DNA of 64,000 nucleotides, from the NCBI GenBank assembly GCA_032622095.1, contig CP136068.1, forward strand, positions 126,053,989-126,117,988, read 5' to 3'. The DNA is from Siphonodentalium dalli (Eukaryota; Mollusca; Scaphopoda; Gadilida; Siphonodentaliidae). The notes under the pieces were generated by a model that was given only the letters and a program-made list of their open reading frames with translations, was not told the DNA's origin and ran no database searches. Numbering within the stretch: position 1 is the stretch's first letter; every line of letters begins with the position of its first letter. Positions 1 to 64,000 of the stretch are shown here, one piece after another. The position numbers and the translations under genes are program-made.

Positions 1-63
1 TGTTGCCAGTAGCCATGCTTAGCCAGTAATGTGTGTTACCATTGTCAACAGAAGTAACCTGAC

Positions 64-138
64 TCAGGTGACCATTCCGCCTAGACGTACACGGTCAATC
101 CTTTTAGCAGGTTTGTCTCCAACGCATAGCATGCGAAA
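64..138 (-). CDS. Terminal exon (exon 5) of the galectin-like gene
   Basis: On the minus strand a pyrimidine-rich tract ending in AAG (from about 160 down to 139) precedes an open segment of 24 codons and a TGA stop at 64-66. It enters in phase 0, matching the phase-0 end of exon 4. The peptide ends in RIDRVRLGGMV, which resembles the last strands of a galectin fold, where an I-x-x-L-x-I-x-G-D-V type segment is usual. The preceding FRMLCVGD could be the strand before it. The exon is short and its assignment depends on the rest of the model. The 3' UTR would extend past the window's left edge. Confidence 0.5.
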   Translation of the reverse strand, partial: FRMLCVGDKPAKRIDRVRLGGMVT

Positions 139-2330
139 CTTAATAGAAAAGAGGAATAGCCCAATCAAATAACCGAATGCGCTACCAACGCTGTGCAGGC
201 AGTGTGACAATGGGATTTGCCTGAGTGGGAAGACGCGCATTAAGCGTGTCGATGATCGCACATTATTTCCATAAAGGACTATTGTTTACAAAATAAATGT
301 GTATGTTTGGCGCCATAAAATCACATGACTTTGTTCTGCCAAGTGCATCTTCATAGTAATACCATAACATCCACGTTACACGCTGGCTACGTGTGACTAA
401 ACATGGCTAGTGACTTATGATACGGTTTACTGGAATGTGATATCATATATAAGAGGATTCCCGCGACGGTAGATACGAAACAGATTAGCTTTGGTGAATG
501 GTATGAGTCGGTGTGTCGTATTCAGCAGCAAGCTTCCGTCAACGTAGAACTGAAATACAAAATATATCCAGGTAAGAAAGAACCAAAACACACAACGGAA
601 TGCCTATGTCAACGTGAGTAGCAACTTCAAGAATTTGAACTTCAATTTTGGAAACCATAACGTGGTGCATGTCCTGACCAGCGTCAATATAATTATTTCG
701 CCCGAAGGGGGGGGGGGGGGTATATAATAGTGGAAAATTGGATTCCACTGTGTCTCATGTGTCACTTGGTTTACCAATATGAGTAAATGTTAGCCCGAAA
801 TTACGATTGCTTTTCTTTGTTATCATATGAAATCGGAGTAAACCAGCTTCGAACCGGATCAAACCAGCCCAATATATTTTGGCCTGTGTCAATGGTACAA
901 CTGTATACCGAAACAATTAGCTAAAAGAAAATGAAGATGCATGCATCAGATCGTCCATGAATTATTTTACGAATAATTACTTTTTAAATCTTATACAATG
1001 TTTGATGTATTAAATAACGTATTCTACTAACGTATGATGTATATACTATACATATTAGCTATGCATATCTCTCTTTTAAACGAGGTAATGTACAGTTTTA
1101 TACTTGTTCTTGATAAACACGTAATGATTATTTTAAATTAAGATTATTAAGTGAAATGAATTAAAAATTGATACGATATTAAATCATATTTTGTACATGG
1201 ACGGAAACATTGTAGTTGCATATTTAAGATGAGAAGAAGCAAATAGTAGTGGCGTATTTACGATGAGAAGAAGCAAATAGTTAATTAAAACTAAAACAGT
1301 TAATATTATTACTGACCTTTAGTAAAGTAAATAGTTTTTAAAAATGTGAATTAAAACAAACTCCACTTTACAGACCATTTTACATTTTACATATAACCTT
1401 TTGACTGTTGCATGCCGGGACAGACACTATGCAAACACAGACCCATGCTTATCGGCGGCATGCATTTACTATGGGAGATTTAGAGTGGGTATATTAAACT
1501 AGTTATAACCTTGTCATCTTTTATAGTGTTTGCGTGAAATTTTAAACATATATCAGGGACATATATCCCTTCTAGAATGTTCAAAATCATTTTCAGTTGC
1601 TCATCGAATTTTTATTGATTTTATGCGACGAAATAGTCCGAAAATTCTGAAAATTGCGTTAACTGCTCAATGTTTTAAGGCGTTACAAAACGTCTAAAAA
1701 AATAGTTCTATCGAGAATATTCACACCATTTTCTTAGAGAACATAGAGTAAACTTAGTCCTATCAGAATATCGTAAAGGAGTTCCGTGTATTTTGGGATT
1801 AATTAACACTCAGACTGCCGAAACTGCCAACAATAAATTCGCTTTTTCGAGTCCCACGAAAATTAAACGTGTCTGTTTAAAGGTCCCAGTTTCGTGTCGA
1901 ATGGTGATAGAATCTCCATTTGTCATGTTCATGGATAAATTACATCACACTTAATCGGCTTATGTCCGCGGTCATAAACCTGTGTTTTTATAACAATTTA
2001 TTTGAGACAAACTGTTGCGCGAGTATCAGTCGGTGCTTATCAGTTGAAGTTAATGATCGTGCAGCCTGTGTAACAAATGTTCAAATACAGCCAGGGGGGG
2101 GGGGTCAGGAAATAAATTCCGGACACTAGGTGCTTTTTTATTTTTTCCGCCCACTGGGTACCCACCACCACCTATTTTTTATGTTTTCCGATTCTGGGAT
2201 AGGGACCCACACCCTTCAAACTGCTTCAAATGACTATTTTACTTAGTTGTCCTGACCTTATCTGATCTATGTTCCATATCATGATTATAGAAGCAGTCCT
2301 ACTTATAACTGTAAAGTTTCAAAGCAATTC
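139..2330. other. Presumed intron 4, distal part; no gene seen
   Basis: AT-rich sequence in which I see no convincing coding segment. It contains a 14-base G run at 707-720 and another G run near 2094-2103. The short open frames here have no recognisable motif and no consistent flanking splice sites. Confidence 0.5.
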
Positions 2331-2334
2331 TCCT

Positions 2335-2735
2335 ATAAACGTGGGCTGTAGGTTGTGCTGATGGATTCACATTTAAAATCCAAGATGGCTCCTGGTGGCC
2401 ATGTTTGTTTTTGAACAATTTTCGGTGACCCCGAAGATCCATATGAAGTTTGGTGACGACTGGATGAGAAATGTGACCTGTAAGATGTGCTAAAGGATTT
2501 AGTCATACAAAGAGTAAAATCCAAGATGGCCGCTGGCAGCCATGTTTTTTACAGCATTCGGGAAAAAATGGTAGACACCCATCGAGAGGTCACACCAAGG
2601 ATTCACATACAGTTTGGTGATGATCGGATGAGGGATAAGCTCTGTAGGGTGTGCTAAAGAATTTAGTGATGCAAAGAGTAAAATCCAAGATGGCTGCCAG
2701 TGGCCATATTTTTTCATCAAAAATCATTCAAGTTA
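2335..2735. repeat. Three tandem copies of a ~150-bp repeat
   Basis: The decamer CCAAGATGGC recurs at 2380, 2521 and 2685. Each copy follows a segment with GTGTGCTAAAG- or GTTGTGCTGATGG-like sequence and is followed by a GGCCAT or GCCAT segment. The units are 140-165 bp and partly diverged. The apparent open frames across this block (both strands) are by-products of the repeat. Confidence 0.75.
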
Positions 2736-3179
2736 CAGCTCCCATCTAGAGGTGATCCTAGACACATATACCGAATATCATTGAAATCGGTCAAAGTTTG
2801 TTTTAACACTATTGATTTATTTTATTATGGTTTTGTTTTTAATAGTCTATTTTATTTGAAGAGTTCAGTGAAAAGTTTAAATTTATTTGAAGGATGTTAT
2901 GTTTTCATTTATATCAGGTTTAATAAATGATTTTTAATAGGACTATTTAAATCTGAGCCTTTCCATGTTAATGTGAGTGACCCTAAATCCCCCATAGTAA
3001 ACGCATGCGGCCGTAAGCACGTGGCTTTGTTTGGATACTTTCGTTCCCAGCATGCATCATTCTCGCTATCTGTAAAATGCGTGTGTGCGTTCGCGGTGGG
3101 TCACAAGTAGGGACGCAGTGACAGGGGGTTTGGGTCTAAGTACTTGCATTGTATGCGACACTATACAGAGTATACGGGT

Positions 3180-5000
3180 ATAATTGAAAATTTCATGTGC
3201 ATGTTTTCACGTCTGGCCATCACACGTATGGACTATGGGAGCGGCGAGGGGCTATTTGGGTGCACGTATGTACTGCTTTTCCAATATTGATTGTCGCACT
3301 TCCGGGTCTGTTTGAAAATTTCATTGCATGTTCTCACGACAGCTGGTTATATGTAGGGACGCGGCGACTTGGGATTGACGTGTACGCACCTATATTGCAC
3401 TAGCTGGTGGACCCTACTTCGTCCGGGCTGTTTCCCCTCTGCTTTTCGGCGAATTGCGCGATTTGACATTGAATTGACCATTTTGAAGGTCAAGGTCAGG
3501 TCGGGGTCACGGTTTGACCCGTCCAAATCACTCCCCGGACAAAAGTACCCGACAAAAGTACACGTCGAAATCCGTCAGGTTTTATCCGATTTGACCTTGA
3601 ATTGACAAGGTCAGGTTGGGGTCACGATTTGACCCGTCGAAAACACTCCTATGACAAAAGTAACCCTAGGTATCAAATGTTGTCGAAATCCCGTCAAAAT
3701 TCGCGATTTGACATTGAATTGACAATTTTGAAGGTCATGGTCAGGTCGGGGTCACGATTTGACCCGTCCAAATCACTCCCCGGACAAAAGTACCCCGTTT
3801 TACCCGATTTGATCTTGAATTGACCTTTTTGAAGGCCAAGGTCAGGTCGGGGTAACGATTTGACCCGTTCAGAACACTCCCTGGACAAAAGTGGCCCTAG
3901 GTATCAAATTTCGTCGAAATCCGTCCCGTTTTACCCGATTTGACATTGAATTGACCTTTTTGAAGGTCAAGGTCAGGTAGGAGTCACGATTTGACCCGTC
4001 CATAACACTCCCTGGATAACATTACCCCTAGGTATCAAATTTCGTCAAAATCCATCTGGCAGTTTTCCCGGCCAGAGCTAACACACAGACAAACAGACAG
4101 ACAGAAGTCCCAAAATATATATGAGATGGGACCATGTATATTTGAACATTTCATGTGCATATTTTCACATGTCACAATATGTCCCGTGTAGAGACGTGGC
4201 GACGTGGGGTTAGGGTGTGCGTACTTATATTGCACGGGGCATTGTCTGGTCTATTTGATTATTTCATGTGTACGTCATCAGTGCTGATCACATCGTCACA
4301 GAGGGGTGGCACAGGGTTGGGGTGTACGTATACTTATATTGCATTAAACGCTGTCTGCATGGTCGGTTTGAACATGTCATGTGTATGTTATCATGGCTGG
4401 TCACAACGGCGTGGTACAAGGGGTGGGTTTACATACTTGTATTGCATTTGATTATAACGACGATATCTTCTATTACATGTGCATGTTTTCACGTCCGGTC
4501 ATCACGTGTGTGGACACGGCGACATGCGGTTGGGGAGCAGTATGTACTTTTTTATTATATTGATTGTGACACTGTCGGATATGTTTCACATTTTCATGTG
4601 CATGTTCTCGCGACTGGTTACATAGAGTGACACGGTGAAATGGGTTTGGCGTGTACGCACTTATATTGCATGGGACCATGTCTGTTTGAACCATTCATGT
4701 GCATGTTTCACGTGTCATAAGGTGTCCCATGCATGTAGAGGCGTGGTGACATGGGGCTAGGATGTGCGTACTTATATTACATGTGCATAGTACGTTGTCT
4801 GGTCTATTTGATATTTCGTGTCTATGTCATCAAGGCTGATCACATCGTCACACAGGGGGTGGGGTTAAGTATATTTATATTGCATGCAACACTGTCCGGT
4901 CGGTTTGAATATTTCATGTGTATGTTCTCATAGCTGGTCACATCGGCGTAGTCGAGGGATTGGGTATACATACTTTTATTGCATTTCATTATATAGGTAG
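3180..5000. repeat. Degenerate tandem arrays of two repeat types
   Basis: Two arrays interdigitate. At about 3460-4080 a unit of roughly 115 bp carries GATTTGACATTGAATTGAC followed by AAGGTCAAGGTCAGGTCGGG and GACCCGTCC; five copies are visible. Flanking it, at 3180-3420 and 4130-4980, a looser unit of about 130 bp repeats ATGTGCATGTT..CACG, GACGCGGCGAC and TACGTACTTATATTGCAT. The junction near 4080 has an ACAGACAGACAG-type run. The open frames here read through the repeats and are not taken as genes. Confidence 0.75.
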
Positions 5001-5699
5001 CATGTTATATTTTATATATCTTAAATTGCATATGTGTATTTGTGGTGACAACTCGATAAGCTGACGTTTCTTTTCTCAGCATCCGTCTTGGATTTTACTC
5101 TTTGCATCATTCAAGTTTTCGGAATACGGTACAGCCCTCATGCATCTGTCCGACTGCATATTGGATGTCACGATTTGAATCTATCGGCAAACCATAGAGC
5201 CCACGTTTATGAGCATGTAATTGTCAAATTGTACAAGCACGATCACGCTTCATATCTAGGGGTAATTTGACAATGCAAGCATCATGTGCTTGGTCGTGAG
5301 TACATCAGATATCTCGTTCTGACAGATACGTACATATGAATTTATAATATTAACTTTATAACATTTCCCCAATGTATGTGACTATTTTTTTGTAAAATAA
5401 TTCATGGGCGATCTGATGCATGCATCTTCTTTTCTTGTATATAATGTTCAGTAATTTCCAGATACACACCCTGCAATGAGATATGTGCTTCTTGTTCTGC
5501 AGCTGTTCGCGTTGGACAGAACATTATATTCGCCAATATTTTTAGTCATTCTGATTATTTTGACCATTATTAAAATTTCGACAATTAGAGGAAATACAAA
5601 TTATGATTTTTAAGAAATCCAAAACTAAAATGTGTATATACTGCAAATAAATTAACAAAGAAATGTCTGTTGATGAAACCACAAATCAATAAATTACTT
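5001..5699. other. No gene seen; AT-rich intronic sequence
   Basis: AT-rich sequence without recognisable coding potential. A palindromic stretch near 5215-5300 repeats ATTTGACAA/TTGTCAAATTG and CAAGCA..GTGCTTGG on opposite strands, probably a small foldback relic. Confidence 0.4.
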
Positions 5700-6185
5700 T
5701 TTATCCCACAGGATTAGAGTGAAAGACAACAACTGGATTGCTTTAATAGCTACCTGTTTAAAAAAAAGCTTAATTATTTACAGGAAGCCGATACAATAAA
5801 TGTAGTAGTAACAAATACAAACATTTGGTTGACAATTTGTTTAGGCCCAATAACCGCATATAGATGTAGGCCAAAATGGGGCAGACATCAATCGAATGTG
5901 TATTCCCAAAACAAACAAACAAAAAGAAACAGGGAGGGAGGGTTTTCAAAATAAGCGACTGGCTTCGCCGATAAATTTACTGGAAAGAAAGTTAACACCA
6001 CCACTTCGCGCATCCCTTCCGGCAAAAAATATAGTTACCACGATTCTGCTCTGCGAATTATTCCAATTCGCAAACTAAATAGCATTACTGCCAAAATACT
6101 TGTACTTTATAATTATGTTTTAATTTCGTCTAATTACTTCGCAACATCAGTGTATGGCTTACTTATCTGAAATGTCATGCGTTAT
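5700..6185 (+). pseudogene. Inverted, decayed copy of the duplicated galectin-type exon
   Basis: This plus-strand stretch matches the minus-strand sequence of 8775-9260 over about 480 bp. It includes the acceptor TTTTATCCCACAG, the start of the exon (RVK-NNW-A-IATCL type coding) and downstream non-coding sequence up to the shared GACATTTCAGATAAGTAAG motif, which here reads on the opposite strand. The coding part is broken: an A-run around 5759-5768 shifts the frame. It is therefore a dead inverted duplicate of the exon at 9035-9245 together with its intron flank. Confidence 0.7.
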
Positions 6186-7843
6186 GGTGTAGTGGTCTAT
6201 GCCAGTGAAAGACCTCGCCACCAAATATGTTTGTGCTTGTACACAATTTTGGTGTACATTCACGCATCTGGTTAACCCTTTGCGATAAAATACGTCGCTC
6301 TTATACGACTATGTTTTATAGATTAAAGAAAGGACACCTTTCGTGGCCGAACAACTACTGATTCAGTACCGACTGTAAGGGATTCCGTGAGATATAGAGA
6401 ATACCTATCGTTTGTGTTTGAATACCGAAATATCTCACGAGTGTCTGGAAAGAAATATAAAGTTTTCACGAGCGGCTACAAGCCGCTAATTAAATTCCGA
6501 TATTTCGTTCCAGACACGAATGAGATGTTTCAATATTGAAACAAAAACAATGTAGGTATTTGTTTTATTATATGCCCCCTTAGTGATATAAGCGATCTGC
6601 AGTGAAATAACAAAAACGCGATTTCGCCCTAGCTCCGAAGAGATAGCTACGACGTTATACGTTACGATGATTTTTCGCTATTTTATAGGCAAGCATATCA
6701 TAAATGGTGATATTCGGTGAGGTGATTGCCGAACATAGCCTTTAAATTATTGGCTAAGTTTGCGTAAATAACATTTTATTTTGCCAATTTATAAATCAGT
6801 GCATGCAGTAATTATACAACCGTTCTTCCAGGCATGCATTGTTAGCCAAAGTCTACACGCTGTCGAAGATCTGTTAACAATGGAGCGTATTTGAACGGAA
6901 TTTTATTTAAGTTTATTGTCCTACATATGTTTGGCTTCACACTGATGTATTTTAACATTAGAACTGCCTCTAGACATCATTGTATATTTTGCATTGTTGT
7001 AAAATTAATAAATATCCGGTAAATGTCAGTGTATAAATTATGTAATTCCGAACATAATATAGAGGGATGCATTGCATCAGCCAACAATGCCATGTAAACC
7101 CGAATTAATCACAGCCATAAACTTGTAATAGGTACATGTGGTTGATAGAAAACAAACATAAAGTGTTGAAAGTTCTACTATTTAAAAACAATGATGGCTT
7201 TAGTGTCCTGCATGATATAGACTGCATTCAAAATGCCTGTTTATGCAGACATCTGTCAACCATTTATATACTCAAAAAATGCAGATAATTATAATAACAC
7301 ACAGTCACTACTGACAAATAGACAGAAGCCTGTACTATTTACCAGTTCTTGACAAACAGGTTGAAACATTCAACACAGAATGAGCTTAAATATATACATA
7401 GTGGGGTTTCCTCCGAACATATTTGAATTTGTGTGTCTAGGGGTGGCTGTCGAAAAATGATCGGAAAAAAACTTGCTAACACGAAACAAATTGGGTCGAG
7501 GCAGTGGCGGGGTCCCACAAAATGGATAAAGTTAAAACAGTATCATACCTGTCTGAATTTTGTTTCTACATACTCATCCCTGATTTGTCTCAAATATTCC
7601 TTCTATGCACACGTGTCCAATATACATACAATGGTCGGCAGTATAATATTACATCCTATGTCGACTATTAGTTTTGAACGGACTTGTATATGCCTAGTGT
7701 TGCTTCCATAGCATGCCGCAACATATATCTACACATAGGTAACTTACCAACACCATGTTGTTGTCGGCCGTTAGGAGATATAACCTGATTATGCACACAT
7801 GTATTGCTGTGTCATTACATGTAGCTATGTATCAGCAACGTAC
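6186..7843. other. Presumed intron 4, proximal part; no gene seen
   Basis: AT-rich sequence. I found no reliable exon, although the galectin-like model would have room for one small phase 0-0 exon between here and the terminal exon. A paired motif around 6340-6540 (GTGAGATATAGAG, ATATCTCACGAGTGTCTGG, CCAGACACGAATGAGAT) forms short inverted repeats. Confidence 0.4.
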
Positions 7844-8048
7844 CTGCATCATTCTGGAATCGGCTCGTGCTTCAGCTGTGAAGTTCTTTCCAGTCACGAA
7901 TGGCTGAGATGAATTTTGGACGAGGATAACGTTCCAAGATTTATCCAAGCGAGAGTTAAATGTTATTGTATCCGAGTCCATATCCGTGTTTGCTTCAACT
8001 TTTAGCGCATAGTCCAGGCTGTTTCTGCCGCCGATGATGAACTTAAAT
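7844..8048 (-). CDS. Exon 4: core of the galectin-like domain
   Basis: The acceptor CGTTTCAG lies just above 8048 and the donor CAG|GTACGT at 7844/7843. The exon enters in phase 2 and leaves in phase 0. It continues from exon 3 into TFKFIIGG, then ITFNSR, then LVQNS, then NFTAEAR. These line up with the galectin hallmarks H-x-N-P-R, V-x-N and W-G-x-E-x-R: Asn, Arg, Asn, Glu and Arg are kept, while the sugar-contacting His is Thr and the stacking Trp is Phe. Known galectins bind beta-galactosides through these residues, so the ligand may be altered or binding lost. The match is by motif only, but exon boundaries and phases support it. Confidence 0.65.
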
Positions 8049-8215
8049 CTGAAACGACAATATTCTAGCAGGATGCGATCTGTTAAACTATTTACACTCG
8101 TACACACAATCGCGCTATGTAACTTGAATACATGATTTTGATTGGTTCAAATCACGTCATGTGACGTCGCGCGAACGCCCCAACTTATAATTCAGGAATA
8201 AAAAATAAAAACAGG
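8049..8215. repeat. Intron flank duplicated at 9262-9415
   Basis: The segment running through GTTAAACTATTTACACTCG, ACACAATCGCGCTATG and GCGAACGCCCC recurs as a direct copy at about 9262-9415 with scattered substitutions. The duplication covered the exon plus its upstream intron, giving exon 4 and its neighbour at 9035-9245. Confidence 0.8.
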
Positions 8216-8299
8216 AGAACCAAATAAGGGGTGGGGTGAATAATCACCGCATTTTGTATTTTAATTCACATAATACTGGATGACACTAAACATAAACTT

Positions 8300-8600
8300 A
8301 ATTAACCAACCAATTTGACCAAAATCAGTTGGCAGTTGGTATTGGGTTTTGATCAAAACCTAATTTGGTTACATATATGGGACAAACGTTCAAAATCAAT
8401 TTTGGTTTTTATCATACAATTTGGTTTTTATCAAAACTAAAATTGGTTTTGATCAAAACCAAAATTGGTTTCTGAAATTTTTGCTCAAAACCAAAATTGG
8501 TTTTGATGAAAACCAAAATTAGTTTCATATATATAAAAAAAACCAGTTGGCGCTTGTTGTTTGGTTTTGATCAAAACCTAATTTGGTTACATATATATGG
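8300..8600. repeat. Palindromic short-period repeat (AAAACCAAAATTGGTTTT)
   Basis: Self-complementary units built from AAAACC(A)AAATTGGTTTTGAT recur about seven times, with GGTTTTGATCAAAACC as the commonest core. The segment is therefore a run of small hairpins and holds no open frame. Confidence 0.8.
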
Positions 8601-9034
8601 GGCAAAGTTCAAAAGTTCAAATTTTTTTTTTTTTTAAACCTAAAAACATTGTCGTACAAAACGACGTACTTTATCGCACAGGGTTATAGATGCGTCAACT
8701 TAAACCCAAAAGTGGGTACAAACATAATCATGTTTGATCACGAGATCTTTCACTCGTATATATCATTACATCATACCGCATGACATTTCAGATAAGTAAG
8801 CTATACACTGATATTGCGAAGTACTTAGACGAAAATAAAACATAATTATAAAGTACAAGTATTTTGGCAGTATTGCTATTTAGTTACCGAATGGGGATAA
8901 TTTGAAGAGCAGAATAATAGGAACTATATCTTTGGCCGGGGGATGCGCGCAGTTATACTGCGTTAAACATTCTTTCCAATAATTTATTTGCCGAAGACAG
9001 TCGCTTGTGTTGACAACCCTCCCTCCCTCCCTGT

Positions 9035-9245
9035 TTAGGTTTGTTTTGGACTGTATACGCGTTCGATTGATGTCTCCCCCTTTTGGCCTACATCTGTATA
9101 GGCGGTTATTGTGCCTAAACAAATTGTCACCCACATGTTTGTATTGGTTACTACTACATTTATTGTATCGGCTTCCTGTAAATAATTATGATTTTCTAAA
9201 CAGGTAGCTATAAACGCATTCCAGTTGTTGCCTTTCACTCTAACC
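9035..9245 (-). pseudogene. Diverged duplicate of exon 4 (alternative exon or relic)
   Basis: A good acceptor (TATCCCACAG) lies just above 9245. Read in phase 2, as exon 3 would require, the frame stays open for about 70 codons before TAA at 9035-9037. It shows RVKGNNWNAFIATCL and then ADTINVVVTNTNMWVTICLG, which lines up loosely with DTITFNSR..WNVILVQN of exon 4 but has lost the galectin Asn-x-Arg and Glu-x-Arg residues. I see no donor, so use of this exon would end the protein early. It could be an alternative terminal exon or, more likely, a relic. Downstream flank and exon together were copied again, inverted, at 5700-6185. Confidence 0.5.
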
Positions 9246-9822
9246 CTGTGGGATAAAGAGCGATATAGCAGTATGCGTTCTGTTAAACTATTTAAACTCG
9301 TACACACAATCGCGCTATGTAACTTGAATACATGATGTTGAATTGTTCAAATCACGTTATGTGACGTTGTGCGAACGCCCCGACTTATAATTCAAGAATC
9401 AAACATAAAAACTGTCCTTTTTTACTACGACTGCTAACAGTAATGAGAGGCTGTATTATATCTGAACCCGCTTGGTGAACCGAGTATCACAATACTGCAG
9501 AGGGTACTTCTACGACCTCAGTAACTGGCCATAATAATGTTTGATTTAAATTAATGTAAGCGATTGTACGTTGGAAAGGGGACAAATGTAAGTTGTAAAA
9601 ACTTGTTCCCTAACCCCACTGTAAATGAATTTACAATAAAGTATGTTGAAAGTAAAAGAGTAATGCATATTATGATTTCCATAATCAGGTACCCAGTTTT
9701 TAAATTGAATGGTTTCGCATTGTCATTCATTTATCTTATATAGTATACTATGACGTATATATACACATGTATAATGTATACTTGTATTACTGAACGGGAT
9801 CATCCATTTAGTAAGGAATGTG

Positions 9823-10181
9823 TTAAAGGGGGACTGTACACTAAATCCGGCCATTTATGTGACCATCTCATTTTATACTTAAAAGAATATATGCAACAAA
9901 TGAATGAACTTGAGCCATGGGTGAGTGCAAAATGCAAGCATATACTTTATTAACGATGCAAACAACATTGTAATAATTACTACGAAAATGAATTTATGAC
10001 TGGAGTCATAAATTCACTTGCATTATAATTACCATGTTTTTGACATCGTTCATAGAGCAAATGAGTGCATTTTGCACAATGCATGGCTCAAATTCATTCA
10101 TTTGTTGCATATATTCTGTTGAGTATAAAAGGAGATGGTCCCATAAATGGTCGGATTTATTGGTGTACAGTACTTCTTTAA
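9823..10181. mobile_element. Foldback MITE (copy 1)
   Basis: The element is one large imperfect palindrome with arms of about 170 bp and its centre near 10003 (GAATTTATGACTGGAGTC against its complement). It starts TTAAAGGGGGACTGTACAC and ends GTGTACAGTACTTCTTTAA, so both ends carry TTAA. It has no coding capacity. A second copy in the same orientation is at 60917-61264. It lies only 28 bp from the splice donor of exon 3. Confidence 0.8.
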
Positions 10182-10209
10182 ATCTAAGATAATGTCATAA
10201 TATACTAAC

Positions 10210-10295
10210 GTGTTTCCATCCATTCTTCCTCGTACTCTGATTGTCCGGCCAGCAACCCATCCGCCCAGAATCGGCTGACTTACATAGCCATCACC
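10210..10295 (-). CDS. Exon 3: start of the galectin-like domain
   Basis: The acceptor TTCAAATCAG is just above 10295 and the donor AACAC|GTTAGT at 10210/10209. The exon is 86 bp, enters in phase 0 and leaves in phase 2, exactly what exon 4 needs. The peptide reads QPILGGWVAGRTIRVRGRM, matching the first strands of a galectin fold, where the usual pattern is P-x-x-G-G-L-x-x-G-x-x-I-x-I-x-G. The joined length of exons 2 to 5 is about 140 residues, close to a single galectin domain. Confidence 0.65.
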
Positions 10296-10439
10296 CTGAT
10301 TTGAATTATAATAAAAATTAGAATGATTCATTTGCAGAAGTATTGTTGTGTGTATGTACAAATCGTCAGCATTATATACAACTAGCTGAAACAGACTCCT
10401 GCGGAACGTGAAATACATTTCCTACTCTTTTATATATAG

Positions 10440-10800
10440 AGATAAAATATTTATTATGCTACTTGAATATATCCTCGTGCAAATAGGTTCATATTGGATC
10501 TAAATATGTACATTGGTTCGTATTGGGCTTAAATGATTATGGAATAAGCCCAATGTGGACTTACACCCGTTATTCCGTTGAATGACGCGGGCCACAGTGA
10601 AAACACATATATAAAGAGCGACATTCTGGTGCTGCAACATATCCTCGTGCAAATAGGTTCATTTTGGACCAAAATATTCACATATGTTCATATTGGACGT
10701 ATCTGATTCTGAAATAGGCCCATATTGAGCTTATTTAAATTTTACGGGGGTTATTCTGAATTTATTTAATAAAATGTTTTCAAATCAAACTTTTAAATAA
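10440..10800. repeat. Dispersed repeat, two half-units; related copy at 36060-36380
   Basis: Two related halves each begin ATCCTCGTGCAAATAGGTTCAT and continue into a TTGG...CCCAA-type inverted segment. The sequence CGTTATTCCGTTGAATG and the following CAGTGAAAACA..ATAAAGA recur at about 36160-36220. There is no open frame of note. Confidence 0.7.
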
Positions 10801-11352
10801 CTAACGCCTTTATTACATCCCCAAGATACCGCGATTCACCACACCAAATTTGGTAGAAATCGGACTTCCGGAATTGATAACACTGGCCTAGTATACACTC
10901 ATACTAACATCTATGTCTATTCTTTGTAAGTAAATTCCAGTTTCGCCATATACTACAACATATGTTGTACTCGGCTTTACATTTAAAACGTATTTAGAAA
11001 CATATTCAATTGGAGTTTCTCGAAATCCTGAATATTTTGATAACCGGTTTAACAACCTTCCTAAACAGTTCAATATATTGTGCAGTTGCGATATGCATTT
11101 CCTGTTATTTATACATCAAGCTATACATGGCACCAGTCGCTTTAACATGTGTGTGTTTTCGAGCTTTACTAACATTATTCGCCTTCATTAATGGTATTTC
11201 CAGATATGTATATTAATTTACTGCTTCTACGAGGTTACCATATAGGGAAAGATGAGTTTCGGCTCTGCACCCCGATTGATCAGGGTTCATCAAGAATCAC
11301 CGCGAACCTCTGAGAATCGTCAATAATTTCATTTATTTAGTTTTGTAACAGT
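10801..11352. other. No gene seen
   Basis: AT-rich intronic sequence. Short open frames on both strands around 10888-11216 are antisense to each other, have no motif, and are not reported as genes. Confidence 0.4.
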
Positions 11353-11751
11353 TTAACCCTTTACCCAACAGAACGGCCCTGTGCCAATGCATTCTCTTAT
11401 ATATGCGAGTCGACCATAGGTCGCCTCGCATATATAAGAGAATGCATTGGCTTAACACATTAAAAATTATAAAATTGTTAAATAATGTAAGAAAAAATGG
11501 TAAAAAGTGTTAAAAAAATATTTTTTTAGGCCAATGCATTCTCTTATATATGCGAGGCAACCTATGGTCGACTCCCATATATAAGAGAATGCATTGGCAC
11601 AGGGCATAACTGTAACTATCACAATGTGGTCAAGGAGCCGGTTCCAATGATGTCCATATTTGTATGGTTCTATTGAGACAGACCGAAGATATTTTAGGCT
11701 GTTGAAGCTTTATTTGGCCGGTTTTTGCCGTTTTGTTGGGTAAAGGGTTAA
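11353..11751. mobile_element. piggyBac-type MITE, copy 1 (full length)
   Basis: The element is flanked by TTAA and has terminal inverted repeats CCCTTTACCCAACA...TGTTGGGTAAAGGG. A TTAA target site and CCC-starting termini are hallmarks of the piggyBac superfamily. Inside are two near-identical palindromes of about 66 bp (11383-11448 and 11531-11597), each built on CCAATGCATTCTCTTATATA, separated by an AT-rich spacer with TTAACACATTAAAAATTAT. No coding sequence is present. Confidence 0.85.
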
Positions 11752-12579
11752 CAACTAAATATGAATAAATTTCTTGTCTTGACTTGTTCATACCTTTACT
11801 GACCGCGAACATGACAGGATATCTTGGCCATGCGATTCACGTAGGATATAGTGAAGAGCGTTGTGAATACCGGTGAACGTGGCATTTCGCGGTGATTCAT
11901 GGTCGTATCGAGTGAGGTCTGATAAAAAAATGTTACTACCAAGTTGTTTGCACCATAGCGCTCCCTAATCATCGCCACTCAATCGTTCGGTGTTGAGTGG
12001 GTCACAGTGAATCACTCTCCCAAAAATATTGCCACGGTGTTGGGTGTTTTGTTTATCGCACACTATTTACATACTTTATATTTGTTTGAGAGACACTTGC
12101 TCCTGGTTAACCCTATTCTATAGCGGCAAGAGTGATATCTGACAATCTCAAGTTGTTAGAACCAATATATCACGAACAGATTCGGTTAGCGATGTGCGTG
12201 CACCTGTTTATTTACATGTAGTCAGGGGGGGGGTAATAAAAAAATTGCAGGAAGGTATGCCGGGGTGGGTGGGTGTCCCGATTGGCAAAAAACGCGTTTG
12301 TTTTACAACCTCTTGCAATTTTTGTACTAAAGACCTTTTGTGCCCTTATTTGACATTTGTAACAGTTTAAAACATATTATAAGAATTAATAACTGCAAAA
12401 ACACCATATTTATGTTACTGGCACCTCACATGGGCCTTAGTGGAGATGACATTAAGCTATGGCATGTTGCATATGGGGCGGTGGGGTGTCCTTGTCGACA
12501 CCATTCGAACGAAGCTCCGAGAAATGTAAAACTGAAATAAATAAACTTGTCTTGATGTAACTAAAGCCTAGATTATTGT
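11752..12579. other. No gene seen
   Basis: Intronic sequence with a G run near 12224-12232. I see no exon with convincing flanking signals. Confidence 0.4.
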
Positions 12580-13640
12580 GTGGGTGGAAACAGCGAGAAA
12601 CTGTCTCAAACATTAATGTTACTATAAATGGCTAGAATATAACTGTCATCACACTGTTCATCAGAGCATCAAGCCAATCAGTGAAATATTTGCATGTCTA
12701 TCAACTCATATGATCTGTTACTCTCACAATACCTAACATATACAAGTCTGGCATAGTGACTGTTTGTCATTTATTATAACATACGTTGCTCCAGTAGACT
12801 AACACAAGTGTTAAGGCATAATGCACAATGGGCTGGTTGACAGTCTAATCGGGAAATGGTTAGAAATTATGGAATTGTGTGTATCATGTGTACAATGGCC
12901 TAAGTTTGCATATATGAGTAAACGTGTACTGATGTAACTAATGCCTAGATCACTGTGTACATGGAGAAAGAGCGAGCAACTGTCTCAAACGATAATGTGA
13001 CTATCAATGAGTAGAAAATACCTGTCGTCAGTGCATCAAGCCGATCAGTGAATTATTTGCATGTCTATCAACTCAGATGATATCTCACAAGAACTAAATT
13101 ATCCAAGCCTGGTAGAGTGGTGTGACTGCTTGTCATCTATATACATGTATATAAACGAGTAGGATCTGTCCGGATTTCTCTCTCATACCCCTGGACCGAG
13201 TTCAACCAAATTTGATGTGGTGACTCATGGTACCCTGGCGGATGTTATAATGGTATTTGTTTTTCAAAATGTTTAATTAAAGAAAATAAAATAAAATTGG
13301 TTTTGTTAAATTGAGCAAGGAATTCAATCTAAAAAATATATATATTAAAGCAATATATATATAAATCAAAATGTTTCAATGACCAAATGTGCTTGAAGCG
13401 CACAAAGGGGCCGCCGCTCTGTCTAGGCTCAAAATGTGTGCGAAGTCCCACAAAGGTGGCCACATGTATCTCCGATGCTGAATATAGGCTCCCAAAGGGA
13501 GCCTGTTTCAGCTAGTTTAGTATAATAGAAGTAAGTTGCTCCAGTAGACTAACATAAGTGGTATGGAATATGTTAAATAATGGGCTGGTTGACAGAATAA
13601 TCAGGAAATAGTTAGAAATTATGAATTTGTTTATATTCTG
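12580..13640. repeat. Tandem duplication of a ~380-bp unit, about two and a half copies
   Basis: The segment GAAACTGTCTCAAACATTAATG (12597) recurs at 12976 as GCAACTGTCTCAAACGATAATG. Then AGCATCAAGCC.ATCAGTGAA and GCATGTCTATCAACTCA recur at 12664/13028. GTTGCTCCAGTAGACTAACA recurs at 12785/13522. The units are diverged and not coding. The stretch 13380-13510 (GTGCTTGAAGCGCACAAA, GTGCGAAGTCCCACAAA) resembles sequence at 34020-34140. Confidence 0.75.
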
Positions 13641-15918
13641 CACAATGACCTAGGTTTACAGATGATCAGCAATTTATAAAAAACATTTTTCAATTAAAAC
13701 AGCTACTGAAATATGTTAATCTATTATTTGAACTAATTGAGATCATTCCCAGTCATATGAGTGATATCAGTAGAGTTTAATGCGAATTTAGACCAATTTT
13801 AGTGAAACTTGGGGGGGGTGTGGATTTCAATTAGTGCCACAAATAAAATTATATATTGGGTAACTCCCATAAATGTATTTGTTACAATCCGTTGACAACT
13901 TCCAACGCTTTAAAGTTTCGATTTACCTTTGGTATTTTATTGAACTAATACAACTGTAATAGTAATATCTACGTATGGTATTTCTCTGCATGTCATCATA
14001 TATGATGCGGGAGAGTAACAGAGAAACGTAAAATCAGGCGACGAGACATCATGACGCCGGGCGACGAGATATATTGAGCAACACGATAAAGAAAAAAGTG
14101 ACTGGGCGCAATTAAGTCCTGTGGTGGTAGCTAAGTTAACGTCAAAGCGAGAGCAAGCTCCATCGACCAGAAGGTATGCCACAGCGTCGAAAGCATTCAC
14201 CTTGAACTAAAGTTGTGTAAAGTATCACCACGTCGCTTGATGTATACCTCCAAACTCTAAAGACAAAACATATTGATTCAACTCATTGTTTACGGAAGTG
14301 TCCACATCGTTGTAGAAGGGTATACGCTCAAAGATTTTGAAAATGAACACAATGGAAGTATTGCTGTAAACGTACATCAATAGATCCACTTTATACTGGT
14401 ACCTATTGATTTACCAACAAGATGTCGTAGCAAGTGACCACTCTATTATAAGACAGTTAGTATGAAACCTAACGCCGATCAGGCATCGTACACAAATACT
14501 CAAGTATCTTAACAAATTATTTTAATTCAAGTTGAATATTTGTCGATAAACACGCATTACCATTGACTGAGGCCGGCTAACTGTTGTGTGCCATTCACAA
14601 GCATGCAACCATGGCATCGTGTACATGTGTTTATATTTGTTCACAAGAACACGAAGATGTACAATCAGAAAGTGAACAAACGGTGGCGCAAAAGTAATCG
14701 ATTCAATTCATGAGCCAATGTCAATGACGCGCTGATTATCATGACTACATGTATTCAGTTTGTGATTTAAGTAACCCCAATGAGCATATCTAGATATTTG
14801 ATGCATATGAAGTAATGTCAACAATACCAAATAAGCTATGTACCGAAATGTTTTCGATGAAGTGCCGTCCAAGTGATTGGGCTGAGACCACCAATGCCGA
14901 AAACAGGTACCGAAATGTTGTGAAAATCAGGTGCCGAACGCCCTGCACACAAGAAGATGTTAATTGGGAAAATGTTAGATAATAATGACATCCAATCTCC
15001 AGAAAATGTCTTATCATTGCTGAATTATCAGGCCGAGAAAACTCTCACAACAAAAATGTTGGTTGATACATTATTAAAACCATTCTTTGTCATGATGCTC
15101 TACATACATGCAGAGCCAGAAGGAGATGGCTTATATATTTCTAAGCTGTTAGAAGCATGTTGCCGTATTTGTTAGCGTCTGATCATACACATTACGCAAT
15201 GTATGGGTTGTATGTACTATTAGCGGTAAATTGAAATTATCCCGCCATACTTACTTCTTGAAAGGCGAGTACGTTGTGAGACATACATGTATACCTGACA
15301 CCGGAATGGGATATGGAGGGACATGTATATCGAGACACCATGCGTTACGGGCATGGCAAATCTGGCATAATCAGAACTACGCTGAAGTCTGACGCAGTGA
15401 ATACATGAACATTGAGTTTGCATTCGGTTCATCCAAATGGTTAATGGCATCGCAAATTTACGAGAATGCCAGAAGGCGGACAGGACGCTAGTCTTCCACA
15501 AAGAGGAAGGTAAATCCATAATCATTGCTGATTCCGCTAACCTAATGGTTTGCAGACCAAACTCCAGTCTTGTATAGATCCCATGGATCCATCGGGGCAC
15601 CCAGTAACTATAGTAAGTATTGCAACGGAGGAGAATATGCCCATCGTCGGTTAATGTCCACCAGGTTGGGTATGGAGAAAATAATAGCCTTTGAACTGAA
15701 GCTTCATGCGAGAGTTGATGAACCGACTATGTCGATTACGACGAAGTCAGTACAAGTTGGTGGAAACAATGTTTAACGATAAAAACCTTATTTACACTAT
15801 AGTAATTGGGCTTTGTGTCCAGTTCGCGAGAGTTGGACATACACCAACTTATATATTATGATCTGTATCACCTCCCAACATCCCCCTTTGATGTATGTCC
15901 TTCATGTAAGAATACATT
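13641..15918. other. No gene seen
   Basis: Intronic sequence with no recognisable repeat or reliable exon. Minus-strand open frames at 13937-14200 and 15220-15600 lack supporting motifs; the first contains SRFDVNL, treated as a weak galectin-like chance match. Confidence 0.35.
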
Positions 15919-16096
15919 AACGAACGAACGAACGAACGAACGAACGAATATTTTATTATAGTGACATGTGTGTATAGTGAATACAAAACATCACATACAG
16001 GTGATAACAATGTCGAGTTACAAAATAACAACACACCCGGCCAATAAGGCCTATAAGTCACTTTAAACAAATAATAAAGAAAATTCTTGTGCACAT

Positions 16097-17140
16097 TCAT
16101 GGGATAGAAAAGGTTTTGCTAAGAAGATCTTGTCTTTTTTGATAAGCACTATAAAGAAATTTAGCTACTTGAAGGGGATACCGATTCATTAGCCGCGTAA
16201 GCAAGCAGACGTCACTAAATTGTGTCTGTCCATTTTCAATCGCGATATATGACATCAGTTTTGACCGCAAGTGTTTATATGCTCGACAGTTAAGCATAAA
16301 ATGTGTCTCATCTTCAACTTGGCTACAATCACACAGAGAACAATAGCTCTTGTCGGAATCTTCCTTATTATACCTCCCAGTCTCAATATTCAAGGGGAGA
16401 ACACCGCATCGAAATTGTGCCATAATCGATCTTTCAGCTTTGCTGATGTTAAGAGTGACATATCTTTCTAATTCGTATGTGTGTTTAAATAATATATAGG
16501 TTCTCAATTTAGGTAATTTGTTTGTATCTGCAGACCAAGTTTTCTGAAAATGTCTCTTAAGGGCTTCATGACACTCATCGAGATTACACATTCGTCTATC
16601 GTCAAATATATTATTCATGTTCAGTATCTGTGTGATTAATTTAAAGTGGGCAGCCCAACTATCTTTCTTACAGCTTAAGATGTCCCATAAAAATACTTGT
16701 TTTGTAATTCTGCCAGCGTGCATGGTCAATAAACGATTCCAGAATCTCAGCATCGAATACCACCGACGGCAATAAGGGGATGTCCATCCAACATCGCCGT
16801 TAAGTGCGGGTAGAGGGGTGTAACGACCAACTCCCAAGAAATAGCGTAAAGCACGGTGTTGAACTGTGTTAATTGAGTGGAATTGACCAAATCCCCAACC
16901 TTCACTGCAATAGTCTGTTACTGGAATAACACAGGAATTATAGAGTTTTTCATATGTTTCAATACTTATTTCTTTCAAATTATGAATTTTAGAAATTACA
17001 GCTCCGAGTGCACGCCCACCGGCTTTCGCGAGGTTCTCACAATTCGCTTTAAATGACATATGTTCATCGACGATCACTCCTAAGTATTTCAAGATTGGAA
17101 CTATGTAAATAGTTTGGTCACACAAGCTGAACACAGACAA
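16097..17140 (-). pseudogene. LINE ORF2, C-terminal region with Cys/His knuckle
   Basis: An open frame of 347 codons. Its first part (LKYLGVIVDEHMSF) is the thumb region just after the reverse transcriptase catalytic core, followed by a long helical region. Around residues 270-300 it has C-x2-C-x7-ETHF-x4-C, a putative zinc knuckle common at the end of LINE ORF2 proteins. The frame ends with TAA at 16097-16099, followed by about 150 bp of 3' UTR. It is separated from the reverse transcriptase core by a frameshift near 17100-17140, so the element is inactive. Confidence 0.85.
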
Positions 17141-18434
17141 GCTCCGAGAGTACGTTGTGGTTTCCGAAAATGGATAACCTTCGTTTTACTAGAGTTTAAA
17201 TTACTGCACCATAAGGTAATCACGTCAAAAAGTAATTGTAAATCATGCTCATTTTCTGCTATTAGTGCAATATCATCAGCATATAGTAATACAGAAATAT
17301 TCCTAGATCCAATGCTCACTCCAATGTCGAGGGTATTCAATTCAGAGGCAAGATCATTTATGTATAAGTTAAACAGAGTAGGGGACATATACTCACCCTG
17401 GCGAACCCCCTCAGAACAGTTAAACCATTCGGTATAATTATCGCCGAGCTTTACGCGTGCTTCAGTGTCCGAGTATAAAGATTCTATAGATCGAAATATT
17501 TTTCCACAGATCCCCGCTGATAGAAGCCTATATTTTAAGAGATCACGATCGACCATATCAAAGGCTTTACTTAGGTCTACGAAGCCGACAAACGTGGAAC
17601 GCCTATTTTTAACCAGAGATGTGAGCACATATACATGTTCAGCGCACGACCGTCCTCGACGGAAACCATTTTGTTCATCAACTAGAGTATCATTGTCGTC
17701 AAAATATGTAACTAAACGGGTATTTAAAATAGAGCTGTAAATTTTACCGATTGTAAGCTTATACCACGATAATTTAATGGAATAGCAGGATCTGACATAC
17801 TGTCTTTGAGAATAGGACATATTATAGATCTACACCACATTTTGGGCACTTTGCCAGAATCGAAGCATGTTTGCATCAGTTTATGAATCAGGTTCGCAGC
17901 ATAATCATTTTTTAGAACTTCCATGGGGATTTCGTCATAACCTGTCGCTTTACCTAATTTGGCCCCTTTAATAGCATCCAGGACTTCCTCAATACCTATG
18001 TCATTATTTAAAACGTTATTAGTAGGATTTTCTAAAAACATACCATCCGAATCAATCAATTCAAGAATAGAATCTTTGAAATCATCATCAAACGTATTGA
18101 GTACATCTATGTTATATAATTGTTCAAATTCCGCTCTCCATAACTCGAGCACACTGTCGCGATTAGTTGTTACGGATCCATCAGGTAGATAACATTTCAT
18201 TGGTGGACCTTTGGTTCGTTTAGGGCCCAATCGCTCAAGTTCCCGCCAAAAATCTTTAGGATTATTTTTCAAAGATGAGTTCAAATTAAATGAAAGTGTT
18301 TTTCTATACTGTCTTTCATAAAATCGTAATTTCTTATCTAGCATGTTTCTAGCATCCCTATACAACTCACGCGTTTGACGTTTCATACGATTGTTGCCGA
18401 CTACTTTTCTATACACCTTCTCTTTATTTCGCAT
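17101..18434 (-). pseudogene. LINE reverse transcriptase domain (two frames)
   Basis: The N-terminal half (18434-17724) includes KATGYDEIPMEVLKN and LNYRGISLQS, the early reverse transcriptase blocks. The second half (17820-17101) has the GFRRGRSCAEH block, FVDLSKAFD with a catalytic Asp, EGVRQGEYMSPTLFNLYIND, and the YADD catalytic box. A frameshift near 17724-17820 separates them. All catalytic residues expected for a polymerase are visible, so the inactivation is recent or modest. Its role would be target-primed reverse transcription. Confidence 0.9.
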
Positions 18435-19125
18435 ATCTTTCCATATTTGTGAAAGCTCCTCATTCCAAAACGGTTTGTGGGTTCGGTGAAGGTTCGCGAC
18501 TTAGAGGAGCAGTCATATACTGGTATCTTACTGGTCATTTCCCGTTTCACTAATCCACACAAATCATCATATATACTATCTATATTAACTTGTTGAGATG
18601 CGTCGATTCTGTCAATCGCGGCCCTTAATTCAGACTGGAATTTATTATTCGCCATAAATGTCAGAGGAATTTCACTGAGTTTGAAGCGTTTGTGTTGCTT
18701 TAAGGGAACTGCATCCGATTGATTCATTACAAGGGAAGTCGTATATTCCGTTATATAGTCAAACATTATAATTGCGTGGTCCGGTACCTTACTTCTGAAA
18801 CCAAGTAACGACTGTAACCGATATTCCTCAATTATACTTTCACATTCAACAATACGAAAATTTCTACAACAAGTCAATTGTTCATGAGGAACACACACAT
18901 AATCAACAACTGACTCCCCTTTACATGACCTAAATGTGAACTGATTTGAAGCTGTACCGTATCGACCGTTAAGCATAACTGTGCGACTGTCATTCAAAAA
19001 TTCAAGGAAGGTTTGGCCATGTTGATTTGTTGTATTGTCAATATGAAGGCGTGGTCTAACATTGTCAACCACATGATTACAATCTAATCCCGCCCAGCAC
19101 GTGCGTTAAAGTCTCCGCAAACATT
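18401..19125 (-). pseudogene. LINE AP endonuclease, C-terminal part only
   Basis: The frame opens just downstream of a GDFNAR block, a conserved endonuclease motif, which is one frameshift away at about 19085-19105. It contains GRYGTASNQFTFRS and SVVDYVC, matching the S-x-x-D-Y-V block, and PDHAIIMFD, matching the S/P-D-H block. The N-terminal half of the endonuclease is missing, so the copy is truncated at the 5' end. Another frameshift near 18470 separates this piece from the reverse transcriptase frame. Confidence 0.85.
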
Positions 19126-19128
19126 AAC

Positions 19129-19217
19129 TCTAACCCTAACCTTAGCCCTAACCCTAGCCCTAGCCCTAGCCCTAGCCCAACCCTAACCCTAACCCTTGCC
19201 CTAACCCTAACCCTAAC
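19129..19217. repeat. Interstitial telomere-like array (CCCTAA)n
   Basis: About fifteen units of CTAACC/CTAGCC hexamers, with variants CCTTAG and CCCTTG, lie directly at the 5' break of the LINE. CCCTAA is the canonical animal telomere repeat on this strand. The array is too short and degenerate to be a chromosome end and has ordinary sequence on its other side. Confidence 0.9.
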
Positions 19218-19919
19218 ACATGGCGAATGGAGGGGGTGCGTGGTTTCGTGTATTCTTACATGAATGATATACCCACTTTGATGAACCTGGTGGCGTGTGG
19301 GTCTCCAAGTAAAAGCCTGTCTTGAAGGGAGAAACTATCATTCATTTGCCAACCCGACAATCAGGTAACAAGAACACCACAGCAATAGTAATTGATGGTT
19401 GACCGTTTCCAGCATGATTCGACACGCCAATGTGTCGCATTTTGTAAACAAATTAAAAGAGTACTTAAAACAGAACTATTCCTTGGGGATGTCCACTTCG
19501 TGTTTGACACGTATGCAGACTACAGTACGAAATGTGACACGTGCTAACAGGACTGGCGACAGTTGTCGAGTAAATCAGCTTGGAGTCACCTCTCTTCTAC
19601 CGTCTCAAAAACATTGTTTGACCGCAGTAGAGAGTAATAGAGAATAAGAAACAAATTATCTCAATTATATATATTATTTGTGATCAGTTGATTGGCGACA
19701 AAACGACACCGCACAAAACATAGAATTGAATATATATAATCGAACCCCTGAGTATCGACCGACCAGATAACTCCTTTACGGTAGGTGAACACGAACAAGC
19801 CTATTTTACCCCCCAAAATAAACAAGTTTGATATATAATTCATCTTTTCGCTCTTCCACATAGTTCATTTCGAATAAGGGGCGATTCTATAGTGACAGTC
19901 AATAAATAGAAATAAGGGA
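19218..19919. other. No gene seen
   Basis: Intronic sequence, no recognisable element or exon. Confidence 0.35.
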
Positions 19920-20700
19920 CAGTGTGATGTTCCGATGGCTGGATTCCAGTTTTTACTGATTTTATTAACACAAAAATAATAACCCTGATAAGCATATAAT
20001 TTGCTTTACTCCAACCACGCCTGGTTCAATTTATTACTTACATCTAACACTTCAATTGTTAGCAAACGAGACTGGGAATTTTTATAAAATGGCATGCATA
20101 ATAATAAATGTTGTGATGGATTCCAGAATTATCTCATTTTTCACCAAAAACCAAACTATATTTTCCCAAACAATTTACCCTGCGTACTCCATTATTATCT
20201 TACAAAGTGTGAACATGTCCAACCTCTATTGTTTAGTAGTATTCCCATAAAAAATAGTTCTAAATATTACTTAGGCAGCTGGATTCCATTCTGCACTGAT
20301 TTTATTCACGAAAGCCTATTTTACCCCCAAATCAGAAATCGTTCAAGATTTCACAAAAAGGCAACACGGCATGTTATCTGCTGTAAAAATATGGAACTGT
20401 TGATACATAATTCATATTCTTACTCTTTCGCGTGTTACAATACCAATAAGTGCCGATTCTACTCCCCGCTTGTAAATGTGCATGGCATATATAGACATAT
20501 AGGGGGATGTTACTCAGAATACTTTGTTCCCGTTTTCACTGATTTTATTAATCAAAATCAAACCTATACACTACTACTTACAAACATACACTTGTTTACT
20601 CATGTACATAACTTTAAATTTCAAAATTGTGATACCTCTCGGTCTACACATACGCTCTGAATTGCAAAAATGACGTTAACAGCCCATTCAATTACTGACT
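19920..20700. repeat. Degenerate tandem repeat; related block at 22130-22560
   Basis: The phrases CTGGATTCCA, CTGATTTTATT, TTACCC and CATATAGTTC.. recur about four times at intervals of 200-250 bp. Similar phrases (TTACTTACATCTAGCACTT, CTCTATTGATTAGT, CGACTGGATTCCATTCT) come back at 22180-22390. A 188-codon plus-strand frame at 20094-20660 reads straight through these copies. Its product is low in complexity and repeats WIPFCTDFI/VPVFTDFI, so I treat it as a repeat by-product. Confidence 0.65.
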
Positions 20701-23097
20701 ATTAGCCAGCCCACTATTAGCAGTCGGATCATAGGGTGGACACCCCACCTGGAACAAGTCAGCGGCAAATTCATGGCAATTACACACGAGACTTATATCG
20801 ATATCTATCGACGGGATGGTACTATGCTTTTTTGCTTTGGCAATGAATTATTTTAATACGTTTTAAAGTCATTTATTCCAACATACGCCGCGCTGACATA
20901 ATCGATCGACGGAGGGTTGGCAACCCCACATAGAAAAGGCCAGTTTTGAGTGAATGACAATTGCACAAGTATAAATGGTAACTTCTTCATCACCTCCCCG
21001 TAGGTGTACTAATACATTGGGAGTACACTGTGTCTTACTAAGAATCAGCATTGTATGATTTTTTTGACAGGACAGTCAAGTCTGTTCATTCCTCACGGTA
21101 CCGTTCCGATACATTCAAGATCGAGAGAACGCACTAATTGCCGCCGATGGGGTCATTGTCACAAGGCATCGATCACAAATTCAGACAGCTTTTCACAGGC
21201 GATCACATAATTATTATGTAGCTAGATTTTCAAATGCTATCGTTTTATGACGCAATATATATGACGTCATCGCGTGAACAAAAAGAACAATTTCATGACA
21301 TTAGGTATAGAAATGATTAACTAATGTTGATTTTGTTTCCTCCCTTATAAATTCAAGTTGTGAATAACCAAACAATTAGTCTCGTTCATTAGACCCACAT
21401 GAATATGATCACCCTTGAAAACATACCTACGTGTGTAATCAATTTGAAGATCTGGCGTTGAATGTGATCGATGCTTTGTGACAATAAACCCATCAGCCTA
21501 ATTGCCACACTTATGGTGTATCCACATGTAGCTACAAGAAAATATCTCCAAGAAAATATCAGGTACAATTGTACACTGATATTTTCTTGCCCGTTTAGAT
21601 CAAGGAGATTGTCAACATGTACTTTCAACAAAGCCAATTTCCCGAAGTTTTGAAACTTGGAGTATTTGCCCCTGTTCATAAGAAAGGTGAAAAGTTACCA
21701 ACATAATATCATGGCATCACTGCGACACCCATTGTAGTACCGATTACCGAACATATATTGATACAGCGATCGGAACCAAAACTTGAGAGAACTCAATCTC
21801 TGATGGAGAAAGGTTTTACAGGAATGACATCTTCTGTGAATGCACCGAACCTAGCTCAAACTAGCTCAACTAACCCTGGACATCTCTGCATTACGTACTG
21901 ATGCAGTCTATACCTCACATTCACTCTATAATGTTGAATATTGGAGCAGGGATTATATAGATAAGATAAGGTCCTTACACCTGATGAAGATGCGACAGGG
22001 GGGCTGTTTGATTAGCAGTTCTCTCTTTTTCATGACGAATCAATGTACATAATCGATGTTACCCCAAACCGTGGTGCTCCGAAAAACTAACCGCAGGAAA
22101 TGCCACACGGAACTGAACTGAACTGAATCAAATTACCCTGGTAACAATATAATCTGCCTTATTCAAACAACTACTTGCTGTTTGTTACTTACATCTAGCA
22201 CTTATGTTTTAACATATGAAACTGGTATTTTATATATAAAATGTCACGAATTAATGAACCCTTGAACATTGACATACTCCAAAATTATCCTACAAAATGT
22301 GAATATTTCCAACCTCTATTGATTAGTTATGTTCCCGTCCAATAAGGATGCAAATGTATTTAGGCGACTGGATTCCATTCTTCGCTGTGTTGTTTCACGA
22401 GTACAATATATGCTACCCCAAACTAAAATCCGTACAACGCTACACCAACAGGCAACACCAGCATGTTACAAGCCATACCGATACTGACATTTGTATATAT
22501 AATCCAGTGTGATACTCTTCCACATGGTTGAACTCGAAAAAAATAGCTGCAATTCCGTCCCTTCTGCTTTACTAAAAGGATAATGAACGAGTGAAGTGTC
22601 TGATGACAGATAATCGCACAAGGCCGCGAAGCGGCCGCGGAGGATTATTTGTGTCGCAGAAACTTCACGAGGTTATTATCTGACTTAAAACCCAAGTATA
22701 CATAATGTATTATTGGAATATATGGCTATTCGGACACTGTGTGGTGAACAGTGGTCCTTCGAATATGGACTAGCAGGGTTGCCGGCTTTGCCCATGTTAA
22801 AGTGGTGTGAAACCCTCTGCGGTGGACAGCTGGTGGGAATAGATAATACTCTTGCTCAAAGTGTTACACATATTCTCATATATTGTATATCCAAATAGCA
22901 TCACAAAATGTCATTCGTATACACATGGATTATACGTAGTGGCTCAACTTGTTGGAGTGATTGTCATTTTGTCTATCGGATTAATTTTTCCCAAAGACGT
23001 ATCTGTTTAGTTACAACTGCGCGGACTTCAGTCGTTATCAGTTTGTAAATCGTACAGTCGACGTGATTGGAATTGACGTTTGTTTTTTATATATGTA
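20701..23097. other. No gene seen apart from the repeat block at 22130-22560
   Basis: Intronic sequence. A GC-rich palindrome, AAGGCCGCGAAGCGGCCGCGG, lies near 22620. The stretch at 21540-21600 holds inverted copies of GAAAATATC. I found no reliable exon. Confidence 0.4.
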
Positions 23098-23423
23098 TTA
23101 ACCCTTTACCCAACAGAACGGCCCTGTGCCAATGCATTCTCTTATATGTGCGAGTCGACCATAGGTCGCCTCGCATATATAAGAGAATGCATTGGCTTAA
23201 CACATTAAAAATTATAAAATTGTTAAAGAATGTATGAAAAAATGGTAAAAAGTGTTAAAAATGCATTGGCACAGGGCATAACTGTAATTATCACAATGTG
23301 GTCAAGGAGCCGGTTCCAATGATATCCATATTTGTATGGTTTTATTGAGACAGACCCAAGATAATTTAGGCTGTTGCAGCTTTATTTGGCCGTTTTTGGC
23401 CGGTTTGTTGGGTAAAGGGTTAA
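23098..23423. mobile_element. piggyBac-type MITE, copy 2 (one internal palindrome lost)
   Basis: TTAA-flanked, with CCCTTTACCCAACA...TGTTGGGTAAAGGG termini. It keeps the first internal palindrome (CCAATGCATTCTCTTATATG...) and the AT-rich spacer but has lost most of the second palindrome, which is why it is about 75 bp shorter than the other copies. Confidence 0.85.
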
Positions 23424-23809
23424 TGGGATAAAAACATGAACTTCATAAACACATTACTTCGCAAAAATAAAAGACAACAATTGGTTTTTACACACGGAGA
23501 TGTATAAATCAATCTAGTGGGTTATACTAAGCTTTGAGGGCACCAACTTATCATATCTCCATGAAGATACATATGTTTTAAAGACATGTCCAGGTGCTCA
23601 TCTGTTCATTGTGCTATACTGGCAATTTGTTCTCTGTTTTTAGACATATGGTGGACGTATGTCAGTGAATAAAACCCATCAGTTAGTATCCAAACACTAT
23701 CCCAATCGGAATTGTGTAGCAATGAACCGCACCGACAGTACCTTTCAGAAAACAAAACGTTGAACTACGCACAAATGTAAATATTTACTACATTATTCGG
23801 GAAGCATTA

Positions 23810-24310
23810 TTAAAGGTACGGTTGGCCTTGGCGGTGGGTATCCTGTGAAAATATTTCCACCCGTCAAAAACTGCCACAAACAGAAAGCACATCAAAATGT
23901 AGACAGACTTTGTCCGTATACAAATAAGAAATATCGCATAAACAGTATGTTATTGTCAAATGTTTGACCATTGTTATGTAAACAAAAGCATAAAAAGTTA
24001 CTTTTCTGGTGTTTGTTTATATTATGATGGTAAACATAAAGAGCGTTCTTTGTTGGTGAATTCCTGATATGGAACTAATAAAGAGCGTTTATGCCATTTG
24101 TGTGAATAGCCAGCAGCATTGTGTTGTCTTCTGTAACACAATCAGGCTCTTGCTTAGGTAAAATATAGTAAATCTTTATGATAACATGCTGTTTACGCGA
24201 TGGTCATGGTATATATGAACGAAACTGTATGCGTTTTAATGTTTTTTCTGTTTACGGTGATTGGAACAAATATGAATATTTTCGACAACTAAGGCCTCAC
24301 GTGCCTTTAA
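23810..24310. mobile_element. 500-bp MITE with TTAAAGG ends (copy 1)
   Basis: Starts TTAAAGGTACGGTTGGCC and ends GGCCTCACGTGCCTTTAA, so the last dozen bases form an imperfect terminal inverted repeat. The whole body is present again in opposite orientation at 61310-61803. It contains two TAAAGAGCG motifs. Its open frame (24178-24468) is not conserved in reading sense and is not called as a gene. Confidence 0.75.
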
Positions 24311-24539
24311 GCATAAACTTACATGAATATAAAATTTATGGAAATAACGTATATTGGTATGATTTGTTATTCCTTTCTAAACACCCCAGCGGAGTGTTTC
24401 GTGTCACTTTAAAAGAAATGTTGATATATATCAGCTATACATGTGGACGACAGAGAGTGATACTTTAAGTTGTTTATGTTAGGCTATGAGTCAGTTCTTC
24501 TTCTTTTTTATCTCAGAAGAAACTATATTTGACTGCACA

Positions 24540-25640
24540 CTATGACTATTTTTGGACAGATGTACACTTCCATCTCTTTTGACAAATTGTATGTTGTTTT
24601 GTGGAAACAATCTTGACTGGGACCGACTCAATTGTGTTATAATGGATGAACCATTCTAAAACGCCGTATAACGAATTATGGAGAACTACTATATATAACG
24701 CTGGTGGACATCGGCGACTAAACATACTTATCAATGTTAGTGCCCATCCTCTCTACACCAGGCACTAACATTGATAAGAATGTTTAAAAGATGGCGTCTT
24801 CAACACATATGATCTGATTCCTCTAGCATTGGAGAAGAAAGTATATGAATGTGGTGAACATTAGTGCTAAACATATTTGTATTAGCTTTGTTGCCCTCCC
24901 CTTCCCTCCCCATTGATGACTTGAACGGCGTCGCGTTTGACATTTAAACCACGTCCCTTAGACTCCTGGTACAATGAGGATGATTATTTGTAAGTTTTGT
25001 GGTATTCGCCAACTAAACAAATTATTTTAGTGTTTAGTGCCCCATCTCTCACCCCAGCGGTACTAATTTGCCGTCATTAAGTCACATGATTATAGATTCC
25101 TCATTTCATGGAGAAGAATATGAATCAATTTTTCATCATTATTGCTGTCTCTCCCCTGTTGTGGCCCTGACAACAATAAAGACACTTTATAAACTTCTAA
25201 TACAAACCATTTTCTTCCTCGTAAAATATACCCATATTAGACCCCTATAATGGTGCTATCTAGATGGTCCTCCGTGAAGACATTCGTAAATAAAGGCACC
25301 AAATGTGGTGTCTTTAACCCACATGATTTGATTCCTTGTATCATTGGAGAAGAACGTGTATGCATTTGGTGGAACTTTGCGCTCAACATATTTGTATTTT
25401 GTTACATACCATCCCTACACTCACACAAGCGGCGCCACTTTTGACATCTTTAAACCACACAATTAGAAGAAAACTATATACAAAATTGGTGGAAATCGGC
25501 GACTAAACAAATTCCTATCAAATTTAGTGCCTTCAACTCTCATCCAAACAGACCAATTTTGCATATATAACCACACAATTAGATTCCTCGTATAACGGAG
25601 AAGAATATGTACCAACTCAATCATGTGCCGGACGTACACA
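24540..25640. repeat. Degenerate tandem repeat, ~5 units of 120-250 bp
   Basis: The phrase GGTGGACATCGGCGACTAAACA (24700) returns in diverged form at about 24850, 25000, 25370 and 25485. It is usually followed by TTTAGTGCC, a CCCC or CTCTCACCCCA-like segment, and then ATGATT.GATTCCTC and GAGAAGAATATG. None of the frames is consistent between units, so the block is not coding. Confidence 0.7.
24727..24778. repeat. Perfect 18-bp-arm hairpin
   Basis: CTTATCAATGTTAGTGCC and its exact complement GGCACTAACATTGATAAG are separated by 16 bases. It sits in one unit of the surrounding tandem repeat, the only unit where I see it. Confidence 0.85.
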
Positions 25641-25842
25641 CATACTCAACAATGAGGATAAAATATTTACCGCATGCGTATGCGATGACTATATAGGACT
25701 ATACTGGAATTGTTCCCCATAACAATTAGAAGCGGAATATTATTTAATATACAGTTGAATCACCGGCCGAATCATCTTTTGTAGACTGTATACTACTGGT
25801 CGTTGTCCGCCGGTTGTAATCTCAAAGTAACAGTATTTAATG

Positions 25843-26209
25843 TTAACCCTTTACCCAACAAAACGGCCAAAACCGGCCAAATAAAGCTTCAACAGCCTAA
25901 AATATCTTCGGTCTGTCTCAATAGAACCATACAAATATGGATAGCATTGGAACCGGCTCCTTGACCACATTGTGATAGTTACAGTTATGCCCTGTGCCAA
26001 TGCATTCTCTTATATATGCGAGTCGACCATAGGTCGCCTCGCATATATAAGAGAATGCACTTTTTACCATTTTTTCTTACATTCTTTAACAATTTTATAA
26101 TTTTTAATGTGTTAAGCCAATGCATTCTCTTATATATGCGAGGCGACCTATGGTCGACTCGCATATATAAGAGAATGCATTGGCACAGGGCCGTTCTGTT
26201 GGGTAAAGG
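25843..26209. mobile_element. piggyBac-type MITE, copy 3, interrupted by the Maverick element
   Basis: It begins TTAACCCTTTACCCAACA in the opposite orientation to copies 1 and 2, carries two internal palindromes (26013-26057 trimmed, 26117-26183), and would end GGGTAAAGGGTTAA. The last bases are split: GGGTAAAGG ends at 26209, and TAAAGG plus GTTAA continue at 33799-33809. The virus-like element jumped into this terminal repeat, so the MITE is older. Confidence 0.9.
26204..26209. repeat. Target-site duplication TAAAGG, left
   Basis: TAAAGG directly precedes the left terminus AGTAGTATG. The same six bases follow the right terminus at 33799-33804. A 6-bp duplication is the usual length for Maverick/Polinton integration. 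Confidence 0.9.
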
Positions 26210-26836
26210 AGTAGTATGTGTGTCTCGTTAGATCCACATCTAAAAATAGATTTTTTGGGTCTAAAATTGTTTGTACTAAAATATTCCCAAAAAGAAAATT
26301 CAAAACCCAAAATTTATTTTTCAAAATTTTCAAAAAAAAAAATTTTAATCTCAAAAATTTATAATGAGTTTTCGGTTTCGGATAATCTCGGTATTAAATT
26401 TTTTTAAATTATTTGAGTGTAATATGTTTCGTTATTTTTGTTCAACCAAATTTTAAATATTTTTCATGAAATAGCTTTATACCAATTATATGTGTATGGA
26501 CAGGTCCGAGTCGCTGTAATTTTGGACATTGTGACCATCGGTATGAATGCATACATTCCAGTGTTTATCAATCAGACGCAGTCCATGCATCATATAATTG
26601 TCATACCTGAAATAATTTGACACCATTACTCTTACATGAATAATAAAGAGCGTTTATTCTTTACTTCTCTATCCGGATGAAGTTATTGAGTATATGACAG
26701 GTGTGTATTATCGCGAATTATTGGAAGTATTGAGATGTACTATGTTGAATCATGAGCGGACGAAGAGGGTAATGTGAAATTACAACCCCAGAATGAACTG
26801 ACATATTCGATGGAACAAATTTTCAAGTATGTACAC
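26210..26836 (+). repeat. Left terminal inverted repeat
   Basis: Pairs with 33189-33798 over about 610 bp with small insertions and substitutions. One difference is a TAAAGAGCG motif (26644-26652) present only on this side. The inner end is at GTACAC, just before the arms diverge. Confidence 0.9.
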
Positions 26837-27526
26837 GCCACATTGGTGGTAACAATGTCGAAAAGAGTCGCACCTTGGTTTACCAAATGACTTCTATTAT
26901 ATCCCGTTGACAGTTATATGTGGTCCGACTCGTTCAATTATCGATATCTTGTCTGAACAACATTAGTTGTTTAACGGGTTATTATCACGTAAGGTTGATA
27001 AACTGTGTCATTAACGCGATAATTAGTTATCCAAAAAAATATGCATACATAATACGTACAGGTCATGAGACACTCAATAATTGAAGTTACTTCGGTGTCA
27101 TTGTTATAACAACCTTACGTAATAACCACTTATCTCCCCACATTCATACTTACGCTCATAGATATTTGTATACCATAACTCCATAACATAGTTGGCACCC
27201 ATGAGGCAACATTATATGACTGTTATTGTATCATATTACAGCTATGAGTGTTTCTACTCGTTTGACATTAGCTCCCCATCGCGTATGAAACTCTGATAAT
27301 TTTATTAATCGATGTGTTTAGAAATAGCTCTATACTAATTGCATGTGTGTAGCTGTTCATTATTCTCGAAAAAATGTCAGAGTGTTCAGACACGTTCGAT
27401 GTTTAGAAATAGTTTTATACCAATTGTAAAATGTGCAGGTGTTCACATTTGATTTTAGGTATTTATTCGCGAAAAAATATATATATTTTCATAACATATA
27501 AGTCATACTATCGACAACATACAAAA
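26837..27526. promoter_or_regulatory. Left non-coding region of the element, with TATAAG box
   Basis: Between the repeat and the first gene lies an inverted pair, GGTTATTATCACGTAAGGTTG (about 26979) and CAACCTTACGTAATAACC (27110-27127), which could fold into a 130-base hairpin. A TATAAG box at 27497-27502 lies 30 bp before the first ATG of the acidic protein. AT-rich otherwise, no open frame of note. Confidence 0.45.
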
Positions 27527-27940
27527 ATGCTGCTGGAAACTATATTCAAATATTTATGTTTAGGCCTAACCTCGGTGTGGCCATGTCTAAGTGATCAACA
27601 TGAGTCTGAACATGAGAACGATACTGGTGAGGCTGTACCCATGTTGGTTATACATGAAAACGATACTGTTGAGGCTGTACCCATTTTGGATATCAATCAA
27701 GATGAAGACAATGACCCTGATGACGGAGACTCTGGCCAGGGGTCAATATCATCAGACAGTTATTATCGGGACGTGGAGGCGGACTATTGGACCACCAGTT
27801 CACAGTCGTCGTGGACTGATTCCGAGTCAATCACAGACTGTTATTGCGAACGTCCCGAAGATTGGGAACGTGAACTGGAGTTGGATGCCGAATATGGATA
27901 TCTCATGGATAGCGGATATTCATCAGAAGAAAATGTCTGA
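27527..27940 (+). CDS. Acidic protein of the Maverick-type element
   Basis: I chose the ATG at 27527 because a TATAAG box lies 30 bp upstream and the 32 codons before it are low in quality. The product is about 137 aa: a short hydrophobic N-terminus (residues 1-18), an imperfect internal repeat HENDTGEAVPMLV / HENDTVEAVPILD, then a long Asp/Glu/Ser-rich tail ending SGYSSEENV. I do not recognise a family. Acidic Ser-rich tails of this type are common in DNA-mimic or chromatin-interacting proteins, but that is only a resemblance. Confidence 0.6.
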   Translation: MLLETIFKYLCLGLTSVWPCLSDQHESEHENDTGEAVPMLVIHENDTVEAVPILDINQDEDNDPDDGDSGQGSISSDSYYRDVEADYWTTSSQSSWTDSESITDCYCERPEDWERELELDAEYGYLMDSGYSSEENV

Positions 27941-28485
27941 CTGTGACTGGTAGCTTTAGTAACGCTGTTGTTGTTTGAATTGTATAATGTTATATTGTTT
28001 TTGTTTATGTAATCAATAATAAATATATGTATAATATAATTTTCAAAATAATATTTCCCTGGGTTCTATCGTGGTTCTATCTTTTACAAGAGATTTTGTT
28101 CACTCAATCACAGACCAACGTGATAATACCCGCCCGCCCCCCACCCCATCATCCACCAACCACCTTCACATCACTTACCAGCACCAATGATGTTATAAGA
28201 ACTGTAGGTTTTTATAATATTATAGGTTGCAGTGTCATCCTGGTAATTCGTTTACAACAGTTTTTTACGTGTCTCTGAACATTAGAAGGATCCTCTGTAT
28301 CTTCACCGAAGATATTCGTTCCGGCCATAGCCTATTAAACCTACACGTTCTCTTCCATCAACATTATCAGACCACACTTTCGACCCATATAAAGCTGCTC
28401 TACACACGCCTTCCATAACAAATGTTTACTTATGATGTATATAAGAACTGTATAGCTACTAATAAATAGGACACAGTGAACAAAA
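27941..28485. promoter_or_regulatory. Spacer before the ATPase gene, with TATAAG box
   Basis: A polyadenylation-like AATAAATATATG lies near 28017, then a C-rich tract (28125-28160). TATAAG at 28440-28445 is 41 bp before the ATPase ATG, the usual place for a TATA box. No good gene is seen between. Confidence 0.5.
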
Positions 28486-29151
28486 ATGGGGTCAACTAAC
28501 CATAGCGCCATACCATTTGAACCTTGTTCTAGTATTTGCATCAATGGACCAACTGGTTCTGGTAAGACGAGATGGGTCTACAGATTCCTACAAAATCTTA
28601 GTGGAATGTATTCTAGAGATCCACCTAAGAAAATAATGTACTGTTACGGTATTTATCAAAATTTCTATGATGAAATTGAATCATCAATCGAAAATTTGGT
28701 CATGCATCAAGGATTACCTACCCAAACAGAAATCGAAGAATTTGCTGATGGTAAACATAATATGTTAATATTAGACGACTTGATGCATCGTATTATTGAC
28801 CAAAAAGAGATTGAATTACTATTTACGCAGCAAACTCATCATCGCTGTCTTTCGGTGCTATTTATTTCACAAAATTTATACGCACAAGGCAAGGCTGCGA
28901 GAACTATAGCCTTAAACACAGGATATCTAATTTTATTCAAAAATTTGAGGGATGGATCACAAATTTCCACATTGGGTAGACAATTGTATCCCGGTAAATC
29001 TAAAGTACTCATTGATGCATACAAGGATTGTATGAAGAAACCATTTGCGTATCTTATAATAGATATGTCCCCTCACACTGAGGATAAATACAGACTACGA
29101 ACAGACGTATTTCCCAACCAAGACCCTATAATTTACGTACCTACTACGTAA
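28486..29151 (+). CDS. FtsK/HerA-superfamily packaging ATPase (A32-like)
   Basis: The 221-aa product has a textbook Walker A GPTGSGKT at residues 21-28, the segment KIMYCYG at 49-55, Walker B LILDDLM at 94-100, an HHR motif at 118-120 and a sensor-like SQN at 128-130. The order and spacing fit the virion genome-packaging ATPases of Maverick/adintovirus-type elements and relatives, which pump DNA into preformed capsids. The frame is intact from an ATG with a TATA box upstream to a double stop (TAATAA). It is complete compared with family members of about 200-250 aa. Because the element has no visible capsid gene, the enzyme may act on capsids supplied by a helper or have another job. Confidence 0.85.
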   Translation: MGSTNHSAIPFEPCSSICINGPTGSGKTRWVYRFLQNLSGMYSRDPPKKIMYCYGIYQNFYDEIESSIENLVMHQGLPTQTEIEEFADGKHNMLILDDLMHRIIDQKEIELLFTQQTHHRCLSVLFISQNLYAQGKAARTIALNTGYLILFKNLRDGSQISTLGRQLYPGKSKVLIDAYKDCMKKPFAYLIIDMSPHTEDKYRLRTDVFPNQDPIIYVPTT

Positions 29152-29190
29152 TAAGAAGGGGCAGTATCGGAGCTGAGTCGCGACGATAAA

Positions 29191-29379
29191 ATGAGTCGAT
29201 TATTACGTAAGGAGTTGAATTTTGTCAGAATATTGACATCAACCCAATCAAGATCTCAACGAAACGCATTATTGACATCGATAACTAATAATCAGTTGAT
29301 ATTTCTAGTCGAAATTACGGTCAATTTACTACATGAAATTTTAACAGTTACAGTTCAACAAAAAGCTAAATTACGGTGA
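29191..29379 (+). CDS. Small basic protein, often next to this ATPase type
   Basis: 62 aa, starting 39 bp after the ATPase stop, with no separate TATA box, so it may share the ATPase transcript. It contains SRSQRNALLTSITNNQLIFL and ends in a basic VQQKAKLR. Small proteins with an RKALL..IT..Q pattern and a basic tail are, from memory, regular neighbours of this ATPase in invertebrate virus-like elements. Their role is unknown to me; a core or DNA-binding protein is possible. Related proteins often run longer, so this may be C-terminally truncated. A 46-bp piece of it is duplicated at 30761-30806. Confidence 0.6.
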   Translation: MSRLLRKELNFVRILTSTQSRSQRNALLTSITNNQLIFLVEITVNLLHEILTVTVQQKAKLR

Positions 29380-29510
29380 TATAAATCATTTTATATATTC
29401 TTGGGTGATAAATCTGTGAGCTTGTTGAGGAAAAGAAAAAGTGTGAATAATCACTCACCCGCCATTGCTTTGATGTTGAACATCGTTGAACCTAAATTGA
29501 AACAGTTTTT

Positions 29511-29894
29511 GTGATGGAGTCTGTGAAGAAAACTGTTTTGATCCCGTATGAAAGATATATGATGTACACAGAAAAAAGTGAACACAAAAAAGTTTCATCG
29601 GAGCCTAATATTGAACACAGCGACATCTCGGCAAACAATAGTAGCCATTCCGATGAAATGAATAAAGAAAAGGACCCGATGAATAATCAGATTGTTAATA
29701 CAGTTCAAGCGACTGAACCTCAGGAGGCAATCGAAAAATCAGGAGTTAACACATCTAATAATACATCGAAAAAGACACACACTAGGCAAAGAAAAAAGAA
29801 AATAAGTGAGATTAAGCGTGAAATATCTAGACCTCCAGGTATAATCGCCAGTAGGCTGACTAATATAAAGAAGAAACGTTGGATATCACTGTGA
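29511..29894 (+). CDS. VLIPYERY-type protein of the element
   Basis: 127 aa; the ATG at 29514 is an equally possible start. It begins with KKTVLIPYERYMMY, has a polar, low-complexity middle rich in Glu, Asn and Ser (about 25-85), a Lys/Arg-rich stretch near residues 90-105 and a tail ending PPG..ASRLTN..KKRWISL. From memory, proteins with this N- and C-terminal pattern accompany the packaging ATPase in related elements. The function is unknown. The basic stretch could bind nucleic acid or be a nuclear localisation signal. Confidence 0.6.
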   Translation: MMESVKKTVLIPYERYMMYTEKSEHKKVSSEPNIEHSDISANNSSHSDEMNKEKDPMNNQIVNTVQATEPQEAIEKSGVNTSNNTSKKTHTRQRKKKISEIKREISRPPGIIASRLTNIKKKRWISL

Positions 29895-30169
29895 ACAATA
29901 TGGCCGATTGGAAAGATTATTTGAGCTCTATTTATTTTAATCCGGGTCACCCCGCATCGTACTCAGGAGCTACAAAGTTGCATCAGACTGTAAAATCTGA
30001 AAATAAGCACATCATTTCCAAATAGTAATGCGATAGCGAACATCAAACGAGTCTGCGCACGCATATCTGTCAAAGGATACAATAGCAGTCATTGGTCAAT
30101 TTATCCACGGTGTCATCTCAGTATATAGGTGCATAGAAGAACGCTCGATTTCACTGATTATATAGGAAA
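29895..30169. other. Short spacer in the element
   Basis: No gene seen. TATATAGG-like boxes near 30121 and 30160 could serve the next frame. Confidence 0.4.
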
Positions 30170-30751
30170 ATGAAGTATCAATCTGAAGAGTGCTCAAGTG
30201 TCTATGCTTGGCAAGATAGTTTGAAACGTCATATCAAAGTTAAACAAAAGCCTTCAGAACAACAACAACAACAGTATCATCAGCCACAACAACAACAACA
30301 ACAACACTCATTTGCTCATTTTTTTGCTCATTTGCTCATTTTTTTTTGCTCATTTGCTCATTTTGTTTGCTCATTTGCTCATTTTGTTTGCTCATTTGCT
30401 CATTTTTTTTGCTCATTTGCTCATTTGTTTTGCTCATTTGCTCATTTTTGTGTGCTCATTTGCTCATTTTTTTGCTCATTTGCTAATTTTTTTTGCTCAT
30501 TTGCTCATTTCTTTTGCTCATTTGCTCATTGTTTTGCTCATTTTTTTGGCTCATTTGCTCATTGTTTTGCTCATTTGCTCATTTGTTTGCTCATTTTCTC
30601 ATTTTTTTGCTCATTTTTTTGCTCATTTGCTCATTTTTTTGCTCATTTGCTCATTTTTTTGCTCATTTGCTCATTTTGTTTTGCTCATTTGCTCTTTTTC
30701 TCACCCCCTTTGAATATACTTTGTGTGATATTCTGTGTCATTGTTAATTGA
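30170..30751 (+). pseudogene. Degenerate C2H2 start running into poly-Q and a minisatellite
   Basis: The N-terminus looks like a decayed C2H2 zinc finger: Ser5-x2-Cys8-x12-His21-x3-Lys25, so the second Cys and first His keep the exact spacing while the outer two ligands are lost, and SLKRH is typical. It then has two Gln runs (residues 34-38 and 43-48) and from residue 50 an alternating SFAHF/LLICS pattern. This pattern is a by-product of a TTTGCTCAT repeat at 30305-30700 that happens to be open in three frames. I read it as the 5' remnant of a zinc-finger protein whose body was replaced by repeat expansion. A real membrane protein is unlikely. Confidence 0.55.
30305..30700 (+). repeat. Minisatellite (TTTGCTCAT)n
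   Basis: About forty copies of TTTGCTCAT or GCTCATTT-type units separated by variable T runs. The array lies inside the virus-like element and stays free of stops in all three plus frames because the core word contains none. Confidence 0.95.
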
Positions 30752-30760
30752 TTGGTGCAT

Positions 30761-30806
30761 ACTCAATCAATATCTCAACGAAACGCATTATTGACATCGA
30801 TAACTA
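30761..30806 (+). repeat. Duplicated 46-bp piece of the small basic gene
   Basis: Almost identical to 29241-29288 (ATCTCAACGAAACGCATTAT then TGACATCGATAACTA). It is a direct repeat 1.5 kb away and interrupts no frame. It suggests a template-switch or unequal-exchange event, perhaps tied to loss of genes from this place. Confidence 0.85.
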
Positions 30807-30864
30807 TCATGGTGCATTTGGCATTCATGGCCAGACAAATTTAATTCATGGATTTTAGAGTCTG

Positions 30865-31335
30865 ATGTCGCCAGATATCAAAATTAATAAGAGTAAGTTG
30901 TACACGAGAACAATTACAATCATGGATAATAGAACAAGTACCTTGGCGAATACGTTTCAAACAGAACGTGGTCGTCTACAGGTGAATCTCCTTAAATGGA
31001 TAGGAATTACTATTATGGTAATCAGTGTGTCACTACCATTTATTTTAGTTCCAAAGAAGATACCGCGTGAGTCGGTTGACTATGAATTACTTCATACTAA
31101 TATGTCACACCCCAATGATTACGAACAACACCCGTGTGTTTTCGTGAAAAAGTGGACAATACGATCAAACATTACTGTTACATTATGTAATAATCAAGGA
31201 CACATTTATACAGACATTAGGCGAGTTGTGAATAACACTCCGACGATTATAGGTATTCCGTTAAATTTGAACCAGTGGTCAATCTTCAAGCATATATTCA
31301 GTGATATCAATAAAACTATAAGAGAAGAAGAATAA
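30865..31335 (+). CDS. PC4-like domain protein with one membrane segment
   Basis: 156 aa from 30865; the ATG at 30922 (residue 20) is a good alternative start. Residues 45-62 (WIGITIMVISVSLPFILV) form a clear hydrophobic membrane segment followed by KK. Residues 103-153 match the PC4/p15 single-stranded-DNA-binding fold: V-T-L..GHIYTDIRRV, then GIPLNLNQWSIFKHIFSDI, against the family's G-x-x-Y-V-D-I-R-E and G-I-S-L-x-x-x-Q-W pattern. PC4 proteins bind unpaired DNA during transcription and replication. A membrane anchor before it is unusual; in known PC4 proteins this position is Ser- or Lys-rich. The frame is intact. Confidence 0.65.
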   Translation: MSPDIKINKSKLYTRTITIMDNRTSTLANTFQTERGRLQVNLLKWIGITIMVISVSLPFILVPKKIPRESVDYELLHTNMSHPNDYEQHPCVFVKKWTIRSNITVTLCNNQGHIYTDIRRVVNNTPTIIGIPLNLNQWSIFKHIFSDINKTIREEE

Positions 31336-31515
31336 TGATTCTCTTTGAATTGTTTTATTTTAGAAACTATAGTCATATGGATAATTATTATCTGTACCTG
31401 ACTAGCGACGATTCGATTAATAAATATCCAGATAATCGATTTTTATAAGAGGCGATAAACTTTCTAAAATAAAATGCAGAAAAAAGAGTGACTTGTACAC
31501 TACATTTGAAGAAAC
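31336..31515. promoter_or_regulatory. Promoter region with TATAAG box
   Basis: TATAAGAGG at 31444-31452 is 72 bp before the ATG at 31516. A short upstream ATG at 31474 opens only five codons. Confidence 0.5.
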
Positions 31516-31839
31516 ATGTCGATCCCGTATATTCCAGCAGATATTGAAACGTGGAGAAAACATTTCAGAGACATGCTTGATGGGAAGTTAATACCAGATA
31601 ATAAGGGTCGATACTTTATTGACAGAACTAAAAATAGTGATAGTGAAGAAGACGTTCTAAAACCACATATTAACGTAGTGACGCCCATCGCTCAAGCGAT
31701 TGAAATGGCTAAGGCCGAAGTTGCAGCAAATAAGTTGACAAACACACGTAAAGCGTCCAAACAAACCAACAAGAGAGTGTTAGCTGGAGGTTTGTCTAAT
31801 AATAAGAAGAAAATGGAAAGAAAAGTGTCATACGATTAG
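31516..31839 (+). CDS. Small protein with MSIPYIPADIETWRKHF start
   Basis: 107 aa. The N-terminus (residues 1-25) has an aromatic IETWRKHFRDM helix; the middle has VTPIAQAIEMAKAEV, also helical; the C-terminus (80-107) is strongly basic (Lys/Arg) and ends KKKMERKVSYD. I recall proteins with this WxxHF start and basic tail as companions of the ATPase in invertebrate virus-like elements, without known function. A minor structural or DNA-associated role is conceivable. Confidence 0.6.
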   Translation: MSIPYIPADIETWRKHFRDMLDGKLIPDNKGRYFIDRTKNSDSEEDVLKPHINVVTPIAQAIEMAKAEVAANKLTNTRKASKQTNKRVLAGGLSNNKKKMERKVSYD

Positions 31840-32108
31840 CCAAATCATGAATGAATACATAGAGTACCATACTGATAAATTGGCATTAATTGAATCACCG
31901 GCGGTCAAATATCTATACCCTAGCCCCGGGACGAACGTACTCTTAACGCGACGGTAGTATACCACACCTTATTCTCTCTTTTTATCGATACTTATAAGAG
32001 TGATCGTTCTTCCAATAATTCGCGTTAATGCACGGGTGACATTTATGCGGAATTATTTTATCGACGAACTACAATCTACAAAGACATAAACAGATTAAAC
32101 ACGGAGTT
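31840..32108. promoter_or_regulatory. Promoter region with TATAAG box
   Basis: TATAAGAGTG at 31993-32002 lies 116 bp before the ATG at 32109. No open frame of note. Confidence 0.45.
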
Positions 32109-32603
32109 ATGTCCGAGACAAAAACAACTCTCTTCGGAGAAGATACCGATGACCTAGAATATGACGAAGCGGTTCTAGATTCAGATGAAGATGAACGGGG
32201 AACGATATCAGATTCAGAAGATGATAATGTCGTCGGTAGTAGAACGGTATTCGGTCTTAAGAAATCTGCGCGATGTGTCAACGAGATGGACACATTCAAA
32301 AGTATGATGAAACGCGTCACCAGTGATGCGAAAGGAGAAGAGAGCATGTCGGGAGATGAGAGCATGTCGGGAAAAGAGGCTACCATCGACACAGAGTTTG
32401 CTCTGTTTCTCAAAAGTTATAGACGATTAATAGAATACCAGTATCGATTGAAAACATCACCCATACATAACATGATCATGAAGAAAATGGTCAAACTGAC
32501 CAAACACGGATATAATAATGAATGGGCTGCAGATGAAGCGATGAGAAAATTCAAGAAACTCTTAGAAATAAATCTAACGGTCGAAGATTCAGACAATGAT
32601 TAA
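32109..32603 (+). CDS. Acidic-start, helical protein of the element
   Basis: 164 aa. Residues 1-45 are very acidic (DDLEYDEAVLDSDEDERG); a repeated SMSGDE/SMSGKE lies around 79-90; the C-terminal half (95-160) is a Lys/Arg-rich, probably helical segment including LKSYRRLIEYQYRLK and ending VEDSDND. No family recognised. The frame is clean and has a TATAAG box upstream, so I accept it as a gene. Confidence 0.6.
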   Translation: MSETKTTLFGEDTDDLEYDEAVLDSDEDERGTISDSEDDNVVGSRTVFGLKKSARCVNEMDTFKSMMKRVTSDAKGEESMSGDESMSGKEATIDTEFALFLKSYRRLIEYQYRLKTSPIHNMIMKKMVKLTKHGYNNEWAADEAMRKFKKLLEINLTVEDSDND

Positions 32604-33188
32604 ATTTCAATAAACTTCATCAACATGTTATTCTCGTCTTCGTTATATTTATAAGTGGGGAGGGGAGATTGTAGAGCGAGAAACGATACATAAATGGTAC
32701 ATTACGAGCCCTAAAATTTGAAGTTTAAATATTGTTCTGTGTCTTTTTAACTTTCAGCCACTGCGTGTGTATTGTGTTTCTTTAACAATCATTCAAAATG
32801 AGTGCCGTGTGTCCCTTTAGAGCGCATTGTGCTCCTTTAATATTCACACACCAATATTACATAACGTCCCTTACCTCGTGTCACTTTAACATTCCACACC
32901 GTGCGTGTATTATCCCCCTTTAATTATGTCATAGCGTTGGTACATAGAAGACTGTATAACACTATGCCTATGTCTATATATGTTGTCACATCGTGAGTGT
33001 ATTGTCCACCATTATATTGAAAATTTTGAAATTTTTGAAATTTTTGAAATTTTAGAATTTTTTGAAAGTTTTGAAAGTTTTTGAAATTTTTGAAATTTTT
33101 GAAGTTTTGGAAAGTTTTGAAATATTTGAAGTTTTTGAAATTTTGGAAGTTTTGGAAGTTTTTGAAATTTTTTGGTGATTATGTGTGT
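32604..33188. repeat. Right non-coding region of the element with simple repeats
   Basis: TATAAG at 32650-32655 has no gene after it, so a gene may have been lost. From about 32735 to 32930 a loose 45-55-bp unit repeats GTGTC.CTTTAA / GTGCTCCTTTAAT / GTCACTTTAAC / CCCCTTTAATT. From 33025 to 33175 comes a purine-rich run of GAAATTTTTGAAATTTT-type units. Neither is coding. Confidence 0.75.
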
Positions 33189-33798
33189 GTGTACCTACTT
33201 GAAAATTTGTTCCATCGAATATGTCAGTTCATTCTGGGGTTGTAATTTCGCATTACCCTCTTCGTCCGCTCATGATTCAACATAGTACATCTCAATACTT
33301 CCAATAATTCGCGATAATACACACCTGTCATATACTCAATAACTTCATCGTGATAGAGAAGTAAAGAATAAACATGTAAGAGTAATGGTGTCAAATTATT
33401 TCAGGTATGACAATTATATGATGTATGGGTTGTGTCTGATTGATAAACACTGGAATGTATGCATTCATACCGATGGTCACAATGTCCAAAATTACAGCGA
33501 CTCGGACTTGTCCATACACATATAATTGGTATAAAGCTATTTAAAATATTTAAAATTTGGTTGAACAAAAATAACAAAACATATTACACTCAAATAATTT
33601 AAAAAATTTTAATACCGAGATTATCCGAAACCGAAAACTCATTATAAATTTTTTAGATTAAAACTTTTTTTTTTGAAAATTTTGAGAAAAAATTTTTTGG
33701 GTTTTGAATTTTTTTTTTTGGGAATATTTTAGTACAAACAATTTTAGACCCAAAAAATCTATTTTTAGATGTGGATCTAACGAGACACACATACTACT
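33189..33798 (-). repeat. Right terminal inverted repeat
   Basis: Reverse complement of 26210-26836 with scattered differences. It ends CGAGACACACATACTACT at 33798. Confidence 0.9.
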
Positions 33799-33804
33799 TA
33801 AAGG
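33799..33804. repeat. Target-site duplication TAAAGG, right
   Basis: Second copy of the six bases at 26204-26209. It is followed by GTTAA, the rest of the interrupted MITE terminus, which ends at 33809. Confidence 0.9.
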
Positions 33805-33809
33805 GTTAA

Positions 33810-34377
33810 CCAAAACTCATCACTGATCGTAGTTTGTCTGACTGGGTGTTATAAATATGTATGTGGTGACTCGTGAAAATCCGACGGATATTATAAGGGC
33901 GTTAGGCGTTAAACATGTTGATTTAAAAACAAAAACATATAAACTAATTTCAAACAAAAAATTAAAAGTTAAATGTTTGTATTTATTTCTGTTTAAATAT
34001 TTTTTTGTTTTTTTAAACAAATGTGTGCGAAGCCCAAACTGTGCTGCTGCAATGACTAATATATAAATGTGCGCGAAGCGCACAATTAACGCACATGCAA
34101 AGTGGCCGCATGGGTGGTCTCGTCGACGCCGAATAAAGGTCCCCGCGGCATGTTGTAAATGTTTGTCATAAGCATGAAGTTCGTTTTATAACATAAGCGA
34201 AATAAACACCTCCCGACGCTTGTTTTCGTTCTTTCGCTTATAAAACGGACGCCATGCTTATAACGTGTATATGGCATTGACATTGCCGTACACACGTTTT
34301 ATAATATGCTGCACGTATAGCATTGCCTTCATAAATTGTACGTGTAAACTGTGTATATTATTATAAAATATACTTAC
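33810..34377. other. No gene seen; diverged repeat shared with 13200-13510
   Basis: The stretch GTATGTGGTGACTCGTGAAAA, ATTATAAGGG and GTGTGCGAAGCCCA / GTGCGCGAAGCGCACAA resembles 13215-13510 and is probably a dispersed repeat. Confidence 0.5.
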
Positions 34378-34431
34378 AACATTTCCTGCATATGTGTATA
34401 CTGGGTCTGCACTGTATGGCCGTCCACTTGC
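34378..34431 (-). CDS. Exon 2 (54 bp) of the PAN-galectin-like gene
   Basis: Flanked on the minus strand by TATTTTCAG and GTAAGTAT, both near consensus. It is 54 bp, phase 0 to phase 0, reading ASGRPYSADPVYTYAGNV with no stop. It forms a linker between the PAN-like module and the galectin-like domain. Small exons are hard to prove without transcripts; the ideal splice sites and matching phase carry the call. Confidence 0.55.
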
Positions 34432-35497
34432 CTGAAAATATTAAAACATTTTTGAAGGGTATGTCTGCTTTGTCGGAATGTCTTCGAAAGGGCCGGTTAT
34501 CAACCATGATATTCACGTTATCACAGGATCGCATATTAATATGGATGGTAAGTGGTTCCGCGGAATAAATTGGCAAAGAAACCATGTTGGTCCCAAATGT
34601 GCGGACTGCATGATTAGCAGAACAACATTTATACTAAATCCGCTAAAATCAGAAAACTCCCAAATGGCAGTTGGTATCGGAAAATGCGGAATTTCTGCGG
34701 ATAGTGCACTAAACTAATACCAAATTAGTAATACGTTAAAATATACACAAACAGTGCTCAGTCGTAACCATATGCGTAGAATACCTGTTCCAAACTGGCC
34801 GCCAAAATGGGAATGAAAATCGAATGAAATTTACCTTTTGTGTAATATCGAATAGCTAGTCCAATAAGTGTAGAGAGACGCTAAAATTATGCGAGGAAGA
34901 ATGAGTGTAGTAGAAATATAGGCACTCGATCAGATCATCATTTATTTTGATATCTACAACGTCAAACGTCTCAAAATCGACTGCTATTGAACCGTATGCC
35001 AGAAATACATAGATTTGTTGGTAAAGTTATGTAAATCATATTGTCAGTGTCTCGAAAAAATCATAGTTACCTCCGAATATGTGACGTAACAGGAATATTT
35101 CGGTGTTACCACAAGAATGCACGGTGGTATACTACGGACGCAATTTATCAAAAGAACCATATATTGTTTCAGGCCCGAAATTATCAAGTTTGGACCGAAT
35201 GTTGTGTATTATAAACATTGTGTCTCGTCAAACTATATGGATATATATATATATAAGTTCATTATGGGCGGACAATAACACGAATAAATCAACTCACGAC
35301 CTACCAGATGTATGCTCTTTTAAATGCGTTCTCTCTATGGCCCGCGCCATTTAACGGAATAACGGATATACGTCCACGATGTGTTGTTTTCAGAGTCAAA
35401 CAATACAATTTGACCAACCTATAAGTCGATATAGTGATATGTTAACTAGTCTGTGATGACCATAAGCGTTGAAACTGCCTATATCTGGTAGCAACAC
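34432..35497. other. No gene seen
   Basis: Intron 1 sequence. A segment around 35260-35420 (GGGCGGACAATAACACGAATAAATCAACTCACG) is a diverged end of the palindromic repeat found whole at 38902 and 40919. Confidence 0.4.
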
Positions 35498-35897
35498 TTA
35501 ACCCTTTACACAACAGAAGGGCCCTGTGCCAATGCATTCTCTTAAATATGCGAGTCGACCATAGGTCGCCTTGCATATAAAAGAGAATGCATTGGCTTAA
35601 CACATTAAAAATTATAAAATTGTTAAAGAATGTAAGAAAAAATGGTAAAAAGTGTTAAAAAAAGATTTGTTTTAGGCCAATGCATTCTCTTATATATGCG
35701 AGGCGACCTATGGCCGACTCGCATATATAAGAGAATGCATTGGCACAGGGCATAACTGTAATTATCACAATGTGGTCAAGGAGCCGGTTCCAATGATATC
35801 CATATTTGTATGGTTCTATTGAGACAGACCGAAGATATTTTAGGCTGTTGAAGCTTTATTTGGCCGGTTTTGGCCGTTTTGTTGGGTAAAGGGTTAA
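35498..35897. mobile_element. piggyBac-type MITE, copy 4 (full length)
   Basis: TTAA-flanked with CCCTTTACACAACA...TGTTGGGTAAAGGG ends, two internal palindromes and the AT spacer, in the orientation of copies 1 and 2. It lies in intron 1, whereas copies 1 to 3 lie in intron 2. Confidence 0.85.
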
Positions 35898-36059
35898 CGC
35901 TGCTGCTAAGTTATCAGTGTTGTGTGAGTTTTAAGAGGACTTAATGTGGGAGTGCATTCATGTATAGTGGTCATCTTGTCATGGAAGCAAATGGTATTAC
36001 AATTGCAGTGTTGTAAATTGTCGCCTATTGTGCACATTTAACGAGTTATAAATTAACAT

Positions 36060-36400
36060 ACATGTATCTTCATGCAACTAGGTTTACATTGAACCTAAAT
36101 ATTCACATATGTTCATGTTGGGCCTATTTTATTCTGAAGAAAGCCCATAGTGAGCTTAAATCCGTTATTCCGTTGAATGGCGCCGGCCGCAGTGAAAACA
36201 TATTATAAAGAACGTACATCTGGTTAGTCGTGTCGATGAAAAAAGATATACTAAATAACGCCAACATGGGCTTAATTAGTATGTAAATAGTCCCATATTG
36301 GACGGTTACGAAACCCGTGTTTTACGTCCATATCGAGCGTATATTGATGTTAAATAATGCCAATATGAGCTTATTTCGCTCCTTAAATTAAATCCGATAT
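36060..36400. repeat. Dispersed repeat related to 10440-10800
   Basis: Shares AATATTCACATATGTTCAT, CGTTATTCCGTTGAATG and CAGTGAAAACA..TATAAAGA with the earlier block. Confidence 0.65.
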
Positions 36401-37019
36401 GTGTTTGTTTCCTCACTCCCCCGCCCCTTGAGCCAAACCCTGGACTATAGACTATATCATGAGGCGGCGCGGCGACGTTAAGGGCATGTCCAAATTAATT
36501 GTCAACACGCTACTAATTACACCGTTTGCTATCAGTGGTACACTCAGACACGATGACACCCGGACAGATAGCAACTGGTTTGCCTGACATTCAGCCAACA
36601 TGAGTCATGCCAATTTGTATTGTAATATTTTTAAGTCAATCGGGTACGAATGTGATGAAAGCATTGTGATTCTGTGTACGTAGCATCAAATATAAGACTA
36701 GAGCCATATTTCAGCCTCGCCACCACACGCACAGAAATACATATATTGATTGACATCTGTCGCTTGTCAAAGTTTCAGCAGGAAGGGGATTTTGATATTT
36801 AATTGTAAACAGTTGAAGGAACCACTCAACGTGATAAACATAAAAGGCGTTTACCACACAAGGAGCACCTGTTCTGAAAATCCGAACACCAGTCTTGTGA
36901 GACTGGTGGCATTTTGTGGTCGATTGAATGTCGGAGAGGTGATTGAAAATCAGTCTTTATCCTGGGGGCGCTTCTTTTGCCCGAGCCTGTATTCCGTTAG
37001 CTCTTTAGCGCAATAACTT
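36401..37019. other. No gene seen
   Basis: Intron 1 sequence without recognisable coding or repeat content. Confidence 0.35.
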
Positions 37020-37990
37020 GAACAAATATTGACCGATTTTAACAATGTTTGAAACTCCATTTCTTAAATATTTCATTGATTAGCAGTTTAGCAACATAGC
37101 ATTACTAGAATCGAGTTTGAAACACCATTATATTAATTCGTTCACTGGTTAGCACCGTAGCACTGCTAGAATCAAGTTTGAGTCCCCATTTTCTTAATTT
37201 TTTGAAGTTTATCTTAACTCATTCATTGTTGAGCAGGGTTGCACCGCTAGGATCAAGTTGGAAACTCAATTTTCTTAATTCTTTCATTGTTTAGCAGTGT
37301 AGCAGAATAGCACCGTTAGGATCAAGTTTGAAACTCCATTATCTTAATTATTTCATTGCTTTGCAGAATACCCCCGCTAAGATCGAGTTTGAACCTCCAT
37401 TCTATTAATTTGTTCACTAGTTAGCAGCATAACACTGTTAGAATCAAGTTTGAAGCCCCATTTTCTTAATTCTTAGCCGCTTAGCAGCATAGCATTACTA
37501 AAACCGAGATTCACCTCCACTTTCTGAACTCTTTCACTGTTTAGCATTATAGCAGCATAGTACCGTAAGGATATGCATTTATTTAATAGCTTCATTGTTT
37601 GAAACTCCATTCTATTAAATTATTTCACTGGTCAGCAGCATAGCACTGTTAGACTCAAGTTTTAAGCCCCAACGTAGTATCATAGCATCGCTAAATTCGA
37701 GTTTTAAACTCTATTTTCTTAATTATTTCATAGTTTAGCCAGAAAATAGTTTTAAACTCCATATGCTTAATTATTGCATTGCTCAGCAGTCTGACAGCTT
37801 AGTTCCGCTATAATCGAGAGTGTGAAAGTTGAAACTCCATATTCGTAATTATTTCATTGTTTAGCAGCATAGCACCGCATGCATCGAGTTGACGCTCCGT
37901 GTTCTTAATATAATCAAGTCTGAACCCCCCCCCCCCCCCAATTTTCTTAATATTCGGATGCACTTAGCAGATAGCACCTAAACATATGAA
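37020..37990. repeat. Tandem array of ~80-bp units (TTTAGCAGCATAGCACCGCT)
   Basis: About eleven diverged units with the core TTAGCAGCATAGCACCG followed by CTA.GATC.AGTTTGAAACTCCATT.TCTTAATT.TTTCATTG. A stray unit lies at 39806-39875. There is a C run at 37927-37939. Confidence 0.85.
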
Positions 37991-38901
37991 TTCCAAACAC
38001 ATTTTTACCACGATTCTTGATATATCTATCCTGCATCTGTCAACATCTGTAAAATGCATTGCGCCTTTGGCCGTCATAAGCGGGTCACCGATGGCAGAGC
38101 TCACTATTGTCCATAAGTTTTGAAGATCAGTGACGCAAACACTGATATGGAAACCTGATTGTTTTTTGTTCTCTTGTATTTATTTATCGAGCGAGTGTTT
38201 TTTATTTTGACTTGTTGTACACGTATGAACATTTTATAGTAAATCAAACGAGGATACCAGCGAAGTGGTATGTCAGCTGAAACTATGATAAGTCAAAATA
38301 CTGATATACGTTTCTATATCTTTCCGCTGCAGGTTAGTGTGTAGGGTACTGGTTACTCAGAAGTGGCCGAAATTTGATTGAAAGCGAGCTACCCCAATAT
38401 GAAGTTATCCTATGCTAGATCACAATCAAAGAAAACACTTGGTTATATTCCAATCAAACATTCTATTATCGTAATTGAGAATAACCTAATTAATTGACCA
38501 AAACAGCTTGTGATATCGCTTGGTTTGATGGTTTTGGACCGAGTCGGTCCCATTAATCGTATATAACATACTTCCATTGCACAGACGTACTATCTTATAT
38601 CATCATGCGCGGGAAAGGCAGCCCTCAATGTTCACATACACAAAGCGTCCATTTAACCTAATCCGAAGACAGGCAACTCCCACTCACGATGATGGGCCTA
38701 AAGTATGTTAAATAAGAGTAACTGGTTTTCTCTATATCTTCAGTCTGTTCGATACCCATTTAACACTTCAAACTGTCAGGTGAATCAACGTATCAAAGGT
38801 GATATAATTGATTGGGGCAGTAGTAACAGTAGTATTGTTATATGCCACCCTACTGACAAGTTTATATATGGGTAGGCAGTTTTTCACCCTTTTCTCCCTA
38901 A

Positions 38902-39062
38902 AATCCGCACATTATCTTCTTATAATAGAACTTATTTTATGTAGATAATCTGCTTAGAATAGCCTCGTTTTGGGTCGATAGTGAGCCGAAAATAAGAACG
39001 TGTTAGTCACATTATCGCATCACAATGGGGCGATTCTAAGCAGATTATTTGCGGACAATGAC
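38902..39062. repeat. Palindrome-ended repeat, copy 1
   Basis: Starts ATCCGCACATTATCTTCTTA and ends GATTCTAAGCAGATTATTTG then CGGACAATG, which are inverted relatives. Further copies are at 40919-41077 and 60192-60350. The family may be a short foldback element. Confidence 0.65.
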
Positions 39063-40918
39063 AAAAATAACCATCTCACGACTTTTCCAGCCAGGATCTT
39101 GTAAAATACAAATATAACTTCTCTGTCTCTTATTATCTGTCTCAAAGAAACGAGCTATATATTAAGCTAATATCTTGTTGTCGAATTCCCCATCATGGAT
39201 CCATGTCATATAATATATAATATATTATTATGATCATTATATTTTTGTTATGAATTATATGGATTAATATTGTGTACACCAACATGAAATGGTACATTGA
39301 CCGTGTATATTTTCAGCACTAAACTATTGTCAGATGCATATATTGCCAAAAAATGGTTGAAATCATTGAAAACATCACCTTTGTATAAGCCAAAAACAAC
39401 AACGCAAAAACGAAAAAATCCATTGCAACCACATAGCCCAGTATTACACATAATATGAATCATGCGTGACATGTAGTGGAGCAACCACACACGCTGTGGT
39501 TGTCATGGATTGTGCAATCTTGTCTGGATTCTGGCCCACACAGTAAATGGCGCCATGAACCATGCCATGATGTCTGCTCTGTTTCTCATTAAGCCAAATA
39601 ACGAAATTGGTCTAAATTAAACTAATATGCCTAAATTCTTCGGAAGTTGTGAACTTAACAATTTTATTTTCATCTCGTTTTTCCCATTTCCGATTCCGCA
39701 ATCTCCATACAGTTGCTAACCGGAAGTCACCTGTCAATTTCACCAAAAAAAACGTACACGCCATCGGAATTTGGCTCATCGAAAAGAAAATATAGAAAAA
39801 AGTCTAACAGCATAGCACCGTGAGGATCTGCATTTACTTAATTGCTTCATTGTTTAGCAGCATAGCGTCGCTAAATAAAATATAGAAACAAATATGACAT
39901 CATCATTCACGTGCGCTTGTGGTTGCTATAATCCGTTGGTGAATTGTTTTAGTGTGTGTTTTTTTTAAAAGAACGCTTTAGTTTGACAAATTATTGAAAT
40001 ATATTACAAGAACTTCAAAATAACTAAAAATATTGACCTGAAGAATGCAATATGGTATCCTATATGATTTGGTGTACACGAGACGAGCCGTTTTTGTTTG
40101 TGTGAAATGAGCTGTTTTGCCAATAGAGACTGGATTCCGAGATGAAGACAATCTACACAACCGCCGCCATGGAAAACAGGCAAGAAAAACTGATCATGGT
40201 TCCCATTTGCCGAGTAAAAAGCCAAATATCGTAATATGCGCAGGGTTCGCGCTGCCACTTGCCAAATTTGCCAATGGCAAAAATAATTCACATTTGGCAA
40301 ACATTTTGGCAAGTCACTTTTGATTCCTCAAGAAAGTTTATTAATATTTGTCAATCAATGCCATTCATTTCAAATAACTCTTTCATTATTAATTGTTGGT
40401 ACTAGTGGTGATTATAAGGTTATGAAAAGTTAACACCTCTATCAATCCGATATCATTAGTATCGATGGGTAGAGGGATTGCTAGTATGCCTGGTTGTGGT
40501 GTTTACATAGCTAATTCTCTTTGTTTGGATGTGCCTTTCTGATGAAGAAACCCTTCTACAATTACATTGTTATGTTGCGGGTTTGGTTGGGTTGTCGAAA
40601 TAGTCAACATAAAAGAAACACTGTTAGAAACTGATAGCATTTGGCAACTCATAACAGCATTTGCCAAAAATCATTTTCATTTGGCAAAATATTTGGCAAA
40701 AGTAAATTTCGGGCCAGCGCTGTCCCTGAATATGCGTACCCGATCGGCAAGTAATTATGAGCAAACATATCAACAGAAGTCATATTGGCATTATTAACTT
40801 CCAATGCAATTATATTTATCAGAAATAGAATGAGAAACCGTAGATCGCCATAACTATACATTTATGTTCGCCATCTATCGAAAATAAGCTTGATATCATT
40901 GCGCAGTCTGTTCTCCCA
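39063..40918. other. No gene seen; TTTGCCAAATGGCAA-rich stretch
   Basis: At 40245-40320 and 40640-40720 short words such as CATTTGGCAAA and TTGCCAA recur on both strands. They give small hairpins and spurious open frames. I found no exon. Confidence 0.4.
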
Positions 40919-41077
40919 ACAATCCGCACATTATCTGCTTATAATAGAACACGTGTTAGATTGATAATTGGCACAATTGGAGTTGATAATGTGCTAAAAA
41001 TGATAGCATTTTAGGCGCATTATCGACTCATAATAAGGCGATTCTAAGTATATTACATGTATTTGCGCACAATGACA
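40919..41077. repeat. Palindrome-ended repeat, copy 2
   Basis: ATCCGCACATTATCTGCTTA at the left and TTTGCGCACAATGACAC at the right, with CGACTCATAATAAGGCGATT inside, as in the other two copies. Confidence 0.65.
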
Positions 41078-41529
41078 CACATAAGCCAACTCACCCTTGG
41101 CCAGGTGTACGCTCATTAACATGAGTGTTCAGTGTGGCGCGCGCCATAAAACGAAATAACAGACATGACTCTATTATATGCTTATTTCCGAGTCAGATAA
41201 TCACATTATGTATCTATTTCACTGCATTGGTCGATAATGTGCACATTTTGCCAGGATATGTTGTATTAAGACAATATCAAAACGACATAATTCGCTTAAA
41301 AGTGTCAATATTGCACTTAGTAATGTTATGTTAAGTTAGGTTTATTTACATTATTTTGAACACATTATACGGATAACTATATATGGCGGCATACTACCGT
41401 GAGTTATGAAATCATTTCCGGTAATTCGGGGAAAAGTGGAAACGAAATTTAATTTTCCCTGCTAATTTGCAAATTTGGACATAGCATGATGTCGGATTGC
41501 TCCCAGTGACCACCCATATATAACAAAAA

Positions 41530-41790
41530 TGTAATGTGGAACGTGTTACATTCTTTAACAATTTTATCATTTTTTTTTATCATTTTTTCTTTCATTCTTT
41601 ATTATTTTTTCTTACATTCTTTAACAATTTTTATCATTTTTTATCATCATTTCTTACATTCTTTTAACATTTTTTTTTTATCATTTTTTCTGACATTTTT
41701 TAACAATATGGTCGACTCGCACATATAAGAGAATGCATTGGCACAGGGTTTTCGCAAAAATTCAGGAAGCTCCAATCATGAAAGTGGTTC
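41530..41790. mobile_element. Fragment of a second MITE family
   Basis: Ends with GTCGACTCGCACATATAAGA, then GAATGCATTGGCACAGGG and TTTTCGCAAAAATTCAGGAAGC. The palindrome part is shared with the CCCTTTACCC family but the outer end matches the element at 46626-47805. The left half is replaced by ATTTTTTATCATTTTT-type simple sequence. Confidence 0.65.
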
Positions 41791-43274
41791 CAACGATCTC
41801 ATGACTGCTTGTTATTTGTATACAAAATGGCCTACCGACAACCACATGAACCAATGACAGTTTGTCACAAAAAAGCACAAAACTCACGTATTTCGTCTCG
41901 GGTTTTTTGTCTTAAAAAAATTAATCATGTTACCAAGTTCTGGTCACATAGGATCACATGATATTTGATATTGCTAACCAGATGGAAACAACACGCATAA
42001 TATATAGTTTGGCGTCTATATTTCGTTCACTTGTGGTTGTATTCAACTATAATTGTTGAATTCAGCTTTACTCTCAGGTGCCCAAAATTGCGCTAATAAT
42101 TGTGGTGGCCAAATAATAGTGTAATAGTGATGGGTGGCGATTTAGGTTGAAAGTAAAATTTTGAATAGTGATGGCAATTTCACTCTATGTTTAATTGCCA
42201 GATAATACTAGTGATCGTTAATAACCATGCTGCCACTATTATTAGGCAACTGATAGCAATTCAACTAAAACAGCTGAATATTTATATGCGTTACCATTTC
42301 ATAGATTCAAAACACGGGACATAATCAATCAACAATCAACAATAAAACCATGCATGTAGCCAACTGCTAGTAGACAGTGATATGAATTGCTACGTATGCA
42401 CATAGCCAGAGTAGAGATTCGTGACATGATATAATACCTCAAAAATAATTCACATTGTACGAAAATATTTTAATATAACGAAAATAGCTTGAACGTGAAT
42501 GTTGGCATGCAAATATTCATCATGTACATGTACATGTAAGCTGCATCGAGGATAAAAAATGGCATTCAATTTGCCCAAGAAGTTACTATGTGAACGATTC
42601 GTTGTGCTTACCAATTAATGCCATTCAGAAAGGTATCCTCATCTCATTTAAATAAAAGTGTATGTTCTGCGTGTTCATTTAATATATTATTGTAACACTT
42701 CGTTGTTGTGGCTCATATGCAAGGATATCATAACATGCATTAAATTCGTCATGTTTAACTACAATAGTCAAATTTATGATTCCATTATTGCCAATTTTTC
42801 AGAATAGGGTACTCGTTGATTAACTTCATTTATAAGAATTGTGTTTCTTCTTTTGCAGACGGTCTTCTCTTGGAAAACAAATATGATGCTACATCTGTCA
42901 CCAGAGTTTAATGATGGAAGTGGAAATCAAATAGTCCTTGGTACCTAATTGAGTTTATTATAATATGTTACAAATCTATTTTAATTACACTCATGCTGTT
43001 CATATTTCATAATTGTCAATACATGGTATGCATTCCTCAATATGTGTTCTATATTCCTGTGAAGTTTCAATCCGTACAGTTGTGGATTTATCGAGATTTT
43101 ACCAAATTACCTGACCCACCCACGTGCGTCCCCCTTAATAACTCAAGTATGCATGCATGGTTATGTACTCAAACTATAATCGTGTCAGGATGTCACACAA
43201 ATTACTCGGTTACTGAATTCGCGGCAATAAATAAATCCACGACGTGGCAACCGGTGACATGAGCTTGTACTTAC
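41791..43274. other. Intron 1, proximal part; no gene seen
   Basis: AT-rich intronic sequence without exon-like segments on the minus strand. Confidence 0.4.
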
Positions 43275-43574
43275 CAGGTAAAATACGATGCCGTTCTCGC
43301 TGGACGGGAACCAGTCACATAGCCGACCGATGTAAGAGTCTTTGAGTAAGGAACACACGCCGCCTACTTTATCAAAATTCGCCGAGGTACACCATCTATC
43401 TCCCAAACAGTTAAAGACACATGTTTGAAATGAAGTTACTGTCGTGTTCTTAATGAATGAAGTGGTGTAGAACGGCGTCGCTCTCCGGCCGTTGCATACG
43501 ACATTTCGCACACCGCGCAGTTCTTGTAAACCCAGAACCGATGCCACAACGCTAACTAGTATGACGAAGAACAT
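43275..43574 (-). CDS. Exon 1: signal peptide plus PAN/apple-like domain
   Basis: The ATG at 43574 opens 100 codons with no stop before a donor CTG|GTAAGT (43275/43274), phase 0. Residues 1-15 (MFFVILVSVVASVLG) form a signal peptide, so the protein should be secreted. Cysteines at 27, 52, 56, 62, 74 and 86 show C-x3-C-x5-C-x11-C, the core pattern of PAN/apple domains, which mediate protein or sugar contacts in secreted animal proteins. A second, unrelated frame starts 7 bp away on the other strand and is not called. No TATA box is obvious upstream. Confidence 0.65.
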
Positions 43575-44215
43575 GTCTATATGTACAATGTGTATGTCTG
43601 GTACGGATCGCAGTTAAATCAAGCGACTACAATAACCGATTCCCAACGTGCCACTCTGAAGATTGTTGCGCGACTGTGTCCCGATTTGAAACGACGTGCG
43701 CTCACGTCTGTCGTTAAGCAAACTGAATCACAAACATGGAACCCAATCGATTTATTATGGACAGTTTTAGAGAAACTTCGTTGAGATCGTTACTCCTATC
43801 GAATTGGCGTATGGCTCGAAATCGACAAAAATCTATGTCTTCGTTGACGAAGTTTTTTTATTGTTAGGGTTGTATAGACCATCAGCTGCCTAATTGTTTG
43901 TTCGTTGGTCCGTTGGTAAGTTGGGTATGTCGCAGTCGAATGTTCTTTGCTGCCAATTATATTGGTGATATACAGTTACGGTCCTCGTGTCTTCGTTTAG
44001 CGGTTATAACACAGCATCTTCAAAGGTACATGGACATTTTTTTAGTACCAAATCCTGGGACTTGATTAAGACAATTCAAACTCTTCAGGTTATGTATTAT
44101 AAAACGCATCAAGTAAATGAAATTATAAAATACTATATATATATAGCTGATGTCCTCGACTTCGTCCTTTGGGATTTCTTTGTGATCGCCTCAATCTGAG
44201 CAGAATATACATTTT
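43575..44215. other. Upstream region of the lectin gene; no gene seen
   Basis: This should hold the promoter and 5' UTR of the minus-strand gene. I see no clear TATA box. The plus-strand frame 43581-43784 has no motif I recognise. Confidence 0.35.
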
Positions 44216-44745
44216 CGGTCCAGAAACATGCATATATGAGCGTATATGAGTGAGGTCAAGGTCAAGGACACTGTCGCACGTGAAATTGGACCCACCGATA
44301 GTGTTCCCGGGATCAAACTAGCCCTACATACCAAATTTGAGTAGGATCGGTCGAGCAGTTTTCGAGTCTATAACACATACACATAGACAGACAGACAGAC
44401 ACAAGTTCCAAAATATATAACAGACTAGCTGATATGCGCGGCTTCTTTCGGGCTATTTGTGGAATTCTATGTGATCGCGTCTGTCTGGGCAGAATATGGG
44501 GAGAAAGAAATAAACTATTGTTAGATCGGTCCAGAAACATGCCTATATCAGCTAATATGGGCGAGATCAAGGTCAAGTTCAAGAACACGGTCGCACGTGA
44601 AATTGGACCCGCCCATATTGAACTCCCAGGATCAAAGTAGGTCTACATACCATGCCATTCTCGATGTCCAGAAACGTGACTATGTGATCGTATACGAGTG
44701 AGGTCAAGGTCAATGACACGGTCGCACGTGACATTTGAGTAACAA
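44216..44745. repeat. Tandem repeat of ~210-300 bp with ACAG tail
   Basis: Three diverged copies of CCAGAAACATGC.TATAT, GAGGTCAAGGTCAAG.ACAC, GGTCGCACGTGAAATTGGAC and TCCCAGGATCAAAGTAGG start near 44220, 44510 and 44660. The first copy continues to an ACAGACAGACAGACAC run, also found at the related segment near 4080. Confidence 0.75.
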
Positions 44746-46565
44746 ATTATATTGGAATCGTTCTTGTTTTCATTATTATTAACTTTCCAAAAATGATGTT
44801 TCGCAATAGTAAACCATTGTCGTGTACATATTACTGTCATAGTGGAATAACCGACAAAAGTCCAACTAATCAAATAAGATATCCAAGTTTAATCAAAACA
44901 TGACGGTAAACAAAGCATTGAAAACTATTCTAAAATCATATTCAGTCCAAACAGTTCGAACTTGCTACACGATTAGCAATGTTTGTTGACAAATCACTGG
45001 AACAGTTATGTTTACATAAGAATATGGTTTCAATGCGCGAAATGCCGTTACCGAATATAAGAACTTAGTTTATCTATTTATCCATGTTATACAAATTTTA
45101 ATGTGTTTTCGCACATACCAACAGCGAGCGCCCTCGGTCCAGTTTACATTCTAATAACATAGATATAATCGACTGTGCTCCCCATTTTTCTCCCCAAAGT
45201 ACATGACATTATTTCGATTTTAGCGGTCTCAAAATTGTTTAGCATGTTGACTGACAATTTTAAAGCCATGTACATGCATACCAACTTTAACTATGTTCTA
45301 AACCGGACACGGACATTACGGCAGTTACAGTTCCTTGCAATATAATATATTACGTGTTAGGATCCGTTGGATGCATATACATGTACTCAGCATAACGAAG
45401 TTTCCTGATTGTAATATCGATGTTGTATCATATCCGAACGCTTACTGGTTTATTTATGTAATTTCAACGACAAACATTATATTCGCCAGCTTTTGGCATT
45501 TGGTCTCCAACTACTATGGCAATAACTGGTAACTGACAGTCAACTGAATTAAAGTGAAAACATATTTGGGTGGGGATGTAAATTGTGATGTGTATTGTAG
45601 AATAAATGTAACGGTTGTAAATCGAAATTATCAGTCAATAGTACTGCTACTCATCGATCTACGTGAACACAAAAGCGTATATACGAGTTTAAAATACGAT
45701 TGCATCTGTATCCCCATTCAGTCTCTTCCCCACCCACACGACGGGTGACAATTAAATTCATTAATAGTTTTATAATTCGTATGTAGAATGGATGCGTGTG
45801 TGTTTTCGAAAATAAATGCACTTTGACAATAATTAGATGTATAGCTAAGCGTGTACCTCGTCCGATAGTTAGATATGGCAGTGAACGTTTAACATATAGT
45901 TGTGAACGTGAACATTTTGCTACCACACGCTATATTTACTTTATAATTAAGCTCATTACCTGTTATGAATGGACAGTTACGAGGATATTCTCCGACTTAT
46001 GGTCCACCCTACCGGTATACCGACACACATTCCGATATGTTTATTGTTTCAACAAAGTTGATTGCTGTGGAGAACTCGTGCATAACGGTAAGCGGATCAT
46101 AAGTATTATGCTATGTTTCTGTGAAAGTTTACGGAAACATATACAGCAACACCTATTTTACCCGTCTGTATATACATATATATAATCTAAAAATCGGGCC
46201 AATTTGGATTACCCCCTCCCCTAAAAATTCGGGCACCCGTTCGGGTATGCCCGTAGATCCCTACACATTGTAGTCGACACCAGTGGATTGCCCGTAAATA
46301 ACGGGTAAATAAATTCACTTTCTGACGCGAGTATGAACATATTCTCATTTCTATATATCAGAAATGGAATATCCCATGCACATATGGAATGCAACAATAA
46401 TGCCCCTGACTAACAACAACAGCGTCACTTTAGAAAAGTCTAACCCGCACCATTATCTTCCTCATAAAAAGTTACCCATGATAGACCCATTTGGTGCTAT
46501 CTATAGATGATCCCCGTGAATTTCTATAGAATAAACAGACAGACAGGAAGACATTCGCAAATATA
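44746..46565. other. No gene seen
   Basis: AT-rich intergenic sequence. Open frames at 45335-46185 on the plus strand have no recognisable motif or consistent splice context. Confidence 0.35.
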
Positions 46566-46569
46566 GATA

Positions 46570-47805
46570 TAGATGCATTGCACAGGGTTTTCGCAAAATT
46601 TCAGGTAGCTCCAGTCAAGGAAGGTTTAACCCTTTCATGACGGGAGCTTCCTGAATTTGTTGCGAAAACCCTGTGCCAAAGCATTCTCTTATAGATGCGA
46701 GTCAACCATAGGTCGCCTCGCATATATAAGAGAATGCATTGGCCTAACAAATTATATATATATTTTTTTTATAATTGTTAAAGAATGTAATAAAGAATGA
46801 AAATAATTATGAAATGTTCTTAAAGAATGTAAGAAATAATGATAAAATCTGATAAAAATTGTTAAAGAATGAAGAAAAAAATAATAAAATTTGATGAAGA
46901 ATGGAAGAAAAAATGATAAAAATTATAAAATTGTTAAAAAATATAAGAAAAAATAATAACTAATGATAAAATTGTCACTAACTCGCGGCCATATTGGATC
47001 CACCAGTTCGGGTTCCGTGATTTTAGTGCTACAGGTCACAGTTTGGGAGTAGCATTCCATATATGGAAGTCATGAATAATTCAAAAGCTACTCCAAAACT
47101 TTGACCAGTCGCATTAAAACCACGGAACCTGGGCTGGAAGAATCTCTGAAACCCCGGAACGGAGCTGGATGAATCTAATACGGCTATTGGCCCAGTGATC
47201 TCGCTTATTCGTCTGGCAAGAATGTCACGAGATTCGTGTTTCGTTTCACTCTTTAAACGATGTGCAGCCTAATGACGAAAAGTCACCATGCACCTCGAGA
47301 TAACTAATACGTCGATACTGTGTACATAATATATAATAATATGTATTTTACTTTATTACGTTTTCTCAAATACTGTATTTGTATATGGTTTAATGGGATT
47401 AAACATATTTGATTTGAATTAATTCGTGTTTCACAAATGAATAAAAACCTCGATATTCATTTTTTTGTGACAAGGACTTAATTTAGTGCACTTCTCTTTC
47501 CACCGGTGTGTAACATATATAGCTTCAAATATAAGTTGCCATCACAATATGTGGCTTTTTTTATAAGTAATACGTATAAGATAAATTCGGTTCTCTATGA
47601 AGTTGGCGGATTTTTCACCGAATGAACTTAAGTAGGTCTATTACATATATATAGATTGTGATGTTTTGATAATTTTATAAGCGCATTCTGTAGAATCAAT
47701 CGTCGAAACATATCTGCCTCAATTTCTGTCGGAATATCACACCTGTACAACAATGATAAAATCCTTAATGTTACGCCAGCGCAGCTCCCGTCATGGAAGG
47801 TTTAA
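46570..47805. mobile_element. Second TTAA MITE family with a ~1.18-kb body
   Basis: TTAA at 46626-46629 is followed by CCCTTTCATGACGGGAGCT. The matching end AGCTCCCGTCATGGAAGG and TTTAA lie at 47783-47805, giving an element of about 1.18 kb. Just before it, 46573-46625 is an inverted partial copy of the same end (GGGTTTTCGCAAAATTTCAG). Inside, 46679-46743 is the same palindrome as in the CCCTTTACCC family, then an AATGATAAAA-type AT run to about 46970. No open frame longer than 60 codons. Confidence 0.7.
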
Positions 47806-49546
47806 TATCTATTCATTTCCATTTCTAGCAACATGGTGATATGGAACATTTTTGGAACTTCTTTCTCATACTGCTCCCTTGTTTCCTCGGATTGTTGTCT
47901 GGATAGCCATATACTCGTACACTTTATGTACTTGTGTGCTGTTCTAGTTTATTGAATAGTTTGCCAGTCTTGTATGCATCTTGCCATAAATTGTTAATGG
48001 TACTCAATCCGATTCGATTCCAACAAAAACAATTTTTTTTAAATGCCGCTTTAGTTATCGAAATCGATTAATAGCCCAAAAATAATGCTAACCACAGTCA
48101 ACTATAGTATAAAATTGCCCAAATCCTGTTATTTATCAATATTTTGTTCAACAAGATTTTACCGGTGTGTCAAATATCTGACACAAAAAAACACTTGATT
48201 TAGAGTTATCCATCTTCATCCGCAATTTGGTCCGAGACCTTCTTCTCGTCGACTGTTACTGTGCCACTATATACTATTGGTGGTGAAAAATCGATATCTG
48301 ATCACTCTGAGCTTTGATGGGTGGGTTCCTCGACTCGAATCAAATATTTGTTTTACCCCCGAAGCCAAGGAAATATATTTGAGAGCGTTAATTCGGATTA
48401 TGCATCTTTCATGTAATATTTGTGCTTGTAATATTTCTCTCACATTGCATTAACACCTTCCATTACATTTTGGGTTTCATCTAACACTGTTTTGGTTTCA
48501 GAATTCATTGTCTGTTTTGTTTTATTAAATTCGTGTAAGATTTCTTGTTTGACTGTCTAATTTAGTTATAGGATGGCCACTTTTGACATTATCGTCCAGT
48601 TTCCTGTTCATGTCTGCCACTATTTTACCCATGTCTTCGGGTATTATAGCTTTGAATGATTTCATTGTTCGTTGTGTGTAAAATTAAGAAAGCTGCACTT
48701 GATATTAAATCATAGAATAAGATAAGACATTCCCACACACAGTCTCAAACATTGATTGTGATCTAGAATTGAGCAGCACTTATAGGGTTCAGGTACCTCA
48801 AGATTCATTTGAATGATACTGAGACTGAACTACTCCATTTAACATGTCAGACAAACTATCTAATGTTGATCAAAGTAACATGAGTCATTAATGGATATCA
48901 TCGATAGCAACTATATTCCTGGTTTTTCTAGATTGTTGAAGATTGGTAACGTGGTCCCGCTATAATACTGCTTTGTTTGTGTGTTCTAGTGATTTGGTCT
49001 ATTGAACCCAATTTTCGCTCAACTGTATACGATTTACGACACAGAACAAACCGCTGTATCGATCCTGGAGAATTATACAGGGTGAACTACACCGTTGTAA
49101 GATGAGGGCTGGGTACACGGGGAGTACATGGGTAAACCTGTCTTCGATAACATGGACAAAGGCGTGTAATAAATCTAGGTACACATTTAGAAGCGCCACA
49201 TGGAAAACTTAAAAGTCAACTAATAATATAAGTATATATGCTTGGTGTTTTACAATTTTGGAAATAGGAGCAAATAGGAGGGAATGCGTACCAGTATCGT
49301 AGAATCATGCGCCATCGTAGTTAAATATATGTGCAAAATAAAAGATTTAATAAGCATCAGTATCATGATTGTCATATATATACTGGTAGGTGAAGATAAA
49401 ATGGGACCATTCAGATCGTATGAATAGTCCACGAGGTATCAAACGGGTTAATATTGAAATTTAGAGTTATGAACATAAGCAGGTATGATTTTTTGTAAGT
49501 ATCGTCATCAGTTCTGTAACCCGGTGATGGAGCGTTTAAGCGAATG
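47806..49546. other. No gene seen
   Basis: AT-rich sequence without recognisable content. Confidence 0.35.
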
Positions 49547-49675
49547 CCGGCTGATACGGACCCTGGCTCTTATGGACCCTGGCTGATACGGACCCTGGCT
49601 CATACGGACAACCGGCTGATACGGACCCTGGCTCTTACGGACCCATGCTTATACGGACCCTGGCTGATACGAAAC
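49547..49675. repeat. 16-bp minisatellite CTGATACGGACCCTGG
   Basis: Eight consecutive 16-bp units: CTGATACGGACCCTGG and variants CTCTTATGGACCCTGG, CTCATACGGACAACCGG and CTTATACGGACCCTGG. It is GC-richer than its surroundings. Confidence 0.95.
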
Positions 49676-49977
49676 CTCAATTTTATTTATATTTTTCTTT
49701 ATTTAAATAAATAAAATACTGGCAATATACATACTAAAATTTAAAAAATGTGAATATAATGAGGCACAACAAAAGTGTAACAACGTCCCACCAGACGATT
49801 TATTACTTCTGGGACGTACAGCTTGGGGACTTCGTTCAACAACCAGCTGGCAGTAATCATCATTGACGAGTAGTCTGTCCACAAGAACATAAACTTCCCG
49901 GTCGCCTCCCTCGTTTTCCTCTCCTATATATCGCTGACGCGTCTTCCCTTCAGAAACCTGATTCAGATCACTACAGG

Positions 49978-51430
49978 AATTGATTGATTGTTTATTGCAA
50001 AGTCGTCAATTAAGGCGAAACATGCAATAACATATATACAATATTTACAATAGGTCACAAAAAAACAATTGTTACACAATCATACATATATTAATATAGA
50101 ATATGATAAATGTATAGATATATCATAATATGTATTATAATATCTTATATATATATATATATATAATTATATTATAATTTAAGTCTTTATAATATCATTA
50201 TTATCATATTTTGACTGCAATAATTATTCGCTACTATAAATAATGTACATAATAACAAGTTTTTAAATTTGGAATAATCGGCTCAGTCATATTTTAATTT
50301 TCTTGATGCCAATTTGATAAAAAGTACTAACGTTTTCAGTAATAGTTGATTTTCCAAAGATAACAGTCTTTCGAATTTTTCTTTCGTAGGATTCTCCCAG
50401 TAATATTTCGGGATATAGTCTGATCGAATTGCATGTAGTTCTTTGCAAATAATAATAAAGTGGTATTCATCACCCGTGCCATCATCGCAAATATCACAGG
50501 TTTTGTCACAATTATCCACAGATTTAGATTTCCATCTTGTATATTCGACAGGCAGTTTTAGATTTGCGGTTCTAAATTTTAACAAAATGTTTGTTAAGTG
50601 AGCCGGTAAGACATTCAGATAGCGACCCATGCCCGGTCTCGTTTAATACTCATATAAAAACGTCCTCTAGATGAGTTTGCATTCTGCATTACAGTAAATT
50701 GTTCTGTCTTGTGTCGCTCAATAAGCTCTGATTTTATCGTTCTAAGTTCAGCTTTTGTTAAACCTGACTGATTTGTCCATGCTCTTTCCATGTTAAGTTC
50801 TTTCAGGGTTTTAGAAATAAAAAATGAGCTATTAAATGAGCCATCAGATTTGTGGTCCAATTCTTTAACAAGAACATATATATTTTTGGCAAGTTCTGAG
50901 CCCTCATGTGATAGTAGTTTGGACCAGTAAGATAGTGCTCTGCACGTTATCCCAATGGTCAGGGTGTCTGCCAAATTCACCGTAAACCATATAATTTGGT
51001 GTACTTGTTTTCAAATATGCAGTATTTAAGATGAAGCGATTCAATAATTTTAGTTCTTTCGTGACACCAAATTTCACTCCCATATAAGAGGATGGGTACT
51101 ATCATACAGTCAAATAGTTTTAACATAATATCGATTGGAAGCTTGAGAGATCTCACTTTGTTTAGTAATCCATACATTGCTCTTGTGCCAATAGTAACTA
51201 TTTTTTATTTAATTTTGGCAAAATCTTCCATTGTAAAAAAAAGGTTACTCCAAAATATACTTCTTTGACTGTCTCGAGTTCTTGACCTCGATATCTGAAC
51301 GTTGGAATTTGTTTGGGTAGTTTATTACTAAATAGTATGACTATAGTTTTTTTTTGTGTAAATGTAAATTATAATAACATAGAAACAATACTGGAACATT
51401 CAGGTTCAATGCAGCCAATAACCTCCTGAA
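49978..51430 (-). mobile_element. LINE fragment (C-terminal half of ORF2)
   Basis: Three minus-strand frames (50977-51177, 50615-50980, 50283-50630) follow one another with small frameshifts. They show LPIDIMLKLFDCMIVPILLY and GSEIW, CRALSYWSKLL, and a C-terminal C-x2-C-x2-C-x9-YHF knuckle. These are the connection and tail regions of LINE ORF2 proteins. Decayed upstream coding, including a TVKEVYFGVT-like thumb segment, reaches about 51430. The 3' end is an ATCA-type tail at 49978-49991 (plus strand TTGATTGATTG), different from the GTTC tail of the first LINE, so it is another family. No catalytic YADD remains. Confidence 0.8.
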
Positions 51431-53221
51431 AAGTACATGAAGTACAGTTAGACATTGTGGAATTAAAAATTAATTATGTCAGTCAGGCAAGTTTGGATTT
51501 TGTGCTGATACGCAGGAAGATTTGAAAGGGCCTCTCCTACAACCCACATTTGAATGCTGTAATTCCGCTGAAGAGCGTTTGTATGGTTTGCTTTAACAGA
51601 CAGTCAAGCTTCCCAAGTGTCGCTAACGGATTCTTGATGGGACGAGATTCACGTGAAACGATTCTGGTAGATAAGAGATACATTTATGGGGACAATGCTT
51701 TGCTTCAAATCGAAGGAGACTGTGTACCAACAACTTAATAACATATAGATTTTTTAATTTGTTACCATTTGGACGTTCGTTGTGACACAATCATTCCTGA
51801 ATATTTCATGCAGACACTTATTTTCTTCGGATAGATAGGAAAAACCAAAGACCGCTACAATGACCAAATATATCAGGAACACTTAGCCAGATTTTGTATC
51901 GATGCTGACAGCGTCTGGTTTTTTCTTCTTCTATTATATGGATCAGCTTGCAACGTCTTGTTTATCAGGTGTACATGTAAGGTAACACTGTTTAATATTG
52001 AATTACACATTAGAGCGTTATACGATAGATCGCTATATATGTGTCTATATATTCGATCACAGCTTGAATGTCTATGTTTTATGCACACCGATGCAGGCAG
52101 TTATGTGCATATGACAGCACTGACTACAAGTGACTCAGTCGGTTTGGTGCATATAGCATCGTTGGTGTCTTATATATAGTTTAACGAGAACAGTTTGGTC
52201 ATATTGGGGACCAAATAGTCTGGCGGTTGAAGGGTTGAACCCGGAACAAATTCTTAACAAGCTGAATTTGGTGTCATTCGATGCAACACAACCCCCTGAT
52301 GAACATATCCAAAATCAGCTAAAATCCACCTTGGGGAATGTTTTCATTCAAGATACCGTCCAACTTGTCCGCTTGAAAGTTGAAATTTTCGATAAGTCTA
52401 TTGTTTGGCGCACAAAATAAAACTATCAACCCGTGTTATAACCAAAACTGTTGTAGTGTATACAATGTATTTCCAGAGCAAACCTTGTTGTTTCCGGGTA
52501 ATATTTACACTCACACATGCATTCTTATTGTGGAACATGAATGCAGGACGTTGGTTTGTCGAAATTACACCACATGCCGTCGCGCGCTGACCCCAACTTG
52601 CATCTATGTTTGTGTAGACGCAACTTGCACCGAGCCACGATAATAACGTTAGAAATGGGCGCTTAAAACTCTTTTAATCTACCAGTTGACTCGATTAAGT
52701 GTAAATATAAGTAATGGATGTTGATTGTGTTGAGTTCCATTGAGTATGGGTGCAAGTTGGTCTGACATTTTTAAGTGTGGAACGCGACTCTATGGAACGC
52801 AATCAAATCAACATCCATTTATTAAAAAGACCTAAACACGGCGGCCAAATGTCAGCCAAAACCGGAAAATATTAGTTTTTTCTTTATTATGCCACACATT
52901 TGCCACATCATGAATGTATTGACTTTGAATCTCCAAACGAAAGATATATCTATTGAGTGTTGAGATTGCTTTCTGACGATAGAGCAACATCTATTCCAGT
53001 TCCTGATCAACAACCGTTTGCTCAAAATTCGTGCAAATCTACCCACGATAATCCCCACTGGCAGTGACACACTAAAGTACATTTTACCGACAGAAACATT
53101 GATTTGTGCAACAAGGATTTTTTGACGACATTTTACAATTACATCGAATGAATTTAAGAAGATTTTCTGGTGCTAGTTCTTGGTCAGTCGTTATTGGGAA
53201 AAGTATTGACCCCTGCAGTTT
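51431..53221. other. No gene seen
   Basis: No reliable exon or repeat was found. Plus-strand frames at 52235-52643 are short and motif-free. Confidence 0.35.
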
Positions 53222-53841
53222 CTATCCCCAATGTTTTGGTTCTAGATCTATTTTCCCGAGATATGCCCAGATTAAAACCAGTAAGTGAACCCTAAGACTA
53301 TGGAAATAGGCTGCCCTCTCTGTGGTTGGCAATTTCCGAGGTTCGATAACAGACCTGCCGGAGGAAATCATGGTCATGAACTTCGCGTATCTTAGATGGT
53401 CGAGGGACTCTCCATCTTTGCCCGAGTACATTTGGCAGAAAATTTTCGAATCTGCCTCGCCTACCTGTTGGGTTGACGCAGCCCGATAGCTGATTTCCAT
53501 CGAAAGATGTTGCAGTTGAGCAGCTAATTCTGCTCGTTTCATCAAGCCTGTCTTTCCTTGTCTAAATATCGCTGATGTTGTGTCACACCCACCCCACGCA
53601 TGCAAGAAAAGATTATGTTTGGTGACCAAATCACCGGCTTTGTGCACGATATCAGCTACAGTCCACACCCGCCGCTTTTGTGACGTTCGCATCTCAGACT
53701 TGAAATATATATCTGATAAGGAGCCTTTCCGGTGGTGTATTAGTAAAACTAGAACAGCTATGTCATCAGCAAATGCCTGTGATTTTGGTGCTTATTCTAT
53801 GGCAACTGAAACAATCATTATGCTGCGTCAGATTATAAGTT

Positions 53842-53974
53842 ACAGGGCGAGTTGTTGGCGGATACGGTGTCATATGAGGCGAAGTGAGATTAATATCGGG
53901 CGAGGCGCTAGCCGAGCCCGATATTAATCTCGCTGAGCCTCATATGTCACCGTAGCCGGCAACAACGAGCCCAG
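53842..53974. repeat. Long palindrome with ~62-bp arms
   Basis: GGTGTCATATGAGGC...GAGATTAATATCGGGC is followed by its near-exact complement GCCCGATATTAATCTCGCTG...CATATGTCACC around a GCGCTAGC centre. It lies within the broken gene, between pieces. Confidence 0.9.
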
Positions 53975-56481
53975 TAACGATTTTATCATGTCACCCACAT
54001 ATCATGTTTTCCGTGTGAGAATTTGAATTACTTATACGAAGTTCATTACCTGCCAGTAAGTAAATTTGTTGTTTATGGCTATTGTAACGTCACAGTGACG
54101 CGTCATGGGCGTTGAACGTCAACGCATTGAGTCAATGGCTAATCACCAGAAGCAGGACAACAAACTTGAGATTGATAGTTAATTTATGAGTGTTTAGAAT
54201 TTTTCAAATATATCACATGCAGGTTTTGGTATATGGTACTATGTCTTTAAATTATCAGAACTTGATTTCCGACAGATATCCCTTTTCTTGGCGCCAAAAT
54301 ACACCGAATATATACCCGAGGCGGCAGAGCTCAGTGAAAAACAAAATGGCGGACATCGACCCCATATGGGAACCCTGAGGGGGGATATGGATTCCATATG
54401 GGACGGGCTACAAAGATAACGACCCGATGTCTCCTGATATGCATCTACCAACGGAGCGTCCTCGTTGGTCGATCCAACCAGGTGACATGATAAGTACTGT
54501 TATGGGCTGTGTGGTGAGCGTCCCGTAGCGCTTTGCTGAGTAGATGAGTAAACTGCTGCTTGTGTGTTGCGTTCGAAAGAAACACTTCTTGATTGTTGTG
54601 CACCTGCATAATATCGGTCAGATGGACATTAACACAGGTTTCGCTTGTGCTCATGATCCTTTATCGATGGCCCTTGCCCATAACCATCAACTATTGAGCA
54701 CACACCATACTTGGTCTTAACATAGCTTACATATTATGCAACTACTTGTTTGTAGTTGCATTTCTTTGACCATTTAACAAGGTGGGGGAGAGCGCCAGCA
54801 TCGATGACAATAACTGCTTCCTTAGGCGATTGTATTACATCGACACCTTCAGTCAATGCATCTGCCAATTGTAATGTGGTTGGTTTTCGTAGAGTATGTC
54901 CTTGGACAAAGATGTTGGTACCACTGTCAGCTCATATCTGGAGTATTTATCGCTGTCTTCTTTTCGTTGAGCGATAGCTATTAGTCGTGATGTTGTTTTC
55001 GATTTTAAATCCAGGTATTAAATAACTGAGCGTCTGAACCTGCTCTTTTCTCCTTACAGAAACATCAGCAACAACGACGTTATCTAACTTCTCTTAAGTT
55101 TGTGAGCCAACCAACTCTGTCTCGTCGCAATTAATGTTGTCATCTGAGCCTGCAATCAAACCAGAATAAAGGGAATAAGCCGTGAGTCATTTGGGTCAAA
55201 TGGCGCATGCCCACTGAACCATTCCTAGATACTGCATAAATAAGATTCATCATGTCTGCCCCTAGAGATGCTAAGGTCAACATGTTGTTCATTGGTCTTG
55301 TGTTTTGTGTTTGTTAAGTCTATCGCTGCGCCGTGTATTTGGGCACACTTGTACATACTATAAATCCATTGCTGGCGTACATATTCAGTTATTCGTCTTC
55401 CTCGCGTAAGTCCACCCCGACCTTCGATGGAGCGCATCATGACTTGCTCAATAACCAGGTCACTTGACAGTCCTCCCAAAACCTACTACTCCTTCGAATA
55501 GTATGAACACCATTCTCTATAAAACACTTGTATAACACGGTTCTTTCTTGGAGAAGTCAGGCATCATTTGCAAATACAAGCGACAGCTCATCGCATAGTG
55601 CACGTGTCCAGTGGCGGCAAACCAATTCAACATTTTTCCAACAACTACTAAATGGATATTCAATTCTCCTGTTCTCTCAGCTCGAATAAAATCTTTCAAA
55701 ATTTCTATATACTCCATATACTGTAACCAAAGTTTGGATTTCTGGATTTCTCGCCAAGGTATGTCTTTTAAGTTCGTTCAATTTGAGTAGTTCTATTGAA
55801 TCGGTAACAGCGAAATGTGGATGGACCCATCAAACACCTTTTTATACAGCTCATTCATTGCTTTCACTTCAGCTTTACTAAGCTTCTCCCCTTCGAAAGT
55901 GGAAAACAAACAAGACTCATCTGATGGGTTGGGGTTTATTACCGTTAGAAAAAGAGCTTCTGACTTGGCTGAAGGTTCTCAACTGTTTGAAGAAAAGATG
56001 TGTTCCATGAATCCAGACCAGTTCTGTCTACGTTTCATTATTCGATTTGAAAGCCAACCGCAATGCCATAACAAATCAGTATTCCGCCTGTAACACTGAT
56101 TGCTTGTACATGCTTACTTCGTCATAAGTAAATATTTACACACTAAGTGTTGTCATCACTAAATCCAGCATTCTGATTGGTCGGCGCCCACGTGGCTAGT
56201 TGCAGTTATTTCTCGGTGAATGCGCAACGCATAATAACACCAAGCTAATAACACCATCGATACGTCATTAGGTTTGGAAAGACGAACGCGTAGTGCTTTG
56301 GGCGCATTTTGACTCGCGCAGGATTGACTTAATACATCATCGGGTTTCAACATGAAGAGAAATTGTTCCTATTAACTTTTGCCAAGGGTGCTATTGGGTA
56401 TTTTGGGCTGTTCTTGTCACGATACACTTTTCGATTTAAATACATTTACAAAAGTGGCTTTTTCGCTAAATGTATATAAAT

Positions 56482-56642
56482 ATAAGGATTAACTGTCATG
56501 TGGACTATTTTTATGGAGATGTAACGGTGAGGTAAGTGGACATAACTTGTATGTAAAACCCTTCGGGTTTTACACAAGTTATGTCCACTTACCTCACCGT
56601 TACATCTCCATAAAAACAGTCCACATGACAGTTAATCCTTAT
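56482..56642. repeat. 161-bp palindrome made from pseudogene coding sequence
   Basis: ATAAGGATTAACTGTCATGT at the left and ACATGACAGTTAATCCTTAT at the right face each other. The arms are about 79 bp with only a few mismatches and the centre is AAAACCCTTCGGGTTTT. The right arm is the end of the pseudogene coding piece 56589-56891, so the left arm is an inverted copy of gene sequence. Confidence 0.95.
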
Positions 56643-57927
56643 TTGAAAACCCCAATTTAGATAGTTCATCAACAAGCCACCTTGACCCGAACACGTGATC
56701 CATTTTAACCACAATACCAAAAAGGGTAGGGTAATAACAGATTGGGACCTCGCAGATTGCACGATACTGTGACCAATACTATTCTGTTTGAATAGTATCT
56801 CCAGAAACATTTGCAAATGGCGAGGGATACATTTATTTCTGTTGTCGATATTCCCTATCTCCTCGCTGGTGGGGTGGGGTTTTCTTATCATATGTCATTT
56901 CCCGCAACTGTGTCCTAGTCATCTTCGCGGCGGTCACAACAACTTTATCTGCCTCCTCCTCTGTCATCTTATCCGCATACCACTCCGCATACCACTTGTC
57001 GTGTATAAATACTTGGCCATATCTTTGAAGTAAATGACGTTGCTACGCCCTTCGACATCATCAATACATATATACTTCCCATACCGTTCTTCCAATTTCT
57101 GTTTAATGCGTTTTATTGAATATGATTCTGAACCAATTGCTAGCTCTACCATTTGAGTATGTAACTCGGGCAGAGTATACAGTTCTGTACCACCCCAGAC
57201 TCAAAGCCATGCACACAACGAATCAAATAAGCGTTGCATTACAACACTTGGTGTTCTGCCCTGTGGTTTTCTCTCAGATGGATCCTCATTTATTTCTCCC
57301 AAGAACATGGAGAAACAAGATGCATGCTATACGGGCAACGAGATCAGTGCAACTTAGAATGCGTTTCTGAACCGTCAATGCCCGTGAATCCTCTCTTATT
57401 CGGCAATGTTCTAAAACTTAGTCTCCAATCGGGAAAATTGCTACTGTTCGCACTTGCCCTCTACCGGGATTACATGGATCTGATATGGCACGCTTTCCAC
57501 ATATGAAACAGTCTTCTTTGAAATTAAATGGGTCTTGTTTAGACCTCATTTTCGTAGAGATCGCAACCGTATCCATACACTCAGTATTGACACTGAAGGT
57601 TCTTTTCCTCATCAGTGAAATCACACATACAGTCTTTATGGACCGATACCTTACCAATGGGTGTGGTTATTTGTTGCCCCTTTAAATATTAGATAAGTGG
57701 TTATATATTAGCTTATCAGAGAAGTCAATCAAAGTCTCCAATCCTGTTGCCATAACTTTTACCAATGGATTTCCCTTAGTGCCCACATTACATTGACACG
57801 TGCTATGAAAGGACAAGACGCACAGGTCCTCTTGAAAGTTGCTGGCCCCTACATACGGGGTTGGTTCTGCCATCGCAGAACACGTACCAGCCCAGACGAG
57901 ACTAGTATGAGAATTAAAAAAACTCAA

Positions 57928-60191
57928 CCAAGAATAATGCAGTTTTAATATACAATAAGCTTTCTGCGTATGTTGGCACCGTTAGGTTTCAACAGAAGTC
58001 GAAAAATAACACAATGTTACACAAAACACGTATCAAAACAACTATATCAAGAAATTATTTGCCACTGCACGTGTAAAGAAACAATCGCTGCGTTATATTT
58101 GATAGTAATATTACATTATTGCATACATCATTGAATTTATCGTCTTGGACCATTAAAGAGCGTTCAACAAAAGTCATTTCCCTATATGGTTAGTTTACAT
58201 GCAGGCCCATCACGTAGTTTTTCCACAGTATATCGATACGTTCAAGCAAGAATGATAAATTCGAGACTGACTATATGTAGTTTTAAGATGTATTATCTCT
58301 TTAAATAACAAATTTGAACTAGCTGTGTGGGTATAAAATAATAAATATGAATTGAAGATCCCGGTCCGGCAACGCTTCAATCAATCAATAAATCAAGTTT
58401 ATTCTCCAAACTCACTTCTATTTTTAGAACAGACCATTCAGACGATATCATATAGCGGCGATAGAGATCATTAGGGTGTTCACATGGCTACTTTCAGAAC
58501 GTCAAATGTCTCAGAATGATTGTATTGTTTTATGGCATAGTTATAAGCGATAATGAGTCCAAGTAACGTTTATTTGTGTCAAAATTACACAATAACATTT
58601 CTGGTCTCTGTTAGCAGTAACCATTATTGTTCTTTAGCTAAACAACCACAAATTTTAGACCAGAAAATAGTCGAATTATAATCAATATTCATCGATATAG
58701 GCATTTCCGGACAGGAGTCTTCTATTCATATCTAATAATTTATACCCCAGTAACTATATGGCACATGTTTACAAAGAGATAGACCATCTTTAATGAAAGA
58801 TATTAAAGAGCGCTTAATTGAACGGACTTTCAACATGATATAAGACATACGTTTTCCATTGTCCATATTTATGTAAATATATTATCTGATTACCTTGCAA
58901 TTATATAATCGTTCATTAAATATAAATATATGTACTGAAAACAAATTTTATCTAGATAACTTAGCGCACATAGAGAGTCCCGTAGTCACAATTACCTTCA
59001 TGAATTGCGTAAGACCCCTCCCCTATTCAGGGCGCTGTAGAAAATTTCCCCCAATGCGGATTTTAGCGGATTCTGGATATGTTATACACGAAGGTCTCGT
59101 CTTTCCAACGATACCAAATTTAGCTTGTTAAGAATATTTTCCGGGTAAGTCATATATTTCAGCTCAGACAGTCAGACTAAAACTACATTGCGAACTATTG
59201 TTAGTGGTTGGTGCGAGGTTCTGCGTGGTCGACCATCCAGTCAATAAGCGTGTACATAAAACTGCTGATCGGAAAAATACAGGTGAAATTAACAAGTAAG
59301 ACTCTCCAAGACATTGGTGGGAAATAATATGGAATAAAATATATACTTACACGCAAATCCGGACAGTAGCATTTTCCAAAAACGTCAAATTAAACGAAGA
59401 TTACATAAGACGCACAAACATAACAAAGACGGGCAATTTTAGCCTAAAGTATAAGACTATTTCATTTATATCTGACATAGTTTTCATAAAACGATATCGA
59501 CATAACACATTTATATGTAAATTTGTATGTAAATATATGTTTTTGCAATCGTGACATGTATGACCTAAGCTCACATAGTGTAAATAAAGATACCAAGCTA
59601 CAGATAATTCTGTTTCACACGCTTTCAAAATCTTAGCATAGCCTAATATATTTCAGTTGTAAGATGCACACAATCAAATGATACAGATATATTTTGTTTG
59701 TGTATTTTGCATATAGTGTTGTCATATTTACTATTAAACTATGTTTATTGTTGATAATAAAAAATGATACAAAATGAGCGCATGGTCACCCTGATATTCG
59801 GATTTCGTGATATCAGACATGGATACATGACATATTTGTTCCCCAAAATAAGTGGTGATCTACAGCTGCGGGTATGGTTACTTACAATAATATTTACGTT
59901 GGTGCCATTGATAACTTGGGTGCCCAACAACCACCCGCAAGCTATACCGCGGCTGATTGTTGTTGGTACCAACCCCACCCTCATTCGTCAATGAAACATA
60001 CGCATGGAATCACGGTTATGAGTTTTTGCTATGCTTTAAGATGTATGAAATATAATGCATCATTGATATTATGTATTTGTTGTCAACATTGAATATTTAC
60101 AAATAATAACCAGATTTTGTAATTACACATGTGATTGCCTCTTTGAGCTGTAAACTATTGCAATGACGATATTTTCAACAGCCTGATTTCG
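57928..60191. other. No gene seen
   Basis: AT-rich sequence with TAAAGAGCG motifs at 58154-58162 and 58804-58812 and an ATCAATCAATAAATCAAG run near 58378. No recognisable coding. Confidence 0.35.
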
Positions 60192-60355
60192 CTACAATCC
60201 GCATATTATTTGCTTATAAAGAACTTGTTTTAAGTAGATAACATGTTTATAATCGTCTAATTTTGAGTCGATAATATGCTGCAAATGAAAACATTTTAGT
60301 CACATTATCGACTCATAATGAAGTAATACTAAGCAGATTATGTGCGAACAATGAA
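60192..60355. repeat. Palindrome-ended repeat, copy 3
   Basis: ATCCGCATATTATTTGCTTA at the left and AAGCAGATTATGTGCGAACA at the right, with CACATTATCGACTCATAATG inside. Confidence 0.65.
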
Positions 60356-60916
60356 ACAAATAGGCCAACCCAGCGCTCTTTAACATGTGTTTTCACTATA
60401 AAACCAAATAACGGACATGACTCCATTATCTGCTTATTGCAGAATCAAATAATCACACTATGTACCTAGTTCACATTATAGGTCAATTATGTGCGTATTT
60501 GTATGAGGATGTGTTTCGATTTTCAATGTCTGTGTCTGTATAGCTCGAACTAAATGTCGTAATATCTTGACATCTAAGTCCATATGTAGACCGACAAAAC
60601 AGTTAATTCGTTCACAATCAGTAGTTCAAAGCCGACACATATGTGATGGTCCGGAATACATGTATGTGTATGTATATACCCGCTAAATGAATGTACATGA
60701 TTATGTGTGTACTTTTGCTGATTCGTGTGGTTAACTGTGTACTGAAAGGAGAAACTGTGAATATACACTTATGTGTGTGATTATAGTTTGTATTGCTCAT
60801 TTTGTTTCGGCTCGGAGACGCCAACGATGGTACCGTCGCTATGAAACAGTTTATGCCATCCACACCCACACAGATATGTCACAAAAGAATGGATGATTGT
60901 GCAAAATGACACTTGT

Positions 60917-61264
60917 TTAAAGGGGTACTTTACACCAAATCCGGCCATTTATGGGACCATCTCCTTTTATACTCAACAGAATATGTGCCAAAAATGAATG
61001 AATTTGAGCTATGGATTTGTGCAAAATACATTCATGTGCTCTATGAAAGATGCAAACAACATGGTGATTATAATGGAAAAGAATTTATGACTCCAGTCAT
61101 AGATTCATTTTCATTATAAGTATACCATGTCATGTGCATCATTCATAGAGCACACACTTGTAACTGGCACTAAACCATGGCTCAAATCCATTCATTTGTT
61201 GCATATATTCTGTTGAGTATAAAATGAGATGGTCCCATAAATGACCAGGTTTAGTGTACAGTAC
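60917..61264. mobile_element. Foldback MITE (copy 2)
   Basis: Same orientation and structure as 9823-10181, starting TTAAAGGGGTACTTTACACC, with centre near 61095 (GAATTTATGACTCCAGTC). The right end has lost its TTAA. It ends 45 bp before another MITE. Confidence 0.8.
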
Positions 61265-61309
61265 CATTGTAGTTATGTGTAAGAGCAGCTTATACAGTAT
61301 TCGATATAA

Positions 61310-61803
61310 CGTGAGGCCTTAGTTCTCGAAAATATTCATATTTGTTCCAATCACCGTAAACAGAAAAAACATTAAAACGCATACAGTTTCGTTCATATAT
61401 ACCATGACCATCGCGTAAACAGCATGTTATCATAAAGATTTACTATATTTTACCTAAGCAAGAGCCGGATTGTGTTACAGAAGACAACACAATGCTGCTG
61501 GCTAATCACACACAAATGGCATAAACGCTCTTTATTAGTTCCATATCAGGAATTCACCAACAAAGAACGCTCTTTATGTTTACCATCATAATATAAACAA
61601 ACACCAGAAAAGTTACTTTTTATGCTTTTGTTTACATAACAATGGTCAAACATTTGACAATAACATACTGTTTATGCGATATTTCTTATTTGTATACGGA
61701 CAAAGTATGTCTACATTTTGATGTTCTTTCTGTTTGTGGCGGTTTTTGACGGGTGGAAATATTTTCACAGGATACCCACCGCCAAGGCCAACCGTACCTT
61801 TAA
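61310..61803. mobile_element. 500-bp MITE with TTAAAGG ends (copy 2, inverted)
   Basis: Reverse complement of 23810-24310 almost throughout. Outer end AACCGTACCTTTAA at 61790-61803; the inner end stops at ACGTGAGGCC without the last TTAAAGGC. Confidence 0.8.
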
Positions 61804-63295
61804 GGACATTTCTATTCCAAGGTCTCCTTCACCAGTCCACGTGGTTGCTATATGTACTCGGTGTGAGCACGTCAGACGGTTTGTGCATCAACACACTGAT
61901 TTTCCCACTATTGACACAACATCACATTTGGGAAGTTGACCTACCCATTTAAAGACCCGTGTCGGTTATAATATGTGCATTTCCGTATATTATTTTAGGA
62001 CCATGGCTAGTGAGTTTTTGCAAAGAAATGGATACAGTTAAAAATTGCGGTAATGTTTTGAGTATATGCACGGCTATTGTTTTCGCGAGACGTGAAAAAC
62101 GTTTTGAGTCACGAACGAAGGATGGCATTGATTTCATAACATCACAAACGGACGAAGTTTGCTTCTGGAATGCTCACTTCACATAGTAGTCAATATTCCT
62201 AATTGTGTTTTCGTCCGATCAAACAAAATGTTGTGGCAAAGAACGGGATCAGACAGCTTCAATCGGGCCGATTTAGATACATCCCTCAGATTCTATATTT
62301 ACAAGCACAACCAAATCGATACGGCTATTTGCATTTGTTCGCGTGAGCATAGAATTATTCCCCTTTAACTATAATTTGCATATTCGGAGTATTATCTAGA
62401 TTCGGCACAATTTAATGGTAATGGTTGACAACGGGAATAATGTCACCATGGCTATATATGATTATGTGATGTCGCCATTTTTAGATATTCGTCTAACCGA
62501 CAAATTGGAAACGTGTTGGGGACCAGAACTATCGCACAGTATAACGTTTCCGCTACAGAAATCGTAATCTCAAGAGGTCGACCCAAATCGGTCGCGTACC
62601 TTTCATTACCATCAGCAACAATAACAATCGCCACATCGATATCCCGAACATACGTATGTATGGTTAAATAAACGTCTTCAAATCATGTTTTTATTTTCGA
62701 TTGATGAGGGTAAGTAGGCATATAACGAAATAAAAATGCTAACTGTATCCTGGATCAAATTCCCTATCTTCTCCTATCTTCGGATGCAGACAGGTTTTGG
62801 ATAACACTAGAAATTTGTCAGTTGCACATTGTATCTAGGAAGTTTTAATTTTCACAACTAACGATTTGTGCCCCAAATATATGGGTACTTGTAAAATGGG
62901 GAGAACTACGGGATGACGTTGAATTTGGTTGAAATGGGCATGTATGTGTGCCATGAGATATGCTGGATGGATTGAACCACAGGTTACGGACACGAAAGTG
63001 GTCATAACAGTAACTGAAAGTACCTATATGTATCAGAGTTATGTAGGCATGGACTCAGTATGAGTGTTCGTTGCTTCAAAAGTGCTTGCTCCAGTGAGCG
63101 TGAACAAGTTCCCATTTCTTATCGAAATAGCCTTGTATCGACCCCCCCCCCCCCCCCCGCCGCCTAGAGTCAAGAAATGTAATGTTCAGTGTTTTTTTTT
63201 CCAGCAAAATTAGCCCCGCTCCATTCTCGACAACATATTTTGAATACGTCGATGTCGATAGTTTATGTTCTATAATAATTTTACCAAACGAAAAA
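61804..63295. other. No gene seen
   Basis: No reliable exon. A C run lies at 63141-63158. Plus-strand frames 61959-62368 overlap and lack motifs. Confidence 0.35.
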
Positions 63296-63650
63296 TCTCT
63301 TATGATTTATTTAGTGTGAGGTTGTGGCCCGTGGTTCGTTTATATTATGAATGTTGGATTTCTCTTATGATTTATTTGGTGTGAGGTTGTGGCCCGTGGT
63401 ACGTTTATATTATGAATGTTGGATTTATTTGGTGTGAGGTTGTGGCCCGTGGTACGTTTATATTATGACTGTTGGAGTTATTTGGTGTGAGGTTGTGGCC
63501 CGTGGTACGTTTATATAATGATTTATTTGGTGTGAGGTTGTGGCCCGTGGTATGTTTATATTATAAATGTTGGATTTCTTATGATTTATTTGATGTGAGG
63601 TTGTGGCCCGTGGTACGTTTATATTATAAATGTTGGATTTCTCAGATACC
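63296..63650. repeat. Tandem minisatellite, six units of 45-65 bp
   Basis: Six copies of TTTGGTGTGAGGTTGTGGCC then CGTGGTACGTTTATATTATG, with AATGTTGGATTTCTCTTATG between some of them. Unit length varies because of small deletions. The 89-codon plus frame at 63472 is a repeat by-product. Confidence 0.95.
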
Positions 63651-64000
63651 CGGATGCACGATTGACATACTTACCACAAAACTAAGATTAAGATCAACTC
63701 TTTCGGTCAGCTTATATTGTACGGAGTGTAACTTTTCATAATCATCGCACTGATAAGGCCTCTGTGAATCTTATTTTACGATCATGCATATCAGTTCTAT
63801 ATAAACTGATCTTTTGTGAATGCCATGCACGCAACTTTAATAATCACATGTACATGTATACACATGTTACCACTGTTATGTTCAACTTAGATCGTGTGCC
63901 CTTCAAACGAAGAAGTATTTAATGATCGACGAACATAATTATGACCATGTACCGGCATGTGCGAATATCTGTTAACTATGTTTTGTTGTGTTCATCGACG

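Follow-up and report, generated by a model that had tools for sequence, protein, structure and literature searches.

Does the 7.6-kb Maverick-type element at this locus of the Siphonodentalium dalli genome represent a satellite that supplies its own DNA pump while borrowing a helper's capsid and enzymes, as the original prediction proposed, or was its gene set assembled in another way? Analysis of the window (the whole 64,000-nt stretch of DNA) and searches of the 2.2-Gb host genome indicate that the element is very probably a one-off, non-autonomous Polinton (Maverick), recombined from two sources with related ends and carrying its packaging ATPase as an incidental passenger.

The element measures 7,589 bp (26210–33798), its borders being marked by both a target-site duplication (TSD) and a pair of terminal inverted repeats (TIRs):

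25843..26209, final bases at 33799–33809: TTAA-flanked MITE, ~370 bp, split by the element
26204..26209, no strand: left target-site duplication TAAAGG
26210..26836, + strand: left terminal inverted repeat, 627 bp, starting with AGTAGT
33189..33798, − strand: right terminal inverted repeat, 610 bp, terminating in ACTACT
33799..33804, no strand: right target-site duplication TAAAGG

The termini, the ~610-bp inverted repeats and the TAAAGG duplication noted originally were all verified. Alignment of the TIRs revealed 592 identical positions among 607 ungapped ones (15 mismatches, five gaps). The element sits at the right end of the MITE, which recurs three more times in the window (11358–11761, 23103–23423 and 35503–35898) with the GGGTAAAGGGTTAA end unbroken, giving empty sites. 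Repeat length, TSD and empty sites together rule out a chance inverted repeat. The element is inverted in its TIRs only; its halves are not inverted copies of one arm. Its tips, AGTAGT...ACTACT, constitute an (AGT)2 motif, and (AGT)2//(ACT)2 ends with a 6-bp TSD are reported for vertebrate Mavericks in PMC8097293.

Comparison with a longer relative, L030 (as far as 9 kb of its sequence), yielded the following gene content:

27431..27940, + strand: gene A, acidic, 169 aa (187 aa in L030), without a Pfam family
28486..29151, + strand: A32/FtsK-type packaging ATPase, 221 aa, Walker A and B motifs intact
29191..29379, + strand: gene C, truncated (62 aa vs. 107 aa in L030)
29514..29894, + strand: gene D, 126 aa, without a database relative, also present in L030
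29900..30025, + strand: integrase stub, 41 codons; the L030 counterpart is a 369-aa ORF with rve and chromo domains
30170..30751, + strand: ORF in which a tandem array (30307–30703) comes after a weak zinc-finger remnant
30865..31335, + strand: putative PC4-like protein with a hydrophobic N-terminal helix (165 aa in L030)
31377..31448, + strand: 23-codon stub of a gene of 145 aa in L030
31516..31839, + strand: gene E, 107 aa, close to neutral in the short copies
32109..32603, + strand: gene F, 164 aa

Nine of the ten longest interior ORFs (83–221 aa) lie on the + strand; a 117-aa ORF overlaps gene A in another frame. The longest ORF in 200 dinucleotide shuffles had a median of 91, a 95th percentile of 135 and a maximum of 172 aa. 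Two ORFs alone, the ATPase (221 aa) and a repeat-rich ORF of 193 aa, are individually longer than anything in the shuffles. Six or more ORFs of at least 100 aa occurred in none of the 200 shuffles. The stubs of the integrase and the 145-aa gene are recognisable only by comparison with L030. In most short relatives gene F encodes 190–191 aa with a weak C2H2 match, while the window copy is closed by an upstream stop.

A six-frame Pfam search of the interior (X at stops) returned no match for polymerase, integrase, protease or capsid, a result to be read with the reservation that Pfam may have no model for some Polinton capsid proteins. By this search, the description of the element as small genes plus an ATPase, with no match for polymerase or capsid, stands; the claimed absence of integrase needs one correction, the surviving 41-codon stub. 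The same search offered no sign of concealed polymerase or capsid gene remnants. Searches for homologues of genes D and E found none, tRNA and Rfam searches of the sequence gave nothing useful, and neither viral contigs (searched with a protein, an alignment, the TIR pattern and a gene C relative) nor phage and plasmid records supplied an informative match. The element shares with Polintons/Mavericks the end motif, the 6-bp TSD, TIRs of hundreds of bp, an A32-type ATPase and the start of an integrase, but it spans 7.6 kb rather than about 17 kb, with PolB, protease and capsid not found and the DDE integrase reduced to a stub.

A double jelly-roll capsid protein needs more than 221 aa, the length of the longest ORF in the element; a small single jelly-roll may yet be encoded by one of the shorter ORFs. 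Structure models were made for the ATPase and the product of the ORF at 30865..31335, so that one of the small proteins was covered by the fold prediction that had been suggested as a search for cryptic capsids. PC4/Sub1 structures made up the 11 best PDB matches of this product (pLDDT 52, none at E ≤ 0.001), and we call it PC4-like with low confidence; a capsid fold was rejected for it.

The ATPase itself has 505 relatives at E ≤ 1e-3, and deviates at one of 25 otherwise invariant columns (four of 122 rows, in which no P-loop was recognised, were left out of the tree). Pox_A32 scored 15.5 bits, under the Pfam cut-off of 22.8, and a profile search against solved structures gave weak matches only. 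In its modelled fold (pLDDT 91), the protein resembles adenovirus IVa2, poxvirus A32 and adintovirus FtsK-like ATPases: IVa2 was the top BFVD match, and A32-like and adintovirus ATPases were also among the top ten, but identity to those ten models is 11–17%. The three synonymous and five non-synonymous changes relative to L030 are too few to decide on selection. The gene is intact, as a selected gene would be, which runs against regarding it as a passenger.

In its left 3.8 kb, which comprise TIR, gene A, ATPase, genes C and D and the integrase stub of 41 codons, the element is homologous to the longer Polinton's left end, and two junctions follow:

30021..30022: junction 1, where the left-end segment meets a defective right-end module and the L030 homology running through the integrase start ceases
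31438: junction 2, where 267 bp of L030 are absent

The right-end module (zinc-finger remnant, PC4-like gene, genes E and F, TIR), whose homology to L030 is lost near 31905, recurs in many other copies, often palindromic mini-elements. At least 47 near-full matches at 97–99% identity exist besides the window, and the module runs uninterrupted over both rightward breaks in 17 of 20 fetched stretches. The junction at 30021 is spanned by none of the 39 other candidates among the best 40 of the genome DNA search. A diverged second copy of the junction could escape a search of the best 40 candidates. Half or more of the window ATPase gene was present in none of the 20 fetched stretches with short copies, where it is absent or truncated. 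The statement that this is a whole integrated unit is borne out by TIRs, TSD and empty sites; the accompanying denial that it is a fragment is misleading, since the unit is a recombinant with internal deletions. Such a recombinant may have formed among linear DNA molecules undergoing replication, or through ectopic repair; relatives with polymerase and integrase would then have replicated and integrated it in trans, creating the TAAAGG duplication, with the ATPase carried along as a passenger.

Alternatively, a full-length Polinton might have inserted here and later suffered deletion within the chromosome, with related families overwriting it through ectopic gene conversion. The mismatched TIR positions (15 of 607) fit this history, as does the mosaic of identity along the element, in which full-length left relatives reach 87–92% and others 98–99% from 28295 onward, and multi-copy families would ease conversion. 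Against it, 17 of the 20 fetched stretches contain the right module together with its two rightward breaks, several with their own TSDs; part of the structure therefore predates, or is independent of, the insertion in the window. We consider in-place decay unlikely.

Are there relatives that could have mobilised the recombinant? Larger copies with related termini, anticipated in the original prediction as helpers, do exist as candidates: three TIR pairs among the matches listed are spaced 16–17 kb apart (TIRs 94–97%), two of which enclose one of at least 150 ATPase places. PolB occurs at no fewer than 69 places in the genome. Of the best 69, 41 are no more than 20 kb away from one of the best 150 window-like ATPase places, 36 of these 41 on the opposite strand at a distance of 8–10.5 kb, and the ATPases adjoining PolB genes are 96–99% identical to that of the window. 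None of the best 69 PolB places falls inside the three 16–17-kb TIR pairs (checked by eye). Frames opposite the ATPase in two of these copies are presumably PolB-like, judging from what we take to be an exonuclease motif (DFET); both end prematurely, and Pfam and PHROGs assigned them no convincing family. One PolB–ATPase copy, at C3:147033433/147042050, matches the element at only 81% just inside the left TIR. Collectively, these data support a non-autonomous element with candidate helpers in the genome.

Such helpers would also suit a satellite lineage, in which the 7.6-kb unit propagates, borrows polymerase, integrase and capsid, and keeps its own packaging ATPase under selection. The intact ATPase with its packaging fold, the clean termini and TSD, and a separate palindromic lineage with an A32-type ATPase (see below) are likewise compatible with this scenario. 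However, no sister copy sharing the window gene set was found: the 30021 junction is missing from the 39 other candidates, and the 20 short-copy stretches do not retain half the ATPase gene. The stubs of deleted genes, the truncated gene C and the early stop in gene F also argue against it, as does the near-neutrality of E and F in short copies (pN/pS 1.2 and 1.0, respectively; six of 28 F copies and one of 28 E copies with frameshifting indels left out). Strong constraint on E and F was rejected on these values, despite gene F singleton changes leaning towards constraint (five synonymous, 11 non-synonymous; 0.55 of neutral). We judge a satellite origin very unlikely, and the idea of a pump-carrying satellite fails for the window element. 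The rival outcome foreseen at the outset, a one-off internal deletion among relatives all 15–20 kb long, holds in its first half for the 30021 junction as tested, and is wrong in its second, given the short copies.

Short relatives that share these ends and have clean TSDs do propagate, as the suggested genome search for the TIR revealed, albeit without the window gene set. Among the 40 best-scoring TIRs, all ten pairs of less than 10 kb besides the window (L010–L019) were taken, together with a non-random sample picked for inverted or high-scoring E–F copies (L020–L029). Palindromic arms reach 1.5 kb or more in eight of the ten TIR pairs of 5–9 kb, and eight of the ten have perfect 6-bp duplications; for short copies overall, 12 of 15 possess arms at or above about 1.5 kb and 13 of 15 perfect 6-bp TSDs. 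That these copies are assembly or hairpin-read artefacts is barely credible: long-read chimeras can produce false palindromes, but in 13 of the 15 short copies the 6-bp duplications at the two borders match, and the arms are not fully identical and show several different centres.

We infer that the palindromes originate by snap-back during protein-primed replication. A displaced strand would snap back and be copied into a linear palindrome, each end bearing the same origin, and the integrase would then insert this molecule. Adenovirus-type protein-primed replicons yield palindromic defective genomes. Racquet or panhandle intermediates are described for invertron plasmids in PMC1864894. The likeness to both lies in arms that repeat one parental end and place the same terminus twice; here, instead, the fetched copies sit in chromosomes, flanked by 6-bp TSDs. 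In the titles and abstract openings searched, a set outside which most subscription journals fall, palindromic Polintons are undescribed. PMC8097293 gives 96% of vertebrate Maverick copies as defective, and those it describes are decayed fossils, whereas the short forms here recur with intact ends and TSDs, many of them palindromic; the same text describes Maverick virus particles as unobserved despite encoded capsid homologues. Palindromes with near-identical arms and clean duplications may be leftovers of a linear, strand-displacing, end-primed replicon. If confirmed, they would let the Polinton replication mode be tested from genome data and would suggest that Polintons, like free viruses, spawn defective or satellite forms.

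A second A32-type ATPase, distinct from that of the window element and joined to a zinc finger, is encoded by one palindromic copy. For this lineage the idea of a pump-carrying satellite may still be open, and an ATPase-bearing short form would, if confirmed, be its test case. We tentatively entertain, as possible though not the expected outcome, that the palindromic mini-Polintons form a large snap-back, trans-amplified class in which one lineage is a true satellite with its own A32-type ATPase–zinc-finger/F-like fusion in the arms, borrowing polymerase, integrase and capsid from full-length Polintons, while the window element would have arisen by chance recombination between the short and the full-length forms. 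None of the best 69 PolB places lies within 20 kb of the fusion gene at its best 88 of 4,672 candidate places. A stop is present in 20 of the 88 rows (counted by eye). In the 14 of 88 places fetched for the selection test, all stop-free, shared variants in the ATPase part comprise five synonymous and five non-synonymous changes, a marginal signal (P about 0.04, uncorrected).

The original prediction's termini, inverted repeats of ~610 bp and TAAAGG duplication were borne out for the window element by alignment of the terminal inverted repeats (TIRs; 592 of 607 ungapped positions matching, five gaps), by the flanking TAAAGG and by uninterrupted insertion sites. The tips read AGTAGT/ACTACT, and the element sits in a TTAA-flanked MITE, at the right end of which it inserted. 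Because three further copies of this MITE in the window contain the site uninterrupted, the borders are certain:

26210–33798: window element, 7,589 bp, inverted ends 627 and 610 bp long
11358–11761, 23103–23423, 25843–26209 and 35503–35898: TTAA-flanked MITE family with internal hairpins, one copy holding the Polinton

The element is palindromic in its TIRs only. A 37-bp TIR piece (33298–33334) recurs at 32009–32045 (81%), ahead of gene F, and a 46-bp piece of gene C (29242–29287) recurs at 30761–30806 (96%) in the right module, where other short elements carry it too. Elsewhere in the window, a broken non-LTR retrotransposon occupies the minus strand at 15220–19105 (RVT_1, E 6.8e-26).

Nine of the ten longest ORFs of the element lie on the plus strand, and none of 200 shuffles reached at least six ORFs of at least 100 aa. 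The 221-aa ATPase had 505 relatives at E ≤ 1e-3 and departs at one of the 25 columns invariant across the other 28 aligned sequences. Adenovirus IVa2 was the best match of its structural model (pLDDT 91) in a viral library, and the ten best also included A32-like and adintovirus packaging ATPases; against the PDB, an archaeal-virus packaging NTPase ranked second, the remainder being mostly KaiC and RecA-type ATPases. In a tree of 118 rows the window ATPase belonged to no supported group and was not a flagged long branch; two relatives bear an informative organism name (the bivalve Pinctada imbricata and a Solemya velum symbiont record). Three weak, agreeing signals hint at a PC4-like protein at 30865–31335: Pfam PC4 (E 0.046), PC4 sequence matches in the PDB (E 1.4–1.7) and a low-confidence model whose 11 best fold matches are all PC4. 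The distant contig L001 (CALIZB010000044.1) encodes an ATPase 52% identical to the window's, a clear PC4 domain (E 2.5e-8) and a gene C relative whose score was reached by none of 1,000 shuffles, and no significant alignment was obtained between its PC4 protein and the PC4-like protein of the window. With its ATPase, PC4 and gene C relative, this fragment of an animal-type Polinton in a Bacteroidia bin is probably contamination.

Genome searches covered the assembly of 2.23 Gb in 9 contigs. Among the best 40 of 2,287 candidates for the TIR (94–100% identity), plus-then-minus pairs other than the window's numbered ten of 4.8–9.2 kb, three of 16–17 kb and one of 42 kb. By the original prediction, many 7–8-kb copies with the same gene set would mark a propagating lineage; short copies of five to nine kb were found, but none of 20 fetched stretches with short copies contained even half of the window element's ATPase gene. 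For the ATPase protein, the best 150 of 2,933 candidates were 96–100% identical, with a stop codon in seven of these 150 (counted by eye). The query with protein-primed DNA polymerase B (PolB) gave 149 matches in the best 69 of 1,596 candidates. Most lie in open frames of two length classes, about 950 and about 1,312 codons, which suggests that the genome has two Polinton lineages. One of the 150 scored ATPase places lay within 20 kb at 41 of the 69 scored PolB places (40 on the opposite strand, 36 of these at 8–10.5 kb), so Polintons that combine PolB with a closely similar ATPase are common. The three 16–17-kb pairs, candidate helpers with the window element's ends, contain none of the 69 scored PolB places (by eye). 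In two of them, the piece opposite the ATPase holds frames of 496 and 610 codons (94% mutually identical, early stop) that matched no Pfam family; a nearby DFET, an exonuclease motif, suggests PolB.

A 9-kb stretch of the longer relative L030 carries, in order, the TIR, gene A (187 aa), the ATPase, gene C (107 aa), gene D, an integrase of 369 aa (rve 2e-13, chromo 4e-6), a PC4-like gene, a gene of 145 aa, gene E, a gene of 241 aa and a weak candidate for a protease (Peptidase_C5, E 0.04). The window element matches L030 up to 30021, within the integrase gene, and then diverges. Among the matches listed for query 29300–31350, all those outside the window element begin no earlier than 30020, which leaves the 39 other scored candidates without a match across this junction. 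Further right, at 31438, the window element is without 267 bp of L030, a 23-codon stub remaining, and L030 homology stops near 31905; both rightward breaks are crossed uninterrupted in 17 of 20 fetched stretches and hence are not private to the window element. Their region is 97–99% identical in 47 other near-full rows; on the left side, full-length relatives reach 87–92%, and others 98–99% from 28295 on. By these sequence comparisons, the window element is a mosaic, in which the left end of a longer Polinton is joined to a repeated right-end module that had already suffered deletion; the 30021 junction may have arisen by template switching within a replicating pool.

The proposal of a satellite supplying its own DNA pump is unsupported for the window element: no sister copy was found among the 39 other scored candidates, gene C is truncated, and an upstream stop cuts gene F short (21 of 29 listed short-relative F frames measure 190–191 aa). 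The ATPase is not visibly kept for a purpose. Its three synonymous and five non-synonymous changes relative to L030 are too few to use, and an intact frame at about 2% divergence would not be surprising. In the short copies, pN/pS of 1.2 (E) and 1.0 (F) indicates near-neutral evolution; shared variants (non-synonymous to synonymous, 13:3 in E and 8:2 in F) are as expected from the numbers of sites, and F singletons (11 to 5) tilt towards constraint.

Short copies with the window's TIRs are often palindromes. Of the TIR pairs shorter than 10 kb, ten in all (L010–L019), eight have inverted arms of at least 1.5 kb (L010, L011, L013–L018), and the 6-bp duplications are perfect in eight. With five added copies, selected partly for inverted E–F pairs, 12 of 15 are palindromic and 13 of 15 have perfect 6-bp target site duplications (TSDs), the exceptions being L012 (five of six bases match) and L018 (end set short, TSD left unjudged). 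Within the palindromic set (L010, L011, L013–L018, L020, L021, L024, L028), TSDs are perfect in 11 of 12, L018 being the unjudged one; L012, L019 and L029 have no palindromic arms of at least 1.5 kb. Arm identity is 93–100% per 500-bp bin, and the arms take up almost the entire element in L010, L015, L018 and L020. Arms within an element are more alike than separate elements; in L022, both E genes are 97.2% identical to the window's, and most arm bins reach 97–100%. The 48 near-full E–F rows include 15 close pairs, all head to head.

Adenovirus has palindromic defective genomes. In these Polintons, a displaced strand may fold back and be copied, giving a palindrome whose two ends share one origin; such fold-back copying would explain why the palindromes have clean ends and 6-bp duplications. 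According to PMC8097293, the end repeats of Mavericks probably act in the jumping-back step of protein-primed replication, and racquet or panhandle intermediates were suggested for invertron plasmids (PMC1864894).

The short palindromic relatives in the host genome are a place where the satellite reading can be tested. For instance:

G000:C5:175449005–175458250: L015, palindromic mini-Polinton, 9.2 kb, arms 99.1% identical, TSD AGTGTA

One arm of L015 holds a 482-aa frame that fuses an A32-type ATPase (Pox_A32 1.8e-6; 33% identity to the window ATPase across 196 residues) to a C2H2 domain of weak score, with a C-terminus like gene F (by eye only); in the other arm, a 223-aa frame covers the ATPase part. 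The gene for this A32-type-ZnF protein is very numerous: in the search with it, 20 of the best 88 of 4,672 candidates have a stop, all 13 close pairs stand head to head, and a palindrome with these ends was seen for L015. None of the 88 has one of the 69 scored PolB or 150 scored ATPase places within 20 kb. Across 15 copies (L015 plus 14 picked without stops), pN/pS was 0.59 for the gene as a whole, 0.41 for its ATPase part and 0.76 for the remainder, and shared variants in the ATPase part numbered 5 to 5 (P about 0.04, uncorrected). This marginal signal of constraint may be a legacy of some longer, as yet unseen source. Separately, L004 and L005 (G000:C7:203318760 and 203328499) have same-orientation ends 9.7 kb apart and a shared inner structure, possibly a tandem or duplicated mini-element.
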